From NCBI RefSeq assembly GCF_013378075.1, contig NZ_CP051131.1, positions 124,001 to 188,000 of the forward strand: DNA of 64,000 nt, written 5' to 3'. This document shows, in pieces, positions 1-64,000 of the stretch; the stretch's first letter is position 1, and each line of letters starts with the position of its first letter. This DNA comes from Parasphingopyxis algicola (lineage in GTDB: Bacteria > Pseudomonadota > Alphaproteobacteria > Sphingomonadales > Sphingomonadaceae). Below the pieces are notes generated by a model that had not been told where the DNA came from, made no database searches, and worked only from the letters and a program-made list of their open reading frames with translations. The translations under genes were made by a program, and so were the position numbers.

Positions 1-409
1 CCGCGGCGAAGGAGTGGCTTTCCTCGTCCGAGGCGCTTCGCATAATGTAGAAGAAGGCGCCCTGCGGGTCGGTCACCATCGCAAAGCGCCCGACATCGGG
101 AATATCGGTGGGCGGGATATGCACAGCGCCGCCGGCCGCCTTGATCGCTTCGGCGCTTTTGTCGACATCGTCGACGCCGATATAGCCGAGCCAGCAGGGC
201 TGGGCACCGCCCTGTTTCATCTCGTCCGACAGCTCCATCATCCCGCCGACCTGCGTCTCGCCAGCGGAGAAGAGGTGATAGGGCATGTCGGGCTGACCTT
301 CCGACGTTTCCCATGTCCAGCCGATAACGGCGCCGTAAAAATCCTTCGCAGCCTCGGCGTCCGACGTTGTCAGTTCGTACCAGATGAAATCGCCATGTTT
401 GTTGGGCAT
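1..409 (-). CDS. VOC (glyoxalase/dioxygenase fold) family protein, C-terminus cut by window edge
   Basis: The first 136 residues are visible; the 3' end lies outside the window. The N-terminus MPNKHGDFIWYELTTSDAEA, followed by a WTWET...MPYHLFSAG segment and a later VDDVDKSAEAIKAAGG helix, is the repeated beta-alpha-beta pattern of the vicinal oxygen chelate fold. Such single proteins bind a metal or small ligand; the substrate cannot be told. Start: ATG at 409 preceded by a GGAGAG SD six bases upstream. It is the last visible gene of a five-gene minus-strand run, 11 bp after the GST gene, and shares the same SD type as the other four. VOC membership is well supported; activity is not. Confidence 0.85.
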   Translation of the reverse strand, partial: MPNKHGDFIWYELTTSDAEAAKDFYGAVIGWTWETSEGQPDMPYHLFSAGETQVGGMMELSDEMKQGGAQPCWLGYIGVDDVDKSAEAIKAAGGAVHIPPTDIPDVGRFAMVTDPQGAFFYIMRSASDEESHSFAA

Positions 410-420
410 TCTGTCTCTCC

Positions 421-1080
421 TTACGAAACGGGCTCGGGGGCGTTGCGGGCGAATGCCGCCAGCTGATCGGCATGCGCCTTCCGGAAACCGGGCCGCGCCA
501 GGCAGCGCTCGACATAGGCGGCGAGGGCGGGGCGGCCGGGTATCAAATCGGTATCACCCGTGTCGCGGAGCGTTGTCGCCATGGCGATATCGGCCACGCT
601 GAACGTGCCGGTCAGATAGGGTTTGTCGCCCAGCGCATCGACGAGGCGATCCAGGCGTTGCCCGAAAAAATCGAGCAAGCCCGTACGGCGCAGTTTTGCC
701 CATTCCTCGTCCTTGGAAAATATGTCGATTTCGTTCAGCTCGAACACCATTGGTTCGATGCTGTTGAACGCCGCGAACAGCCAGCTCAAGGTGCTGGCGC
801 GGCCTTGTGCATCGCGCGGCATCAGCCGCTCGTCCTTCTCGGCGAGATGCAGCAGGATCGCGCCGCTTTCGAACAATTTGATCCCATTATCGTCGAGCAC
901 GGGCACCTGGCCCCAGGGCTGTTCGGCGAAATGGCTTTCGGGCCGCGGGTCGACGTCGATCAGCCGCTCTTCATAGGCAAGGCTCAGTTCCTCGCAGGCC
1001 CAGCGCGGGCGGAGATCGCGGACATAGCCCTGGGCGAAATCGGGCACCCATTTGAACGCGGTGATGGTGAGGTTCGACAT
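421..1080 (-). CDS. Glutathione S-transferase family protein
   Basis: A 219-residue protein, normal GST length. The N-terminal thioredoxin-like half (about 1-85) includes WGQVPVLDDNG with the cis-proline of the glutathione site and FESGAILLHLAEK, the usual SNAIL/TRAIL-type motif with ES. The all-helical half (about 95-215) carries GTFSVADIAMATTLR, the conserved N-capping box region. Expected role: conjugation of glutathione to electrophiles or glutathione-dependent reduction, in the cytosol. The reading frame is open further upstream to 1500, but that would overlap the DUF899 gene; ATG 1080 has a GGAGGGAG SD. Second-last visible gene of the HxlR-facing operon. Confidence 0.88.
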   Translation of the reverse strand: MSNLTITAFKWVPDFAQGYVRDLRPRWACEELSLAYEERLIDVDPRPESHFAEQPWGQVPVLDDNGIKLFESGAILLHLAEKDERLMPRDAQGRASTLSWLFAAFNSIEPMVFELNEIDIFSKDEEWAKLRRTGLLDFFGQRLDRLVDALGDKPYLTGTFSVADIAMATTLRDTGDTDLIPGRPALAAYVERCLARPGFRKAHADQLAAFARNAPEPVS

Positions 1081-1106
1081 GTCGGTCTCCCTCCAGACAA
1101 AGTCGG

Positions 1107-1811
1107 TCAGGCGCGATAATCGAGCTGCGGATACCAGTCGGTGCCGCGGCCCTCGGGGGTGGTGTCGAGGATCGTCCAGAGCGGCACCATATCGGGCGCG
1201 CCGCGCGGATCCTGGCCCGGATCGGCCGTCCCGGCGAACATCTCGGCGCTCCAGAAATGCCGGATGACGCTGTCCTTGCGGGTGAAGACGTTGTAGGCCG
1301 GGATATCGGCATCGTCTGCGCTGACATAGGCGCGCGTATAGTCCCCGCTGATATCGGCATAGAAGTCGAGATGGGTCCAGCCGCGCTCCGCCTTGAACGC
1401 CTGCAGACGCTCGATCGGCGAACGGGCGATGATCGCCAGCGCCGCCCGGCGCCCGACATGCTGCGCATTGCCGTCCCAGGAATCGAGCAGCGACGTGCAC
1501 ATCGGGCAGGGCCGCTCGCGCTCCGGGCCGTACATGAAACTGTAGGCGATAAGCGTGGCCCTGTCCCCGAACAGCTCGGCGAAGGTGATCGAGCCCTCCG
1601 CGCTCTCGAACCGGAAATCGCCGGTCACTTCGCCGCCCGGCGGCAGTCCGCGACGCTGTTCGGAAACGCGCTCGATATGGCGGCGCAGCTCGATTTCCTC
1701 GGCAAGCAAGGCGTTGCGCGCCTCACGATAGGCGTCGCTCTCATTGGGGAAGCGGGTCGGATTGCGCGCCGCCAGTTCGGCGGCCGGAACCAGCGGCGTG
1801 CCGTTTGTCAT
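1107..1811 (-). CDS. DUF899 (thioredoxin-like) family protein
   Basis: A 234-residue protein of the DUF899 family, thioredoxin-fold proteins without proven activity. Seen: an N-terminal LxAR...LL.EE.ELRR helix (about 20-50), then FAELFGDRATLIAYSFMYG and the CPMC-T-LLDSWDG block (about 100-115) where the two cysteines sit at the thioredoxin active-site position, and a C-terminal PQLDYRA tail. Start ATG 1811 has a GGAGAG SD. It lies 10 bp from DUF1428 and 26 bp from the GST gene, so one transcript is likely. DUF899 genes commonly travel with SRPBCC, DUF1428 and small winged-helix regulators, as here. Function unknown; the CxxC suggests redox chemistry. Confidence 0.88.
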   Translation of the reverse strand: MTNGTPLVPAAELAARNPTRFPNESDAYREARNALLAEEIELRRHIERVSEQRRGLPPGGEVTGDFRFESAEGSITFAELFGDRATLIAYSFMYGPERERPCPMCTSLLDSWDGNAQHVGRRAALAIIARSPIERLQAFKAERGWTHLDFYADISGDYTRAYVSADDADIPAYNVFTRKDSVIRHFWSAEMFAGTADPGQDPRGAPDMVPLWTILDTTPEGRGTDWYPQLDYRA

Positions 1812-1821
1812 AATGCCTCTC

Positions 1822-2202
1822 CTATTTCTCGAGCGTCACGACGGGCGTGAATCCGCCAAAAATCAGCCGCTTGCCGTCGAACGGCATCGGGTTCTTTTCC
1901 GGGTCCATGCGCGGGTCGGCGCTCGGATTTTCCATCATCTCTTCCATCTTCTTCATCGCCGCGTCGCGCGTTTTCTTGTCCGGCCATTCGACCCAGGAAA
2001 AGATCACGGCCTCGCCGTCCTCGGCCTTCACCGCGCGGAAGAAATCGGTGGTCTTCCCCTTGGATACATCGTCGCCCCAGCATTCGAGGATGCGGGTTGC
2101 GCCCAGGTCCATGAAGACCTGATCCGCGGTTTCGGCGTGGCGAATAAAGGCGTCCTTGTTGCCCTTGGGGCAGGCAATCACGAATCCGTCAACATAGCTC
2201 AT
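1822..2202 (-). CDS. DUF1428 family protein (YbaA-like)
   Basis: A 126-residue cytosolic protein matching the DUF1428/YbaA family: MSYVDGFVIACPKGNKDAF at the start, GATRILECWGDDV in the middle, IFSWVEWPDKKTRDAAM, and the terminal DGKRLIFGGFTPVV strand. These proteins have a dimeric alpha-beta barrel (ferredoxin-like) fold related to stress-response antibiotic-biosynthesis-monooxygenase-like proteins; no reaction is proven. ATG 2202 has a GGGAGAG SD. Second gene of the operon after the SRPBCC gene, with a 58-bp gap. Confidence 0.9.
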   Translation of the reverse strand: MSYVDGFVIACPKGNKDAFIRHAETADQVFMDLGATRILECWGDDVSKGKTTDFFRAVKAEDGEAVIFSWVEWPDKKTRDAAMKKMEEMMENPSADPRMDPEKNPMPFDGKRLIFGGFTPVVTLEK

Positions 2203-2260
2203 CCTATCTCTCCCATAGCGTCGTTCGTTTGCATTTTCGGGTCAGGCGGCGGTCCGGGCG

Positions 2261-2728
2261 CTAGGCGTCGACCGCCACCTCCTCGCACAGCGCGGCGAGT
2301 TGGTCGGCAACCGTGTTCCAGCCCTCCTCGAAGCCCATTTCTTCATGGCGTTTCCTGCCGTTTTCGGTCCAGTGCCGCGCCCGGCCCGTATAGCGCGTGC
2401 CGCCATTTTCGGCCTTGATCTCCCAGATCCCGATCATGAACGGCTCCTGCGGGACGAGGCCGGCGGTTATCGCATCGGTCGAGGCGAAGCGGCGATTGGT
2501 GGTGACTTCGAGGAAGATGCCGTCGCCGGGAAATTCTTCGCCGTCCGGTCCCTTCATCACCATCGCGTTGCGCCCGCCGGGGCGAAAATCCCATTCGACG
2601 ATTTCCATCCGCCAGGGTTTCGGGCACCACCAGTCTTCCATCCGTTCGGTCATGATTTTCCAGACCGTTTCCGGCGGCGCGGCTATATGGCGGGTGACCG
2701 ACAGTTCGATGGGTTGCTCGGTCGTCAT
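2261..2728 (-). CDS. SRPBCC / AHSA1-like ligand-binding protein
   Basis: A 155-residue START/Bet v1-like protein. The opening IELSVTRHIAAPPETVWKIMTE is the classic first strand and helix of AHSA1-type SRPBCC proteins, and the end WNTVADQLAALCEEV is the long C-terminal helix that closes the hydrophobic cavity. No catalytic residue is predictable. First gene of the operon; ATG 2728 has a GGAGAG SD and lies 60 bp from the divergent regulator. In many bacteria AHSA1 genes are paired with small winged-helix repressors, which fits here. Probable role: binding or turning over a small hydrophobic ligand that the regulator senses or responds to (inference). Confidence 0.88.
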   Translation of the reverse strand: MTTEQPIELSVTRHIAAPPETVWKIMTERMEDWWCPKPWRMEIVEWDFRPGGRNAMVMKGPDGEEFPGDGIFLEVTTNRRFASTDAITAGLVPQEPFMIGIWEIKAENGGTRYTGRARHWTENGRKRHEEMGFEEGWNTVADQLAALCEEVAVDA

Positions 2729-2750
2729 TGGCCTCTCCTGCGACTCGCCG

Positions 2751-2810
2751 TTTGATCTGAATGCATCTTGAGGTTATAAAAAGCAACTGTGAAGTTACAA
2801 AAAGAAACCA
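2751..2810. promoter_or_regulatory. Overlapping divergent promoters with two GTT-N9-AAC dyads
   Basis: Two dyads of form GTT-N9-AAC lie at 2773-2787 and 2794-2808, 21 bp apart (two helical turns), with very similar A-rich centres. On the minus strand, TTGTAA (2795-2800) and TATAAC (2773-2778) spaced 16 bp make a good promoter for the SRPBCC operon, one hexamer in each dyad. On the plus strand, TTGATC (2752-2757) and TATAAA (2775-2780) spaced 17 bp make a promoter for the regulator, whose transcript would start at about 2787-2789, on the GTG codon. A dimeric regulator bound at both dyads would block both promoters. Promoter hexamers are read by eye. Confidence 0.6.
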
Positions 2811-3490
2811 ATGCGGGTCGAAGCGAGCGAAAACGCTGGTATAACGATGCGTGCGGAACGGCGTTCGCGCTCGACCTGATCGGCGAACGCTGGTCGATCC
2901 TGATTATCCGCGAGCTAATGTTCGGGCCGCGGCGTTTCGGCGAATTGCGCGCCGGGCTGCCCGGGATCAGCGCGAATATCCTGACCCAGCGGCTCGAAAG
3001 GCTCGAGGAGAACCGGATACTCGTCAAACGCAGGCTGCCGCCGCCAGCCTCGGCCCAGGTCTACGAGTTGACCGAATGGGGCTATGAGTCCGAACCGATG
3101 GTCCAGATGCTGGGCCGCTGGGCGACCCGCCACCCCGAACATGATCCGACCCTGCCGCTCAGCGCCGCGTCGATCATGATGTCGTTCCGCACGATGATCG
3201 ATTCCGAACGGGCAGGGGAGATGGATGCCCGGCTGGGGTTCAGGCTCGGCGAGGATGCGTTCGTCGCGCATGTGCACGGCGGCGCGATCGATATCGAACG
3301 CGGCGATCCGGCAACCGGGGAGGTGCGGGTGTCGGGCGAAGCGACCATGCTTGCCGCGGTCGTCTATGGCGGCGAAGCGCTCGCGGATATGGAGGCCCAG
3401 AACTTGCTGACGGTCCGCGGAGATCGTGCACTTTTCGAGCGGTTTATAAAACTGTTCGTGCTGCCCGAGAAACTGCCTGAAATAGGCTGA
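2789..3490 (+). CDS. HxlR-type winged-helix transcriptional regulator with C-terminal SCP2-like domain
   Basis: A 233-residue protein. Residues about 15-110 match the HxlR family: C-x8-LDLIGERWSILIIRELMFG, RRFGELRAGLPGISANILTQRL and the wing KRRLPPPASAQVYELTEWG. Residues about 125-233 are an extra sterol-carrier (SCP2)-like ligand pocket domain, known in a subgroup of these regulators. Start: GTG 2789 is the only usable start, since a stop lies just upstream in frame and no ATG follows within the domain; there is no clear SD, which fits a leaderless transcript. Probably represses the divergent SRPBCC-DUF1428-DUF899-GST-VOC operon and itself through the dyads at 2773-2808. The inducer is unknown. 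Confidence 0.87.
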   Translation: MKLQKETNAGRSERKRWYNDACGTAFALDLIGERWSILIIRELMFGPRRFGELRAGLPGISANILTQRLERLEENRILVKRRLPPPASAQVYELTEWGYESEPMVQMLGRWATRHPEHDPTLPLSAASIMMSFRTMIDSERAGEMDARLGFRLGEDAFVAHVHGGAIDIERGDPATGEVRVSGEATMLAAVVYGGEALADMEAQNLLTVRGDRALFERFIKLFVLPEKLPEIG

Positions 3491-3505
3491 GGCGCAATCG
3501 CCTCA
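3488..3505 (+). terminator. Short hairpin overlapping the regulator stop codon
   Basis: A perfect 7-bp stem TGAGGCG / CGCCTCA with a CAAT loop begins on the regulator's own TGA stop. No U-run follows, so termination strength is uncertain. Confidence 0.45.
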
Positions 3506-3513
3506 AACTGATT

Positions 3514-3603
3514 GTCATTGCGAGCGAAGCGAAGCAATCCAGAGCTTCGGGCATGGACGTTTGCAGTTCTGGATTGCCGCGGGCCTTCGGCCTTCGCAAT
3601 GAC
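3514..3603. repeat. REP-like interspersed inverted repeat, copy 1
   Basis: Nested inverted repeat: outer arms GTCATTGCG (3514-3522) and CGCAATGAC (3595-3603), inner arms GCAATCCAGA (3534-3543) and TCTGGATTGC (3568-3577). A second copy with the same arms and a different middle lies at 12741-12840. Both are in intergenic space after a plus-strand gene. This arrangement is typical of dispersed palindromic elements common in alphaproteobacterial genomes. Confidence 0.85.
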
Positions 3604-3643
3604 GGCTATTGAATCAATGGCTGGAAACGAGCGCGGATGCGAA

Positions 3644-3667
3644 GCGGGCGGCCCGGAAGCCGCCCGC
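3644..3667 (-). terminator. GC-rich hairpin downstream of clpA
   Basis: Perfect 9-bp stem GCGGGCGGC / GCCGCCCGC with a six-base loop, 12 bp beyond the clpA stop. No long U-run on the clpA side. Confidence 0.55.
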
Positions 3668-3679
3668 CTTTGGTGATCT

Positions 3680-6007
3680 CTACGCCTCGGGTTCGGGCGC
3701 CTTTTTCTTCTTCTTTTTCGGCGGCTTGCGCTTGGGCGGCGCCGGCGTGAGCTGGAAGTCGAGCGCGTCGTCCTTCACCGTCACATCCACTTCGCCGCCA
3801 TTGACCAGCTTGCCGAACAGCAGCTCCTCGGCGAGCGGCTGCTTGACCTTCTCCTGGATCAGCCGGCCCATCGGGCGCGCGCCATAGAGCTTGTCGTAGC
3901 CGCGCTCGGTGAGCCAGGTCTTCGCCTCGTCGTCGAGCTTGATATGCACTTCGCGGTCGGCGAGCTGCAGTTCGAGCTCGAGGATGAACTTGTCGACGAC
4001 GCGCGCGACCACGGCCGGCGGCAGATAGCCGAACGGCACGATCGCATCGAGGCGGTTGCGGAACTCGGGGGTGAACATCTTCTTCACCGCTTCCTCGCTC
4101 GCATCCTCTTTCGAGATATCGCCGAAGCCGATGCCCTCGCTCGCCATGTCGGCGGCGCCCGCATTGGTCGTCATGATCAGGATGACGTTGCGGAAATCGA
4201 CCGTCTTGCCGTGATGATCGGTGAGCTTGCCGTTATCCATGACCTGCAAGAGCACGTTAAAGAGGTCCGGATGCGCTTTCTCGATCTCGTCGAGCAGCAG
4301 CACGCAATGCGGATGCTGGTCGACGGCATCGGTCAAGAGGCCGCCCTGATCGTAACCGACATAGCCCGGAGGTGCGCCGATGAGACGGCTCACGCTGTGC
4401 CGCTCCATATACTCGCTCATGTCGAACCGTTCGAGCGGAATGCCCATGATCGAGGAGAGCTGGCGCGCGACCTCGGTCTTGCCGACGCCGGTCGGGCCGG
4501 TGAACAGATAGTTGCCGATCGGCTTGTGCGGTTCGCGCAGGCCCGCGCGACTCAGCTTGATCGCGGACGACAGCGTCTCGATCGCCAGATCCTGGCCGAA
4601 CACGACGCGTTTCAGGTCCGTGTCCAGCGATTCCAGCGCCTGTTTGTCGTCGCTCGAAACCTGCTTCGGCGGGATCCGCGCCATCATCGAGATCACATTC
4701 TCGATCTCGTTCGGCGTGATCATCTTGCGGCGCTTGGACGGCGCGACGAGCATCTGGCTCGCGCCGGTCTCGTCGATTACGTCGATCGCCTTGTCGGGCA
4801 GCTTGCGGTCGTTGATGTAGCGCGACGAGAGCTCCACCGCCGCCTTGATTGCATCCGCCGTATATTTGACGTTGTGATGCTCTTCGTAATGCGGCCGCAG
4901 GCCCTGGAGGATCTTGATCGTATCCTCGACCGTCGGCTCGTTGATATCGATCTTCTGGAAGCGCCGGAGCAGGGCCCGGTCCTTCTCGAAATGGTTGCGA
5001 AACTCTTTGTACGTCGTCGAGCCGATGCAGCGGATCGCGCCGCTGGAGAGCGCCGGTTTCAACAGGTTCGACGCATCCATCGCGCCGCCCGAGGTCGCAC
5101 CCGCTCCGATGACCGTGTGAATCTCGTCGATGAAGAGGATCGCATCGGGCTTCTTCTCGAGTTCGGAGACGACCGCTTTCAGCCGCTCCTCGAAATCGCC
5201 GCGATAGCGCGTCCCGGCGAGCAGCGCGCCCATATCGAGCGCATAGATCACGGCGGGCTTCAGCACGTCCGGCACGTCCTCCTCGACGATCCGCCGGGCC
5301 AGACCTTCGGCGATGGCCGTCTTGCCGACGCCGGGTTCGCCGACATAGAGCGGATTGTTCTTCGAACGGCGGCAGAGGATCTGCACGGTCCGGTCGACCT
5401 CGACGCTACGGCCGATCAGCGGGTCGATCTTCCCGGCCTCGGCTTTCTCGTTCAGGTTGACGCAGAATTGCTTGAGCGCGCTCTCGCTCTTCTTCTTGCC
5501 GGCCGTCTTCTGTTCGGGCTGTTCTTCCTCGTCGGTACCGCTGATTTCGCGGCTGTCGCTGATCGCTTCGCCCTTGCCGACCCCATGCGAGATATAGCTG
5601 ACCGCATCGAGGCGGCTCATATCCTGCTGCTGGAGGAAATATACGGCATAGCTTTCGCGCTCGGAGAAAAGGGCGACCAGCACATTGGCGCCGGTTACCT
5701 CGTCGCGGCCCGAGGATTGCACATGGAGGATCGCGCGCTGGACGACACGCTGGAAACCGCTGGTCGGCGAGGGGTCGGTCGTGCCGTCGATGCGCAGCGC
5801 CTCGAGCTCGTTATCGAGATAGACGGCGACCGCTTCCTGCAGTTCGGAAATCTCGACGCCGCAGGCCGTCATCACCTGCGCGGCGTGATCGTCGTCGGTC
5901 AGGGCGAGCAGCAGATGTTCGAGCGTTGCATATTCGTGCTTGCGGTTCGCGGCCTCCGCGAGCGCGTTATGCAGCGTCTGTTCCAGTTCACGAGCAAAAG
6001 AGGGCAT
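3680..6007 (-). CDS. clpA: ATP-dependent Clp protease ATP-binding subunit ClpA
   Basis: A 775-residue Hsp100 unfoldase that feeds substrates to ClpP. Two Clp_N repeats (about 1-145), first AAA+ module with Walker A GEPGVGKT (223-230) and DEIH (294-297), second module with Walker A GPTGVGKT (504-511), then the ClpB-D2 small domain. Length and two modules without a middle coiled coil mark ClpA rather than ClpB. Odd: the last 20 residues are Pro/Lys-rich with six consecutive lysines. ATG 6007 has an AGGAG SD. The adaptor gene clpS, which often precedes clpA, is not next to it; a DUF1192 gene is. Confidence 0.96.
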   Translation of the reverse strand: MPSFARELEQTLHNALAEAANRKHEYATLEHLLLALTDDDHAAQVMTACGVEISELQEAVAVYLDNELEALRIDGTTDPSPTSGFQRVVQRAILHVQSSGRDEVTGANVLVALFSERESYAVYFLQQQDMSRLDAVSYISHGVGKGEAISDSREISGTDEEEQPEQKTAGKKKSESALKQFCVNLNEKAEAGKIDPLIGRSVEVDRTVQILCRRSKNNPLYVGEPGVGKTAIAEGLARRIVEEDVPDVLKPAVIYALDMGALLAGTRYRGDFEERLKAVVSELEKKPDAILFIDEIHTVIGAGATSGGAMDASNLLKPALSSGAIRCIGSTTYKEFRNHFEKDRALLRRFQKIDINEPTVEDTIKILQGLRPHYEEHHNVKYTADAIKAAVELSSRYINDRKLPDKAIDVIDETGASQMLVAPSKRRKMITPNEIENVISMMARIPPKQVSSDDKQALESLDTDLKRVVFGQDLAIETLSSAIKLSRAGLREPHKPIGNYLFTGPTGVGKTEVARQLSSIMGIPLERFDMSEYMERHSVSRLIGAPPGYVGYDQGGLLTDAVDQHPHCVLLLDEIEKAHPDLFNVLLQVMDNGKLTDHHGKTVDFRNVILIMTTNAGAADMASEGIGFGDISKEDASEEAVKKMFTPEFRNRLDAIVPFGYLPPAVVARVVDKFILELELQLADREVHIKLDDEAKTWLTERGYDKLYGARPMGRLIQEKVKQPLAEELLFGKLVNGGEVDVTVKDDALDFQLTPAPPKRKPPKKKKKKAPEPEA

Positions 6008-6009
6008 TA

Positions 6010-6084
6010 GTTAACTCCTTGCCGGTCTCTACACAGCTGAGACACGGTATATCCTATATGGGAATGGTTAACGGAAAAGTTAAC
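6010..6084 (-). promoter_or_regulatory. clpA upstream region with three GTTAAC hexamers
   Basis: GTTAAC occurs at 6010-6015, 6067-6072 and 6079-6084. The last two are 12 bp apart with a GGAAAA spacer, an AT-rich island in otherwise GC-rich DNA. The first sits between the clpA SD and start codon. It resembles but does not match the CtrA consensus TTAA-N7-TTAA (spacer here is 8). Confidence 0.35.
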
Positions 6085-6152
6085 AAAAGGAATAATTTCA
6101 ACGGTGGAAGGTCCGGAATTCGCCGGTTGCAGCGAGATTTCGGCCGCGCGCA

Positions 6153-6350
6153 TCATCGCTTGAACATCTCGTCCGCGGCTTTGCGATGGCTTACCGCGCC
6201 GTCGATTTTTGCGCGCACCCTCTGGATTTCGCCCTCCAGCGCTGCGATCCGCGTTTCCAGTTCCTCTACGGACAGCGGGTCGAGATCCTCGGTGCACAGC
6301 TGGGTCAGCGGATCCCCGGGCTTTTTGGCGAAAAGTTCGTCCAAATCCAT
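6153..6350 (-). CDS. DUF1192 family protein
   Basis: A 65-residue protein. MDLDELFAKKPGDPL at the start, EDLDPLSVEELETRIAALEG, and a C-terminal helix with AADEMF are the DUF1192 signature found in alphaproteobacteria. Residues about 25-60 form a short coiled coil. The frame is open upstream, but ATG 6350 has a GGAG SD and fits family length. Function unknown. It is divergent from the quinone oxidoreductase gene (77 bp) and upstream of clpA on the same strand. Confidence 0.85.
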   Translation of the reverse strand: MDLDELFAKKPGDPLTQLCTEDLDPLSVEELETRIAALEGEIQRVRAKIDGAVSHRKAADEMFKR

Positions 6351-6427
6351 ATCTCCAACGTTGACCCTCGACCCCCGTCTGTCAATAAGGCGGCGCGTTT
6401 CCATGGGGCAAAAAAAGGGGGACGAGC

Positions 6428-7426
6428 ATGCCGGACGTGCCCGACCAGATGACCGCTGTCGATATGGAAGCTCCGGGCGAACCGGAGGTCCTGCAGTCCG
6501 TCACGCGTCCGGTGCCCGAACCGGGGCCGGGCGAAGTGCTGGTGAAGGTCGCCGCGGCGGGCGTCAATCGCCCCGATATCGTCCAGCGGCGGGGCTTCTA
6601 TCCGCCGCCGCCGGGCGCGCCGTCCATTCCGGGGCTGGAGATCGCCGGCGAGGTCGTCGGCCTGGGCGAGGGCGCCGATGCGGCGCTGATGGGCCAGCAT
6701 CTCTGCGCGCTCGTTGCGGGGGGCGGCTATGCCGAATATTGCGCGGCGCCCGTCGCCCAATGCCTGCCGGTTCCCGACGGCCTGTCGCTGAAGGAAGCGG
6801 CGGCGCTGCCCGAAACGCTGTTCACCGTCTGGCACAATCTGTTCGAACGCGCCTATGCGCGCGAGGGCGAGACCGCGCTCGTTCATGGCGGCACCAGCGG
6901 GATCGGATCGATGGCGATCATGCTGGGCAGGCTGTTCGGCCTGACCGTGATCGTGACCTGCGGCAGCGACGAGAAATGCGCGGCAGCGGAGAAGATCGGC
7001 GCGGCCCATGCGATCAACTACAAGACCCGGGATTTCGTCGAGGAGGTAAAGCGGATCACCGACGGCGCGGGTGTCGAGATCGTCATCGACATGGTCGCCG
7101 GCGATTATGTCGCGCGCAACCTGCAATGCCTGAAGGAGGATGGCCGCCATGTGACGATCGCCGTGCAGGGCGGGCTCGAGGCGACGATCAACATGGCGCA
7201 GGTGATGAGCCGGCGGCTGACGCTGACCGGATCGACGCTTCGCGCGCGGTCCTTGGAATTCAAGGGGCTGCTCGCCGACGAGATCGAGCGCAACGCCTGG
7301 CCCTTCGTCGAACAGGGCAAGCTGCGCCCGGTCATGGACAAGAGCTTCCCGTTGGCCAAGGCGGCTGCCGCCCATGCGCGGATGGAAGCCGGCGACCATA
7401 TCGGCAAGATCGTGCTGGAAGTCTGA
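6428..7426 (+). CDS. NAD(P)H-quinone oxidoreductase, PIG3/zeta-crystallin type (MDR family)
   Basis: A 332-residue medium-chain dehydrogenase/reductase without the zinc ligands. N-terminal GroES-like part has GEVLVKVAAAGVNRPDIVQRRGFYPPP, the signature of the PIG3 quinone reductases. The Rossmann part has LVHGGTSGIGSMAI for NADPH binding. Expected reaction: NADPH-dependent reduction of quinones or enones in the cytosol. Its TGA overlaps the ATG of the GST gene that follows, so the two are translationally coupled and probably act in the same detoxification response. Confidence 0.9.
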   Translation: MPDVPDQMTAVDMEAPGEPEVLQSVTRPVPEPGPGEVLVKVAAAGVNRPDIVQRRGFYPPPPGAPSIPGLEIAGEVVGLGEGADAALMGQHLCALVAGGGYAEYCAAPVAQCLPVPDGLSLKEAAALPETLFTVWHNLFERAYAREGETALVHGGTSGIGSMAIMLGRLFGLTVIVTCGSDEKCAAAEKIGAAHAINYKTRDFVEEVKRITDGAGVEIVIDMVAGDYVARNLQCLKEDGRHVTIAVQGGLEATINMAQVMSRRLTLTGSTLRARSLEFKGLLADEIERNAWPFVEQGKLRPVMDKSFPLAKAAAAHARMEAGDHIGKIVLEV

Positions 7427-8046
7427 TGGCCGAACCGCTCATCCTCCATGAAGATGCGCGCAGCGGCAATTGCTACAAGATCCGGCTGACGGCCGCGCAT
7501 CTCGGCATTCCGCTCGAGCGCCGCGCCTATGACATCATGAACGGCGAAACGCGTACGGTCGACTTCCTTGCGACCGTCAACGCCAATGGCAAGATACCGG
7601 TGCTTCAGATCGGCGACCGGTTCCTGCCTGAAAGCAATGCGGCCTGCCATTGGCTGGCCGACGGGAGCTCGCTGATTCCCGAAGATAGCTTCGACCATGC
7701 CGATATGCTGCGCTGGATGTTCTGGGAGCAGCATCGGCACGAGCCTGCTGTCGCGGAGATGCGATTCCTCTATCTCTACGTGGGGCGCGATAATCTGACC
7801 GACGAGCAGCGTGCGGGAATCCGAGCCCGGGTCGCCAATGGCGAAGCCGCGCTGACCCTGATGGACGAGCATCTGCGGGATCGGGATTTCATGCTGAAAT
7901 CGGGCTTCAGCCTCGCCGATATCGCGCTCTACGCCTACACCCATGTCGCTGAAGAAGGCGGTTTCGACCTTGCCCGCTGGCCCGCGCTCGGCCGCTGGCT
8001 TGAACGCGTCGCCGCCCTGCCGCGCCATGTGCCAATGGATTCCTGA
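7426..8046 (+). CDS. Glutathione S-transferase family protein
   Basis: A 206-residue GST. N-terminal half: SGNCYKIRLTAAHLGIPLERR (first strand and helix), GKIPVLQIGDRFLPESNAAC with cis-proline and the glutathione-binding ES pair. C-terminal half: GFSLADIALYAYTH. Start is ATG 7426, overlapping the preceding TGA by one base; the frame is open far upstream through clpA antisense sequence but that is meaningless. Substrate unknown. Confidence 0.9.
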   Translation: MAEPLILHEDARSGNCYKIRLTAAHLGIPLERRAYDIMNGETRTVDFLATVNANGKIPVLQIGDRFLPESNAACHWLADGSSLIPEDSFDHADMLRWMFWEQHRHEPAVAEMRFLYLYVGRDNLTDEQRAGIRARVANGEAALTLMDEHLRDRDFMLKSGFSLADIALYAYTHVAEEGGFDLARWPALGRWLERVAALPRHVPMDS

Positions 8047-8153
8047 CGCGTCCGCCCGTTTGTGCAGAGCAACAAAAACCCCGGCTCCGTCGCTTAGCTG
8101 TAACAATAAAACGTCATAGGCTTCCAGGCGGAGCAACGGACAAGGGGTTCGTC

Positions 8154-9020
8154 ATGGATGCACCGCAGGATTTCCTCAAAGACGCAGCGATCTTCAACCT
8201 GACGGACAAGCGTCTGTCGGGACCCGAGCCCGATTGCCGGCGCAAGCGATACCGTACGATCTGGGTGTCCGACATCCATCTCGGGACCAAGGGCTGCAAT
8301 AGCGAGCTGCTGATCGACTTTCTCGACAGTGTCGACAGCGAGACAATGTATCTGGTCGGCGACATTATCGACGGCTGGCGGATGAAGAAGAAATTCTACT
8401 GGCCGCCCGAGCATAATGACGTGATCTGGCGGGTGCTGAAGCGGGCGCGGCGCGGCACGCGGATCGTCTATATTCCCGGCAATCACGACGAGATGTTCCG
8501 GCAGTTTACCGGGCTGAATTTCGGGAAGGTCGAAATCCGCCGCAAGGCGATCCACGAGACCGCCGACGGCCGGCGCCTGCTCGTCCTGCATGGCGACGAG
8601 TTCGACGCGATCATGCTCTCGCATCGCTGGCTCGCCCATCTCGGCGACATGGCCTATACCGCGATGATGGTGCTCAACCGCTGGGTCAACGGGATCCGCG
8701 GGTGGTTGGGGCGGCCCTATTGGTCGCTCTCGAAGCACGCCAAGCACAGGGTGAAGAACGCGGTCGAGTTCATCTCGAAATTCGAGGAGATCGTTGCCGA
8801 GGAGGCCGGCCGGCGCGGTGTCGACGGCGTCGTATGCGGCCATATCCATACCGCGGAGATCCGCACCATCGAGGGCGTCGAATATTATAATGACGGCGAC
8901 TGGGTCGAGGGCTGCACCGCGCTGGTCGAGCATTTCGACGGGCGGATGGAAATACTCCACTGGGCCGACGAGATCGCCGCGCGGGATACGGACGAACGCC
9001 GGATGCCGGCGGCCGCCTGA
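8154..9020 (+). CDS. Metallophosphoesterase, UDP-2,3-diacylglucosamine diphosphatase-like
   Basis: A 288-residue calcineurin-like phosphoesterase. All metal motifs are present: SDIHLG (39-44), GDIIDGW (69-75), GNHDE (109-113), HGDEFD (146-151) and GHIH (229-232). Family relatives include LpxH-like enzymes, but this longer subgroup is usually found beside a GT4 glycosyltransferase, as here (15 bp apart), which suggests a role in envelope glycolipid synthesis rather than core lipid A. Start ATG 8154 has an AAGGGG SD. Specific substrate is inference. Confidence 0.88.
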   Translation: MDAPQDFLKDAAIFNLTDKRLSGPEPDCRRKRYRTIWVSDIHLGTKGCNSELLIDFLDSVDSETMYLVGDIIDGWRMKKKFYWPPEHNDVIWRVLKRARRGTRIVYIPGNHDEMFRQFTGLNFGKVEIRRKAIHETADGRRLLVLHGDEFDAIMLSHRWLAHLGDMAYTAMMVLNRWVNGIRGWLGRPYWSLSKHAKHRVKNAVEFISKFEEIVAEEAGRRGVDGVVCGHIHTAEIRTIEGVEYYNDGDWVEGCTALVEHFDGRMEILHWADEIAARDTDERRMPAAA

Positions 9021-9035
9021 CATAGGAGAGCGTCC

Positions 9036-10061
9036 ATGCGCATAGCGATCGTTACCGATGCCTGGGACCCGCAGGTCAACGGCGTCGTCCGCACGCTGAA
9101 ATCCGTCGGCGCGGAACTCCGGAAGATGGGGCATTACGTCCATATCCTTTCGCCCGACCAGTTCCCCTCGATCCCGTGTCCGACCTATGCCGAAATCCGG
9201 CTGGCGCTCGTGACCGGCGAACGGCTCGGTACGGCCCTGGCAGAGATCGCGCCCGATGCGATCCATATCGCAACAGAAGGCCCGCTCGGTTTCGCCGCGC
9301 GGCGCTGGTGCCGGCGGAACGGTTATCCGTTCACCACCGCCTATCACACGCAATTCCCGGACTATGTGTCGAAGCGGACGGGGCTTCCGTCCGACTGGAT
9401 CTGGCCTCTGATGCGCCGCTTCCATGCGCCGTCGAGCGCGGTGCTGACGGCGACGGAATCGATCCGCCGCGAGCTGCGCGCCCACGGCATCACCCATCTC
9501 GCGCCATGGGGCAGGGGCGTCGATCTCGGCAGTTTCTCGCCCGATGCGCCGCCGCATCCCGCCTATCGCGATAGGCGGGGGCCGATCATGCTCTATGTCG
9601 GCCGGGTCGCGATCGAAAAGAATATCGAGGCCTTTCTCGAAAGCCGCCATCCGGGTTCGAAAGTGATCGTCGGTGACGGCCCCGCGCGCGCCGCGCTCGA
9701 AAGCCGTTATCCCGACGCCCGTTTCCTCGGCGCCTTGTCGGGAAAAGCGCTGGCCGGTGCCTATGCCGGCGCCGACGTCTTCGTCTTTCCGAGCCGGACC
9801 GATACGTTCGGGCTCGTGATGATCGAGGCGCTGGCGTCGGGAACCCCCGTCGCCGCCTATCCGGTCGCGGGCCCGGTCGATGTCGTGACCGACAGGGTCG
9901 CCTGTCTCGATCCCGATCTCGATACCGCTATCGCGGGCGCTCTGACGCGCGATCGGGAGGCGTGCGCCCGCTACGGTGCGGCGTTCACCTGGCAACGGAG
10001 CGCGAAGGAATTCCTGGCCGCGCTGGTCCGGATCGGACACGAATTCGACAGGGCTGCCTAG
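9036..10061 (+). CDS. GT4-family glycosyltransferase
   Basis: A 341-residue GT-B fold enzyme. N-terminal acceptor domain begins MRIAIVTDAWDPQVNGVVRT with the glycine-rich GVV loop. The C-terminal donor domain has LYVGRVAIEKNIEAFLE, VIVGDGPARAALE and VFVFPSRTDTFGLVMIEALASGTPV, the EX7E region of GT4. Close relatives are annotated as mannosyl- or glucosyl-transferases acting on lipids. It follows the metallophosphoesterase with 15 bp and an AGGAGAG SD, so both are likely one envelope glycolipid operon. Confidence 0.88.
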   Translation: MRIAIVTDAWDPQVNGVVRTLKSVGAELRKMGHYVHILSPDQFPSIPCPTYAEIRLALVTGERLGTALAEIAPDAIHIATEGPLGFAARRWCRRNGYPFTTAYHTQFPDYVSKRTGLPSDWIWPLMRRFHAPSSAVLTATESIRRELRAHGITHLAPWGRGVDLGSFSPDAPPHPAYRDRRGPIMLYVGRVAIEKNIEAFLESRHPGSKVIVGDGPARAALESRYPDARFLGALSGKALAGAYAGADVFVFPSRTDTFGLVMIEALASGTPVAAYPVAGPVDVVTDRVACLDPDLDTAIAGALTRDREACARYGAAFTWQRSAKEFLAALVRIGHEFDRAA

Positions 10062-10096
10062 GCGCCGATCCCGAACCCGTCGATCGCGCTGCACTC

Positions 10097-10125
10097 TTGC
10101 TCTTGGCGCGCCGCTCGCCTAGATA
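10097..10125 (+). promoter_or_regulatory. Putative trcR promoter
   Basis: TTGCTC (10097-10102) and TAGATA (10120-10125) with a 17-bp spacer. A start near 10132 would place a hairpin (10138-10158) at the very 5' end of the message. Confidence 0.45.
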
Positions 10126-10137
10126 GAGACCATGTTC

Positions 10138-10163
10138 GGCCGTCCCGCAGGGGCGGCCCTTTT
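10138..10163 (+). terminator. Terminator-like hairpin in the trcR leader
   Basis: A 9-bp stem GGCCGTCCC / GGGGCGGCC (one G-U pair) with a GCA loop, then CTTTT. It sits 23 bp before the trcR start and only a few bases after the predicted transcription start, so it could be an attenuator, a 5' stabiliser, or the terminator of the upstream glycosyltransferase gene. Confidence 0.6.
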
Positions 10164-10180
10164 AATTTCTGGAGTTCACC

Positions 10181-10969
10181 ATGGCCCATCCCCTGATGCC
10201 GCATGCGACCGCAAGCTGGCTGGTCGACAACACGGCGCTGTCCTTCGAGCAGATCTCCGAATTCTGCGGCTTGCACATTCTCGAAGTGCAGGCGATCGCC
10301 GACGATACGGCCGCCACCAAGCTCACCGGCCGCGATCCGATTGCGGCCCATGAAGTGACGATGGAGGAAATCGAGAAAGGCCAGGCCGATCCCGATTACC
10401 GGCTCGAAATGCTGAAAGGGCCCGCACAGATTCGCCGCACCAAGGGCCCACGCTACACGCCGGTTTCCAAGCGGCAGGACAAGCCGGACGGCATTGCCTG
10501 GCTGCTCCGCAACCACCCGGAAATCTCCGACGCGCAGGTTGGCAAGCTGATCGGCACGACGCGCAACACGATCAACGCGATCCGCGATCGCACGCACTGG
10601 AACATCGCAGAGATCGTTCCCAAGGATCCGGTGACGCTCGGCCTGTGCTCGCAGCGCGAGCTCGATGCGGTCGTCGCCAAGGCGGCGAAGAAGGCCGGTA
10701 TCGAGGCGCCCAAGGACGAGACGATCGAAGGTGATCGCGAGGCGCTGATCGAGGAACTGCGCCAGGAGCGCCGGGTCGCGGCGGCCGAGGCCGAAGCATT
10801 GCTCGCGGCGGAAGCCGCCGAAGCGGCCGGCGAAACCGCGGAGCCGGATGCCGAGGCCGAAACCGAGGCCGAAACCGGGTCGGGCTGGCCGGACATGCCG
10901 TCCGAGGACGCCCCCGCCAAGCCGCTTCCGGAAGGCGCGGAAGAATTGTTCAAGAAGAAGGACGACTGA
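10181..10969 (+). CDS. trcR: DUF1013 protein, TrcR-like cell-cycle transcriptional regulator
   Basis: A 262-residue protein matching DUF1013/TrcR: MAHPLMPHATASWLVDNTAL, then SEFCGLHILEVQAIAD, and LIGTTRNTINAIRDRTHWN, a helix-turn-helix-like second segment. In Caulobacter the family member TrcR binds promoters together with RNA polymerase. Residues about 1-175 are the conserved part; 175-262 is a Glu/Ala-rich acidic coiled tail that varies in the family. SD CTGGAG precedes ATG 10181. The leader carries a terminator-like hairpin. Family call is firm; the symbol rests on similarity. Confidence 0.88.
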   Translation: MAHPLMPHATASWLVDNTALSFEQISEFCGLHILEVQAIADDTAATKLTGRDPIAAHEVTMEEIEKGQADPDYRLEMLKGPAQIRRTKGPRYTPVSKRQDKPDGIAWLLRNHPEISDAQVGKLIGTTRNTINAIRDRTHWNIAEIVPKDPVTLGLCSQRELDAVVAKAAKKAGIEAPKDETIEGDREALIEELRQERRVAAAEAEALLAAEAAEAAGETAEPDAEAETEAETGSGWPDMPSEDAPAKPLPEGAEELFKKKDD

Positions 10970-10982
10970 CGGCACGGCGTTT

Positions 10983-11004
10983 CTACTTACAGCGATGTCA
11001 GTAG
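10983..11004. promoter_or_regulatory. 22-bp imperfect palindrome upstream of fadD
   Basis: CTACTTACA and TGTCAGTAG, 8 of 9 positions paired, flank a GCGA centre, 36 bp before the fadD start. Size and symmetry resemble a TetR-type operator; it could also be the end hairpin of trcR. Confidence 0.35.
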
Positions 11005-11039
11005 CTTGATTTGTCGCAAGGCCTTGCTATAGGGCGATT

Positions 11040-12710
11040 ATGGTCGAGATTCCTGACATTTGGCGCCAAGATTTCCGCCATCCGGGCACCTGGGACAAGA
11101 GCTTCGCTCCGCTCACCGTGTCGCAGATGTTCGCCGACAGCGCAGCGGCACACCCTGACGCCTATCTCGCCGACTTCATGGGCCGGAAATACAGCTATGC
11201 CGATGTCCGGCTCGGCGTGAACCGTGTCGCGCGCGGCCTCCAGAAGCTCGGGGTCAAAAAGGGCGACCGGATCGGGCTCTTCCTGCCCAACGTGCCGCAC
11301 TATCTCGCCGCCTATTATGGCGCGATGAAGATGGGCGCGACGGTCGTCAATTTCTCGCCGCTCTACACGGTCGACGAGCTGACGCATCAGGTCGAGGATT
11401 CGGGCACGAAATTGCTGTTTACCCTCTCGGCCAAGGCGCTGCTGCCGACGGCGCTCGAGGTGCTCGACGAATCCTCGCTCGAAAAACTCGTCGTCGGCAC
11501 CGTCGTCGAGGCGCTGCCGCTGGCGAAATCGCTGCTGTTCCGGGTGTTCAAGGGCGGCGAATCGGTCGACATCCCCAAGCGCCGCGATGTCGTCCCGTTC
11601 AGTGAGCTGGTCGACAACAAGGGCGATTGCGGGCGCGTGCCGATCGATCCGCGCAGGGATATCGCGCTGATCCAGTACACCGGCGGCACGACGGGCACGC
11701 CCAAGGGCGCGATGCTCACCCACCAGAACATCACCGCCAATGCGCGCCAGATCCAGGCGCTCGATCCGGAGCCGGAGGCCGAAGACCGGATCATGGGCGT
11801 GCTGCCCTTCTTCCACGTCTTCGCCAATGCGACGGTGCTCAACCGCACGGTGCTGCGCGGCGGCGAGATCGTCATGCTGCCGCGCTGGAACGCGGCGCAG
11901 GCGCTGAAGGCGATCGAGCGCACCAAGGCGACGGCGCTGCCCGGCGTCCCCACCATGTACACCGCACTGCTCGACCATCCGCAGACCGCGAAGACCGATT
12001 TCAGCTCGCTTCGCGTCTGTATCTCGGGCGGCGCGCCGCTGCCGGCCGAAACCAAGTCCAAGTTCGAGGCATTGACCGGTGCGAAGCTGGTCGAGGGCTA
12101 CGGGCTTACCGAGAGTTCGGGCGTCGTCTCCTGCAATCCCTATCACGGCGAGAACAAGACGGGGTCGATCGGCCAGCCCGCCCCGGCGACGATCGTCCGG
12201 CTCGTCGACAAGGAAGATCCGAACCAGCCCGCGCCGGAAGGCGAACCGGGCGAAATCGTGATCGCGGGGCCGCAGATCATGTACGGCTATTGGAACCGGC
12301 CCGATGCCGACGACCAGATCCTGCATGACGGATTCCTGCGTACCGGCGATGTCGGAACGATCGACGAAGAAGGCTATATCTTCATCGTCGACCGGCTGAA
12401 GGACATGATTGCCGTATCCGGCTTCAAGGTGTTTCCGAGCCAGCTCGAGGAAATCCTCTACAGGCATCCGGCCGTGAAGGAGGCGCTCGTGATCGGCGTT
12501 CCCGATGCCTATACCGGCGAGAAGCCGAAGGCGTTCGTGACGCTGGAACAGGGCGGCGACGTGACGGACGAGGACCTGGCGAACTGGCTGAACCCGCAGC
12601 TCGGCAAGCATGAACAGGTGCAGGCGGTGATTGTTCGCGAGGAACTGCCCAAGACGATGATCGGCAAGCTCGACCGCAAGGCGTTGCGCGCCGAAGAGAG
12701 CGAAGGCTAG
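11040..12710 (+). CDS. fadD: Long-chain fatty acid-CoA ligase
   Basis: A 556-residue AMP-binding enzyme of normal FadD length. Motifs: YTGGTTGTPKG (213-223) for ATP/AMP, GYGLTESSG, RTGDVG and the C-terminal GKLDRKAL with the catalytic lysine. It activates fatty acids to acyl-CoA at the inner face of the membrane for beta-oxidation or lipid synthesis. The family also includes close dicarboxylate or branched acid ligases, so chain specificity is not certain. No clear SD; ATG 11040 may be near the transcript start. Enoyl-CoA hydratase, thiolase and acyl-CoA dehydrogenase genes elsewhere in the window would use its product. Confidence 0.9.
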   Translation: MVEIPDIWRQDFRHPGTWDKSFAPLTVSQMFADSAAAHPDAYLADFMGRKYSYADVRLGVNRVARGLQKLGVKKGDRIGLFLPNVPHYLAAYYGAMKMGATVVNFSPLYTVDELTHQVEDSGTKLLFTLSAKALLPTALEVLDESSLEKLVVGTVVEALPLAKSLLFRVFKGGESVDIPKRRDVVPFSELVDNKGDCGRVPIDPRRDIALIQYTGGTTGTPKGAMLTHQNITANARQIQALDPEPEAEDRIMGVLPFFHVFANATVLNRTVLRGGEIVMLPRWNAAQALKAIERTKATALPGVPTMYTALLDHPQTAKTDFSSLRVCISGGAPLPAETKSKFEALTGAKLVEGYGLTESSGVVSCNPYHGENKTGSIGQPAPATIVRLVDKEDPNQPAPEGEPGEIVIAGPQIMYGYWNRPDADDQILHDGFLRTGDVGTIDEEGYIFIVDRLKDMIAVSGFKVFPSQLEEILYRHPAVKEALVIGVPDAYTGEKPKAFVTLEQGGDVTDEDLANWLNPQLGKHEQVQAVIVREELPKTMIGKLDRKALRAEESEG

Positions 12711-13035
12711 AGGCTAACCGTCCTTTGTTGAAACGCGATCGTCATTGCGAGCGACCGCGGGGAGCGCGGCAATCCAGAGCCGCAAGCGATGGCGTCCCCA
12801 GCTCTGGATTGCTTCGTCGGCTTCGCCTCCTCGCAATGACGAGAACATATGCAAACCCTTGAAATGTAGGAAATTATCTGTTTCGGTATATATCGCGAAA
12901 CGGATGACTTTTCGGTGGCTACGGGGGCATAGGCGCGACTGACGCCGGAAAGTCTGTGTGTAAACTATGTAAACTTATCGCACGATTATCGCGTCAAAAC
13001 CGGATGAACACGGTTCCGGATGAGCGGACGACGGC
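12711..13035. other. 325-bp intergenic region between convergent fadD and OYE genes
   Basis: Holds the second REP-like element (12741-12840), then an AT-richer stretch with two short direct repeats: TAAAC at the TGTAAACTATGTAAAC segment near 12957, and CCGGATGA twice 16 bp apart near 13001-13024. No convincing ORF. Confidence 0.6.
12741..12840. repeat. REP-like interspersed inverted repeat, copy 2
   Basis: Outer arms GTCATTGCG (12741-12749) and CGCAATGAC (12832-12840); inner arms of 12 bp, GCAATCCAGAGC (12769-12780) and GCTCTGGATTGC (12801-12812). Same arms as 3514-3603, with diverged linkers, so the two are members of one family. Confidence 0.87.
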
Positions 13036-14325
13036 TCAGCCGCGCCGCGCCATCAGCCGCTTGTGCGTTGCTTCGACCTCGCGGAACGCCGCGAATACCG
13101 ACCGTTCGGGCGCCGTGTTCCCGGTGCGGCCCAGCGCGTAGAGCTGGCTGTAGAACCAGTATTGGGTTGCAAAACCGTCGATCGCCTTGAGCATCTGCAG
13201 CCGCTTGAGAAAGCCGAGCCAGTTCGGGATCAGCGCCAGCTCATCCTCGGGTGTCGGCAGCTTTTCCGAGCCGTTCAGCATCTGTCTTGCCGCATCGGGG
13301 GTATGACAGAAGGGCCGGCCGATGCCGATCACGTCCGCCGCGCCGCTGTCGAGCGCGTAATCCATCGCCGCGCGGCTGCGGAACCCGCCGGTCACCATCA
13401 ACGGCACCGACACCTTGTCCTGCATGGCGAGCGCGAAATCGACGAAATAGGCTTCGCGGCGCGCGGTTGATGGAGCGACATTCTGTTTCTGCTCGGCCTC
13501 CATTCCCTCGATACCGAGGAGCTTGGGCTGTTCGTAATTGCCGCCCGAGATTTCGAGCAGGTCGATGCCGGCATCGCCGAGCCATTGGGCGACCTGCAGC
13601 GAATCCTCGAACTGGAAACCGCCGCGCTGGAAGTCGGCGCTGTTGAGCTTCACCGACACCGGGAAATCTTGGCCGACCGCGTCGCGCACGGCGGAGACGG
13701 TCTCGAGCAGGAAGCGCGCCCGGTTTTCGAGCGATCCGCCATAGTCGTCCTCGCGCTGATTGGCGCGCGGCGAAAGGAAGGAAGACAGCAGATAACCGTG
13801 CGCGCCGTGGATCTGCACTCCGGTAAATCCGGCGTCCTGCGCGGCTTTCGCCGCGATTGCGAACTGGTCACGGATGTCGTGGATCTCGTCCACTGTCAGC
13901 GCGACGGGTTCGCCGAACTGGCCGCCCGGCAGGCCCAGTTTCACGGCCGAGGGCGCCTTGGGGTGCGGATTGACGATCGCCTGGGTCTGCCGGCCGCCAT
14001 GGCTGAGCTGGGCCCAGAAATGATTTCCGCTCCGCGTCGCGGCGGCCGCCCAGCTCGCGAGCCGGGTCGCGAGTTCGGTATCGGGCTCGCCATGGATGAT
14101 GACGTTGCCCGGCCGCTCGAGATGATCGCGGTCGACCTGGATATTGCCGGAAAGCAGCATTCCGGCGCCGCCGTCCGACCAGATCCCGTACAACCGTTCG
14201 AGTTCTTCGGTCGGCTTGCCGTCGATCGTCGCCAGCCCCTCGGTCATCGCCGCCTTGGCGATCCGGTTCGGCAATGTCGCGCCGCAGGGAAGGGTGAGCG
14301 GCTCGGCCAGTTCCGGCGCGCTCAT
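13036..14325 (-). CDS. NADH:flavin oxidoreductase, old yellow enzyme family
   Basis: A 429-residue TIM-barrel flavoenzyme. Seen: LPNRIAKAAMTEGLA at the first strand (FMN contact), WAQLSHGGRQ, GVQIHGAHGYLLSSFLSP (His pair for substrate), DDYGGSLENRARFLLE and VTGGFRSRAAM...GRPFCHTP for the FMN phosphate. A C-terminal extension (about 375-429) is longer than in classical OYE. Expected reaction: NAD(P)H-dependent reduction of activated C=C bonds. It is downstream of the aldehyde dehydrogenase gene with a 4-nt ATGA overlap, so co-translated. Substrate unknown. Confidence 0.88.
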   Translation of the reverse strand: MSAPELAEPLTLPCGATLPNRIAKAAMTEGLATIDGKPTEELERLYGIWSDGGAGMLLSGNIQVDRDHLERPGNVIIHGEPDTELATRLASWAAAATRSGNHFWAQLSHGGRQTQAIVNPHPKAPSAVKLGLPGGQFGEPVALTVDEIHDIRDQFAIAAKAAQDAGFTGVQIHGAHGYLLSSFLSPRANQREDDYGGSLENRARFLLETVSAVRDAVGQDFPVSVKLNSADFQRGGFQFEDSLQVAQWLGDAGIDLLEISGGNYEQPKLLGIEGMEAEQKQNVAPSTARREAYFVDFALAMQDKVSVPLMVTGGFRSRAAMDYALDSGAADVIGIGRPFCHTPDAARQMLNGSEKLPTPEDELALIPNWLGFLKRLQMLKAIDGFATQYWFYSQLYALGRTGNTAPERSVFAAFREVEATHKRLMARRG

Positions 14326-15686
14326 TCGGGCAGCATCACATTTTTGAGATTCATGAATTCGTGCAGCCCGTGCGAGCCCAGTTCGCGGCCATGGCCCGAC
14401 CGCTTGACGCCGCCGAACGGCGCATAAGGATCGGACGCGAGCATCTGGTTGATCGCCGTCATCCCGGCCTCGATATCGCGGATGAAGCGCTCTTTTTCGC
14501 TTTCGTCCGTCGTCCAGGCGCTCGATCCGAGTCCGAAGGGAATATCGTTCGCGACATCGATCGCCTCGTCTATATCCTTGACCTTGAAGACCATGGCGAC
14601 CGGTCCGAAAAACTCTTCCCGGGCGACTGGCGCGTCTTCCGGAATATCGGTGAGGATCGCGGGCGTCATCCAGGCGCCGGGCTTGTCGGGAATGTCGCCG
14701 CCATAGATCCTGTTAGCGCCGGACTGGATTGCTTTTTCCAGCTGCTCGGCGATATCGTCGCGTGCGCCTTCGCTGGAGAGCGGGCCCATTTGCGTACCTT
14801 CGTCCGCCGGATCGCCGATCGTGATCGTCTTCACGCCCTCGGTGAAGATTTCCATGAACTCGTCATAGACATCCTCATGGACGACCATCCGCTTGCCGCA
14901 GATGCAGCTTTGCCCGGCATTTTGCAGCCTTGCCGTCACCGCGGTTTCGGCGGCTTTCTTCACGTCCGCGCTCGGCATCACGATGAACGGATCCGAACCG
15001 CCCAGCTCGAGCACGACTTTCTTGAGATTGTGCCCGGCCGCCTCCGCGACCTTGATCCCGGCGCCTTCGCTGCCGGTGATCGTCACCGCCACGACCCGCT
15101 CGTCCGCGATGATCCCGGCGACCTTGGAGGAGCTGATATGCATATTCTGGAACAGCCCTTCGGGTCCGCCGGCATCGAGCACGACCTGCTCGAGCGCGGC
15201 CGCGCATCCCGGCGTTGAGCTGGCGTGTTTCAGCAGCCCGACATTGCCGGCCATGATCGTCGGCGCCATGAAGCGCACGACCTGCCAGAAGGGATAGTTC
15301 CAGGGCATTACGGCCAGCACCGGGCCCTGCGGAAGCCAGCGCGACACCGAGCGGCCGCTCACCAGCTGCCGTTCGATGGGGTTGAGCATGTGCGGGCCGT
15401 TTTCGGCGTAGAAGCGGAATGCCTTTTCGCATTTCTCGATCTCGGCGCGCGCCTGTTTGACGGGCTTGCCCATCTCCGTGGTGATGATCGCCGCCAGTTC
15501 GTCGCGCCGCTGCTCATATTGATTGGCGATCTGGGTCAGCAGGTCGGTGCGCGTTTTATATTCGGTGTTGCGCCAATGGCGGAAGGCGGCGGCAGCCTTT
15601 GCGAGTTTCGCTTCAATCTGGTCATCGCTCAATTCGGGGAAGGTTTCGCCCTCTTCGCCGGTGGCCGGATTGACTTGCGTAGGCAT
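14322..15686 (-). CDS. NAD(P)-dependent succinate-semialdehyde dehydrogenase-type aldehyde dehydrogenase
   Basis: A 454-residue aldehyde dehydrogenase. Catalytic Cys261 in QNAGQSCICGKRM, general base Glu227 in VVLELGGSDPF, oxyanion Asn130 in MPWNYPFWQV. The short N-terminus and GRSVSRWLPQGPVLAVMPWN place it with the GabD/SSADH-like group that lacks about 30 N-terminal residues. Expected reaction: oxidation of succinate semialdehyde or a similar short aldehyde to the acid. ATG 15686 has a GGAGCGAG SD. Leads a two-gene operon with the OYE-type reductase, suggesting reduction of an enal followed by oxidation of the aldehyde (inference). Confidence 0.88.
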   Translation of the reverse strand: MPTQVNPATGEEGETFPELSDDQIEAKLAKAAAAFRHWRNTEYKTRTDLLTQIANQYEQRRDELAAIITTEMGKPVKQARAEIEKCEKAFRFYAENGPHMLNPIERQLVSGRSVSRWLPQGPVLAVMPWNYPFWQVVRFMAPTIMAGNVGLLKHASSTPGCAAALEQVVLDAGGPEGLFQNMHISSSKVAGIIADERVVAVTITGSEGAGIKVAEAAGHNLKKVVLELGGSDPFIVMPSADVKKAAETAVTARLQNAGQSCICGKRMVVHEDVYDEFMEIFTEGVKTITIGDPADEGTQMGPLSSEGARDDIAEQLEKAIQSGANRIYGGDIPDKPGAWMTPAILTDIPEDAPVAREEFFGPVAMVFKVKDIDEAIDVANDIPFGLGSSAWTTDESEKERFIRDIEAGMTAINQMLASDPYAPFGGVKRSGHGRELGSHGLHEFMNLKNVMLPE

Positions 15687-15757
15687 AATCTCGCTCCTTC
15701 GATTTTGGCAGGCGCCCCCCTGAGCCTGTCGAATCGCATATAGCGTGCGGCTCTTGC

Positions 15758-15787
15758 TTGACCATAGCTCGGTCGCTCGCCCATAGC
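15758..15787 (+). promoter_or_regulatory. Putative xseB promoter
   Basis: TTGACC (15758-15763) and CATAGC (15782-15787), spacer 18. The predicted start would fall on or next to ATG 15794, which lacks an SD. Confidence 0.35.
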
Positions 15788-15793
15788 GACTGC

Positions 15794-16045
15794 ATGACAG
15801 ACGAAAGCGCCACCGATATCGCCGAACTCTCCTTCGAAGCTGCGCTGGAGGAGCTGGAGGCGATCGTCCGCAAGCTCGAGGCCGGCGAAGCGCCGCTCGA
15901 TGAATCGATCGAGCTGTACGCGCGCGGCGACAAGCTCAGGGCGCAATGCGAAGCGCGGCTCAAGGCGGCCAAGGCCCGGATCGACAAGCTCCAGCTCGAT
16001 GCGGACGGCAAACCGGCCGGCGTCGAACCGCTCGATCCCGCCTAG
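15794..16045 (+). CDS. xseB: Exodeoxyribonuclease VII small subunit
   Basis: An 83-residue XseB. LSFEAALEELEAIVRKLEAGEAPLDESIELYARGDKL is the family signature of two coiled-coil helices that bind XseA. With XseA it degrades single-stranded DNA to oligonucleotides in the cytosol. An ATG at 15758 is in frame but would fall in the predicted -35; ATG 15794 fits family length. The start of the xseB-ispA-coaD operon; xseB next to ispA is a widely conserved pair. Confidence 0.93.
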   Translation: MTDESATDIAELSFEAALEELEAIVRKLEAGEAPLDESIELYARGDKLRAQCEARLKAAKARIDKLQLDADGKPAGVEPLDPA

Positions 16046-16048
16046 CCG

Positions 16049-16948
16049 ATGCCCGTCGTTTCCATAGGTTTGAAGCCCGCGCTGGAGCGCATGGCCAAGG
16101 ATGTCGACATCCTGTTCGATACCTGGCTGAAGGTGCCCGGCGATTCGCGTTCAAAACTCTACGAAGCGATGCGCTATGCGGCCATCGGCGGCGGCAAGCG
16201 CCTGCGGCCGATGCTGGTCGTCGCTGCGTGCGAGGTGTTCAACGTCGACCGCGACAGCGCGATGCGCGCCGGTTTCGCGATCGAATGCATCCATGTCTAT
16301 TCGCTGATCCATGACGATCTGCCGTGCATGGACGATGACGATATGCGGCGCGGCAAGCCGACGGTGCACAAGGCGTTCGACGAGGCGACGGCGGTGCTGG
16401 CGGGGGATTGCCTGCTCGCGCTGGCGTTCGAGATACTCGGCGAAAAAGCGACCCATGCCGATCCGTTCGTCCGCGCCGAACTGATGGCGGCGTTGGCCCG
16501 GGCCAGCGGCCCCGGAGGCATGGGCGGCGGCCAGATGATGGACCTGGAAGCCGAGCATCGCGAACTCGATCTTCCGGCCGTCACCCGGCTGCAGCAGCTC
16601 AAGACCGGGGCGCTGATCGGATTCTGCCTCGAAGCTGCGTGCATCATGGCCCGAATCCCGCCGGAGAGCCGCACGCATCTGCGCGGCTATGCGCGCGATA
16701 TCGGCCTCGCATTCCAGATCGCCGACGATCTGCTCGACGTGACGGGCGACGAAGAAGTCACGGGCAAAAGGGTCGGCAAGGACGCCGAAGCCGGCAAGGC
16801 GACCTTCGTCTCGTTGCTCGGTGTGGAACGCGCGCGCCAGCAAGCGGAGATGCTCGTCGAACAGGCGATCGATCATTTGCGCGATTTCGGCGAGGAGGCC
16901 GATATGCTGCGCGCGATTGCCCGCTTCTCGATAGAAAGGACCCATTGA
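16049..16948 (+). CDS. ispA: Farnesyl diphosphate synthase (polyprenyl synthetase)
   Basis: A 299-residue trans-prenyltransferase. First Asp-rich motif DDLPCMDDDD (89-98) with the two residues inserted between the aspartates that mark bacterial type FPP synthases, GGGKRLRP (48-54) for IPP binding, and second motif DDLLD (226-230). It condenses IPP with DMAPP and GPP to FPP for undecaprenyl phosphate, quinones and carotenoids or hopanoids. Three bases after xseB; its TGA overlaps coaD. Confidence 0.93.
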   Translation: MPVVSIGLKPALERMAKDVDILFDTWLKVPGDSRSKLYEAMRYAAIGGGKRLRPMLVVAACEVFNVDRDSAMRAGFAIECIHVYSLIHDDLPCMDDDDMRRGKPTVHKAFDEATAVLAGDCLLALAFEILGEKATHADPFVRAELMAALARASGPGGMGGGQMMDLEAEHRELDLPAVTRLQQLKTGALIGFCLEAACIMARIPPESRTHLRGYARDIGLAFQIADDLLDVTGDEEVTGKRVGKDAEAGKATFVSLLGVERARQQAEMLVEQAIDHLRDFGEEADMLRAIARFSIERTH

Positions 16949-17457
16949 TGAGCGCCAACAGGGTAGGGGTGTATCCCGGGACGTTCGATCCGATCACGCT
17001 CGGCCATATGGACATCATTCGCCGGGGCGCGAAGCTCGTCGACACGCTCATCATCGGGGTGACGACCAATCCGAGCAAATCGCCGATGTTCACGGACGAA
17101 GAACGGCTCGAAATGGTGAAACGGGAGGTCGCCGATTGCGAGGGCGATATCCGCGTCGTGCATTTCAACTCGCTGCTGATGGATTTCGCCGAACGCGAGG
17201 GGGCGACCGTGATCGTCCGCGGCCTTCGAGCCGTTGCCGACTTCGAATATGAGTTCCAGATGGCCGGGATGAACCAGCAGCTCAACGACGATATCGAGAC
17301 GCTGTTCCTGATGGCCGATGTGGCGCTGCAGCCGATCGCGTCGCGGCTGGTGAAGGAGATCGCGATGTATGGCGGCGATATCCACAAATTCGTGACACCG
17401 GCGGTGGAAAGCGACATGAAAGCCCGGGTCGAAAAGCTCGGCAGAAAAGGCGAATAG
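16948..17457 (+). CDS. coaD: Phosphopantetheine adenylyltransferase
   Basis: A 169-residue CoaD. GVYPGTFDPITLGHMDII carries the TxGH nucleotidyltransferase motif; LMADVALQPIASRLVKEIA is the ISST-like C-terminal motif variant. It makes dephospho-CoA from 4'-phosphopantetheine and ATP. ATG 16948 overlaps the ispA stop (TGATG), so it is translationally coupled. Confidence 0.95.
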   Translation: MSANRVGVYPGTFDPITLGHMDIIRRGAKLVDTLIIGVTTNPSKSPMFTDEERLEMVKREVADCEGDIRVVHFNSLLMDFAEREGATVIVRGLRAVADFEYEFQMAGMNQQLNDDIETLFLMADVALQPIASRLVKEIAMYGGDIHKFVTPAVESDMKARVEKLGRKGE

Positions 17458-17566
17458 AGCATTTCGTTCATCCTGCTTTCAGCCGCAGGCTGGTTGGGCT
17501 AAAGGATCAAGGAAATCCATCCGCCGATGCGCGCACCGCATGGCGAGACTGAATGACGAGGATAGT

Positions 17567-18277
17567 ATGCGTTTGAAAATATTCCTGTTTTCCCTGTTGG
17601 CCTTTGCGATGGGCGGGGCCGCCCATGCGCAGGACGAAAATGGCGTCACCGATGTTACTGCCAGCCCGGATATAACCTATGCGTCCGCGGCTACCCCGGC
17701 GGCCGATCCGGAAAATACGCTGCTGCTCGACCTGTCTACCGGTGGCCGCGTCACGATCCGTTTGCGGCCCGATGCCGCGCCCAACCATGTCGCGCGGATC
17801 AAGACGCTCACCCGGCAGGGTTTTTACAACGGCATTATCTTTCATCGCGTGATCGACGGTTTCATGGCGCAGACCGGCGATCCGACGGGGACAGGGCAAG
17901 GCGGTTCGCAATTGCCCGATATCGGCGCGGAATTCACGACATTGCCCCATGTTCGCGGGACGGTATCGATGGCCCGGGCCACCGATCCAAACAGTGCCAA
18001 CAGCCAGTTCTACATCATGTTCATGCCCAATCTCGGCCTCGATCGTAACTATACGGCGTTCGGACGGGTGACGGGCGGCATGCAATATGTCGACGCGATT
18101 CCGCGCGGCGAACCGCCGGCCAACCCGGCGCTCATCATCCGGGCGTCGATCGCCGCCGACGATGTCCCGCCGCCGACGGCGGCCGAGATCGCCGCGATGA
18201 CGCAACCGGCCGCCAACGACCAGGCCGCCGCGCTCGATGCGGCCCTTGGCGAACTGGCGGGCGAGACGCCGCAATAA
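17567..18277 (+). CDS. Periplasmic cyclophilin-type peptidyl-prolyl cis-trans isomerase
   Basis: A 236-residue protein with a signal peptide ([22 protein letters not shown], cleavage after AHA). The cyclophilin domain (about 45-210) has the bacterial short form: [37 protein letters not shown] and [11 protein letters not shown]. The usual Trp position near the end of the active site is changed to FGRVTGGMQ. Catalyses X-Pro isomerisation of secreted or outer membrane proteins. ATG 17567 has a GAGGAT SD. Short tail (about 210-236) is Ala-rich. Confidence 0.9.
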
Positions 18278-18284
18278 CCGCCCC

Positions 18285-19328
18285 GTGCGCGTCGATCTTT
18301 TCGATTTCGCGCTCCCCGAAGACCGCATAGCGCTCCGCCCGGCCAGTCCGCGCGACAGCGCGCGGATGCTGGTCGTCGAGGGCGATGCGATGCGGGACCG
18401 GCTGGCCCGGGACCTCCCCGACTGCTTGCGCGCCGGCGACATGCTGGTTTTCAACGACACCCGCGTCATCCCCGCGCAGCTCGAAGGCCGGCGCGGCCCT
18501 GATGTCGAAAACGGGGCGAAGATCGGCGCGACGCTCCACAAGCGCGAAGGGCTGCGCCAGTGGCGTGCCTTCATCCGCAACGCCAAGCGGGTGCGCGAGG
18601 GCGACCGGATCGATTTTGGCGGCGATGTCGCGGCGATCGCCTCGGATCGCGGAACGGACGGCAGCTTCCTCTTGAGCTTCGAAGGCGACGAGCCTGTCGA
18701 ATTGCTGCTCGAACGCGCCGGCACGATGCCGCTGCCGCCCTATATCGCCGGAAAGCGGCCTACCGACGAGCGCGATACCGAGGACTATCAGACGATGTTC
18801 GCGCGGCAGAAGGGTGCGGTCGCCGCGCCGACCGCGGCGCTGCACTTCACGCCGGAGCTGATCGAACGGCTGGGCGCGGCCGGGATCGAGCATGTCACCC
18901 TCACGCTCCATGTCGGGGCGGGCACTTTCCTGCCGGTCAAGGCGGAGGACAGCGACGATCATGTCATGCATGCGGAATGGGGCCGGATCGACGCGGCCGT
19001 GGCGGATCGGCTCAACGCCGTGCGAGCCGCTGGCGGCCGGATCATTTCGGTCGGCACGACGAGCCTGCGCCTACTCGAAAGCGCGGCCGATGCGGACGGG
19101 ACGATCCGCCCCTTCGAAGGCGACACCTATATCTTCATCACGCCGGGCTATCGGTTCCGGGCGATCGACGGCCTGATGACCAATTTCCACCTGCCGCGCT
19201 CGACGCTCTTCATGCTGGTCAGCGCGCTGATGGGCCGCGAGCGGATGCTTGCCGCCTATGCGCATGGGATCGAGGAGGGATATCGTTTCTACAGCTATGG
19301 GGATGCGAGCCTGTTGATTCCCGGCTAG
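18285..19328 (+). CDS. queA: S-adenosylmethionine:tRNA ribosyltransferase-isomerase
   Basis: A 347-residue Que[21 protein letters not shown] start, [49 protein letters not shown] and [17 protein letters not shown]. It transfers and isomerises ribose from SAM onto preQ1-tRNA to give epoxyqueuosine. GTG 18285 starts the protein at the family position, 7 bp after the cyclophilin stop; an ATG at 18237 would overlap that gene by 41 bp. Tgt, the enzyme acting just before it, is 465 bp further on. Confidence 0.95.
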
Positions 19329-19361
19329 CGGGACGGCGATATGCTTTCGGGGGAGTGGCCT

Positions 19362-19751
19362 ATGACCGACGCGACTAAAGCAGGAATATCATATTTCGCG
19401 CTCGTCTTCGGCGCGGGTTTCGTTCTGGGGACGATGCGCATTTTCCTTCTCGTCCCGGCAGTCGGCGAATGGACGGCAACGCTGATCGAGCTGCCGATAA
19501 TTCTCGCGATAGCCTGGTTCGTATGCGGTTGGGCGATCCGCCGCTATGCGGTCAGTCCGCAGGTTTCGGCGCGATTTGCGATGGGCGCCATCGCGCTTGT
19601 GCTGCTTTTGGCGGCAGAAATGCTGCTCGCCATCATTCTGTTCGGAGAAGGGCCAATACTCTATGCCGCGCGGATGATGGAGCCTGTCGGGCTCAGCGGT
19701 CTTGCGGGACAGCTTTGCTTTGCGCTTTTTCCGCTCTGGCGCATGCGCTAA
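19362..19751 (+). CDS. Small four-helix membrane protein, function unknown
   Basis: A 129-residue protein with four hydrophobic segments (about 8-30, 40-60, 73-95, 105-125 residues) and little else: YFALVFGAGFVLGTMRIF opens the first. No family recognised with certainty; similar proteins of unknown function are common in sphingomonads. ATG 19362 has a GGGGGAG SD seven bases upstream, better than the in-frame ATG at 19341. It sits between queA and tgt in the same direction and may ride on their transcript. Confidence 0.7.
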   Translation: MTDATKAGISYFALVFGAGFVLGTMRIFLLVPAVGEWTATLIELPIILAIAWFVCGWAIRRYAVSPQVSARFAMGAIALVLLLAAEMLLAIILFGEGPILYAARMMEPVGLSGLAGQLCFALFPLWRMR

Positions 19752-20918
<1,167 letters not shown>

Positions 20919-20922
20919 ACCG

Positions 20923-21693
20923 ATGGCACTTGTCGATATCGAGCGCGGCGACGGCTATGCCGTCCTGACCTTGAACCGTCCCGACGCGATGAACGCGCTG
21001 TCCGCAGCGCTGCGCGCCGAACTGGCGCAAACGGTCCGCACGATGGAGGCCGACCCCGACATACGCGTGCTGATCCTGACCGGCGCCGGCGAGCGGGCGT
21101 TCAGCGCCGGCCTCGATCTCGAGGAGCTGGGATCGGGTGCGTCGAGCGTTGGCGATGCGGTCGAGGTCGAGGATCCGGTCACCGCGCTCGGCCAGTTCAG
21201 CGGGCCGGTGATCGGCGCGATCAACGGGGTTGCGATCACCGGCGGATTCGAACTGGCGCTCGCCTGCGATGTGTTGATCGCAAGCGAGAATGCACGCTTC
21301 GCCGATACCCATGCGCGGGTCGGCGTGATGCCCGGCTGGGGGCTCAGCCAGAAGCTGAGCCGGCTGATCGGCATCTCGCGGGCCAAGGAACTGTCGTTGA
21401 CCGGTAATTTCATCGGTGCCGAGCAGGCCGAACGCTGGGGGCTCGTCAATCGCGTCGTCGCCGCGGACGAGCTTCTTCCCGAGGCGCGGCGGCTGGCCGA
21501 GGATCTGCTGTCGGTCGAACCCGATATGCTGACCGGCTATCTCAAGCTGATCGACGACGGTTTTGCGATGGCCTTCGCCGACGGTCTCGATCTCGAGCGC
21601 GAACGGGCGGCGGACAATGCAGGCATCTCGGCCGAGGAAATCGAGGCGCGCCGGGCAGCCGTGCAGGCGCGGGGCCGGGGCCAGTCGGGTTGA
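20923..21693 (+). CDS. Enoyl-CoA hydratase/isomerase family protein
   Basis: A 256-residue crotonase-fold enzyme. LTLNRPDAMNALS start, oxyanion loop GERAFSAGLDLEELG and the second GAINGVAITGGFELALACD with the Gly of the oxyanion hole. One usual catalytic Glu is at ARFADTHARVGVMPG, where many hydratases have E; here D/H occupies the motif, so hydratase activity is probable but not certain. Five bases after tgt with a GGGGAAA SD. Ends 3 bp from the convergent monooxygenase gene. Confidence 0.87.
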   Translation: MALVDIERGDGYAVLTLNRPDAMNALSAALRAELAQTVRTMEADPDIRVLILTGAGERAFSAGLDLEELGSGASSVGDAVEVEDPVTALGQFSGPVIGAINGVAITGGFELALACDVLIASENARFADTHARVGVMPGWGLSQKLSRLIGISRAKELSLTGNFIGAEQAERWGLVNRVVAADELLPEARRLAEDLLSVEPDMLTGYLKLIDDGFAMAFADGLDLERERAADNAGISAEEIEARRAAVQARGRGQSG

Positions 21694-21696
21694 CCG

Positions 21697-23229
21697 CTAT
21701 TCGGCGGCGATGGCCTCGGGTTCCTTGCTCGTGGTCGGGCCGAACGTGATCGTCCCGGTCTCGGCAAACACCATCGCCTCGTCGGCGATCGGGGCCTCGC
21801 GCAATTCCTTCACGTCCTTGCGGTAATTCTGGAGGTTGCGCCAGACGCCGCGATCGCCCTGCGCGGGCAGCTTGTCCTCGGCACGCTTGAAATAGCCCGA
21901 CGAGAAATCGACCCAGGGCAGGCGTTCGATCTGTTCGTCCTCGGGCAGACGCGGAACCGCGATCTGAACGCCGTTGGCGTCCATATAGTTGAGCAGCCTG
22001 GCGACATATTCGCAGGTCAGATCGGCGCGCAAAGTCCAGGAGGCATTGGTATAGCCGAACGAGAAGGCGAGGTTCGGTACGTCGTCGAACATCATCGCCT
22101 TGTAGGTGACCTTGTCGCCGAAATTGACCGGCTGGCCGTCGACCGTGATCTCCGCGCCGCCCGCCATCTGCAGGTCGAGCCCGGTGGCGGTGACCACGAT
22201 GTCCGCTTCCATCTCCTCGCCCGATTGCAGGCGGACGCCCCGCTCGGTGAAACGGTCGATATGGCCCGTCTCGACCGACGCCTTTCCGTTGCGGATCACG
22301 CGGAAGAAATCGCTGTCCGGAACGAGACAGAGGCGCTGTTCCCAGGGATTGTAGCTCGGCGTGAAATGAGTGGAGATGTCGTAATCGGGACCGAGTTCGT
22401 CCTGAACCTTGTCGAGCAGGAAGGCCTTGACCTTTTCCGGTTTGTTGCGCGCGCGCCGGAACACGATGTGCTGGAGCAGCGCGTTCCGCCAGCGGATCAG
22501 ATTATAGGCGAATTGCGATGGCAGCCATTTGCGCAGGAAGTTCGCGACCGCATCCTCCGACGGGCGGGAGACCATATAGGTGGGCGAGCGCTGGAGCATC
22601 GTCACATGCTCGGGCGGGCCTTCGCTGTCGATCATCGCGGGTACGAGCGTTACCGCCGTGGCGCCGGATCCGATAACGACGACCTGTTTGCCCGCATAAT
22701 CGAGATCCTGCGGCCAGTGCTGAGGATGGACGATTTTGCCCTGATAACGGTCGAAATCCTGCCAGTCGGGCGTGTAGCCGGCTTCGTAATTGTAATAGCC
22801 GGTGCACATGAAAAGGAAATTGCAGCTGATCCAGACGGTCTCGCCGTCGCGTTCGGCCTCAACCAGCCATCGCGCGTCCTCGGACGACCATTCGGCGCCC
22901 TTCACATGATGCTTGAACCGGATCTTGTCGCGAATGTCATACTGATCCGCCGTCTCTTCGAGATATTGGAGGATCGAGGGCCCATCCGCGATCGCCTTCT
23001 GCGCGGTCCAGGGTTTGAACGTGTAGCCGAGGGTGAACATGTCCGAATCCGAACGGATACCGGGATAACGGAACAGGTCCCAGGTCCCGCCGATATTCTC
23101 GCGGCCCTCGAGGATCACGTAACTCTTCTGCGGGCAATCGCGTTGCAGATAATAGCCCGCCCCGATGCCGGAAATCCCGGCGCCGACGACGACGACGTCA
23201 AAATGTTCGGGTGCGTCTTCGCGTGCCAT
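21697..23229 (-). CDS. Flavin-containing monooxygenase, Baeyer-Villiger type
   Basis: A 510-residue class B flavoprotein monooxygenase. FAD fold VVVVGAGISGIGAGYYL near the start, NADPH fold VVVIGSGATAVTL (about 190), and between them YQGKIVHPQHWP, the BVMO fingerprint FxGxxxHxxxW with Tyr for Phe. Expected reaction: NADPH/O2 oxidation of ketones to esters or of heteroatoms. ATG 23229 follows a GGAGG SD; a TTG one codon upstream is less likely. Substrate unknown. Confidence 0.88.
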   Translation of the reverse strand: MAREDAPEHFDVVVVGAGISGIGAGYYLQRDCPQKSYVILEGRENIGGTWDLFRYPGIRSDSDMFTLGYTFKPWTAQKAIADGPSILQYLEETADQYDIRDKIRFKHHVKGAEWSSEDARWLVEAERDGETVWISCNFLFMCTGYYNYEAGYTPDWQDFDRYQGKIVHPQHWPQDLDYAGKQVVVIGSGATAVTLVPAMIDSEGPPEHVTMLQRSPTYMVSRPSEDAVANFLRKWLPSQFAYNLIRWRNALLQHIVFRRARNKPEKVKAFLLDKVQDELGPDYDISTHFTPSYNPWEQRLCLVPDSDFFRVIRNGKASVETGHIDRFTERGVRLQSGEEMEADIVVTATGLDLQMAGGAEITVDGQPVNFGDKVTYKAMMFDDVPNLAFSFGYTNASWTLRADLTCEYVARLLNYMDANGVQIAVPRLPEDEQIERLPWVDFSSGYFKRAEDKLPAQGDRGVWRNLQNYRKDVKELREAPIADEAMVFAETGTITFGPTTSKEPEAIAAE

Positions 23230-23315
23230 CAAGCCATCCTCCGCAATTCCGTTGCAATGTAGAACGGATTGACGTTAACGGCAAGCAAACTGCCGGAGGC
23301 TCCGGAGAAGGGCGC

Positions 23316-24683
23316 CTAGCTGCCAAGTTTTACGTTGAGGAATCCGGGCATCGGACCGTTCCAGTCCTCATCGTCCTCTTCCGGTTTCGGTGCTTCTTGG
23401 CGTTTCGGCGTTTCGGCCTTTTTGGGCTTCGCCTTTTCCGGTTTCGGCCGGTCCTTCGAATCGCTCTTGGGCTTCGATCGCGTGCGCGATTTGGCCTTGC
23501 TCTTCGGTTTCTCGTCCCGCGCGGCTTCTTCCGAGCCGGTGTCATCGGCCTTCGGTGCCGGTTTGCCTTTGCCGGCGTCCCCGCGGTCGATCGTCTGACC
23601 CGTCAGCTTCTCGATATTCTCGATCGCCTCGGCGTCGGCCGGCGTGACCAGGGTGATCGCGGTGCCGGTTGCGCCGGCGCGGCCCGTGCGGCCGATGCGA
23701 TGGATGTAATCGTCGGGATGCCAGGGCGCGTCATAGTTGAAGACATGGCTGACGCCCTTGATGTCGAGCCCGCGCGCGGCGACATCGGAAGCGACGAGGA
23801 TGTTGATCTCGCCGGCCTTGAAGAGATCGAGTTCCTTCATCCGTTCCGGCTGGCTCATATCGCCGTGGATCTGGCCCGCCTTAAACCCGGCCTGTTGCAG
23901 ATCCTTCTGGAGGTCGCGGACGGTCGTCTTGCGGTTGGAGAAGATGATCGCCGTGCTGATATCTTCGCTGCGCAACAGCTTTTTGAGCGTCGTTTTCTTC
24001 GTGCGCGCGCTGGTTTCGACAAGCCGTTGGGCGATGTTGGTTGCGGCCGTTGCCGGGCGCGCCACTTCGATCTGTTTCGGGTTGTTGAGGAACTTGTCCG
24101 ACAGCTTCTTGATCGGCGGCGGCATGGTGGCCGAAAAGAGGAGCGTCTGGCGATTGGCGGGCAGCTTCTGGCAGATGCTCTCGATATCGGGAATGAATCC
24201 CATGTCGAGCATCCGGTCGGCCTCGTCGATCACGAGGATGTCGCAGCCCGACAGCAGGATCTTGCCGCGATCGAACAGGTCCATCAACCGGCCCGGCGTC
24301 GCGATCAACACGTCGACCCCCTTTTCGAGCGCCTTCATCTGGTCGCCCATGCTCACCCCGCCGATCAGCAGCGCCATGTCGAGCTTCTGATATTTGCCGT
24401 ATTTCTCGAAATTCTCGGCGACCTGCGCGGCGAGTTCGCGCGTCGGCTCGAGAATCAGCGAGCGCGGCATGAGCGCCCGGCTCCGGCCATGGCTCAGAAT
24501 GTCGATCATCGGCAGTACGAAGCTGGCGGTCTTGCCCGTGCCCGTCTGCGCGATCCCGACCAGGTCTTTCATCATCAGGACAGGCGGGATCGCCTCCGCC
24601 TGGATGGGGGTCGGCTCGGTATAACCCGCATCGCCCACGGCGCGCAGTAATTCGTCAGAAAGGCCGAGATCGGCAAAGTTCAT
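23316..24683 (-). CDS. DEAD-box RNA helicase, RhlE/DeaD type
   Basis: A 455-residue helicase: Q motif (TPIQAEAIP), Walker A AQTGTGKT (45-52), PTREL, DEAD (153-156), SAT (184-186), and HRIGRTGRAG in the second RecA domain. Residues about 375-455 form a Lys/Arg/Pro/Glu-rich tail, likely RNA-binding and unstructured, ending in a short conserved-looking GPMPGFLNVKLGS segment. Unwinds RNA in ribosome assembly or mRNA decay. ATG 24683. Confidence 0.93.
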   Translation of the reverse strand: MNFADLGLSDELLRAVGDAGYTEPTPIQAEAIPPVLMMKDLVGIAQTGTGKTASFVLPMIDILSHGRSRALMPRSLILEPTRELAAQVAENFEKYGKYQKLDMALLIGGVSMGDQMKALEKGVDVLIATPGRLMDLFDRGKILLSGCDILVIDEADRMLDMGFIPDIESICQKLPANRQTLLFSATMPPPIKKLSDKFLNNPKQIEVARPATAATNIAQRLVETSARTKKTTLKKLLRSEDISTAIIFSNRKTTVRDLQKDLQQAGFKAGQIHGDMSQPERMKELDLFKAGEINILVASDVAARGLDIKGVSHVFNYDAPWHPDDYIHRIGRTGRAGATGTAITLVTPADAEAIENIEKLTGQTIDRGDAGKGKPAPKADDTGSEEAARDEKPKSKAKSRTRSKPKSDSKDRPKPEKAKPKKAETPKRQEAPKPEEDDEDWNGPMPGFLNVKLGS

Positions 24684-24790
24684 AAAATGTCCGAAATGCG
24701 TTGATTGTGCGCGGTCTAAGTGCGGCGCGCTTTCGCGGCTGGCGATTGCGCGCTGGGGGCTGAAAAGTCAAGTGAAAGCGGGCGAAACCG

Positions 24791-25231
24791 TCAATCCGTC
24801 CGGCGCGGCTCCAATATGTGGAAGCCCGATATCGTACATTCGTTTCCCGCGCGCGATACGATCGTGTCGCGGGCCGCGCAAATCTGGCCATCTTCTCCCG
24901 GCACCAGGTAGAATGCGGAATAATAGCCAAGCGCGACGCATTCGGAATCGAGGCGGGCGCGTACCAGGCTGCGATCCTGCATCAACAGGTCGACAACGCC
25001 GGGCCGGGTGAATCGCGCACGGGCGATCGCCGAAACCGGCTGGCAATTGTCCGTCGGTCTTTCCTGCCAGACAATCCCCGAGGGCGCCCGACGCCGCGGA
25101 CGCAGCGTCCTGCGGGTTGGTATCCGGATGATGATGCGGCGTTCGACGGTCTGCATGGCCATCTGTATCGGCGCGGTCGCGGGGCCCGCCGACGCCGTCA
25201 ACAGCAATAAGGTAGCACCAAAAATCGACAC
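24791..25231 (-). CDS. Small secreted protein of unknown function
   Basis: A 146-residue protein. Start GTG 25231 is followed by a hydrophobic FGATLLLLTASAGPATA stretch that looks like a signal peptide, though it lacks the usual leading positive charges; no better start is seen before an upstream stop. The body has four cysteines in NCQPVS, ECVALGYY, GQICAARD and NECTISG, likely paired in the periplasm. I recall similar unnamed proteins in sphingomonads, with the pattern (CQP)VS-I...ARLDS.C..L.YY..FY. No function is assigned. Confidence 0.7.
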   Translation of the reverse strand: MSIFGATLLLLTASAGPATAPIQMAMQTVERRIIIRIPTRRTLRPRRRAPSGIVWQERPTDNCQPVSAIARARFTRPGVVDLLMQDRSLVRARLDSECVALGYYSAFYLVPGEDGQICAARDTIVSRAGNECTISGFHILEPRRTD

Positions 25232-25328
25232 GAACCGTTTTCCACTCTTGTTATCCGTCTTTTCCGCCGTTGGCGTTTAACCGAAGATGAATTGGCCTGT
25301 CATCGCGGAGCAGCTATCGTCTTTCGCG

Positions 25329-26771
25329 ATGGACGATCAGACAATTCTCGAACGGCTGGCCGCGATTGTAGGGCCGGCAGCGCTCGGCACGACCGCCGAC
25401 GATCTGGAACCCTGGCTCACCGACTGGCGGGGCCGGGTGACCGGGAGCGCGCTGGCTCTGGCATCGCCGGGGAGTGTGGCGGAGGTCCAGGCGATCGTCA
25501 GGCTGGCGGGCGAGGCAGGCATCGCTCTGGTTCCCCAGGGCGGCAATACGGGAATGGTGGCGGGCGGCGTGCCACGCCCCGATGACCGGGCGATCCTGTT
25601 GTCGCTGCGCCGGATGAACGCGATCCGGTCTATCGACCCCGCCGATAACAGCCTGACGGCCGAAGCGGGCGCGATATTGAGCACGGTGCATGCGGTGGCG
25701 AAAAAACATGGCCGCCGCTTCCCGCTCTCCCTCGGCGCCAAGGACAGCGCGACGATCGGCGGGCTTATCGCCACCAATGCGGGGGGCACCCAGGTCTTGC
25801 GGTTCGGATCGATGCGCGCGCTGACGCTCGGCGTCGAAGCGGTCTTGCCGGACGGCAGTTTGTTCGAAGGCCTGTCGACCCTGCGCAAGGACAATCGCGG
25901 TTATGACCTGCGGCAGCTTCTCGCCGGCTCGGAGGGGACCTTGGGCGTGATCACCGCCGCCAGCCTCAAGCTCGTGCCCGCCGCACCGCACCGGACGGTC
26001 GCCTGGGCAGGCCTGGACTCGGCGGAAAAGGCGTTGGCGCTTCTGCGTGCGCTGGAGGCGGCGTTGGGCGATGCGGTCGAAAGTTTCGAGCTCGTGCCGG
26101 ATACGGCGCTCGCCTTGGTGCTTCAACATATCCCGAACACGCGTGCGCCGCTGGACGGTCCCCATCGCTGGCATGTGCTGATCGAGCTGCGCACGGCGAC
26201 CAGTGCGGAGGACCTGCGTGCGCGCTCCGAAGTTGCGCTGGCCAAGGCGCTGAAAGATGGCCTGATCGTCGATGCGGTGTTAGCCGAAAGCGAGGCGCAG
26301 GCTGCGGATTTCTGGAAATTGCGCGAAGTGATTTCGGAGGCCGAGAGGCTCGACGGAATGGCGGCCAAGCATGATGTGTCGGTGCCGGTCTCCGCAATGC
26401 CGGGATTCATCGAAAGTGCCGCGGCGGCGGTCGAACGGCGGTTCGCCGGCGCGCGCGTGATCGCGTTCGGCCATCTCGGCGACGGCAATGTTCATTTCAA
26501 CGTTCGCGCGCCCGCCGGTAGCGACGATGAGGCCTGGTTCGCCGAGACCGGCGATGCGGTGAGCCGTTTCGTGCATGACCTGACCCGCGATGCCGGCGGT
26601 TCGCTGTCCGCCGAGCATGGGATCGGTCAACTCAAACTGGCGGAATTCGGGCGGCTGGCGGATCCGGTTCGGCTCGCAGCGCTGAGGGCGATCAAGGATG
26701 CGCTCGATCCTCGGGGGATTATGAACCCGGGCAAGCTCGTACCGCTTGCGAATCCTGCCGAGAATCCATAG
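25329..26771 (+). CDS. FAD-linked D-2-hydroxyacid dehydrogenase (GlcD/D2HGDH-like)
   Basis: A 480-residue VAO-family flavoprotein. FAD domain has VPQGGNTGMVAGGVP (about 75-90), LGAKDSATIGGLIATNAGG and GSEGTLGVITAASLKL. The C-terminal half has GHLGDGNVHFN with metal-binding His residues and SAEHGIGQLK. These are hallmarks of D-lactate/D-2-hydroxyglutarate dehydrogenases that oxidise D-2-hydroxyacids and pass electrons to a carrier. In-frame ATG 25287 is possible; ATG 25329 fits family length. Neither has a clear SD. Confidence 0.9.
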   Translation: MDDQTILERLAAIVGPAALGTTADDLEPWLTDWRGRVTGSALALASPGSVAEVQAIVRLAGEAGIALVPQGGNTGMVAGGVPRPDDRAILLSLRRMNAIRSIDPADNSLTAEAGAILSTVHAVAKKHGRRFPLSLGAKDSATIGGLIATNAGGTQVLRFGSMRALTLGVEAVLPDGSLFEGLSTLRKDNRGYDLRQLLAGSEGTLGVITAASLKLVPAAPHRTVAWAGLDSAEKALALLRALEAALGDAVESFELVPDTALALVLQHIPNTRAPLDGPHRWHVLIELRTATSAEDLRARSEVALAKALKDGLIVDAVLAESEAQAADFWKLREVISEAERLDGMAAKHDVSVPVSAMPGFIESAAAAVERRFAGARVIAFGHLGDGNVHFNVRAPAGSDDEAWFAETGDAVSRFVHDLTRDAGGSLSAEHGIGQLKLAEFGRLADPVRLAALRAIKDALDPRGIMNPGKLVPLANPAENP

Positions 26772-26840
26772 AGGGCAGGGCAATCAGAGCCGCTGATTTG
26801 CATGGCGGCTCTCTCTTATTCCGGCCACAGGAGATATTTC

Positions 26841-27641
26841 ATGGCTAGCGCTGCCCCGCAGCAGAACTTTCCGCTGTTGTACAATGACGTCATTCCGCTT
26901 TCGAGCCAGGATCATGCGGGCTACAAATTGCAGGTCCGGCCGAAGATGCCGTTCCTCGCCGAAACGCACGCCGTTCCGGTGACGATCGACGAGTTCGTCA
27001 CCGTGCAGCGCCATATGCCGATCGTTTTCTCCTCCGGCGACAATCCGGTTCCGCTCGCGCTGATGGGCCTCAACCAGGGCGTCAACGTGTTCCTGAACGA
27101 CGAAGGCGAGCTCGCCGGAAATCCGGTTTATATGCCGGCCTATGCGCGCCGCTATCCGTTTCTCCTCGCCAAGCTGCGGGAAGATTCCGAAGAGCTGTCG
27201 CTCTGCTTCGATCCGACGACCGATATCGTCGGCGAATATGACGAAGGCGAGCCGCTGTTCGATGGTGGCGAGGCATCCGAAACGACGAAAAGCCTGTTGC
27301 AGTTCTGCGAGCAGGTCGAAACGTCCGGCCATCGGACCGTCTCGTTCGTCGAAGAGCTGGTAAAGGCGGAATTGCTGATGGAAGGCGAAGTGTCGATCGA
27401 CACGCCGAATTCGGACAAACCGTTCGTCTATCGCGGTTTCCAGATGGTAAACGAAGAGAAGCTCAAGGAAATCCGCGGCGATCTTGCGCGCAAATTCGTG
27501 CAGAACGGCATGATGCCGCTGATTTATGCGCACATGATGTCCCTGCAGCTCGTCCGCGATATTTTCGCCATGCAGCTCCAGCAGGGCAAGGTGCCGCCCC
27601 AGCCGGACGCGAACGTTCCGCAGGGTATGGAGCAGAATTAG
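26841..27641 (+). CDS. SapC family protein
   Basis: A 266-residue protein of the SapC family. FPLLYNDVIPLSSQDHAGYKLQ, AETHAVPVTIDEFV, YMPAYARRYPF and FYRGF-like VYRGFQMVNEEKL are family blocks. SapC was named from Campylobacter S-layer loci but in sphingomonads the role is unknown; many are cytoplasmic. ATG 26841 has an AGGAG SD and is better than ATG 26802. Two strong terminator hairpins follow, suggesting a well-expressed single gene. Confidence 0.87.
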   Translation: MASAAPQQNFPLLYNDVIPLSSQDHAGYKLQVRPKMPFLAETHAVPVTIDEFVTVQRHMPIVFSSGDNPVPLALMGLNQGVNVFLNDEGELAGNPVYMPAYARRYPFLLAKLREDSEELSLCFDPTTDIVGEYDEGEPLFDGGEASETTKSLLQFCEQVETSGHRTVSFVEELVKAELLMEGEVSIDTPNSDKPFVYRGFQMVNEEKLKEIRGDLARKFVQNGMMPLIYAHMMSLQLVRDIFAMQLQQGKVPPQPDANVPQGMEQN

Positions 27642-27710
27642 CGCAAAGCCGCCGTTTTCGCAGCGTTTCCCGTCGCCGCTTGAAACCCTGCGAAGTCGTT
27701 AATATCTTGT

Positions 27711-27738
27711 GGGGGCACATGGCTGCGTGCCCCCCTTT
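27711..27738 (+). terminator. Rho-independent-type terminator after sapC-family gene
   Basis: 8-bp stem GGGGGCAC / GTGCCCCC (27711-27718, 27727-27734), 8-nt loop, followed by CTTT. Confidence 0.7.
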
Positions 27739-27787
27739 CGCAGCCAGTGTGGGTGCATCCCCTGATGCGCCCCCTCCCTGAACCTGG

Positions 27788-27822
27788 CCGCCTCGCGCTA
27801 CCCCTGCGCGGGGCGGTTTTTT
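27788..27822 (+). terminator. Strong intrinsic terminator
   Basis: 11-bp stem CCGCCTCGCGC / GCGCGGGGCGG (one G-U pair), 7-nt loop, then six T (27817-27822). The T-run abuts the stop codon of the convergent amidohydrolase gene. Confidence 0.85.
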
Positions 27823-28696
27823 ATTCGGCGGCGAGCGCGTCGGGCGGCGAGACGGCTTCGTCGGCCAGGCCGTCCGCTATGGCTGCGATGGCCTCGGTAA
27901 GGCGATCGAATTTGGGGCTCGGCTGGTCATGATCGGGGCCCAAGTAGAGCGACCGGCATATTTCGAGCTGCAAGCCGTGAATATCGCGCTCGGGTTTGCC
28001 GTGCCGGGCCAGGATGTGGCCGCCCGCATAGGGACTGTTGAGCGCCGTCCGAAAACCCAGATCACGACAAATCCCGGCGGCGCGCGCAGCGAAGGCAGGC
28101 GCCGCGCTGCGGCCGTGGCGGTCGCCGAGCACAATTTCAGCCGGCGCGCCTCCATCTTTCGGCCGCAGCGGCGGCATCGAGTGACAATCGAGCAGCAAGG
28201 CGATACCGAACCGTCGGCGCGTCGCCGCAAGCATATCGGACACGAGCGCATGATAGGGGCGATGTGCGAGCCTGACCCGTTCGGACAGATCGCGATGCGC
28301 GATCGGATGGCGGTAGATATTGCCGTGTTTGGCCAGTCTGCGCGGGATCAGGCCCAGTCCGCCACGCACTTTCGCAGTGACTTCGAGGCCGGACGGTTTG
28401 GGCCGGGGCGCGACCATCGCCGGATCGATTTCGCGTTCCGAGCGGTTGAGATCGATCCAGGCGCGCGCAACTTCTCCGATGACCATGGAATAGCCCCTTT
28501 CGGCGAGCGGCGCGACGAGCGTATCGACATGGCGGTCCTCGAGCGAACGCAGTTGCATTTCATCGAGCCGCGCGGCCTCCAAAAGGCTCTTCGGATAGTG
28601 GCGCCCCGAATGGGGGACGGACAAGATGACCGGCCTTTGCGGAATTTCGGGTCCGATCCGGCGGACATAATCGGGCGGAGATCCGCAGGTTTCCAT
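27821..28696 (-). CDS. N-formylglutamate amidohydrolase family protein
   Basis: A 291-residue FGase-family protein. PVILSVPHSGRHYP with the first zinc His, LEDRHVDTLVAPLAERGYSMVIGEVARAWIDLNRSEREID, LLLDCHSMPPLRP and GLQLEICRSLYLG with the C-terminal Glu. The family hydrolyses N-formyl-L-glutamate in histidine degradation, but no hut genes are nearby, so another N-acyl substrate is possible. The frame is open upstream; ATG 28696 fits the family start. Divergent from cpdR. Confidence 0.88.
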   Translation of the reverse strand: METCGSPPDYVRRIGPEIPQRPVILSVPHSGRHYPKSLLEAARLDEMQLRSLEDRHVDTLVAPLAERGYSMVIGEVARAWIDLNRSEREIDPAMVAPRPKPSGLEVTAKVRGGLGLIPRRLAKHGNIYRHPIAHRDLSERVRLAHRPYHALVSDMLAATRRRFGIALLLDCHSMPPLRPKDGGAPAEIVLGDRHGRSAAPAFAARAAGICRDLGFRTALNSPYAGGHILARHGKPERDIHGLQLEICRSLYLGPDHDQPSPKFDRLTEAIAAIADGLADEAVSPPDALAAE

Positions 28697-28836
28697 GCTT
28701 CCCCGACTATTGTCCCGGCCGTCGGTTGGCAAGATAGCGAAAATTTTTCCAAGGCTGGAAAATTTTAAGGGCTCTGTTCTATACTCCGCGCCGGATACGT
28801 CAGTGGGGTGGCGTGAAAACAGGTGATGGGACGACA

Positions 28837-29211
28837 ATGATCCGTATCCTTTTGGCAGAGGACGACACGTCGATGCGCGAATATCTGAAACGCGCGCTTG
28901 AACGAACTGGCTACGCCGTCGACACGGCGGATTCCGGCCTGTCGGCGATGCCGATGCTCGAAAAGGAAAAATACGACCTGCTGCTGACCGATATCGTCAT
29001 GCCGGGCATGGACGGTATCGAGCTTGCGCAGGAGGCTGCCAACATCGCGCCGGATATGCGCGTCATGTTCATCACGGGCTTTGCTGCGGTCGCGTTGAAA
29101 AACAACAAGACGCCGCCCAATGCCAAGGTGCTTTCCAAGCCGTTTCACCTGCGCGATCTGGTGCTGGAGGTCGATCGGATGTTCGAAGTGGGCGACGCTT
29201 CGGGACTTTGA
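28837..29211 (+). CDS. cpdR: Response regulator, CpdR-like
   Basis: A 124-residue single REC domain. Acidic pocket Glu8-Asp9-Asp10, phospho-acceptor Asp52 in TDIVMPGMDG, Thr80, Lys101 in LSKPFHLRDLV. MFITGFAAVAL and KVLSKPFHLRDL are the strong CpdR signatures. In Caulobacter unphosphorylated CpdR delivers substrates such as CtrA-pathway proteins to ClpXP. ATG 28837; the extra upstream codons from GTG 28813 are not needed. A tRNA gene follows 50 bp later. Confidence 0.92.
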   Translation: MIRILLAEDDTSMREYLKRALERTGYAVDTADSGLSAMPMLEKEKYDLLLTDIVMPGMDGIELAQEAANIAPDMRVMFITGFAAVALKNNKTPPNAKVLSKPFHLRDLVLEVDRMFEVGDASGL

Positions 29212-29261
29212 AATCAGCGGTTGCGCATGTGCAAACGCTCCACTAGATAGCCCCTTCGCGT

Positions 29262-29336
29262 GGGCGCGTAGCTCAGTGGTAGAGCACTGTGTTGACATCG
29301 CAGGGGTCGCTGGTTCAATCCCAGCCGTGCCCACCA
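29262..29336 (+). tRNA. tRNA-Val (anticodon GAC)
   Basis: 75 nt with encoded CCA. Acceptor GGGCGCG / CGTGCCC pairs fully (one G-U), D arm GCTC/GAGC, anticodon arm CTGTG-TTGACAT-CGCAG with GAC at the anticodon, T arm GCTGG-TTCAATC-CCAGC. Reads GUC and GUU valine codons. Confidence 0.96.
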
Positions 29337-29359
29337 TTTTCCCCTAGGTAGTGATCGTT

Positions 29360-29374
29360 GCCCGGTTTCCGGGC
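29360..29374. terminator. Short hairpin between tRNA-Val and the XRE gene
   Basis: 6-bp stem GCCCGG / CCGGGC with a TTT loop, placed between convergent transcripts. Confidence 0.45.
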
Positions 29375-29384
29375 GGCGCGGCGT

Positions 29385-29606
29385 TCAACCTTTCGCTTCA
29401 TCGTCAGCCACATAGTCGAGCAGATCGCCCGGCGTGCAATCAAGCTCGCGGCAGATCTTGTTCAGCGTTTCGAGCTTCACGCCCTTCACGCTCCCCGATT
29501 TCAGTTTCGACAGATTGGCCTCGGTAATCCTGATCGCCCGGGCGAGTTCCTTGGACTTCATTTTACGGCGCGCGAGCATGACGTCCAACCTGATGATTAT
29601 CGCCAT
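29385..29606 (-). CDS. Small XRE-family (Cro/CI-type) transcriptional regulator
   Basis: A 73-residue single helix-turn-helix. MKSKELARAIRITEANLSKLKSG is the HTH and LETLNKICRELDCTPGDLLDYV is the typical YozG-like ending. It lies 3 bp after the DUF2975 gene on the same strand, a pairing seen in many bacteria, where the two act as one regulatory cassette. Likely binds the AT-rich palindromes upstream of the operon (30165-30201). Confidence 0.9.
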   Translation of the reverse strand: MAIIIRLDVMLARRKMKSKELARAIRITEANLSKLKSGSVKGVKLETLNKICRELDCTPGDLLDYVADDEAKG

Positions 29607-29609
29607 GGA

Positions 29610-30149
29610 TTACACATACTCTTCGGTTTCTTTTCTGTACGCATAGCCTTCCTCGATCACGTGCGATGCCACGTAAAGGATCGCCGAAGAAAAAAGCATC
29701 AGGCCATGGGTCACGGAAAAGCCGAGATGCGTCCAGAGCGGCGCATCGTCGAACTGGCCCAGCGCCCAGCGCATGACGCCGCTTAGCAGGAAGGCGGAGA
29801 GCACTGCGAGAGCCGAGAACAGCGCATAGGCGCGCAAATGCCGAATGGTGACGGGGCCGATCAGCGGGCCGGTATGGAAAGCGCGGAACATCAGGAACAG
29901 GCGCCAAGAGGCGTAGAGCCAGAACAGCAAGGCTGGCAGGGTCGCAACCAAACCGTACAGGCGCCGCTCGGGGACCGGCGGCTGGTCGAGTAGAACGATG
30001 AAGTTCTCGCCCAGCGCTGCGTTTCCGATCCGGTGGACGCCGAATCCCCAGAAGAGAACGACGCCGGAGATCGCCAACAGGGCGAAAAACGGGATCAGGA
30101 CGGTCAGGACGGCACTGGCTGCCCGCACTGCCCCCTTCGATCTTGACAT
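29610..30149 (-). CDS. DUF2975 membrane protein
   Basis: A 179-residue protein with four transmembrane segments (about 10-32, 65-88, 105-125, 140-165) in the DUF2975 arrangement. The family is nearly always beside a small XRE regulator, as here, and is thought to sense or be controlled by it; mechanism unknown. ATG 30149. Divergent from the CPBP protease gene. Confidence 0.85.
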   Translation of the reverse strand: MSRSKGAVRAASAVLTVLIPFFALLAISGVVLFWGFGVHRIGNAALGENFIVLLDQPPVPERRLYGLVATLPALLFWLYASWRLFLMFRAFHTGPLIGPVTIRHLRAYALFSALAVLSAFLLSGVMRWALGQFDDAPLWTHLGFSVTHGLMLFSSAILYVASHVIEEGYAYRKETEEYV

Positions 30150-30164
30150 GGCATCTCTCTTTCA

Positions 30165-30201
30165 TAATAAAGATATTTATTATCGTAGAATAATAATTAT
30201 T
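30165..30201. promoter_or_regulatory. AT-rich palindromes in the DUF2975/CPBP divergent region
   Basis: TAATAAA-GATA-TTTATTA (30165-30182) is a perfect 7-bp inverted repeat and AATAATTATT (30192-30201) a perfect 10-bp palindrome, in a region far more AT-rich than the genes around it. Position suits an operator for the XRE protein. Confidence 0.5.
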
Positions 30202-30279
30202 TGCTTGTTCGGATTATGGGCGAGGCAGCGGGTACGTGCAAGAGCGATCCCGGGAATCGCTGGGGAGGAGAGCGGACTC

Positions 30280-31023
30280 GTGGATGTCGGAACGGTCGAC
30301 TATTGGATGAGCGCCCTGTTGTGGAACGCCGTCTTCCTGGCGGGCGGCGGGGTGGCCGCGCTTGCCGCTCGCGGCCAGGTCAATTGGCGCTGGTTCCTCC
30401 TCGCCTGGCTCCTGTTCAACCTGAACGTCGCGCTGGTCCTGAATTTCTTCGGGTTGAACGGCCTGCTGTATGGCTTGGCGGGCGATCCGGATGTGAGTTT
30501 CAACTGGGCCGGCAAGATCGCTGCCTTGGCGGTATCGATCGCCATACTCGCGTTTGGCATCGTCGACAGGGAAGCGGCGGGGGTGACGTTTCGGCAGAAT
30601 GCGGGAGCGCGGATCGGCTGGATCGCGTTTGCGATTCTGTGCGCCATCGATGTCTTGATCGCCGTGATCATCGAGACACCGCCGCCCGATATCGAGGCGA
30701 TCGCATATCAGCTGACCATGCCCAGCCTCGAGGAAGAGATATTCTACCGGGGCATCCTGCTCTTTTGCCTGGTCAAGGCTTTCGGGGATGGTCCGCGAGT
30801 CGCCTTCGCCAATATCGGTTTTGCCGCCATAATGTCGGTCATACTGTTCGGCGCCGTGCACAGTCTTTTCTGGGCAGGAGGGGCGCCGGTTTTCGTCTTG
30901 GAAATCTTTCTGATCACGGGATCGATCGGATTGATTCTCACCTGGCTCCGGTTGAACACCGGGAGCATCCTGGCGTCCATGCTCCTGCACAGTGTGATAA
31001 ATACGGTCTGGCGGATGATCTGA
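30280..31023 (+). CDS. CPBP family intramembrane glutamic endopeptidase
   Basis: A 247-residue membrane protein with about seven hydrophobic helices. CPBP (Abi/CAAX-protease-like) motifs: EEEIFYRGIL (motif 1 with catalytic Glu), FGAVHSLFWAGG (motif 2 His) and LLHSVINT (motif 3). Start: GTG 30280 has a GGAGGAG SD nine bases before it; the frame is open upstream but without a better start. Substrate unknown. It faces the XRE-DUF2975 operon, and the three may be one regulatory unit. Confidence 0.85.
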   Translation: MDVGTVDYWMSALLWNAVFLAGGGVAALAARGQVNWRWFLLAWLLFNLNVALVLNFFGLNGLLYGLAGDPDVSFNWAGKIAALAVSIAILAFGIVDREAAGVTFRQNAGARIGWIAFAILCAIDVLIAVIIETPPPDIEAIAYQLTMPSLEEEIFYRGILLFCLVKAFGDGPRVAFANIGFAAIMSVILFGAVHSLFWAGGAPVFVLEIFLITGSIGLILTWLRLNTGSILASMLLHSVINTVWRMI

Positions 31024-31024
31024 A

Positions 31025-31055
31025 ATGGTGGCCTGAAACGTAAAACGGCCACCAT
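31025..31055 (+). terminator. Hairpin after the CPBP gene
   Basis: Perfect 9-bp stem ATGGTGGCC / GGCCACCAT with a 13-nt loop, immediately after the CPBP stop; no U-run. Confidence 0.5.
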
Positions 31056-31177
31056 GGTGTCCGGCCGGGTCGCATAAACCGGATGAACCATGGCGGCCTT
31101 GGCGATTTCGGCTTTGGAGTGTCGCTATCGCCGGAAACCGGTATCGGCGATTATCGCGATTCGCTTTGTGACGCAGG

Positions 31178-32374
31178 TCACACGATCTCGAAAAGGCCGG
31201 CCGCGCCCATGCCGCCGGCCGTGCACATCGATACGACGACATAGCGTACGCCGCGGCGGCGCCCCTCGACCAGCGCATGGCCGACGAGCCGGCTGCCCGT
31301 CATACCGAACGGATGGCCGATCGCGATCGCGCCGCCGTCGACATTGAACTTCTCCGGATCGATGCCGAGTGTGTCGCGGCAGTAAAGGCACTGGCTGGCA
31401 AAGGCCTCGTTGATCTCCCACAGGCCGATTTCGTCCATCGAAACACCCGTCCGCTCGAGCAGCTTGGGAATCGCGAAGACCGGGCCGATCCCCATTTCCT
31501 CCGGATCGCATCCGGCCACCTGGAAGCCGCGATAGATGCCGAGTATCTCCTTGCTTTCGGCTTCCGCCGTGGCGCGGTCCATCAGGATCTGCGCAGCCGC
31601 GCCGTCCGACAGCTGACTCGCATTGCCCGCGGTGATATGCTTGCCTTCCTTGATGACGGCGCCGTCCGACCAGACGGTCTTGAGCCCCGCCAGCGCCTCG
31701 GCGGTCGTACCGGCTCTTAGGCCTTCATCCTTGCTCAGGGTAACGGTCTCGGCGCCCGCCTTGCTGCCGTCTTTTTCGTAGAGCTGCTTTTCGACCGTGA
31801 TCGGCACGATTTCTGCATCGAGCCGCCCGGCTTCGGTCGCCGCGACGGCACGCTGCTGGCTCATTGCGCCGAATTCGTCCTGCGCCGCGCGGCTGATGCC
31901 ATATCGCTCGGCAACGATTTCGGCGGTCTCGATCATCGGCATATAGGCATGCGGAACGCGCTCGATCACCGACTGATTGATATGTCGCGGCGCATCCTTG
32001 GTGACGGTATGACTGATGCTCTCCATCCCGCCCGCCATCGCGACGTCCATCTCGTCGCACATGATTGCGCGCGCCGCGAGCGCGACGGCGGTCAGCCCCG
32101 ATCCGCATTTGCGGTCCAGCGTGAAGGCCGGGATTCGGTTGGACAAACCCGCCGCGAACAGCGTCATCCGCCCGAGATTGCCGCCCTGGGTTCCCCATTG
32201 GTTGCCGACGCCGAAGAAGAAATCGTCGATCCGTTCGGGATCGATGCCCGCACGTTCGATCGCCGCGTTGACGACATGCGCGCCCAGCACGGGCGCTTCG
32301 GTGGCGTTGAACGCGCCGCGATAGGCCTTGCCGATCGGCGTGCGCGCGGTGGCGATAATGGCGGCTTCACGCAT
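31178..32374 (-). CDS. Acetyl-CoA acetyltransferase (thiolase family)
   Basis: A 398-residue thiolase. Nucleophile Cys90 in [16 protein letters not shown] with the Asn-Glu-Ala-Phe motif, [16 protein letters not shown] with active His, and [13 protein letters not shown] with the second Cys. Catalyses thiolytic cleavage of 3-ketoacyl-CoA or the reverse condensation. ATG 32374 has an AGGAG SD at good spacing; an upstream TTG is too close to that SD. Probably works with FadD and the acyl-CoA dehydrogenase of this window in beta-oxidation. Confidence 0.92.
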
Positions 32375-32402
32375 CGGCAAAAACTCCTGCTGTTGAATTT
32401 AT

Positions 32403-32633
32403 CTAGATCACCCAGTCTTCCAGATAGGCGCGCCGGCGCTTGACCACCATCTCGTCGTGCAGCCGGCGCACCGTCTCGCTCGCCGTCTGCTGGCAGAGAA
32501 AGGGGAAGATGCCGTGCAAGACGCATAATGCGCCCGCCGCGATCATCCTCATTCCGAAGCCCGAGGCGGCAACCAGGTGCTGGCCGTAGCTTTCGCTGAC
32601 GTCCCGAAGATGTGTGGTGAGAAATCTGGTCAT
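32403..32633 (-). CDS. DUF6356 family protein
   Basis: A 76-residue protein: TTHLRDVSESYGQHL, a hydrophobic helix GFGMRMIAAGALCVLHGIFPFLC, then SETVRRLHDEMV. This is the DUF6356 pattern of sphingomonads: one membrane segment with two short amphipathic ends. ATG 32633 is chosen over a longer frame start. The gene lies 28 bp upstream of the thiolase gene in the same direction and could share its transcript. Function unknown. Confidence 0.8.
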   Translation of the reverse strand: MTRFLTTHLRDVSESYGQHLVAASGFGMRMIAAGALCVLHGIFPFLCQQTASETVRRLHDEMVVKRRRAYLEDWVI

Positions 32634-32754
32634 GGATGCGGTCCGACATTCTGACTGGGATACCGCGAGCCTAGATGATCCGCTTGCGAAATTCACCCCG
32701 ATAAGCGAATTTGCGCAATCCGCCGCAACATCTGCGGACATCGAGAAAGAGCCA

Positions 32755-34377
32755 ATGACCACCAGCCTCCGTCCTATCGCGATGCTCGAAACGCATGAAG
32801 TGACGAACCAGCCGCCGCCGCTCGAAGGTTTCGATCGGTTCGGTTCGGATCGGGCCTTGGTCGATGCGGCAACGATGGCCGGAGCGCGAATGCATCACGA
32901 GCGGCTGACCGAATTCGGTCGGCGCACGGGATCGACCGAGACGATCGAATGGGGCATCGCGGCGAACGAGAATCCGCCCGTCCTCGAAACGCACGACCGC
33001 TATGGCCGACGGATCGACGAGGTGCAGTTCCATCCGGCCTATCACCGGCTGATGGCGCTCGGTCTCGACGCGGGCATTGCCGCCGCCGCCTGGGACGGCA
33101 CTGAGGCCGGGCACACGCTGCACTCGGCGATGGCCTTCCTTCTCGGCCAGGCCGATGCCGGCACGCAATGCCCGATGACGATGACCTATGCCGCCGTCGC
33201 CGCGCTCGGGCTTGAACCCGCGATCGGCGACGAATGGATTCCTAGGATCACGGCGTCGCGCTACGATCCCGCCGTCGGCCCGGCTTCGGAAAAGGCGGGC
33301 GTCACGATCGGCATGGCGATGACCGAGAAACAGGGTGGCTCGGACGTCCGGGCGAACACGACCAGGGCAGATCCCGCCGACGGCGCATACCGGCTTACCG
33401 GCCATAAATGGTTCTGCTCGGCGCCGATGTGCGACGCTTTTCTGACCCTCGCCCAGGCCGAGGGCGGGCTGACCTGCTTCCTCGTCCCGCGCTGGACGCC
33501 CGATGGCGAGCGCAATGCCGGTTTCCGGGTGATACGGCTAAAGGACAAGCTCGGCGACCGGTCCAACGCGTCGTCCGAAGTGGAATATCACAACGCCTAT
33601 GCCGAGCGGCTCGGCGAGGAAGGGCGCGGCGTGGCCACCATCATCCGGATGGTGCAGCATACGCGGCTCGATTGCGTCGTCGGTTCGGCGGCGACCATGC
33701 GCGGAGCGCTCGCCGAAGCGCTGTGGCATGCCGCGCATCGCCGGGTCTTCCAGCGCAATCTTGCCGACCAGCCGGCCATGGCGGCGGTGCTCGCCGACCT
33801 TGCCGTGGAGAGCGAGGCGGCAACGGCGCTCGCTTTTCGCCTCGCTGCGGCCTTCGATGCCGACGAACCGCTCGCCCGGCTGCTCACGCCGATCGCCAAA
33901 TATTGGGTGTGCAAGCGCGCGCCCGGTATGGTGTACGAGGCGATGGAGTGTCTTGGCGGTGCCGGCTATGTCGAGACGGGGCCGATACCGCGCCACTTCC
34001 GCCAGTCGCCATTGAACGCAATCTGGGAAGGGTCGGGCAATGTGATCGCGCTCGACGTGCTCCGGGCGATGGCGCGCGAACCCGAGGCGCTCGACGCGCT
34101 GCGGGCATTTCTTTCCGACGCGCGCGGCTGCCATTCATCTTATGATCACTGGCTCGACGGCCTCGATTGGGAAAATGTCGGCGAGCATCAGGCCCGGCAC
34201 GCCGTCGAGCGGCTGGCCTTGGCCGCGCAGGGCGCAGTCCTGATCGGCGCGGACAGCCCGGTGGCCGACGCCTTTTGCCGGGTGCGGCTGGCAAACCCGG
34301 CCTTCGCCTATGGCGCGTCGCAGGCCGCCATCGACAGTCGCGCGATCGTCGAGCGGGCAATGCCGGCGCATATTTGA
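32755..34377 (+). CDS. AidB-like acyl-CoA dehydrogenase
   Basis: A 540-residue flavoprotein. The N-terminal THEVTNQPPPLEGF, FHPAYHRLMALGL and CPMTMTYAAVAAL are AidB-like. The core has GMAMTEKQGGSDVRANTTRA, KWFCSAPMCDAFLTLAQ and EAMECLGGAGYVETGPIPRHFR, the last including the catalytic-Glu region equivalent. AidB in E. coli binds DNA and is part of the adaptive response to alkylation; many family members may act as isovaleryl-CoA-type dehydrogenases. ATG 32755 has a GAAAGAG SD. Divergent from DUF6356. Confidence 0.87.
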   Translation: MTTSLRPIAMLETHEVTNQPPPLEGFDRFGSDRALVDAATMAGARMHHERLTEFGRRTGSTETIEWGIAANENPPVLETHDRYGRRIDEVQFHPAYHRLMALGLDAGIAAAAWDGTEAGHTLHSAMAFLLGQADAGTQCPMTMTYAAVAALGLEPAIGDEWIPRITASRYDPAVGPASEKAGVTIGMAMTEKQGGSDVRANTTRADPADGAYRLTGHKWFCSAPMCDAFLTLAQAEGGLTCFLVPRWTPDGERNAGFRVIRLKDKLGDRSNASSEVEYHNAYAERLGEEGRGVATIIRMVQHTRLDCVVGSAATMRGALAEALWHAAHRRVFQRNLADQPAMAAVLADLAVESEAATALAFRLAAAFDADEPLARLLTPIAKYWVCKRAPGMVYEAMECLGGAGYVETGPIPRHFRQSPLNAIWEGSGNVIALDVLRAMAREPEALDALRAFLSDARGCHSSYDHWLDGLDWENVGEHQARHAVERLALAAQGAVLIGADSPVADAFCRVRLANPAFAYGASQAAIDSRAIVERAMPAHI

Positions 34378-34459
34378 CCAAAGGCGCGTATCCCGACTGT
34401 CTACAGGCGCGGCGGGCATCGGCTTGCCTTGCCGGGCACAGAAGCTAAGCCTCGTCGCG

Positions 34460-35815
34460 ATGATAAGCACGATCGGCCTGATAGGGGCGCTGGCGCTGTT
34501 GATCTGGATGACGGTTCGCGGCGTCAATATCCTGATCGCGGGGCCGGTCGCCGCCGCGATCGTCGCCGCGACGAGCGGGATCGCCTGGCTGCCGCCGCTG
34601 GCCGTTGCCGACGCGCCCGATTTCGCAACGAGCTATATGGCCGGTTTCACCGGCTTTTTCGCCGACTGGTTCTTCATGTTCCTGCTCGGCGCGATTTTCG
34701 GCGAGGTGATGGGCGCGTCCGGCGCGGCGGCCAGCGTTGCGCACTGGATTATCGAGAAGATCGGCATCCGCCATGCGGTTCTGGCCGTGGTCGCGGCGTG
34801 CGCGCTGCTGACCTATGGCGGGGTCAGCGTCTTCATCGTCGCCTTTTCGGTCTATTCGCTCGCGGTCAGCCTGTTCCGCGAGGCCAATCTGCCGCGCCGT
34901 TTCATTCCGGCCGCGCTGTGTTTCGGATCGGTCACCTTCACGATGACGAGCGCGGGCTCGCCCGAGATCCAGAACCTGATCCCGATGCAATATCTGGGCA
35001 CGACGGCCTATGCCGCCTGGGAGGTCAGCCTGGTTGTTGCGATCCTGATGGCGGCCCTGGGCTTCATCTGGTTGCAATGGATGGTGAAACGCGCGGTGGC
35101 GCGGGGCGAGACGTTCGAGGGCCGCGAAACTGACGATGCGGTCGAGGAGGGAAGGGTGCTGCCCAATCCGTTCCTGTGTCTGTTGCCGCTGGTCGCCGTG
35201 CTCGGCGTGTTCATGATCTTCCAATACCCGCAGCGGCTGGGACCGCTTTCGGCGATCATGCCGGCCGAATCCTTGGACAAATGGGCGCTGGTTGCGGCGC
35301 TCGGCGCCGGAACGATTATCGCTCTGCTGGTCGGATTGAAGAGTCGGAGGAAGATGCCCGAGGCCTTTTCCAAGGGCGCGACGGGCGCAGTCGTCGCAAT
35401 CACCAATACCTGCGCCGTGGTCGGATTCGGTGCGGTCGCCTCGCTCTCGCCCGCTTTCCAGGAAGCGCTCGTCCTCGTGCAAAACCTGCCCGGCGATCCG
35501 CTGATCGGCGCGGCGATCGCGGTGACCGTGATAGCGGGCCTCACCGGCTCCGCATCGGGCGGCCAGAGCATAGCCTTGCCGCTGATCGCGCCGCATTATC
35601 TCGATGCCGGTGCCAGCGCCGACGAGTTGCACCGCACGGTCGCCATCGCATCGGGCGCGCTCGATAGCCTGCCGCACAATGGCTATGTCGTCACCACGAT
35701 CCGCGCGATCTGCGGCGAGACGCACGCCGCCGCCTATGGCGCGGTCGGCGCGCTGACGGTGATCGTGCCGCTGATCGGCCTGATCGTCGCGCTCGCGCTG
35801 TTCGCCATCTTCTAG
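34460..35815 (+). CDS. GntP/CitMHS-type permease
   Basis: A 451-residue inner-membrane transporter with about 12 hydrophobic segments. FFMFLLGAIFGEVMGASGAAASVAHWI, LLTYGGVSVFIVAF and TGSASGGQSIALPL with LDSLPHNGYVVTTI are blocks of the GntP/gluconate permease superfamily; the C-terminal block HNGYVVT is typical of members annotated as hydroxybutyrate or citrate:proton symporters. Substrate unknown. ATG 34460 lies 82 bp after the AidB-like gene. Confidence 0.85.
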   Translation: MISTIGLIGALALLIWMTVRGVNILIAGPVAAAIVAATSGIAWLPPLAVADAPDFATSYMAGFTGFFADWFFMFLLGAIFGEVMGASGAAASVAHWIIEKIGIRHAVLAVVAACALLTYGGVSVFIVAFSVYSLAVSLFREANLPRRFIPAALCFGSVTFTMTSAGSPEIQNLIPMQYLGTTAYAAWEVSLVVAILMAALGFIWLQWMVKRAVARGETFEGRETDDAVEEGRVLPNPFLCLLPLVAVLGVFMIFQYPQRLGPLSAIMPAESLDKWALVAALGAGTIIALLVGLKSRRKMPEAFSKGATGAVVAITNTCAVVGFGAVASLSPAFQEALVLVQNLPGDPLIGAAIAVTVIAGLTGSASGGQSIALPLIAPHYLDAGASADELHRTVAIASGALDSLPHNGYVVTTIRAICGETHAAAYGAVGALTVIVPLIGLIVALALFAIF

Positions 35816-35864
35816 GCGCAAAAACTCATATCTTCTTAACCATGTTTGCGGTAGAATCTGTGCC

Positions 35865-36425
35865 ATGGGGACGGTGATCGATTTTGAGACGGGCGCGGTC
35901 GCGCAATTGCAGCGCCGGGTGGCGCAGGCCGAAGAGGATAATCGCGACCTGCTCGCCTTTGCGCGGGGGCATTCGGGCGCGACGGCGGCGATTCACGATG
36001 CCGTACTCGCCGCGATTTCCGCGGAAGGGCTTGACCATCTCCTTCACATCGTGACGCAGCAATGGCCCGACATTCTCGGCGTCGATGCGGTCAGTCTCGC
36101 GCTCTATGTGGGCGAGCGGGGCGTCCGCGCCGATATTGCCGGCATGCAGTTCGTCGAACGCCGGCTGATCGAGAAGGCGGCCACCGACATGGCGGGCGTC
36201 GTGCTGCGCGATTGCGAGCGCGGGCATCCATTGTTCGGTCCAGCCTCGGACTATGTCCGCGCCGAAGCGCTTGTGCGCCTCGACAATGACGCGCCATTGC
36301 CGTCCGGCCTGCTGGCGCTCGGTCAGCGTGACAGCCAGGGTATGGAAACGCATCATGGCGCCGAGCTTTTGGGTTTTCTCGGCGATAGCCTCGCACGGCT
36401 TCTGGGCCGGTGGCTGCTGCCCTGA
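35865..36425 (+). CDS. DUF484 family protein
   Basis: A 186-residue protein with the DUF484 pattern: N-terminal coiled coil (VAQLQRRVAQAEEDNRDLL), then a GAF-like domain from about 50 to the end with GLLALGQRDSQGMETHHGAELLGFLGD. Genes of this family precede xerC in many proteobacteria. Role unknown. Overlaps xerC by 16 bp. Confidence 0.88.
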   Translation: MGTVIDFETGAVAQLQRRVAQAEEDNRDLLAFARGHSGATAAIHDAVLAAISAEGLDHLLHIVTQQWPDILGVDAVSLALYVGERGVRADIAGMQFVERRLIEKAATDMAGVVLRDCERGHPLFGPASDYVRAEALVRLDNDAPLPSGLLALGQRDSQGMETHHGAELLGFLGDSLARLLGRWLLP

Positions 36426-37339
36426 CACCGGACGCCCATCCGGCGACCGCGCTTGCCGGGGAGTGGGCGGCGTATCTCGGCCGCGACCGGCGGCGCTCTC
36501 CGCATACGATCCGCGCCTATGTGGCAGCCGCACACCGGCTGATCGCCTTTCTCGGCCGGCATCGGGGAGAGGCCGTCACCGGCGCAACGCTTCGCGCACT
36601 GGATGCGCCCGATCTGCGGGCGTTTCTGGCACATCGCCGTAACGAGGGCCTGGCCAACCGGTCGACTGCGCGCGAACTGTCCGCCTTGCGCGGTTTCCTC
36701 GCCTTTGCCGCCGAACGGGCTGGCGAACAGGCGGCGGTCCCGCGTGTCAAAGGGCCGAAACTGAAACCCGGCGTGCCGCGCCCCGTGGCGCCGGACGAGG
36801 CCGTCGCGCTGGCCGAGGATGTCGCCGCGCAGGCCGAAGAACCCTGGATAGCGGCACGCGATTGGGCGGTGTTGCTGCTGCTCTATGGCGCGGGTCTGCG
36901 GGTTGGAGAAGCGCTGGGTCTGACGGGTGCCGTCCTGCCGCTCGGCGAAACGCTGTCGGTGACCGGCAAGCGGGAAAAGACCCGGATCGTGCCGCTGCTC
37001 GACAAGGTGCGCGAGGCGATCGAGGATTATGTGAAGCTGTGTCCCTACGCGATCGGTCGGGACGATCCGTTGTTCCGCGGTGCACGGGGCGGCGCACTCG
37101 GGAGCGATATCGTGCGCCGCGCAGTGCGTGGCGCGCGTGCGCGGCTGGGCCTGTCGGGCAAGACCACGCCGCATGCCTTGCGCCACAGCTTCGCGACGCA
37201 TCTGCTGGCGCGGGGCGCCGATCTCCGCTCGCTCCAGGAGCTGCTCGGCCATGCCAGCCTCAGTTCGACGCAAATCTACACATCGGTCGACGCGGCACAT
37301 CTGCTCGACGTCTATCGCAACTCCCATCCGCGCGCCTGA
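36410..37339 (+). CDS. xerC: Tyrosine recombinase XerC
   Basis: A 309-residue tyrosine recombinase. SAM-like core-binding domain (about 10-105) and catalytic domain with Arg164 (AGLRVGEALGL), Lys187 (TGKREKTR), His255 and Arg258 (HALRHSF), His281 (LGHASL) and nucleophile Tyr290 (STQIYTSVD). With XerD it resolves chromosome dimers at dif. Coupled to DUF484 by a 16-bp overlap. Confidence 0.95.
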   Translation: MAAALTPDAHPATALAGEWAAYLGRDRRRSPHTIRAYVAAAHRLIAFLGRHRGEAVTGATLRALDAPDLRAFLAHRRNEGLANRSTARELSALRGFLAFAAERAGEQAAVPRVKGPKLKPGVPRPVAPDEAVALAEDVAAQAEEPWIAARDWAVLLLLYGAGLRVGEALGLTGAVLPLGETLSVTGKREKTRIVPLLDKVREAIEDYVKLCPYAIGRDDPLFRGARGGALGSDIVRRAVRGARARLGLSGKTTPHALRHSFATHLLARGADLRSLQELLGHASLSSTQIYTSVDAAHLLDVYRNSHPRA

Positions 37340-37354
37340 CGGAAAGGACTTGCC

Positions 37355-37816
37355 GTGCCGATGATCAAGATTTCCTCGATTTTCGACGCCCCGGCCGACC
37401 GTGTCTGGGAAGAAGCGAACACATCCCGGTTGCTCAACTATGTGACACGCGGCCGGATCGCCTTCGATCCGATCGAGCCTCCGCAGTTTCCCGAAAGATG
37501 GGCCGAAGGTGATTACAAAGTCGCGATGCGGGGTTTCGGAACGGTGCCGCTTGGCTCACAGACGATCGGCATCGAGTTCCCGCCGCCGCGCGGCGATACG
37601 CGCATCCTGCGCGATAACGGCAGCGGCCGGTTCTTCCGGAAATGGGATCATTGGATCTATATCGAGCCGATGGAGGATGGGCGCACGCGGTATACCGACG
37701 AGCTCGATTTCGACGCCGGCGTGCTGAACCCGATTGCCAAGCCTATCGTCCGGGAGTTCTACCAGCATCGTCAGGCGCGCTGGAAGAAGCTGATCGCGAG
37801 CGATTTCCGCTATTAG
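37355..37816 (+). CDS. SRPBCC family protein
   Basis: A 153-residue Bet v1-like protein: MIKISSIFDAPADRVWEEAN at the start and a long C-terminal helix VREFYQHRQARWKKL. GTG 37355 has GGAAAGGA before it; ATG 37361 two codons later is equally possible. It follows xerC by 15 bp and its stop is interleaved with that of gshB on the other strand. Ligand unknown. Confidence 0.8.
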   Translation: MPMIKISSIFDAPADRVWEEANTSRLLNYVTRGRIAFDPIEPPQFPERWAEGDYKVAMRGFGTVPLGSQTIGIEFPPPRGDTRILRDNGSGRFFRKWDHWIYIEPMEDGRTRYTDELDFDAGVLNPIAKPIVREFYQHRQARWKKLIASDFRY

Positions 37817-38757
37817 AGCTTGCTTTCGATCGCGTTCCAGATTTTCGCGCCGGTATCGGTGCCGTTGAACGCGTCGATCGAGACGATGCCGGTCGGGGAA
37901 GTGACGTTGATCTCGGTCAGATAGCCGCCGATCACGTCGATGCCGACAAAGAGCAAGCCGCGTTTCTTGAGCTCCGGCCCCAGCGCCTCGCAAATTTCGA
38001 GTTCGCGCGGTGTGAGCTCGGACGCCGCTCCCGATCCGCCGACCGCGAAGTTGGACCGGATTTCGCCCTTTTTCGGGAGCCGGTTGACGCCTCCTGTCGG
38101 TTCGCCGTCGACCAGGATGATCCTTTTGTCGCCTTGGCTGACGTCCGGAAGGAAAGCCTGGACCATGAACGGTTCGACCCAGACCTGGCTGAACAGTTCG
38201 GTGAGGGCAGGGAGATTGCCGTCATCGGGATCGAGCTTGAACACCGCCGTGCCCGCATTGCCGTAAATCGGTTTGACGACGATCTCGCCATGCTCGCGCT
38301 GGAAGGCGCGGACATCGTCGAGGCTGCGGGTGATCAGCGTCGGCGGCATGAACTCGGCGAAGTCGAGAACGAAGATTTTCTCCGGCGCGTTGCGCACCGC
38401 GTCCGGATCGTTGACCACGAGCGTGTCGGGTTGGATCCGTTCGAGCAGGTGCGTGGCTGTGATATAGCTCAGATCGAAAGGCGGGTCCTGCCGCATCAGC
38501 ACGACATCGATATCGCCGCGCAGGTCGATCGTCTCCCAGTCGCCGAACTCGTAGTGATCGCTCTCGACACGCTGCACGGTGACCGGCCGGGCGCGCGCCT
38601 TCAACGCGCCATCGGCCGCATAGCTCAGATGCTTGACGTCGTAATGCCAGAGCCGGTGGCCGCGCGCCTGCCCCGACAGCATGATCGCAAAGCTCGAATC
38701 CCCGGCGATATTGACCTTTTCCATAGGATCCATCTGGATCGCGACATTGAGAGGCAT
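37813..38757 (-). CDS. gshB: Glutathione synthetase
   Basis: A 314-residue ATP-grasp enzyme. MRQDPPFDLSYITATHLLE, PTLITRSLDDVRAF, HGEIVVKPIYGNAGTAVFKL, LVDGEPTGGVNRLPKKGEIRSNFAVGG and DVIGGYLTEINVTSPTG. Adds glycine to gamma-glutamylcysteine with ATP. Supplies glutathione for the GSTs in this window. ATG 38757. Confidence 0.95.
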   Translation of the reverse strand: MPLNVAIQMDPMEKVNIAGDSSFAIMLSGQARGHRLWHYDVKHLSYAADGALKARARPVTVQRVESDHYEFGDWETIDLRGDIDVVLMRQDPPFDLSYITATHLLERIQPDTLVVNDPDAVRNAPEKIFVLDFAEFMPPTLITRSLDDVRAFQREHGEIVVKPIYGNAGTAVFKLDPDDGNLPALTELFSQVWVEPFMVQAFLPDVSQGDKRIILVDGEPTGGVNRLPKKGEIRSNFAVGGSGAASELTPRELEICEALGPELKKRGLLFVGIDVIGGYLTEINVTSPTGIVSIDAFNGTDTGAKIWNAIESKL

Positions 38758-38822
38758 GCGTTTCTCCTGGTCAGGGCTTCAGGCAATAGCGGCGGTCGGC
38801 GCGCATTCAATAGAGTCCTGCT

Positions 38823-39173
38823 TTATCCCATCCAAGCATTCTCGATATGGCGCGGCCAGTGCCCCGGTGCGGTCAGGATCACGTCGATACGGATATCCTC
38901 GCCATGGCCGGCGAATTTGGGAGCCAATATCTCGGCCGCCGCGGCCACCCGCTCCAATCGATATTCGTCGATTGCAAAGTCGAGTTCTTCCGGGGTCGCG
39001 CGCGTTTTCACTTCGACAAAGACGATGGTGCGGCCGCGCTTGGCGACCAGATCGATCTCCCCGCGCGGCGTGCGCTGGCGGCGCGCCAATATCCGATAGC
39101 CCTTGAGGCGCAGATACCAGCCAGCCACTGTCTCTCCGCGCCGTCCGCTGCGTTCGGCGCGGGCGCGGTTCAT
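38823..39173 (-). CDS. yraN: YraN/UPF0102 family endonuclease-like protein
   Basis: A 116-residue protein. GETVAGWYLRLKGYRILARRQRTPRGEIDLVAKRG and TIVFVEVKTR give a PD-(D/E)XK-like core (E-ID-x-EVK). The family is a Holliday-junction-resolvase-like fold of unproven role, regularly next to rsmI. ATG 39173 overlaps the rsmI stop by 4 nt. Confidence 0.92.
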   Translation of the reverse strand: MNRARAERSGRRGETVAGWYLRLKGYRILARRQRTPRGEIDLVAKRGRTIVFVEVKTRATPEELDFAIDEYRLERVAAAAEILAPKFAGHGEDIRIDVILTAPGHWPRHIENAWMG

Positions 39174-40009
39174 TCACCGGCTTTGAGCGCCATCGCGCGT
39201 TCATAAAGGCCGTCGCTCGAAACCTTGAGGGCTTTCGCAACCTCGCGGGCTGCCTTGCCCGGCGGCAACCGTTCCAGCGCGTCCGCGAGCGCAGCGTCGA
39301 TATCGGTCTCGCTCGTCGCTTCTGCGTCGCCAGGCGGGCCGATCACGATCACGATCTCGCCCTTGGGCGGCGCGTCGGCATAACGGGCAGCCAGTTCCGA
39401 CAAGCTGCCGTTGACCGTTTCCTCGAACGCCTTGCTGATCTCGCGCGCCACCGCGGCCTCGCGATCGCCAAGGCCTTCCGCGAGTGCATTCAACGCCTTG
39501 GCGAGCCGCGGCCCGGTTTCATAGAAGATCAGCGTAGCGCGCACCGCGCCGAGTTCGGCGATTGCATCGGCGCGCGCCTTGGCCTTGGACGGCAGGAAAC
39601 CGGCGAACAGAAACCGGTCGGTCGGCAGCCCGGCCAGAGTCAGGGCTGCGACAGCGGCGCAAGGCCCCGGAATGGTGGTGACAAGATGGCCCGCAACACG
39701 CGCGTCGCGCACGAGCTTGTAACCCGGGTCCGAGATCAGCGGCGTACCGGCGTCGGACACCAGCGCGACCGCCTTGTCGCCCATTTGTTCGACGAGCTTG
39801 GCGCGCACCGCATCTGCGCTGTGATCGTGATAGGCGGTGATCGGTTTCCTGATCTCCAGATGGTTCAGCAATTTCGCCGTGACCCGGCTGTCTTCGGCTG
39901 CGACGATATCCGCTTGACGCAGCACCATTTCCTGCCGCCGCGACACATCTTGCAAGTTGCCGATGGGCGTGGCGACGATATAAAGGCCGGGAAGTAGCGT
40001 ATCGTTCAT
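39170..40009 (-). CDS. rsmI: 16S rRNA (cytidine-2'-O)-methyltransferase RsmI
   Basis: A 279-residue tetrapyrrole-methylase-fold enzyme. LYIVATPIGNLQDVSRR, AAEDSRVTAKLL, LVSDAGTPLISDPGYKLV, GPCAAVAALTLAGLPTDRFLFAGFLP and LIFYETGPRL are RsmI signatures. It methylates the ribose of C1402 in 16S rRNA. Upstream of yraN with overlap; divergent (12 bp) from the LpoA-like gene. This trio is widely conserved. Confidence 0.95.
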   Translation of the reverse strand: MNDTLLPGLYIVATPIGNLQDVSRRQEMVLRQADIVAAEDSRVTAKLLNHLEIRKPITAYHDHSADAVRAKLVEQMGDKAVALVSDAGTPLISDPGYKLVRDARVAGHLVTTIPGPCAAVAALTLAGLPTDRFLFAGFLPSKAKARADAIAELGAVRATLIFYETGPRLAKALNALAEGLGDREAAVAREISKAFEETVNGSLSELAARYADAPPKGEIVIVIGPPGDAEATSETDIDAALADALERLPPGKAAREVAKALKVSSDGLYERAMALKAGE

Positions 40010-40021
40010 AGGATTCTCGTC

Positions 40022-41206
40022 ATGGCATCACAGCGGCACCCGGGGCAACGTCACTCGGTCCTTTTCCGGTTCGGCATCGTCTTCATGGCGCTGACCCTGG
40101 CCGGGTGCGAAGCGATCCTGCCGCGTTCGGGGCGGCCCGACGACAGGCCGCCGCCAACCCAACCCGATATCACGACCGGGATCCCGGAAGACGGGTTGCG
40201 CCGCGTTGCGCTGCTCGTGCCGACATCGGGCAACAATTCGGGCGTCGGCCAGTCGATCGCCAACGCGGCGAACATGGCGATCCTCGACACGGGCGGGGAA
40301 GGGGTGCGCATCACGACCTACGACACGGCCGGCTCGGGCGGTGCGAGGAATGCCGCGAACCGGGCGCTTGCCGATGGCAGCCGGCTGATCCTCGGGCCCC
40401 TGCTGGCCGACAATGTCCGCGTGACGGCGCCCGTGGCGCGCAGCGCCGGCGTCCCCGTCATCGCCTTTTCCAACGATACGAGCGTTGCGGGGAACGGCAC
40501 CTATCTGATGGGCTTCACGCCCGCCCAGTCGATCGCCCGGGTCACGAGCTATGCAGCGGGCGAGGGGGCACGGCGTTTCGCTGCGCTGATTCCCGAAGGC
40601 CTGTACGGCCAGCGCGCTTCCGCGGCGTTCGCGGAGGCGGTTCGCGCCAATGGCGGAACCCTGGTCGCGACGCGCACCTATGCGCGTTCGCGCCGGTCGC
40701 TGCAGCTGGCGGTGACCCAGCTCAACGGGGAAGGCGAATTCGACGCGGTGCTGATCGCCGACAGCGGTTCGACCGCGCGACAGGCGGCGCAAATGCTCCG
40801 CGATCGCGGCGCGACCGAGGCACAGATATTGGGCACCGAGCTATGGAACAACCAGCCCGACCTGGCCCGCGACCCGGCGATGCACGGGGCGCTGTTCGCC
40901 AGTGTTTCGGACCGGATGTTCAACACGCTGACCGACCGGTACCGCTCGCGCTTCAGCTCCGATCCCTATCGCCTGTCGAGCCTTGGCTATGACGCGGCGC
41001 TGCTTGTCGTTCGCATCGCCCGGGAATGGTCGATCGACCGGCCCTTCCCGTTACGCGAGTTGCGGGACACTGGCGGTTTTTCGGGTGTCGACGGAGCGTT
41101 CCGGTTCGGCCAGGACGGGGTTGCCGAGCGTGCGCTCGAGGTGCAGCAGATCCGGCCCAGCGGCTTTACGGTCGTATCGCCTGCGCCGAGCGGCTTTGGC
41201 GGCTAG
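40022..41206 (+). CDS. Penicillin-binding protein activator, LpoA-like lipoprotein
   Basis: A 394-residue lipoprotein. Hydrophobic signal with lipobox LTLAGC (Cys29), then a Pro-rich linker and a type I periplasmic-binding fold (about 60-385): VALLVPTSGNNSGVGQSIANAAN, LILGPLLADNVRVTAPVARSAGVPVIAFSND, AALIPEGLYGQRASAAF. LpoA-like proteins activate class A PBPs from the outer membrane. Lacks the N-terminal TPR domain of E. coli LpoA. Position beside rsmI fits. Confidence 0.88.
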   Translation: MASQRHPGQRHSVLFRFGIVFMALTLAGCEAILPRSGRPDDRPPPTQPDITTGIPEDGLRRVALLVPTSGNNSGVGQSIANAANMAILDTGGEGVRITTYDTAGSGGARNAANRALADGSRLILGPLLADNVRVTAPVARSAGVPVIAFSNDTSVAGNGTYLMGFTPAQSIARVTSYAAGEGARRFAALIPEGLYGQRASAAFAEAVRANGGTLVATRTYARSRRSLQLAVTQLNGEGEFDAVLIADSGSTARQAAQMLRDRGATEAQILGTELWNNQPDLARDPAMHGALFASVSDRMFNTLTDRYRSRFSSDPYRLSSLGYDAALLVVRIAREWSIDRPFPLRELRDTGGFSGVDGAFRFGQDGVAERALEVQQIRPSGFTVVSPAPSGFGG

Positions 41207-42336
41207 GCCGCCGCTTTCTCGTCGGCGACGATCTCGGCGAGCACACTGTTGAGCACGAGCCGACCGTTTGCGGTGGCGGCCAGGCAATTCGGATCCGACC
41301 GGAGCAGACCATGCGCCGTCAGCCGCTCGATTGCCGCCTCGTCGAGCAATTCCCGGGGCAGCCGATCGCGAGCCACGCCCTCGGTCAGCCGCAGGCCCAT
41401 CACCAGCCTTTCCGCGCCCAGATCGTAGTCCGAAAGCGCTTCTTCTGCCTGCAGTCCATGGCCGTTGCGATCGACGGCGGACATCCAGTTCTCCGGTTTT
41501 CTGTGGCGGGTGGTTGCGGAGCAATTGCGGCGGCCATGCGCGCCGGGGCCGATTCCGGCATAGGGCTCATAGCGCCAATAGGTAAGGTTGTGGCGGCTTT
41601 CCTCGTCCGGCCGGGCGTGGTTCGATATCTCATAGGCGGGAAGGCCGGCGGTTTCGGTCAGGTCTTGAGTCAGCTCGTACAGTACCGCTCCGTCATCGGG
41701 TTCGGCCTCGCCGAGTTCGCCGCGCGCCGCGAGCGTCGCGAACCGCGTCCCGGGTTCGATGGTTAGCTGATAGAGCGAAAGATGGCCGGTTCCGAAATCG
41801 AGGGCTCGCCTGAGTTCGGCTTCCCAAGCGTCCGCATCCTGCCCGGGAAGCGCATAGATGAGATCGAAGCTTGTCCGCGCGAACGCCGTCTGCGCGGTTT
41901 CGAGCGCCGCCAATCCTTCGGATACGTCATGAGCGCGCCCGAGAAAGCGCAGCGCATTGTCGTCCAGCGATTGCAGTCCGAGCGATACGCGGTTGATCCC
42001 CGCCGCGGCGAGGTCGGCGAAGCGCGCGGCTTCGACCGAAGAGGGGTTCGCCTCGAGCGTGATCTCGATGTCTTCGGCAAAGCCCCAATGCCGTTCGGCG
42101 GAAGCGATCAGGGCGGCAACCGTGGACGGCGGCATCAACGATGGCGTTCCGCCACCGAAGAAGATCGATGTCAGTTTTGCTCGCGCCGTCAGCGCCGCCT
42201 CATGCGCCATGTCGGCCAAAAGCGCTTCTCGCCATGCCGTCTGATCGACGCTGTCGCGGACATGGCTGTTGAAATCGCAATAGGGGCATTTGGAAACGCA
42301 AAATGGCCAATGGATATAGAGCGCCAAGCCGGTCAT
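41203..42336 (-). CDS. hemW: Heme chaperone HemW (radical SAM, oxygen-independent coproporphyrinogen oxidase-like)
   Basis: A 377-residue radical SAM protein. Cluster motif Cys13-x3-Cys17-x2-Cys20 in PFCVSKCPYCDFN, FFGGGTPSLMPP, INRVSLGLQSLDDNALRFLGR, DLIYALPGQ and GIGPGAHGR. HemW, unlike HemN, lacks the extra N-terminal residues, as here; it inserts heme into respiratory proteins. ATG 42336 chosen over an upstream frame start. Four base pairs after the rdgB stop. Confidence 0.93.
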   Translation of the reverse strand: MTGLALYIHWPFCVSKCPYCDFNSHVRDSVDQTAWREALLADMAHEAALTARAKLTSIFFGGGTPSLMPPSTVAALIASAERHWGFAEDIEITLEANPSSVEAARFADLAAAGINRVSLGLQSLDDNALRFLGRAHDVSEGLAALETAQTAFARTSFDLIYALPGQDADAWEAELRRALDFGTGHLSLYQLTIEPGTRFATLAARGELGEAEPDDGAVLYELTQDLTETAGLPAYEISNHARPDEESRHNLTYWRYEPYAGIGPGAHGRRNCSATTRHRKPENWMSAVDRNGHGLQAEEALSDYDLGAERLVMGLRLTEGVARDRLPRELLDEAAIERLTAHGLLRSDPNCLAATANGRLVLNSVLAEIVADEKAAA

Positions 42337-42340
42337 CGGA

Positions 42341-42964
42341 TCAGAATACTGCGGCGATAAGCTTGGCGAAAGCATCGGCCCGATGGCTGATTGCATGTTT
42401 TTTGTCCGGATCGATTTCGGCGAACGTCCGGCTATGGCCGTTGGGCACGAAGACTGGGTCGTAGCCGAAACCCAGCGTTCCACGCGGCGGCCAGGTCAGA
42501 TGTCCGGCGACCCGCCCTTCGAATACCTCGCTATGGCCGTCGGGCCAGGCCAGAGCCAGGGTGCAGGCGAAATGGGCGCTCCGATCGGTATCGGGGCCCT
42601 GTTCGGCCAGTTTTCCTTCGACCTTGCCCATCGCCATGTACCAGTCGCGACCCGGGCCGCCCTCATGGGCGCGCGCTTCCGCCCAGTCGGCGGTGTAGAC
42701 GCCCGGCGCGCCCTCCAGCGCGTCGACGCACAATCCGCTGTCGTCGGCCAGTGCGACAAGACCCGAGCCCTTTGTGCCTGCGCGCGCCTTGATGAGTGCA
42801 TTTTCGGCGAAGGTCGTGCCCGTCTCCTCGGGCTCGGGCAAGCCGAGTTCGCCCGCGCTGACCACCTCCATGCCGTGCGGTTTTAGCAGGTCTGCGATTT
42901 CGCGCACCTTGCCCGGATTATGGCTGGCGATGACCAGCTTTCCCGGTTCGAGCCTGCGGCTCAC
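42341..42964 (-). CDS. rdgB: XTP/dITP pyrophosphatase (HAM1/RdgB)
   Basis: A 207-residue Ham1 protein. [54 protein letters not shown] and [11 protein letters not shown]...[11 protein letters not shown]. Removes inosine and xanthosine triphosphates. Starts with GTG 42964 overlapping the rph stop (GTGA), so translationally coupled. Confidence 0.95.
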
Positions 42965-43674
42965 GATATGGCGGCGTCCTGCGCCGCGAAGATTTCGGTG
43001 CAGCCGATGCGCGCGAGGCGGAGCATGCGCAGCAGCGCTTCCTCGTCATAGGTTTCGCCTTCGGCCGTGCATTGCGCCTCGGCGATATTGCCGTCGCCGG
43101 TCAGCACGAAATTGGCGTCGGCACCGGCGTTCGAATCTTCCGCATAATCGAGATCGAGAACCGGTTCGCCGCTATAGATGCCGCACGAGATTGCCGCGAT
43201 TTTCTGGGTCATCGGATCGTCTTCAAGCTTGCCGCCAGCCATCAACGCGTTGACCGCCAGTCTGAGCGCGACCCATCCGCCGGAGATCGACGCGGTGCGG
43301 GTGCCGCCATCGGCCTGGATCACGTCGCAATCGACGGTGATCTGGCGCTCGCCGAGCTTGTCGAGATCGGTCACGGCGCGTAGCGAACGGCCGATCAGGC
43401 GCTGGATTTCCTGGGTCCTGCCGGACTGCTTGCCGCGAGCCGCTTCGCGATTGCCGCGGGTATGGGTTGCGCGCGGGAGCATCCCATATTCGCCGGTGAC
43501 CCAGCCGCTGCCTTTACCGCGCATCCAAGGCGGTACGCGATCCTCGATGCTGGCGGTGCAGAGTACGCGCGTCTCTCCGAAGCTGATCAGACAGGAGCCC
43601 TCGGCATGTTTGGTAAAGCCGGGTTCGATCGTAATAGCCCGCATTTGATCGGGCGCGCGGCCGGATGGGCGCAT
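42961..43674 (-). CDS. rph: Ribonuclease PH
   Basis: A 237-residue RNase [92 protein letters not shown]. Trims tRNA 3' ends phosphorolytically. First gene of rph-rdgB-hemW. In many alphaproteobacteria hrcA sits directly divergent to it; here a BlaI/M56 pair lies between. Confidence 0.95.
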
Positions 43675-43778
43675 AAAGCATATGTCCTTCTGGAATGTGT
43701 CGGTCCGCCCCTATCGCGCGGGGCATCGCTCGTCCAGCCGAATGACGGCGAGCGTGGGCATCCGGTGGGAGGGGAGCG

Positions 43779-45731
43779 TCAGCCGGTGGTGGCGCTCGCG
43801 AGCGCGACGGCCTGCGTCGATGCAAGGGCTTCGGTTTCTTCCGGGATAGCGTCGATGGTGAAGCTGATCGTGATCGTCGGCGTCGGCGGCTCGGGCGGTT
43901 CCGGCGCGACCGGCGCGGAATGGCGATACCGGCGGGCGGTACGTTCCGCGCGTGCCTGGGCGCGTTCGGCCAGTGCCTGGGCCCGCTCGGCATGGCGCTC
44001 CGCACGGCGTTCCAATTCGCCGCTCAGCGCCGTCATACGGACGGCGAGTTGCGCCATTTGGGGTTCGAAGTTCGCGTTATGGGTTTCGCCCAGTCGCTCC
44101 ATCTCACGTTCGACCCGCGCCATTTCGCGTTCGATCCGTCTTTCGACTTGCGCCATCTCGCGATCCAGCCGCGCTTCCTCACGCGCCATTTCCCGCTCGA
44201 TCCGGGCCTCCTCGCGTTCGAGCGCAGCCTCACGGCGCGCCATTTCGCGTTCTATCCGTGCGGTGCGCCGGTCTTCCGCGCGTTGGCGCCGATCCTCAGA
44301 GCGTTGGCGACGGTCCGCAATCAGCTCGTCCTTGTCCTCGCATTCCTGATTCTCTTCCTCGACGCGCGGTTCGAAAACCGCTGTTTGCAGCACGGCGTTG
44401 CGCAACAGGCCACTGTCCTGCTGCAGTACCACAGGCTGGAACAACGCGTTGCCGCTCTTCCGAGAATCATTGCCGGATCCCCGGAAGGTGAAAGTCCATC
44501 CGGGCTCGGCGTCGAAGGACCAGCCTTGCGGATCGCTCGAGGCCCAATGATCGTCAGCGTCGCGCTCATGACGTTTCGCTGCGGACTCTTCCGACGTCCC
44601 ACCTTCGCGCGATGGCCGTACCTCCGGCGTTTCGCTGGGCGGCGCTTCCGCAAGCGCGACTTCGATTTCCGGCACGATCTCGGTTGCTTCACCCGTATCC
44701 GTGTCTGCATCCTTGCCGTCGCTGTCCTTGAACGTCGTCGACGAGAAGGATGCATCGGCCGATGCCGCGATCGTGAGACATCCCGCGAGCACGAGCGTCA
44801 ACGCCGCCGCGGGCATCGTCGTGCCGCTTTCGCGGCGGAACGGGCGTTCGCGCAGCCGCGTGATACGATTCATCAGAGGGGTGTGCCGGCCTTCGGCCGC
44901 CATCGCGAAACCGGGCAGCATGTCGCGGCTTTCCAGTGCGACCTTGCCGAGGCCCTGGGCGAGCGCGTTGCTGTTGCCCGTTTCCTCCACGACCCGGGCG
45001 TCGCAGGCATATTCGCGTTCGATATCGATCTGGCGCGACAGATAGGCGATCGCGGGATGGAAGAAGAAGATGTTGCAGATCATCGCCTGGATCAGGCCGA
45101 GCAGATAGTCCTGGCGGCAGATATGCGCGATTTCATGGACAAGGATGGCCTCGGCCTGATCGATCGGTAGGCGCAGGAAAAAGCCCGTGGGCACGAGAAC
45201 GATGGGCTTGAGCGTTCCGATCGTCAGCGGAGTGGTGATGCGCGAGGACTGGAGGATCGTCGCGCGCGCATCGGCGCCCAACCGCTCGACCCAGAGCCGG
45301 AACCGCATTTCCCAATCGGCGGGAACGGGGCCGGTGCCTTCATGCTTGAGCCGCGAGGTGGCGCGCAGCGACTGGATATAGCGGACGCCGAGCCAGCTGA
45401 AGCCGAGCGCCCAGACGAGGCTGATGAACCAGGTCGTGCGGCCGAGAGTCTCGACAAACGCCTGCCAGCCCTGCGCCGGGGGAACGTACCCGGAAACGGC
45501 GATGGTCTCGGCCGCGCCGATGGTCCGGTAGCACAGGACCCAAGTGACGATGAAAAGCAGGAGGGTAGCCGCAAGTCCGCCATAGGCGCTGATGAACCGC
45601 AGCTGGGCATTGTGGCGCGGAATGATCCGGAGCGCGACGAATACTAACGCGGCGACAAGTGCGATCTGCCAAATACTGTGCAGCAGGGCCCAGCCCAGGC
45701 TGTCGACCAACACGCTCGGGTTAACGCGCAT
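43779..45731 (-). CDS. M56 family (BlaR1/MecR1-like) membrane metallopeptidase with a highly charged repeat tail
   Basis: A 650-residue protein. N-terminal membrane part (about 10-320) has four or five helices and zinc motif HEIAH (199-203) in ILVHEIAHICRQD, then REYACDARVVE. A further membrane segment at about 305-325 leads outward. Unlike BlaR1 there is no penicillin-binding domain: residues about 330-450 are acidic and about 450-590 are a long charged coiled coil with repeats such as RIEREMA and RLDREMA, followed by a Pro-rich end. Likely senses an envelope signal and cleaves the BlaI-type repressor encoded upstream (11-bp overlap). Signal unknown. Confidence 0.85.
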   Translation of the reverse strand: MRVNPSVLVDSLGWALLHSIWQIALVAALVFVALRIIPRHNAQLRFISAYGGLAATLLLFIVTWVLCYRTIGAAETIAVSGYVPPAQGWQAFVETLGRTTWFISLVWALGFSWLGVRYIQSLRATSRLKHEGTGPVPADWEMRFRLWVERLGADARATILQSSRITTPLTIGTLKPIVLVPTGFFLRLPIDQAEAILVHEIAHICRQDYLLGLIQAMICNIFFFHPAIAYLSRQIDIEREYACDARVVEETGNSNALAQGLGKVALESRDMLPGFAMAAEGRHTPLMNRITRLRERPFRRESGTTMPAAALTLVLAGCLTIAASADASFSSTTFKDSDGKDADTDTGEATEIVPEIEVALAEAPPSETPEVRPSREGGTSEESAAKRHERDADDHWASSDPQGWSFDAEPGWTFTFRGSGNDSRKSGNALFQPVVLQQDSGLLRNAVLQTAVFEPRVEEENQECEDKDELIADRRQRSEDRRQRAEDRRTARIEREMARREAALEREEARIEREMAREEARLDREMAQVERRIEREMARVEREMERLGETHNANFEPQMAQLAVRMTALSGELERRAERHAERAQALAERAQARAERTARRYRHSAPVAPEPPEPPTPTITISFTIDAIPEETEALASTQAVALASATTG

Positions 45732-46137
45732 CCTCTTCTTCCCCCTGTTCGGCTTCCAGTTCAGCGATGAAAGCCTTGAGTTGTTCTATTTCGCGGGCCG
45801 ACACATCGTCGCGGCCCAGCGCATGCATGACGAGATCGGCTTTGGAATTGCCGAAAACGGTCCGAACGAGCCGATTCAGCAAGGTCGTTCGCGTTTCGGA
45901 TGCGGGTTGCGTCGCAACATAGTCGAACGACTTGCCCTTGCCCGGGATGCGATCGACAAGCCCCTTGTCGAGCATCCGCTGGAGCTGTTTGAGAACGGTC
46001 GTATAGCCGACGTCCCGGATCTGCCGGATCTCTTCATGCACGGTGCGCACGGAAACAGGCTGCCGCTCCCAGACTATCTGGAGGATTTCCGCTTCGGCCT
46101 CGGAAGGCGGGGGCAGGGTTGTATTACCGTCTGTCAT
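45721..46137 (-). CDS. BlaI/MecI/CopY family transcriptional repressor
   Basis: A 138-residue winged-helix protein: EAEILQIVWERQPVSVRTVHEEI, YTTVLKQLQRMLDKGLVDRI, KSFDYVATQ and C-terminal dimerisation helix. Repressors of this family are cleaved by the cognate M56 peptidase. ATG 46137 is used; GTG 46143 is also possible. Overlaps the peptidase gene by 11 bp, so one operon. Confidence 0.9.
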   Translation of the reverse strand: MTDGNTTLPPPSEAEAEILQIVWERQPVSVRTVHEEIRQIRDVGYTTVLKQLQRMLDKGLVDRIPGKGKSFDYVATQPASETRTTLLNRLVRTVFGNSKADLVMHALGRDDVSAREIEQLKAFIAELEAEQGEEEDAR

Positions 46138-46185
46138 AGACACGTTTCGCGCGCTTCCTTACCGATTCCGCGTATTTACGGCAAG

Positions 46186-46214
46186 TGTCGTTACTCAACT
46201 GTCGACCAACGACA
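46186..46214. promoter_or_regulatory. Inverted repeat between blaI-like gene and hrcA
   Basis: TGTCGTT-N15-AACGACA, perfect 7-bp arms, with a GTCGAC hexamer in the spacer. It lies 49 bp before the BlaI-type start and 71 bp before hrcA. TGTCG-type half sites fit a BlaI-family operator loosely. Confidence 0.45.
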
Positions 46215-46284
46215 TGCTGGGCACGACGAACGGCATGGTGGGGCGGGACTGGCGGTTTTGCCTTGGAGTTTCTACATCGCGCCC

Positions 46285-47328
46285 ATGGCCGGCCCGAATG
46301 TCACCGAATTGTCCGAACGTGCGCGCGACGTGTTTCGCACGGTGGTCGAGACATATCTGGACAGCGGCGAGCCGGTCGGATCGCGGACGATCTCGAAAAT
46401 GTCCGGCCTCAACCTGTCGCCGGCATCGATCCGCAACGTCATGCAGGATCTCGAAGAACTCAATCTGCTCGCCGCGCCGCATACCAGCGCCGGCCGCATG
46501 CCCACCGAAACGGGCCTGCGCCTTTTCGTCGACGGCATGATGCAGGCGGGACAGCTGACGGCTGCCGAACAGCAGGCGATCGAAGCGCAGATCGGCGGAG
46601 TGGGGCCGGTCGAGGAAGCGGTCGCCAATACGACGGCCGCGCTGTCCGGCCTCTCGGCCTGTGCGGGCCTCGTCCATGTGGCGAAGCGGGAACCCGTGCT
46701 GAACCAGTTCGGCTTCGTGTCGCTATCTGAAACCCAGGCGCTTGCCGTGCTCGTGGGCGGCGACGGCTCGGTCGAAAACCGGGTCGTCGATCTGCCGCAT
46801 CCGGTGCCGGCATCGACGCTCAACGAGGCGGCCAATTATGTCAGCCAGCGCCTGTCGGGCCTGACGCTCGAACAGGCCACAGCACGTCTCCAGGAAGAAA
46901 TCGGCCGCGGCAAGGCGGCGCTCGACGCGGCCGCGCAGGACCTCATCGCCCGCGGCCTTGCAACCTGGTCGCGCGACAACGCGTCGCGCCCTGTGCTGAT
47001 CGTCAGAGGACAGGCCAATCTGCTGGATGAAACAGCGGCGGCCGATCTCGATCGCGTCCGGCATTTGCTCGGTGAGCTGGAGGGTAAGGAAGAAATCGCC
47101 CAGCTGCTCGATCATGCGCGCGATGCCCGGGCCATGAAGATTTTCATCGGATCGGAGAACAAGCTCTTCGCGCTTTCCGGGTCCTCCGTCATCGCCGCGC
47201 CCTATCATGACGGGGACGGACAGGTGGTCGGCGTGGTCGGCGTAATCGGGCCGACACGCTTGAACTATGCGCGAGTCGTTCCCATGGTGGACTTCACTGC
47301 GAAAACCCTGTCGAAATTAGTGAGCTGA
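46285..47328 (+). CDS. hrcA: Heat-inducible transcription repressor HrcA
   Basis: A 347-residue HrcA: LSERARDVFRTVVETYLDSGEPVGSRTISK (N-terminal helix-turn-helix), LSPASIRNVMQDLEELNLL, HTSAGRMPTETGLRLFVDGM and C-terminal VVGVIGPTRLNYARVVPMVDF. It represses chaperone genes through CIRCE; I see no CIRCE in front of dnaK or hrcA here. Stop adjoins grpE ATG. Confidence 0.95.
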   Translation: MAGPNVTELSERARDVFRTVVETYLDSGEPVGSRTISKMSGLNLSPASIRNVMQDLEELNLLAAPHTSAGRMPTETGLRLFVDGMMQAGQLTAAEQQAIEAQIGGVGPVEEAVANTTAALSGLSACAGLVHVAKREPVLNQFGFVSLSETQALAVLVGGDGSVENRVVDLPHPVPASTLNEAANYVSQRLSGLTLEQATARLQEEIGRGKAALDAAAQDLIARGLATWSRDNASRPVLIVRGQANLLDETAAADLDRVRHLLGELEGKEEIAQLLDHARDARAMKIFIGSENKLFALSGSSVIAAPYHDGDGQVVGVVGVIGPTRLNYARVVPMVDFTAKTLSKLVS

Positions 47329-47934
47329 ATGAGAACAATGGACGGCGAAAAGACCGAAAAAACCGATAGCGAAACCCTTTCGGAAGAGGCCGAGGCCGAA
47401 CTGGCAGGCGTTCCCGAAAGCATGCGTGATACCGAAGGCGACGATAGCGAACCGCAATCGGACGCCGACCGGATTGCCGGGCTCGAAGAAGAGCTCGCCG
47501 CGGCGAAGCAGGAGGTCCTGTATGCCAAGGCCGAGGAGCAGAATACGCGCCGCAGGCTCGAACAGGAAAAGCAGAATGCCAGCGCCTATGCGGCGACCGG
47601 CTTCTCCCGCGATATCCTGTCCGTCGCGGACAATCTGGAACGCGCGCTCGACGCGATTCCGCAGGAATTGCGCGACGACGAGAAGTTCAAGGGGCTGGTG
47701 GCCGGGCTCGAAGCGACCGGACGCGAACTGGCGACCGTGTTCGGCAAGCATGGCATCGAACCGGTCGAAGCCGTTGGCCAGGAACTCGATCCGAACCGGC
47801 ATCAGGCGATGGTCGAGATTCCGAGCGACGAAGCCGAACCCGGTATCATCGTCCAGCAGATGCAGCGCGGCTACATGATCAAGGATCGGCTACTCCGCCC
47901 GGCGCTGGTCGGCGTGGCGAAAAAGCCGGACTAA
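47329..47934 (+). CDS. grpE: Nucleotide exchange factor GrpE
   Basis: A 201-residue GrpE. Acidic unstructured N-terminus, long coiled coil (about 45-95), and a C-terminal domain with VGQELDPNRHQAMVEIPSDE and VQQMQRGYMIKDRLLRPALVGVAK. Works with DnaK and DnaJ (encoded at 55-58 kb). Starts directly after the hrcA TGA; an ATG three codons on is possible. Stop is interleaved with the GNAT gene. Confidence 0.95.
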   Translation: MRTMDGEKTEKTDSETLSEEAEAELAGVPESMRDTEGDDSEPQSDADRIAGLEEELAAAKQEVLYAKAEEQNTRRRLEQEKQNASAYAATGFSRDILSVADNLERALDAIPQELRDDEKFKGLVAGLEATGRELATVFGKHGIEPVEAVGQELDPNRHQAMVEIPSDEAEPGIIVQQMQRGYMIKDRLLRPALVGVAKKPD

Positions 47935-48416
47935 AGCTCCATCACGAGCTGCGTATTGCATCGATTGTAGGGCGTCTGCCAAAATTCGTCGCGGTGGAGT
48001 TCACGGAAACCCGCCGAGCGATAGAGCCGGTTGGCGGCCGGCAGCCGGTCGCTGGTTTCGATCCATATCCCATCGGCGCCCATTGCCCGCGCCTCGTCGA
48101 GAAGCCGCGCCATCACCGCTCTGCCGATGCCGTGGCCGCGCATACCCTTTTTCGCCGCCATCTTGACGATCTCGACATAATATTCACCGGCCACCGGCTG
48201 GATATGGGCGGGAACAACCGCGCCGCAGCCGCAGACCTCGCCGTCGATTTCGGCGATCACGATCCGTCCGCCCTTGGCGATGATCGAGGCTTGGGGATCG
48301 TCGAGCTGCTGGCGATCCGAATCCTCGATCTCGAATTCCTCCTCGATCCAGGCGAGGTTGAGATCGGCAAAAGCCCGGCTATCGCTGGGCTCGAACGCGC
48401 GGATCAGCGGCGCCAT
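47931..48416 (-). CDS. GNAT family N-acetyltransferase
   Basis: A 161-residue GNAT protein. IRAFEPSDSRAFADLNLAWIEEEF start, VEIVKMAAKKGMRGHGIGRAVMARLLDEA (acetyl-CoA loop RGHGIG) and LYRSAGFRELHRDEF. Substrate unknown; similar proteins are annotated as related to phosphinothricin-type or protein acetyltransferases. ATG 48416. One base after the next gene's stop on the same strand. Confidence 0.88.
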   Translation of the reverse strand: MAPLIRAFEPSDSRAFADLNLAWIEEEFEIEDSDRQQLDDPQASIIAKGGRIVIAEIDGEVCGCGAVVPAHIQPVAGEYYVEIVKMAAKKGMRGHGIGRAVMARLLDEARAMGADGIWIETSDRLPAANRLYRSAGFRELHRDEFWQTPYNRCNTQLVMEL

Positions 48417-48417
48417 T

Positions 48418-49419
48418 TCATGCCGCGAGCGTGTAGCGGGATTCTCCGGGCCCGCGGCACATGCGCTTCGAGACCCGCGTTTCCTCGCCGCTGACGATGA
48501 CGACATCGGTGACATCCATGCAGCTGGCGCCATTGGGCTGCGAGGTGAGGGCGGTCACCGTCGACGACCCGGACACATCGGAGCGCGTCGGGCTGGCCCA
48601 GCTCGCGGTCGCGCCGACCTCTTCCTGCTGCGTCACCTCCTCGGTCGCTTCGGCCATCCGCTCCTGTTCTTCGGGCTCGAGCTGGCACGCAATCTCCGCG
48701 ACCAGCACGCCGGCAAACTGGCCGGCAATGAAACCGCCGACGGCGCCGATGCCGGCTGCGTCTCCCAGCACACCCCCCAGGATGCCCCCCAATATTCCCC
48801 CGCCGGCCCGTTCCGTATCGCAGGCGTTCTTGCCGTCCTCTTCTTCTTCGCGGCGAGCGCGCTGCTCCGTTCCGTCGGCGCGGTCGCGCTCGGCGGTTTC
48901 CGTCGTACGCTGATAATTGGCGCAGGTGCCGGAATAGCGGCAGAAACGCTCCTGGAGGAAGGCGCGGTCCTCCTGATAGCGCACCTCGATCTCCCGCGCG
49001 GTCGCCATGTGCCGGCCATCGGGATTCGAATCTTCATGCTCCTGGGTGATGGCGGCGAAGAACCCATCGGCCTGTTCCTGGGTGTAATCGAAATCGTTCA
49101 TCACCTGAGATTCGTAAAGCGCGGCGATCTGTTCCTGATGTTCGATCATGCGCAGGCGGAACGGCGCGAGCACTTCGGCATGATAGGCGTCGAGCCGTTC
49201 GATGCAGCGATTGGTCGCGTCTGCCTTGTCGAACGGTTCGTCCTGCCGGCGATAGTCGTAGCGGCAATCGGGATAGGTCGCCCCGCTCATGACGGGCGTT
49301 GCGGGGATTTCGGGCAGCGGCGGCGGGGGTGCGCGTTGCGCATCGGCCGCAAGCGGAATGACCGCCAATCCCGCCATGCCGATTATCGCCGCTATAAGTC
49401 TGTTCAAGCCCTTCGCCAT
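48418..49419 (-). CDS. Secreted protein with glycine-zipper segment, function unknown
   Basis: A 333-residue protein. Signal peptide MAKGLNRLIAAIIGMAGLAVIPLAADA, an N-terminal domain with PDCRYDYRRQDEPFDKADATNRCIERLDAYHAEVLAPFR (two cysteines), a charged linker, then GGGILGGILGGVLGDAAGIGAVGGFIAGQFAGVLVAEIAC, a glycine zipper that likely inserts in a membrane, and a C-terminal part with SCMDVTDVVIVSGEETRVSKRMCRG, similar to the surface-antigen end of other envelope proteins. GGGGG SD; ATG 49419. No function known. Confidence 0.75.
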   Translation of the reverse strand: MAKGLNRLIAAIIGMAGLAVIPLAADAQRAPPPPLPEIPATPVMSGATYPDCRYDYRRQDEPFDKADATNRCIERLDAYHAEVLAPFRLRMIEHQEQIAALYESQVMNDFDYTQEQADGFFAAITQEHEDSNPDGRHMATAREIEVRYQEDRAFLQERFCRYSGTCANYQRTTETAERDRADGTEQRARREEEEDGKNACDTERAGGGILGGILGGVLGDAAGIGAVGGFIAGQFAGVLVAEIACQLEPEEQERMAEATEEVTQQEEVGATASWASPTRSDVSGSSTVTALTSQPNGASCMDVTDVVIVSGEETRVSKRMCRGPGESRYTLAA

Positions 49420-49458
49420 CGTCACCCCCACTCCGGTCGGCAATTTGTAGCCGCCAAC

Positions 49459-49487
49459 GGCCCGCCGGGCAATGATCCCGGCGGGCC
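49459..49487 (-). terminator. Strong GC-rich hairpin after the IDO gene
   Basis: Perfect 11-bp stem GGCCCGCCGGG / CCCGGCGGGCC with a 7-nt loop, 16 bp past the IDO stop. Without U-run. Confidence 0.6.
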
Positions 49488-49502
49488 GCGCGCGGGACAG
49501 AA

Positions 49503-50660
49503 TCAGACCAGCTGGGCGCGATTCTCGTCGCGATGCTTTTTCAGATATTTCATGAACGGCGTGCCGCCGGTGCCGACATCGACGTCGTTGCCGGCGCCCG
49601 AGGCCACCTGTTTGTTGATATAGCTGGCCGCATATTCGAGATGGCGCGTCCGGAACCGGGCGACCTGCTCGACACAGGCATTGAACGCATCCTTGACGCC
49701 GCTCGACTGCTGTTTGGCGAAGGCGCGCAACCGGCTGGCTTCGGCGAGGTCCTCGATGAAGCGGCGGTGCGGTATCGGGCGGTAGGGATGCAGTTCGGCC
49801 AGGAATTCGCGCAGCGCGTCATTTTCATGGGTGACGTTGAACAATGCGTCCATTGCCGGAACGATCGACGACTGCGACCCGGTTTGGCCGCGAAAGGCCT
49901 GTGGCTTTCCGCCATAGCGTTCGACGCCTTCATAGATAATGCCCTCTGGCGTGGCGGGGTTGTTCTTCCAGCCATGGATGTAGGGACGGACGCGCTGGTA
50001 ATAGATATGGGGCTCGCAGCGTTCGGGCATACGGTCGAAATGCGCATTGATCCGGTCCCAGACCGTGTTCATCGTCTGGAGCAGCGTTTCGACGCGCCCG
50101 GCGTCGCCATCGTCCGCCGCTGCAACGATTTCGGTCGCAAGTTCGAGCGCCCGCCCGGCTTCGGCTTCGATCGCCACATGGATCAGGACGAACCAGTTTT
50201 CGTCCATGCCGCCGAGGAAGTTCTGGCGCATCGCGATATTGTCGAGCGCGATCGGCGCCGACTTGTCGAGCCGATACCAGTTGTCGAGTACATAGCCGGA
50301 ATAGGGCAGCAGGGGTGCCTGGCCCAGTTTCTCGGCAAGCGCATCGATCGGCACGGCGAGCATGGCCGGCAATACAGTCGGTGCAGAATCTTCCCCCCAC
50401 ACATAGGCCTGCACGAGGAACGAATAGCGCACCATCGCGACGCGGATCTGCGCGTCGCTGGCCTCCGCCAGAAAGGCCGTCATGTCTGGCTGCGGTAGCT
50501 GTTCGAGCCAGTGCCGGGCCCGGCCGGTGGTGAGGATCGCGGAAAGCGTGTTTGCCGCTTCGACGATCGTATCGAATTCTGGTGGAAGGGAGATTTCGTC
50601 AATCTCGAAATCGGAAAGATAGCCGCGCTCCCGCGACATGCCGTAGGTTGAAAGCTCCAT
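49503..50660 (-). CDS. Indoleamine 2,3-dioxygenase family protein
   Basis: A 385-residue heme protein. Family blocks: SGYVLDNWYRLDKS, IRPYIHGWKN-like VRPYIHGWKNNPATPEGIIYEGV, GQTGSQSSIVPAMD, FNACVEQVARFRTRHLEYAASYI with the probable proximal heme ligand His340, and GTGGTPFMKYLKKHRDEN near the end. IDO opens the indole ring of tryptophan to N-formylkynurenine. Bacterial members may use other indoles. No kynurenine-pathway genes are adjacent in the window. ATG 50660. Confidence 0.85.
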   Translation of the reverse strand: MELSTYGMSRERGYLSDFEIDEISLPPEFDTIVEAANTLSAILTTGRARHWLEQLPQPDMTAFLAEASDAQIRVAMVRYSFLVQAYVWGEDSAPTVLPAMLAVPIDALAEKLGQAPLLPYSGYVLDNWYRLDKSAPIALDNIAMRQNFLGGMDENWFVLIHVAIEAEAGRALELATEIVAAADDGDAGRVETLLQTMNTVWDRINAHFDRMPERCEPHIYYQRVRPYIHGWKNNPATPEGIIYEGVERYGGKPQAFRGQTGSQSSIVPAMDALFNVTHENDALREFLAELHPYRPIPHRRFIEDLAEASRLRAFAKQQSSGVKDAFNACVEQVARFRTRHLEYAASYINKQVASGAGNDVDVGTGGTPFMKYLKKHRDENRAQLV

Positions 50661-50768
50661 CTATGTCTCTTGGTCCCGGGCGCGGGTTGGGCCGCCCGGT
50701 GCATGGCCGGATCGTTACGCCCGCCGATGCAATTATTCAAGCGCGATGCCGTAGCGTCAGGCAGGCCC

Positions 50769-50838
50769 AGTTGACACTGGTTGACACAGGCCGGGGGTCG
50801 CCGGGGCTATTTGCCGCTTAAGTTGACAAAGTGGACAC
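50769..50838 (+). repeat. TTGACAC direct repeats
   Basis: GTTGACACTG followed directly by GTTGACACAG, then a GTTGACA-containing copy about 50 bp on. Two copies in tandem and one diverged; could be operator half-sites or promoter -35 boxes in series. Confidence 0.55.
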
Positions 50839-50978
50839 GCAGCGTTGCTTGCGCGCGCAATTTAATTTCCCACACAGCCGGCCTGCACAGCTGGAAAGTC
50901 ACGAAGGTCACACACTCGGAGGGCCCAGAACCTCTCGCTCCGGCGAGCGGAAACGGTGGGGTGGCGGACGGGGTCAAA

Positions 50979-50994
50979 GAGCCTCGCGAGGCTC
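50979..50994. repeat. Perfect 16-bp palindrome
   Basis: GAGCCTCGCGAGGCTC, self-complementary with no spacer, in the spacer between the IDO and restriction genes. Use as a protein site or as a methylation target is unknown. Confidence 0.6.
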
Positions 50995-51143
50995 GGGACT
51001 CGGCGGCGCCATGGTGAGGGAGGTTTTCCTATTTTGCGAGGGAAATCGTATTTGGGGGATTTGGTACACTGTCAACGTAATTTCCTGCCCTCCAAAGACC
51101 CTAGGGAAACCGCTAGGAAACAGTTTCGTCCGGTCCGCTTCAC

Positions 51144-51857
51144 TCATGCGAAGCGCTTGTCGTATTCTTGGGATATCCGGATAAGCGCTGCTCCGTATTC
51201 ATTCGTGACTAGTTGCGCATTCGCCCATGCGAAGTCATGTGGCGGCTGGTTCGTCGCGATGAAAGGCAGTATAATCAACTCGTCGTAGAGCTGTTCAATT
51301 CGCTGCCGGACACGGCGCTGGGCCTCATCGTATTCTTGAATTGGATGCCGATACGTGGCCGAACCGTCCGTAAGGTACGTCCGATCTTTCTCATAGGAAA
51401 GGTACTCGGGAGCCTGATTCACCCCAACTACTGCGATGCAAATCGGATCGCCTCCGAACGACCGGAACACCCGCGCCTGATTCTCTAGGTCAGACAAAAC
51501 TCGATCAACTTGCTTTATCATTGCCTTTGCAAGAATTTTCGTCTCGACACCAATCTCAATGTTGGCAATTGGGCCGCGAGAGACATTGAAATCGGGGACT
51601 GTCTCAGGGTCGAGATGGGGCAACAGCTCACCTAGACTGCCGTCTCCGCGCCTATTCTTTCTGCCCGTGATCAGGTTCTTGGTGTTGATGACGCGCGACC
51701 CAGATTTGGCGCGCGAAACGTATTTCTTCGAGCGGCCCAGGTCGAGAAGGTCCTCATACAATTCGAGAGCAACCTTGTCGCCGTTAGTGGAGGCCCGGTG
51801 ACGATAGACTGCGCCATCAAATAGCCCGCGAAACTTGTTCAGAAGCTTGTAAGTCAC
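51144..51857 (-). CDS. Probable type II restriction endonuclease, PD-(D/E)XK type
   Basis: A 237-residue protein with no family I can name. It has a PD-(D/E)XK-like core: Pro88-Asp89 in ETVPDF followed 16 residues later by Glu105-Thr-Lys107 in IEIGVETKIL. N-terminal DLLDLGRSKKYVSRAKSGSR and C-terminal region have no clear motif. Starts with GTG 51857, inside the last 41 bp of the methyltransferase gene, with a GGGGA SD; no ATG comes early. Genetic linkage to the methyltransferase makes it the likely partner nuclease. Base composition here is visibly lower in GC than neighbours, a sign of transfer. Recognition site unknown. Confidence 0.72.
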   Translation of the reverse strand: MTYKLLNKFRGLFDGAVYRHRASTNGDKVALELYEDLLDLGRSKKYVSRAKSGSRVINTKNLITGRKNRRGDGSLGELLPHLDPETVPDFNVSRGPIANIEIGVETKILAKAMIKQVDRVLSDLENQARVFRSFGGDPICIAVVGVNQAPEYLSYEKDRTYLTDGSATYRHPIQEYDEAQRRVRQRIEQLYDELIILPFIATNQPPHDFAWANAQLVTNEYGAALIRISQEYDKRFA

Positions 51858-52863
51858 CGTGTCCCCGGCTCATATTTTGTTTTCGAGTGCGATGCTGTAG
51901 CAACTTGGCCTCGACTGCTCCAGTCTCTCGCTTCGCGGCGATTACCTTCTCCAGATTGCGTTGCGCGATTTCGATGTAAGTTGGCTCGATATCGAGGCTG
52001 ATCGAGTTTCGGCCGGATACGACGGCGGCAACGCTGGTACTACCCGTCCCACCGAAAGGGTCGAGGACAGTGTCCCCGGCGAACGAGAACATACGGATCA
52101 GCCGCTCGGCGAGCGCTGGCGGGTAAGGTGCAGGGTGCCCGGCCCGTGTCGATGCGCCGCGAATGTCTGTCCAGACACTGCGCCACCAAGCCTGCATCTC
52201 TTCCTTGGTCAGCATCGAGAGCGCCTTTTGAAGCGGCTCGACCTTGCGGTATTCGCCGCCCTTCCGCATAAAGAGGATGTACTCAATATCGTTTTTGACC
52301 ACTGCTCCCGGCTGATAGGGCTTGCCGTAGAAACCCGCCCCGTTTCCAGCAGCCTCGGTTACGCCGTTCGCAATCTTGTGCCACAGTATCGGGGTGAGCA
52401 CGTCGAGGCCTAGCGAGCGCGATCGCACCTGAATGTCGGCATGTAGCGGCATTACATAATGCCGGCCGCCCCTCTTGCGGGGCACGCAGACATCGCCCAC
52501 GACACAGACGACACGACCGCCAGGGACAAGCACCCGCTCGCATTCACCCCAAACCTTGTCGAGCTCGACCAGGAACTCCTCATAGTCTTCGAGGTCGCCG
52601 AGCTGGCCGCGCGATCCTTCATACTGCTTCAGCGTCCAGTATGGCGGCGAGGTGACTATGAGATGCACCGATTTGTCCGCGATACTGTTTAGATCGCGGG
52701 CGTCGGCGAGCCCGAGCTGGTGAGTCGTCTTGTTGTAGGGGGACGGCCAAACAACCCGACGGAAATGCTCATTCGCCGCGCGAAAAATCTTCAAAGCCTC
52801 GGAGCTGTTGTCGGCCTTTGGGAGCTCGAAATTCTCACCGTGCAGCTTGAATACGCGCGCCAT
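51817..52863 (-). CDS. DNA methyltransferase, type II, beta-class (N4-cytosine or N6-adenine)
   Basis: A 348-residue amino-methyltransferase. Catalytic motif IV TSPPYW (71-76) precedes SAM-binding motif I DPFGGTGST (268-276), the beta-class order; Ser-Pro-Pro-Tyr favours N4-cytosine but does not exclude N6-adenine. Between them lies the target recognition region (about 130-230) with GGRHYVMPLHADIQVRSR and GNGAGFYGKPYQPG. ATG 52863 has a CGGAG SD. First gene of the two-gene operon, with the nuclease translated after it, the order that protects the host. No controller gene is seen. Confidence 0.88.
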   Translation of the reverse strand: MARVFKLHGENFELPKADNSSEALKIFRAANEHFRRVVWPSPYNKTTHQLGLADARDLNSIADKSVHLIVTSPPYWTLKQYEGSRGQLGDLEDYEEFLVELDKVWGECERVLVPGGRVVCVVGDVCVPRKRGGRHYVMPLHADIQVRSRSLGLDVLTPILWHKIANGVTEAAGNGAGFYGKPYQPGAVVKNDIEYILFMRKGGEYRKVEPLQKALSMLTKEEMQAWWRSVWTDIRGASTRAGHPAPYPPALAERLIRMFSFAGDTVLDPFGGTGSTSVAAVVSGRNSISLDIEPTYIEIAQRNLEKVIAAKRETGAVEAKLLQHRTRKQNMSRGHGDLQASEQVSRAI

Positions 52864-52894
52864 GCCGAGCTCCGTTCTCGTTTCATTCCACTCC

Positions 52895-52922
52895 GGAATA
52901 GCGGATTACGGCCTCGCGTCAA
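52895..52922 (-). promoter_or_regulatory. Putative promoter of the restriction-modification operon
   Basis: On the minus strand TTGACG (52917-52922) and TATTCC (52895-52900), spacer 16, 32 bp before the methyltransferase start. Confidence 0.4.
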
Positions 52923-53016
52923 AGCGCGAACCGCAATTTTGTCCCCGACTGTTTCCAAAGAGCATTACAGAGCGCTTCGGCGACAGTTCACAAATCCCCA
53001 AATTGCCCAATTCCCG

Positions 53017-53487
53017 TCACCCTACCTTGAAAGGCAAGATCGCCTCGTAACTCTCCACCGACGCCGCACCCGCGACTGCACCACCCTGCCGCAGCAAAAA
53101 CGTATGCCGCACGATTTCGGCCTGCTGCTCCAGCCCGTAGCGTTTGAGCGGCCAGCCCGGCTTGAGGCTGTAATGGTAGCGGCAGAAGGGGTGACGGCGC
53201 AGCGGGAGGAAAATGCCCGACTGATATTGCCAGACATGGGTCATCTCGTGGACAAACAGCGCCTGCAGCTTGAGCGGCGCCGTGCCGAAATCGTCGCGCC
53301 AAAAAGGGCCTTTGGGGTGGAACCAGATTCCGCCGGTCGGCGCCATCACGGTGTTCGCCGGTTGAAACGGAAACCATTTGCGCCGGTGCAGCTTTACCGC
53401 GTCATAGTCGATCGCTTCGCCGAAGATGCTCGCGGCCAGTTTGCGTTCGGCGGCGGCGAGGGGGCGAGCGATAGCAGACTGGTCCAT
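53017..53487 (-). CDS. vgr-related protein with HExxH metallopeptidase motif
   Basis: A 156-residue protein. Motif HEMTH (in ALFVHEMTHVWQYQSG) is a zinc-metallopeptidase-like HExxH at about residue 81. Other parts: FGEAIDYDAVKLHRRKWFPFQP, GIWFHPKGPFWRDDFG, LEQQAEIVRHTFLL. Similar sphingomonad proteins are annotated vgr-related. Whether it is a protease or a toxin-associated protein is unknown. ATG 53487 fits better than 53523. On the same strand as the restriction pair, 153 bp upstream. Confidence 0.75.
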   Translation of the reverse strand: MDQSAIARPLAAAERKLAASIFGEAIDYDAVKLHRRKWFPFQPANTVMAPTGGIWFHPKGPFWRDDFGTAPLKLQALFVHEMTHVWQYQSGIFLPLRRHPFCRYHYSLKPGWPLKRYGLEQQAEIVRHTFLLRQGGAVAGAASVESYEAILPFKVG

Positions 53488-53517
53488 CGCCGGTCTTTCG
53501 ACCAATTCGGCGTCGGA

Positions 53518-53545
53518 GGGCAAGCCGCTTGTGCGCGGCTCGCCC
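53518..53545 (-). terminator. Hairpin after the tandem-domain secreted gene
   Basis: GGGCAAGCCG and CGGCTCGCCC pair over 10 positions with one mismatch around an 8-nt loop, just past the stop at 53557 on the minus strand. Confidence 0.45.
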
Positions 53546-53556
53546 CCGGCCCGCGA

Positions 53557-54468
53557 TCAGTTGCTGTAGAGTTCGGAGACGTCCAAAATCGCCGATTCCA
53601 GCTGTGCGCTGCCATAGGTGCCGACCCAGATATCATACTGGCCCGACCGCGGCGTATCGAAGCGGATCGACGGGTTGAGGCCGTCGCCGCCATCGTCATC
53701 GCAATACCATTCGCCGTCCGGTCCGTTGATGACGAGCGTCGTATCGGAACTGGATTGAACCGAGATGTTCAGCGGCAGGCGGCCGCTTTCATACTGCACC
53801 CGATAGTCGGGCGCCGGCGAGACATAGCCACGGCAGGAACCGCCGAGCACCGACGCGTCGATCGAGCCGCCCGATTGGAGGCGAATCCGGTGCGGATCAG
53901 GCGTGAAGCCGGATCGCAGCGTTGCCGTTCCGTAATTCGGATCGAGCGAGAAGTCCGGACGTCCGCCGGAATTGCTGCTGGTCGACCGGTTTGAGATGTC
54001 ATCATACAGTTCCGAAATGCCCAGCACGGCCGATTGGAGGCTGGCGCTCCCATAGGTGCCGACCCAGATCTCGTAGCGGCCCGACAAGGGCTGGTTGAAC
54101 CGGACCGAAGGATTAAGGCCGCTGGCGCCATCGTCGTCGCAATACCACCGCCCGTCGGGTGCGTTGACGACCAGGGTCGTGTCGGCCTCGGACGCCACCG
54201 AGAACATGAGCGGCAGGCTTCCGCTCGCATAGACGACCCTCACGTCGGGAGCGTTGGCGATATAGCCGCGGCAGTCGCTGGCGATCGACGAGGCGTCGAT
54301 GCTGCCGCCGGAAGAGAGTTCGACGAGCCGCGGGTCGTCGCTGAAGCCGGCGTTCAGTTCGACGGTGCCGTATGTCGGATCGAGATTGTAATTCTGCGCG
54401 GCGGCGGGAGCCGAAACGGCGATTGCAATGGTCGCGGCACAGACGGTCAGCGATCGGATGCTGTTCAT
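53557..54468 (-). CDS. Secreted protein with two tandem copies of one domain
   Basis: A 303-residue protein. Signal peptide MNSIRSLTVCAATIAIAVSAPAAAQ, then two copies of about 130 residues (about 26-155 and 171-303). Each has LDP-YGT, an SGGSIDAS stretch, CRGY, APD-RV-Y, SG-LPL, DTTLV-N-PDG-WYCDDDG, GLNPS-RF and ends YxIWVGTYGSA-L-SA-L--SELY. The CDDDG acidic motif could bind calcium. The pair CRGY/WYC suggests one disulfide per domain. The shape resembles pre-peptidase C-terminal-like beta domains. Function unknown. ATG 54468. Confidence 0.85.
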   Translation of the reverse strand: MNSIRSLTVCAATIAIAVSAPAAAQNYNLDPTYGTVELNAGFSDDPRLVELSSGGSIDASSIASDCRGYIANAPDVRVVYASGSLPLMFSVASEADTTLVVNAPDGRWYCDDDGASGLNPSVRFNQPLSGRYEIWVGTYGSASLQSAVLGISELYDDISNRSTSSNSGGRPDFSLDPNYGTATLRSGFTPDPHRIRLQSGGSIDASVLGGSCRGYVSPAPDYRVQYESGRLPLNISVQSSSDTTLVINGPDGEWYCDDDGGDGLNPSIRFDTPRSGQYDIWVGTYGSAQLESAILDVSELYSN

Positions 54469-54488
54469 GAAACTTCCCCCGGATAAAA

Positions 54489-54509
54489 CATAAGGATGCG
54501 ACCCTTATG
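54489..54509. promoter_or_regulatory. Inverted repeat upstream of the tandem-domain gene
   Basis: Perfect 7-bp arms CATAAGG / CCTTATG, 7-nt spacer, 20 bp before the start at 54468. Either an operator or the end hairpin of the copper chaperone gene. Confidence 0.4.
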
Positions 54510-54581
54510 GCATTGTCTTTTCTGAACCACCCGCCCGCAATCGTCCAGACATAATCGAAATCCGGTCGGTCCTGCGATCGG

Positions 54582-55064
54582 TCAGTGCGCGCCGTGATCC
54601 GTCTCGCCGCCGCCTTCGAACGGTGGCGAGTCGCCCGCCGCGATTGTCACCGCATCGACGCTGACGTCCCGGCCGCTGTCGAAACGGAAGTTGAGCGTAA
54701 GCGGGGTTCCCGGTGTAATCTCCGGATCGACACCGAACAGCATCCCGTGCCGGCCGCCCGGTTCGAAGACGATCGCTTCGCCCGGTGGTACGTCGGCCGA
54801 CATGATCGGACGCATCCGCATGGCGCCGTCTTCCATGATGGTTTCGTGCAGTTCGACCGTCGCGACCCTTTCGCTGTCGATGGCGAGCAATGTGTCACCA
54901 CCTTCCCCGCCATTGAGGACGAAATAGGCGGCGGCGGGCCGTCCGTCGACAGCCGGCAGCCTGACCCAGGCGTTTTCGACCATTTCGACGGGGCCGGCTT
55001 CTTCGGCGGGGCTGCAGGCGACAAGAGCCGTGGTCGCGAGGACGGCAATAAACGGAAAGCGCAT
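54582..55064 (-). CDS. PCu(A)C-type copper chaperone lipoprotein
   Basis: A 160-residue protein. Signal ends in lipobox LVAC (Cys17), followed by NAWVRLPAVDGRPAAAYFVLNGG and the copper site: ELHETIMEDGAMRMRPI and later GGRHGMLFG supply the His and Met ligands in PCu(A)C pattern. It carries Cu(I) to cytochrome oxidase in the periplasm. The C-terminal GETDHGAH is His-bearing. ATG 55064 (or 55076). The open frame upstream is not coding. Its neighbour is dnaK, divergent. Confidence 0.87.
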   Translation of the reverse strand: MRFPFIAVLATTALVACSPAEEAGPVEMVENAWVRLPAVDGRPAAAYFVLNGGEGGDTLLAIDSERVATVELHETIMEDGAMRMRPIMSADVPPGEAIVFEPGGRHGMLFGVDPEITPGTPLTLNFRFDSGRDVSVDAVTIAAGDSPPFEGGGETDHGAH

Positions 55065-55230
55065 CGAATTTCCCATATCTGAACAGATGGTTTCCTTTAG
55101 GTCGGCCAGACGGTTGCAGCAAGCGAAAGCCCACCTATATCGCCTCTGTAATGCCGCGCCGGCGGTTCTTGCTTCATAGTGAGGGGAGCCACCGGCTCCG
55201 CCGAATATTGGGGAAACATTGAGGGAAAAA

Positions 55231-57150
<1,920 letters not shown>

Positions 57151-57157
57151 GATGATC

Positions 57158-57184
57158 GGGGGAGGAGCCCTGGGCTTCTCCCCC
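57158..57184 (+). terminator. Strong hairpin between dnaK and dnaJ
   Basis: GGGGGAG-GAGCCC pairs with GGGCTT-CTCCCCC over 12-13 bp (one G-U) with almost no loop, 7 bp after the dnaK stop and 23 bp before dnaJ. No U-run, so it probably stops a share of transcripts or protects the dnaK message end. Confidence 0.65.
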
Positions 57185-57207
57185 CGCTTCGTCGCGCTGG
57201 GGCAGCC

Positions 57208-58335
57208 ATGACGGAAGTCGATTATTACGAACTGTTGCAGGTGGACCGGGGCGTCGACGGCGCCACGCTGAAATCCGCCTATCGCAAGCTCGCGATGGAA
57301 TATCATCCGGATCGCAATCCGGGCGATTCCGAGTGCGAGGCGAAATTCAAATCCATCAATGAAGCCTATGAGTGTCTGAAGGACCCGCAAAAACGCGCGG
57401 CCTATGACCGGTTCGGCCATGCCGCCTTTCAGAACGGCGCGGGCGGGGGCGGCCACCAGCAGGATGGCTTCAGCGCCTTCTCCGATATCTTTGAAAATAT
57501 CTTCGGCGAAGATTTCATGGGCGCGGGCCGGGGCCGGGGTCGTGGCCGCGACGTCCGGCGCGGCGCCGATCTGCGCTATGATTATGAGATCACGCTGGAA
57601 GAGGCGTTCAACGGCAAGGAAGCCGAGCTCACCCTCGATGTCACGGCATCGTGCGAGACTTGCGAGGGATCGGGCGCCAAGCCGGGAACGTCGGCCCAGA
57701 CCTGCGCAACCTGTCAGGGCCATGGCAAGGTACGCGCGCAACAGGGGCTGTTCCTTGTCGAACGGACCTGTCCGTCCTGTCACGGCCTCGGTCAGGTGAT
57801 CGCCGATCCCTGCGAGAACTGCCGCGGCGAAGGGCGGGTCGATACGACCAAGACGATCGACGTCAAAATCCCGCCGGGCGTCGACGATGGAACGCGCATT
57901 CGGGTCTCCGGCGAAGGCGAAGCGGGCGCCCGCGGAGGCCCCGCCGGCGATCTCTATATCTTCATCCATCTCGCGCGCCACGAGCTGTTCCAGCGCGAAG
58001 GGACGACCTTGTTCGCCCGCTGCCCGATCTCCTTCACGACCGCGGCTTTGGGCGGCTCGATCGAAGTCCCCGGACTCGACGGCGAAATCCATACATTTCT
58101 GATTCCGGCCGGGATGCAGACCGGGAAGCAGCTGCGAAAACGCGGTGCAGGCATGCCGGTGCTGCAGGGCCGGGGTTATGGCGATCTTGTCGCGCAGTTC
58201 GACGTCGAAACGCCGACGCGGCTTTCGGCGCGCCAGAAGGAGCTGCTGCAGGAATTCCGCGAAACCGAAACCGGCGAGGAAAGCCCGGAAAGCGCCAGCT
58301 TTTTCGGCAAGTTGAAAACGATGTTCAGCGAATAA
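57208..58335 (+). CDS. dnaJ: Chaperone protein DnaJ (Hsp40)
   Basis: A 375-residue type I DnaJ: J domain with HPD (YHPDRNPGD), Gly/Phe linker, four CxxCxGxG zinc repeats in [32 protein letters not shown] and [10 protein letters not shown], then the peptide-binding domain. Stimulates DnaK ATPase. Start ATG 57208. Confidence 0.97.
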
Positions 58336-58342
58336 GGACAGT

Positions 58343-59635
58343 ATGGCGGGGGCAGGCACCAGCGATGCGCAGGCCCGCCGCGATGCCGCGATCGCAGCCT
58401 ATCGGCGGGGCGATGAAGATGCGCTGGCGCTGATTGGCGAGGCGCTCCGGGAGATGCCGAACGACGGCGGACTGCTGATCAGCGAAGCGGCGTTGAAGGT
58501 CGGTCGCGGCGATCCGAACGCGCTGGCGCGTATCGAATCGATCATCCGTCGCGCGCCGGACTGGGTCGATGGACAGATCGCGTTGGCCGAATTCCGATGG
58601 GAATCCGGCGAAATCCAATGCTACCTGAAAGAGATCGAAGCGGCGCTGTCACGATTGCCGCGACACGCCGGACTGTGGAAGGCTTATATCCGACTGCTGG
58701 CCGGAACCGGGCGGCCGAGCGATGCCGCCGACGCCGCGCATAACGCCCGCCAACAAGGTTTCGACCTGCCGATGCTGCGCCTTATCGAGGCCGTGCATAG
58801 CGGCTCGGCCGGCGATCATGCGCGGGCCGAAGCGCTTCTTGCCGGGCTGCCGCGCGATCTGCCCGATCTTCCGCTGCAGCTGGCGCGGCACCATTTGCGC
58901 GGCGGACGCCATGATGCGGCGGTAATCGAACTGGACGAAGCCCGGCGGCGGTATCCCGAGGATATATCGGCCTGGGCGCTCACCGAGATTACGTGGCGGC
59001 TGACCGGCGATAGCCGGCACGATTGGCTCGCCGGAAACGAGGATCTGGCCGGACCCATGGACCTCGCGCTTTCGTCGATCGATTTGGACGCGTTGACGCA
59101 ATGTCTGCGGGCGCTTCACGGGACGAGCGCGCGGCCGGTCGGCCAAAGCGTGCGACGCGGCACCCAAACGCGCGGCGACATATTCATCCGCGCCGAAGAA
59201 CCGATTGCCGCGCTGCGCGTGCAACTGGACGCTGCAGTGCAAGCATTCTGGCATGCGTTGCCGGCCGAAGACATGTCCCATCCGCTTTTGCGGCACCGGC
59301 AGACGGAGCCGATCCTCGCCATCGGATGGTCGATACGCATTACCGGCGGCGGCTTTCATGTCAGCCATGTCCATCCCGGCGGTGTCCTGAGCTCGGCCTT
59401 TTACGTTGCGGTGCCGGGCACGCTGGACGCAAAGAAGGAAGAGGGCTGGATCGAACTCGGCCGGCCGCCGGACGATTTGTCGCTCGATCTGGGGCCGCTC
59501 CGTTCATTCGAACCGAAGCCGGGGCGGCTTGTGCTGTTTCCGAGCTATCTCTACCACGGGACGCGGCCTTTTCCAGAGGGCGAAAGGCTGTCGGTCGCAT
59601 TCGATGTCGCTCATGCCGGAAAGGTGTTTTCCTAA
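58343..59635 (+). CDS. TPR-repeat protein with C-terminal 2-oxoglutarate/Fe(II) oxygenase-like domain
   Basis: A 430-residue protein. Residues about 1-235 are helical TPR-like repeats (ALALIGEALREMPND, EALLAGLPRDLPDLPLQLARHH). Residues about 265-430 are a 2OG-Fe(II)-like domain: GWSIRITGGGFHVSHVHPGGVLSSAFYVAVP and PGRLVLFPSYLYHGTRPFPEGERLSVAFDVAH with the two His of the iron site. The substrate would be a protein bound by the TPR part (inference). AAGGAC SD, 8 bp after dnaJ, so probably in the same operon. Its TAA overlaps the next ATG. Confidence 0.8.
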   Translation: MAGAGTSDAQARRDAAIAAYRRGDEDALALIGEALREMPNDGGLLISEAALKVGRGDPNALARIESIIRRAPDWVDGQIALAEFRWESGEIQCYLKEIEAALSRLPRHAGLWKAYIRLLAGTGRPSDAADAAHNARQQGFDLPMLRLIEAVHSGSAGDHARAEALLAGLPRDLPDLPLQLARHHLRGGRHDAAVIELDEARRRYPEDISAWALTEITWRLTGDSRHDWLAGNEDLAGPMDLALSSIDLDALTQCLRALHGTSARPVGQSVRRGTQTRGDIFIRAEEPIAALRVQLDAAVQAFWHALPAEDMSHPLLRHRQTEPILAIGWSIRITGGGFHVSHVHPGGVLSSAFYVAVPGTLDAKKEEGWIELGRPPDDLSLDLGPLRSFEPKPGRLVLFPSYLYHGTRPFPEGERLSVAFDVAHAGKVFS

Positions 59636-60579
59636 TGCAGTTCAACCGTATCGCGCTCGCCGCGCTGACGATGATGATCGCCGGACCGGCATGCGCCCAG
59701 GATGGCGAAATGGCCGATGTCGAGATTCGCACCGAGCAGCTCGCGCCGGGCGTCGCCGTGCTGTTCGGGCGGGGCGGCAATATCGGAGTCAGTTACGGTG
59801 AGGATGGAACGGTGCTGATCGACGATCAGTTCGCACCGCTCACCGGCCGGATCCAGTCTGCGATCGCCGGTCTCGGCGCGGATCCGGTCCGTTTCCTGAT
59901 CAATACCCATTGGCACGGCGATCATACCGGCGGAAACGAGAATTTCGGCGAGGCCGGCGCGGTCATCATGGCGCATGAGAATGTGCGCGTCCGGATGGCG
60001 GCAAACGGACGGGACGGCCGCGTTGTTCCGCAGGCAGCACTGCCCGTCGTGACCTATCATGACGGCGTCAAGCTGCATCTCAACGGCGATACGGTCCACG
60101 CCATCCACCTGCATAACGGGCATACCGATGGCGATTCGGTGATCTGGTGGGAGAATGCGAATGTCGCCCATATGGGCGATCTGTACTTCAACCGGATCTC
60201 GCTGCCCTATATCGATCGCGATTCCGGCGGTAGTGCCCAAGGAATGGCGGCGGCGATCGACCGGGTTCTGGCGATAACCGATGACGAAACCCGGATTATT
60301 CCCGGGCACGGCCCGATGGCGACGCGCGCCGATCTCATCGGCTATCGCAACATGCTGCTGACGATCAACGAACAGGTGCAGGCGGCGATCGACGCCGGCA
60401 ATTCGCTGGAGGAGATCCAGGCGATGAACATCGCGGCACCGTACGAGGTCGAAGGCGGCTTCATTTCGGCGGAGCAGTATATCGGCTTCGTCCATGACAG
60501 CCTGACCGACCCGAATGCGATGGCGCACGATCACGCGGATCATGGTCCCGATCACGACGATGGCGACGACCACCATTGA
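59635..60579 (+). CDS. Secreted MBL-fold metallohydrolase with a His/Asp-rich C-terminus
   Basis: A 314-residue protein: signal peptide MQFNRIALAALTMMIAGPACAQ, metal motif HWHGDH (92-97), HNGHTDGDSVIWW, HMGDLYF and IPGHGPMATR. Most like quinoprotein-relay or lactonase-type MBL proteins, not the beta-lactamases; no specific activity can be given. The last 17 residues are HDHADHGPDHDDGDDHH, a likely metal store. ATG 59635 overlaps the previous TAA by one base (TAATG). Confidence 0.85.
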   Translation: MQFNRIALAALTMMIAGPACAQDGEMADVEIRTEQLAPGVAVLFGRGGNIGVSYGEDGTVLIDDQFAPLTGRIQSAIAGLGADPVRFLINTHWHGDHTGGNENFGEAGAVIMAHENVRVRMAANGRDGRVVPQAALPVVTYHDGVKLHLNGDTVHAIHLHNGHTDGDSVIWWENANVAHMGDLYFNRISLPYIDRDSGGSAQGMAAAIDRVLAITDDETRIIPGHGPMATRADLIGYRNMLLTINEQVQAAIDAGNSLEEIQAMNIAAPYEVEGGFISAEQYIGFVHDSLTDPNAMAHDHADHGPDHDDGDDHH

Positions 60580-60598
60580 TTCCGCGCGGATAAGAAAA

Positions 60599-60624
60599 GG
60601 GCCGCCGGAGCGATCCCGCGGCCC
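60599..60624. terminator. Bidirectional hairpin between MBL gene and small peptide gene
   Basis: 7-bp stem GGGCCGC / GCGGCCC, 12-nt loop. On the minus strand it is followed by CTTTTCTT, a fair terminator for the small peptide gene; on the plus side it ends the MBL gene. Confidence 0.65.
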
Positions 60625-60647
60625 TCGCTTGTGACAGGACTGTCGAC

Positions 60648-60731
60648 CTAATCGCCGAAGATCATCGCGACGAACAGCATTTGCGCAATCAGTGCGGCGG
60701 CTGTGCCGACAGAGCGGGACAAGAGCGTCAT
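60648..60731 (-). CDS. 27-residue single-span membrane peptide
   Basis: Too short for usual gene finding. MTLLSRSVGTAAALIAQMLFVAMIFGD: a positively charged start and one hydrophobic helix. Support: GGAAGGA SD seven bases before ATG 60731, a perfect inverted repeat 22 bp before the ATG, and a terminator hairpin 24 bp after the stop. Expressed short membrane peptides often act on larger membrane partners. Function unknown; could also be an untranslated small RNA. Confidence 0.55.
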   Translation of the reverse strand: MTLLSRSVGTAAALIAQMLFVAMIFGD

Positions 60732-60895
60732 GGTCAATTCCTTCCCTGTTTGGCGAAACGATGCCTCGTTTCGAACACGAAATGGGAAGTGCTTGCGCGG
60801 CCGCCATCGCTTAAGGCAAAGCCACGGTTGCAGTTTTTGCAATTCTGTTCGGTCCGGCTAGTAACATGTGCAAACGTGCCGCTACACCTTCTTTG
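60732..60895. other. Upstream region of the 27-residue peptide gene
   Basis: Besides the 20-bp inverted repeat at 60754-60773 it contains TTGCA-GTTTT-TGCAA at 60828-60842. No other ORF is supported. Confidence 0.5.
60754..60773. promoter_or_regulatory. Perfect inverted repeat in the 5' region of the peptide gene
   Basis: CGAAACGA-TGCC-TCGTTTCG, 8-bp arms and a four-base centre. As RNA it would form a hairpin ahead of the SD; as DNA it is an operator-like palindrome. Confidence 0.5.
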
Positions 60896-61240
60896 TCAGG
60901 TCAGGTTTGAGCGGGCTTGGGCTGTGAGCTCCTGTTTGAACTGATCGAGCTTCGCCTGTTTTTCTTTCAAGCGCTTGGCCTTCTCGTCGAGATGCCTTTT
61001 CTTCTCCTCGAGCCGTACACGCCGCTGCTCGAGTTTGAGGCGCTTTTCCTCCAGATGATGGCTTTTCCGATCAAGCTGCTGGGCCCTTTTTTCCTGCCGC
61101 CTGTGCTGCGTATCAAGCTGGTCCCTGCGCGTTTCCAATTGCTGATGCATGTTTTCGAGCCGCTTGCGAATGCGCTCTTCGACGACTTCGGAGCCTTCGA
61201 GCATCCGTCTTCTCGACACCCATTTGCTGAAGATGTTCAC
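60896..61240 (-). CDS. Charged coiled-coil protein coupled to purB
   Basis: A 114-residue protein. After MNIFSKWVSRRRMLEG it is one long coiled coil to residue about 105, rich in E, K, R, Q with heptad-like spacing of leucines (LEEKRLKLEQRRVRLEEKK). No family recognised. Starts with GTG 61240, overlapping the purB stop (GTGA), with AGGTG SD inside purB. GGTGAAC occurs twice in tandem at the junction, which gives two possible start sites. Function unknown. Confidence 0.7.
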   Translation of the reverse strand: MNIFSKWVSRRRMLEGSEVVEERIRKRLENMHQQLETRRDQLDTQHRRQEKRAQQLDRKSHHLEEKRLKLEQRRVRLEEKKRHLDEKAKRLKEKQAKLDQFKQELTAQARSNLT

Positions 61241-62571
61241 CGTTCACCTCGAATCACCACCTCATCGAAAACCCGCCCGAAAATCGTCTCAATATGTTTT
61301 AGATGATAGCCGAGATCGAATTTTTCCTCTATCTCCGAATTGCTGAGCGCCGCCGTCACGTCTTCATCCGCCTTGAGCAGTTCCATCAGCGACAGCGCGC
61401 CATCGGATTCCCAGACTTTCATCGCATTGCGCTGGACGAGGCGATAGGCGTCTTCGCGGCTGACGCCGGCCTGTGTCAGGGCGAGCAGAACGCGTTGCGA
61501 GTGGACGAGCCCGCCCATCTTGTCCAAATTTTTCTGCATCCGCTCGGGATATACGAGCAATTTGTCGACGACGCCGGTCAGCCGCGCGAGCGCGAAATCG
61601 AGGGTGATCGTCGCATCGGGGCCGATATAGCGCTCAACGGAAGAATGGCTGATATCCCGTTCGTGCCAGAGCGCGACATTCTCCATCGCGGGCAGGGCAT
61701 AGCCGCGGACCATGCGGGCGAGGCCGGTGAGGTTTTCGGTGAGGATCGGGTTGCGCTTGTGCGGCATCGCCGAGGAACCCTTCTGGCCCGGAGAGAAATA
61801 TTCTTCGGCCTCGAGCACTTCGGTGCGCTGGAGATGGCGGATTTCGACGGCCAGCCGTTCGACCGACGAGGCGATCACGCCCAGGGTCGCGAAGAACATC
61901 GCATGGCGATCGCGCGGGATGACCTGGGTCGAGATGGGTTCGACGGAAAGTCCCATTTTTTCAGCGACATGGGCTTCGACTTCAGGGTCGATGTTGGCGA
62001 AGGTGCCGACCGCGCCGGAGATCGCGCAGGTGGCGATTTCGGCGCGGGCCGCGGAAAGCCGGGCCTTGCAGCGATCGAACTCGGCATAGGCCTGGGCGAG
62101 CTTCAGCCCGAAGGTCACCGGTTCCGCGTGGATCCCGTGGCTGCGCCCGATCGTCGGCGTCAACTTGTGTTCCATCGCGCGACTTTTGAGCGCCTCGAGC
62201 AACGCATCGAGATCGGCCAGGAGAATATCCGAGGCGCGCGCCAGCTGCACCGCGAGGCAGGTGTCGAGCACGTCCGAGCTCGTCATTCCCTGATGCATGA
62301 AGCGGGCTTCCTCGCCGACATTGTCCGCGACCCAGGTGAGGAAGGCGATCACGTCATGCTTGGTCACCGCCTCGATCGCGTCGATCGCCGCGACGTCGAT
62401 TTCGGGCTCGGTCCCCCACCAGTCCCACAGCGCTTTCGCTGCCGATTCCGGAACGACGCCGCGCTTCGCCAGCGCCTCGGTCGCATGCGCCTCGATCTCG
62501 AACCAGATCCGGAACTTCGATTCCGGTTCCCAGATGGCGGTCATTTCGGGCCGGGCATAGCGCGGGATCAT
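61237..62571 (-). CDS. purB: Adenylosuccinate lyase
   Basis: A 444-residue PurB. HQGMTSSDVLDTCLAVQL, GRSHGIHAEPVTFGLKLA, AISGAVGTFANIDP and the fumarase-superfamily signature SSAMPHKRNPIL. It removes fumarate from SAICAR and adenylosuccinate. ATG 62571. The coiled-coil gene follows with overlap. Confidence 0.96.
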   Translation of the reverse strand: MIPRYARPEMTAIWEPESKFRIWFEIEAHATEALAKRGVVPESAAKALWDWWGTEPEIDVAAIDAIEAVTKHDVIAFLTWVADNVGEEARFMHQGMTSSDVLDTCLAVQLARASDILLADLDALLEALKSRAMEHKLTPTIGRSHGIHAEPVTFGLKLAQAYAEFDRCKARLSAARAEIATCAISGAVGTFANIDPEVEAHVAEKMGLSVEPISTQVIPRDRHAMFFATLGVIASSVERLAVEIRHLQRTEVLEAEEYFSPGQKGSSAMPHKRNPILTENLTGLARMVRGYALPAMENVALWHERDISHSSVERYIGPDATITLDFALARLTGVVDKLLVYPERMQKNLDKMGGLVHSQRVLLALTQAGVSREDAYRLVQRNAMKVWESDGALSLMELLKADEDVTAALSNSEIEEKFDLGYHLKHIETIFGRVFDEVVIRGER

Positions 62572-62647
62572 CGGCGGTTGGTCCTTGAGTCGATGGGCAG
62601 CAGGAATGAAGCGCGGCGCTTAGCAGGAGCGCGCGCGCGGGACAAAT

Positions 62648-62666
62648 CCGCCGCGCGTATCGGCGG
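62648..62666 (-). terminator. Small hairpin after the DUF692 gene
   Basis: CCGCCG / CGGCGG, 6-bp stem, 7-nt loop, with a short T-containing run on the minus side. Confidence 0.4.
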
Positions 62667-62684
62667 CACATTCATGGGGAGAAT

Positions 62685-64000
62685 TCAGGCGGCTTTCAGT
62701 ATCGGCGGCTGCACTTCGACCTCGATATCGGCCGGCAACGGAGGCTCGGCCCGAATGCCGTTGCGGATCGCCGTCAGCAGCGAAACCGGGTCGCAGCTGA
62801 AGCGGACGAGCTGCGTCATGCCGGTCTCGGCCGCCTTCTGGGCCGCGAACTCGAACGCCGTCACTTCGGCGAGATGCGGAACGTCGCCATGGCGTTCCGA
62901 GAAACGGGCGAAATTCCGGGCCTCGTCCGCCATGAACGGCTCGGGGCCGGTCTCCGCGAAATAGCGCAGCAGCAACGCGTCGAGCCCATCTTCGCCGAGC
63001 GACAGCCACAGATAGCGGGTCGTGAGCGGCAGCACATCGACGATACTGCCCCGCCGCGCCATCAGGATGAGGTCGACATAGATGTCGAACGCCGGATCGT
63101 CGTCAGGATGGGTCGGTTCGCCCCGGCAGCGCGCATCGATGCACCGCCGCAGATCGTCTTCCCATTCGGCCGGCGACGGATAGTCCGGCGGCGCCCGCAC
63201 ATCGATGGCTTCCGCCTCTTCGCCGACGGGCGAGGCCTGGCAATCGGCCGTCGGCGATTTCGCCGCGTACCAGATGGTTTGCAGCTGCCCGAGCAGATCG
63301 CGAATGTCCGCGACATCGATGTTCCGGGCATCGACATATTCCGGAATGATCTCGAAATTGATGGCCTTGAGGTTGGGAAGACCGGGCGCGGCGCGGCCGA
63401 GCAGTTCGATGACCTCCGGCTGCGGCAGGCCGCAATGCGAATCGAGCCAATAGCCGTTGTGATCCTGTCCGCCCGCGACATGGATTTCCCAGACATGATC
63501 GCGCGGCAATTGCGCGAGCACGGTTTCGGCATCGTCCCGCCCGTTGCGCTGGTTGCTCCAGATATTGTGCAGGTCGAGCAGGATCCCGCAATCGGCGCGG
63601 ACCGCGATCTCTCCCCAGAATGCGCCGTCCGGCATCTCGCCGGCGCGCGGCGCGAAATAGTTGACGCCGGTTTCGAACGCGAAGGGCAGGCCGAACAGGT
63701 CCTGCAACCGCTTGATGCGGTCGACGATCATCGCGACGCTTTCATGAGTTTGCGCCGGCGGCATCAGGAATCCCATGGCGCGCCGTTCATCCCCGTTGCC
63801 CGTCGACACGAAACTCGCATGGTCGCTCCACCAGGCGGGCTTCAGTATCGCCAGCGAGCGGCGCAGCGCATCGAGCTGGCGGTCGTCGAAACCGTTGGTC
63901 GAGGCGACCGGGCAGCCGACGCTGTGGACGAGCACCGACTTGCCGAGGTCGAGCAGCGAGGCGAACTTGGCTTCGTCGATCACGAACCGGCCTTCGCCCG
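62685..64000 (-). CDS. DUF692 (multinuclear non-heme iron oxidase, MbnB/TglH-like) protein with C-terminal partner-like domain, 5' end outside window
   Basis: At least 438 residues; the frame stays open to the window edge, so GTG 63983 need not be the start. The N-terminal part (about 1-265 of the visible sequence) is a DUF692 TIM-barrel: WWSDHASF, FETGVNYF, LLDLHNIWSNQRNG, WEIHVAGGQ, DSHCG and NFEIIPEY hold the expected iron ligands. DUF692 enzymes (MbnB, TglH, ChrH) oxidise cysteine or similar residues in ribosomal peptides. The C-terminal part (about 270-438; PLTTRYLWLSLGEDGL, FMADEARNFARF, VTAFEFAAQ) resembles HvfC/MbnC-type partner proteins, here apparently fused. No precursor peptide gene is visible on the window side. 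Confidence 0.8.
   Translation of the reverse strand, partial: GEGRFVIDEAKFASLLDLGKSVLVHSVGCPVASTNGFDDRQLDALRRSLAILKPAWWSDHASFVSTGNGDERRAMGFLMPPAQTHESVAMIVDRIKRLQDLFGLPFAFETGVNYFAPRAGEMPDGAFWGEIAVRADCGILLDLHNIWSNQRNGRDDAETVLAQLPRDHVWEIHVAGGQDHNGYWLDSHCGLPQPEVIELLGRAAPGLPNLKAINFEIIPEYVDARNIDVADIRDLLGQLQTIWYAAKSPTADCQASPVGEEAEAIDVRAPPDYPSPAEWEDDLRRCIDARCRGEPTHPDDDPAFDIYVDLILMARRGSIVDVLPLTTRYLWLSLGEDGLDALLLRYFAETGPEPFMADEARNFARFSERHGDVPHLAEVTAFEFAAQKAAETGMTQLVRFSCDPVSLLTAIRNGIRAEPPLPADIEVEVQPPILKAA

Follow-up and report, generated by a model that had tools for sequence, protein, structure and literature searches.

The window, a stretch of 64,000 nucleotides (G000:C1:124001-188000 of a source genome that consists of one contig of 3.67 Mb), ends inside a gene on the minus strand, the frame of which is open from 62685 to 63998 and leaves the window at its end. 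In the genome, the gene extends about 130 bases further, up to where a small gene upstream of it ends, and all 481 codons of its frame are open (Table 1; residue numbers of the enzyme count from a putative CTG start). The encoded protein is a fusion of an MNIO (DUF692) barrel with a C-terminal part of about 190 residues. Parasphingopyxis marina has a full-length homologue that is about 55-57% identical (57% across residues 5-477), and the comparison of the two genes by the Nei-Gojobori method, which is limited to one pair with high dS, gives dN 0.38, dS 0.79 and a dN/dS of about 0.48, with a weaker constraint on the C-terminal part than on the barrel (dN 0.48 vs 0.32).

Table 1. Features of the locus, with positions in the window unless a genome position is given.
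Feature	Position	Strand	Basis
Precursor-like peptide, 75 residues	G000:C1:188127-188354 (64127-64354 if the window is extended)	minus	ORF, P. marina ortholog, codon test
Fused MNIO-partner gene	~G000:C1:188130 to 186685 (window 64130-62685 if extended)	minus	open frame
Fused gene, in-window portion: residues 45-481 and stop	62685..64000	minus	open frame, PF05114 match
MNIO (DUF692) barrel, residues 45-288 in the window (whole ~1-288)	63267..64000	minus	MAFFT and Foldseek
Linker, residues 289-311, poorly conserved between the two species	63198..63266	minus	alignment of the species pair
Putative helical docking domain of partner type, DUF2063-like, residues 312-436	62823..63197	minus	profile searches, hhalign, predicted helices
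C-terminal remainder, 45 residues and stop, where a full RRE would stand	62685..62822	minus	AlphaFold2 model
Ligand H69	63924-63926	minus	MAFFT alignment with 13 MNIOs
Ligand H104	63819-63821	minus	MAFFT alignment with 13 MNIOs
Ligand E153	63672-63674	minus	MAFFT alignment with 13 MNIOs
Ligand D186	63573-63575	minus	MAFFT alignment with 13 MNIOs
Ligand N189	63564-63566	minus	MAFFT alignment with 13 MNIOs
Ligand H217	63480-63482	minus	MAFFT alignment with 13 MNIOs
Ligand D230	63441-63443	minus	MAFFT alignment with 13 MNIOs
Ligand H232	63435-63437	minus	MAFFT alignment with 13 MNIOs
Ligand E260	63351-63353	minus	MAFFT alignment with 13 MNIOs

The barrel, the upstream peptide and the enzyme start

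The barrel matches PF05114 with 132.4 bits (curated cut-off 25; E 2.2e-38), a match that covers profile positions 49-229 of 263 only, and when the two fused proteins are aligned with 13 ordinary MNIOs (MAFFT, trimmed), both have the common residue at each of the nine iron-ligand columns. The ligand list was taken from VcMbnB (PMC8888699) and transferred by order and motif, with VcMbnB itself outside the alignment. The initial annotation had claimed a full barrel with its metal ligands in this frame, and the family match together with the nine kept columns bears this out. At one further column, both fused proteins have Gln where 13 of the 13 others have Glu. As the PF05114 match is strong, yet the scores for the five NCBIfam equivalogs that match remain far below their cut-offs (bits/cut-off: BufB 111/310, HvfB 89/360, ApyH 71/400, ChrH 32/600, MbnB 17.7/325), the barrel has to be regarded as a divergent MNIO. 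In a sequence search of the PDB its nearest relative is TglH (8hci, E 8.6e-16), followed by 3bww (E 2.2e-09), and it shares with TglH the motif D-L-H-N-I, where most other MNIOs compared have D-V/I-N-N.

Directly upstream, on the same strand and with a good ribosome-binding site, lies the ORF of the precursor-like peptide. The initial annotation had supposed that a precursor gene might be found beyond 64000, as a small Cys-rich peptide ORF on the minus strand, and a small Cys-containing ORF does lie there. The peptide contains three Cys residues, C44, C47 and C48 of a motif that reads CLACCSGW, and has no evident signal peptide. Its P. marina counterpart (L006:1272-1499) occupies the same place and overlaps the ATG of the enzyme gene. 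Across residues 17-69 the two peptides agree at 51 of 53 positions, the three Cys residues included, and the 23 codon differences in this block are 21 synonymous and 2 non-synonymous ones (dN 0.025, dS 1.17, dN/dS about 0.02; Nei-Gojobori, one pair, high dS). The putative precursor is therefore under purifying selection, and in two species a small Cys-containing ORF has been kept as a protein beside an MNIO gene. Small ORFs with Cys motifs beside MNIO genes are usually the putative precursors of these systems (PMC12452194).

Searches with the precursor covered overlapping samples of the order (396 genomes), the class (385) and the phylum (329). In the order, it was found in two genomes, this one and P. 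marina; in the class, in this genome, with G513 as a second one that has weak matches; and in the phylum, in this genome only. The two matches in G513 (E 6e-05 and 2e-04) lie within open reading frames that are 516 and 247 residues long, and look like chance. No relative was found in the plasmid or phage collections, no Pfam or NCBIfam family was found when the precursor was searched as a 104-residue frame, and PHROGs gave a single chance-level match (E 0.11). A CLACC precursor that has no evident signal peptide is thus matched to no named family. Closest by description are adjamnio-IV, which has a CxxCC motif and occurs in a cluster given as “Adjamnio-IV - MNIO”, for which no partner is named, and adjamnio-7, which is MNIO-associated, has a CxxC motif and lacks a signal peptide; adjamnio-IV peptides, however, have 119-146 residues and 5-6 Cys, as opposed to 75 residues and 3 Cys here (PMC12452194).

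How the enzyme is started differs between the two species. In P. marina the enzyme gene starts with an ATG inside the 3' end of the precursor gene, whereas in this genome there is no in-frame ATG, GTG or TTG between L003:4226, which lies in the precursor, and L003:3983, which lies in the barrel. The simplest candidate is a CTG that overlaps the TGA stop of the precursor, and only with this start do the two genes overlap here as they do in P. marina; the in-frame ATG within the precursor (L003:4226) may be the other candidate. The GTG at 63983, which the initial annotation used, was rejected as the enzyme would then lack residues 1-49, a stretch that P. marina shares, and an ACG near the position of the P. 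marina ATG was rejected because it lies in another frame. The missing standard start leaves room for a decay of the cassette in this genome, in which case the start codon would have been lost and the protein would not be properly made, and this would be compatible with an intact function in P. marina. We regard such a decay as distinctly improbable, as the whole frame is open with all nine ligands present, as the dN/dS values of the enzyme and of the precursor core point to constraint after the two species had separated, and as the CTG at the TGA stop could serve through coupling.

Distant homology of the C-terminal part to MNIO partner proteins

Searched by itself, the C-terminal part of the protein of this genome has no match in NCBIfam and, at E<=10, none in Pfam, PF09836 included. 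When 385 genomes of the class were searched with a profile built from both C-terminal parts, there were 28 non-self matches with E<=0.1, and 19 non-self loci were returned. Of the 17 frames that were Pfam-scanned, with the short broken ones of L055 and L057 left out, nine are PF09836/DUF2063 and eight are not, some of the latter being among the better matches (E 0.001-0.004). All three non-self matches at E<=0.001 carry the DUF2063 motif (L041 by Pfam, L042 and L043 by eye), and at L046 and L056 an MNIO gene is directly followed by a DUF2063 gene. The motif P-x-L-A-x-V/L-x-x-F/L-E-x-A is common to the C-terminal domain and the DUF2063 partners.

In hhalign, the C-terminal profile aligned to ten DUF2063 proteins with E 6.3e-09 and a probability of 95.9, but nine of the ten rows had been matches of the C-terminal domain itself, which makes this comparison circular. 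The independent test is therefore the comparison with twelve partners that were not chosen with the C-terminal domain and that all adjoin MNIO genes (one from the same genome, ten from loci of relatives and one from a plasmid), and here E was 2.2e-06 and the probability 89.2. The hhalign match spans residues 345-436. As controls, 40 column shuffles of the ten-protein set reached a best E of 0.053 and 40 of the C-terminal profile 0.013, an MNIO alignment reached 0.24, and for the twelve partners the best of 100 column shuffles of the C-terminal profile was 0.024; judged by these comparisons, the likeness to partner proteins exceeds what chance would produce. With plain HMMER, the two-row profile placed 4 of the 12 ordinary partners above the inclusion threshold, the top one being the BufC-type protein of the same genome (8.9e-05, 12 sequences searched). 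Vice versa, an HMM of the twelve partners found the C-terminus of the P. marina protein at 7e-05, in the frame of the barrel, and gave no significant match to the copy of this genome (i-E 0.51). The claim of homology thus depends on the species pair and not on the window sequence alone. With this proviso, profile comparison indicates that the C-terminal part is distantly homologous to the DUF2063-like helical docking half of MNIO partners.

The predicted folds point in the same direction. An AlphaFold2 model of the whole P. marina protein from a two-row alignment (pLDDT 51), of which the barrel alone was used, finds chain B of 8hci and 8hi7 first in Foldseek (E 2.0e-10 and 3.1e-10), and a model made in the same way for the C-terminal part in the window (pLDDT 64) finds chain A of these entries at ranks 1 and 2. 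The first of these matches has E 0.017, probability 0.97, TM 0.45 (by query length) and rmsd 13.2 A, the second E 0.078, probability 0.75, TM 0.39 and rmsd 9.4 A; 3dee (DUF2063, NGO1945) is at rank 17 (E 2.2). We take chains B and A as TglH and TglI, respectively; for chain A this follows from the naming of 8hci_D as DUF692 protein and from the length of chain A, 268-269 residues, as TglI reaches residue 269 (PMC9016710). The two-row C-terminal profile matched no PDB chain by sequence, the superposition on TglI is loose, and the likeness of the modelled fold to TglI is no more than suggestive. AlphaFold2 predicts five helices, followed by a strand-helix-strand unit.

This last unit forms the 45-residue remainder after the helical domain, with a pLDDT of about 65-85 through most of the stretch. 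A full RRE would require about 100 residues with three strands and three helices, which these 45 residues do not provide. As the RRE of TglI comprises residues 171-269, i.e. about 99 residues (PMC9016710), the peptide-binding half of the partner is mostly missing here. Of the initial proposal that about 170 residues resemble an HvfC/MbnC partner, the helical docking half, about 125 residues, hence stands, whereas a full HvfC-like protein is not present. The expected match of the second part to partner proteins was obtained by profile search and, weakly, by fold, with TglI as the first chain.

Could the C-terminal domain be an extension of the MNIO's own, comparable to the bundle of ChrH and not derived from DUF2063 or TglI, so that the enzyme is partner-free for that reason? 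ChrH/DybH and MelH-MelHc are indeed MNIOs in which a helical domain that can also occur as a protein of its own, as the bundle of the ChrH family does in Cyanobacteriota, is fused to the C-terminus; DybH is active without a partner, the same is stated for MovX, and part of the ChrH family has minimal clusters of precursor and MNIO (PMC12636315), to which the gene set found here is equal in simplicity. We nevertheless consider this reading quite unlikely. The C-terminal domain matches DUF2063 partners significantly by profile and has their motif, and with its approximately 190 residues it is well over the 7.8 kDa of the ChrH-family bundle, which in the accessible text is not termed DUF2063-like (PMC12636315). 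Moreover, the ChrH model of NCBIfam aligns to the barrel only, and its low score places the enzyme in another subfamily. The precursor, finally, lacks the CPxCGxG motif of that family and has CLACCSGW instead.

Precedents, distribution and genomic site

Among the known systems, TglH-TglI of the 3-thiaglutamate pathway (8hci/8hi7) is one of the closest, as it provides the top fold match of each half and the best PDB sequence match of the barrel, yet there the two are separate proteins, TglI has its RRE, and the substrate of TglH is a C-terminal Cys that is added by TglB (PMC9016710), whereas the Cys residues are internal here; by eye, no gene for a TglB-like ligase is seen in the stretch read upstream. 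The C-terminal domain also aligns to the DUF2063 half of the partners of BufB-BufC and HvfB-HvfC, in which DUF2063 proteins are type 1 partners. These bufferin and oxazolin systems differ in that the partner is a separate protein of about 250 residues with an RRE-type domain, in that the precursors have Sec signal peptides (PMC12452194), of which none is evident here, and in that the barrel scores far below the BufB and HvfB cut-offs.

The architecture as such is not without precedent. Das et al. counted in Pfam in 2009, among 216 proteins, one that has an N-terminal DUF692 and then a DUF2063 domain in a single chain, i.e. in the same order as here; in the text available it receives a single sentence that gives no precursor or function (PMC2954202), and the DUF2063 part of our protein differs in being too divergent for the Pfam model. 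The 2025 MNIO survey describes an MNIO-nitroreductase fusion, an architecture that PflD also has (PMC12636437), and partners of types 1 and 2, type 2 being DUF2063-like by structure only, and mentions no MNIO-partner fusion at the eight places of its main text that deal with fusion (PMC12452194). No such fusion is described in the accessible texts of PMC13174530, PMC12710340, PMC12257519, PMC12141560, PMC13060819 and PMC9016710 either. Within the searches made, the architecture is thus rare, and its novelty is limited by the protein of 2009 and by the fused bundle of the ChrH family. The initial premise that known systems use a separate partner was too strong in view of these two cases and of the partner-free DybH and MovX; it holds for the bufferin and TglH-TglI systems.

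In a search of relatives that comprised 98 genomes, this one included, 44 had a match, and only this genome and P. marina had one of full length. In the phylum, 145 of 398 genomes matched, and among the matches listed none but the gene's own passes column 333 of 492. No match in 344 plasmid records was covered to 80%. Of 79 loci with an MNIO frame, six are copies of this gene and three of the P. marina gene. The other 70 are not all independent, and some of them served to build the partner HMM; at 69 of these loci a DUF2063-like frame stands apart from the MNIO frame, and at none is it part of that frame. As the MNIO frame ends within 60 residues of the barrel at each of the 70, a divergent fusion has not been missed among them. 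The one exception, L091, has an MNIO that is followed by an annotated “putative DNA-binding domain-containing protein”. The MNIOs of the phylum that are closest by profile (G1100 and G808; L061 and L062) were discarded, as they lie by eye in clusters with separate DUF2063-type partners. A scan of the wider genome contigs with two short enzyme patterns, a weak scan that, together with the plasmids, was the only access to phyla outside Pseudomonadota, returned P. marina alone, and scans of viral contigs with several alignments, including the enzyme pair, and with a DNA motif returned no relative. The fused form is thus found in two Parasphingopyxis genomes only, within the searches made, and its conservation is that of one species pair.

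The cassette of this genome is flanked on one side by an alcohol dehydrogenase gene, which follows radC, and on the other by purB, whereas that of P. marina has radC and purB as its neighbours (the dehydrogenase was identified with Pfam, the other two genes by eye). In eight other Parasphingopyxis genomes, the stretch seen before purB is without the cassette: radC, dehydrogenase and purB follow each other directly in L094, L095 and L099, a further gene separates purB from the end of the dehydrogenase gene in L092 and L093 and from radC in L097, while the contigs of L096 and L098 begin less than 1 kb from purB. As the search of these eight whole genomes also gave no full-length fused protein, the cassette is an accessory unit at one site.

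Some further observations concern the surroundings. L092 (226-1239) and L093 (272-1312) have a like gene before purB on the opposite strand, and the site may be a variable spot. Just after purB, an ORF of 114 residues on the minus strand (window 60896-61240) encodes a highly charged, probably coiled-coil protein. A single copy of the pattern GTCATTGCGAGCGNAGCGAAGCAATCC is present in the window, at 3514-3540 (expected 0.00 in shuffles); the pattern is also readable upstream of the precursor (L003 ~4723-4750) and may be an interspersed repeat.

A probable two-gene cassette and its proposed mechanism

Taken together, we consider it probable that the locus is a minimal two-gene RiPP-type cassette, consisting of a CLACC precursor and an MNIO that is joined to a TglI/HvfC-type helical docking domain. 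The fused helical domain would pack on its own barrel, similar to TglI on TglH, and the strand-helix-strand remainder, or the barrel edge itself, would pair with the conserved leader of the precursor (~R17-Q35). C44, C47 or C48 could then act as a ligand to one of the irons in a tri- or di-iron centre, where this Cys would be oxidatively rearranged with O2. The enzyme would in this way act on the adjoining peptide with a Cys as target, and it may need no separate partner, as the initial annotation had envisaged with its self-contained modifier. Leader binding is left unexplained by the mechanism, since the RRE half is largely absent. A function in metal handling would fit the family; by eye, no gene for a protease, an exporter or metal handling was recognised in the stretch read upstream.

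It may be asked whether the upstream peptide is a substrate at all, or rather a small conserved protein that, for example, binds metal, with an enzyme that acts elsewhere, perhaps on the bufferin of the same genome. For a leader plus core, the conserved block of 53 residues is long and constant, and nothing for processing or export was recognised nearby by eye. Elsewhere in the genome there is an ordinary bufferin cluster (L004 7672-9598; G000:C1:1325671-1327597) with a DUF2282 precursor, BufB and a DUF2063 partner, followed by a probable DoxX-type membrane protein as judged by eye. This cluster, however, is equipped with its own BufB (351 bits vs the cut-off of 310), the peptide and the fused gene occur together in both of the two genomes that have either of them in the searches made, and a small ORF with a Cys motif at this place is what putative MNIO precursors usually look like (PMC12452194). 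A role of the peptide other than that of a substrate is in our view unlikely.

Within the cassette reading there is a more far-reaching version, which we put forward tentatively and would not yet expect to hold in full: the enzyme might be a self-sufficient MNIO that has the partner's docking domain fused and its peptide-recognition domain discarded. A single polypeptide would then both choose and oxidise precursors of a new class, short and cytosolic, and the near-invariant 53-residue peptide would be modified and used whole, without being cleaved to yield a small natural product.

Most reported MNIOs need an adjacently encoded partner protein (PMC13060819). MbnB by itself was insoluble (PMC12141560) and TglH could not be expressed without TglI (PMC9016710), and this dependence of solubility and expression on the partner has slowed the study of MNIOs. 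If the assignment is right, the cassette adds to the family a precursor type with a CLACC motif and no evident signal peptide, and a natural version with one chain and two genes would be an easy system for finding out which part of the partner serves catalysis and which one serves the choice of the substrate.
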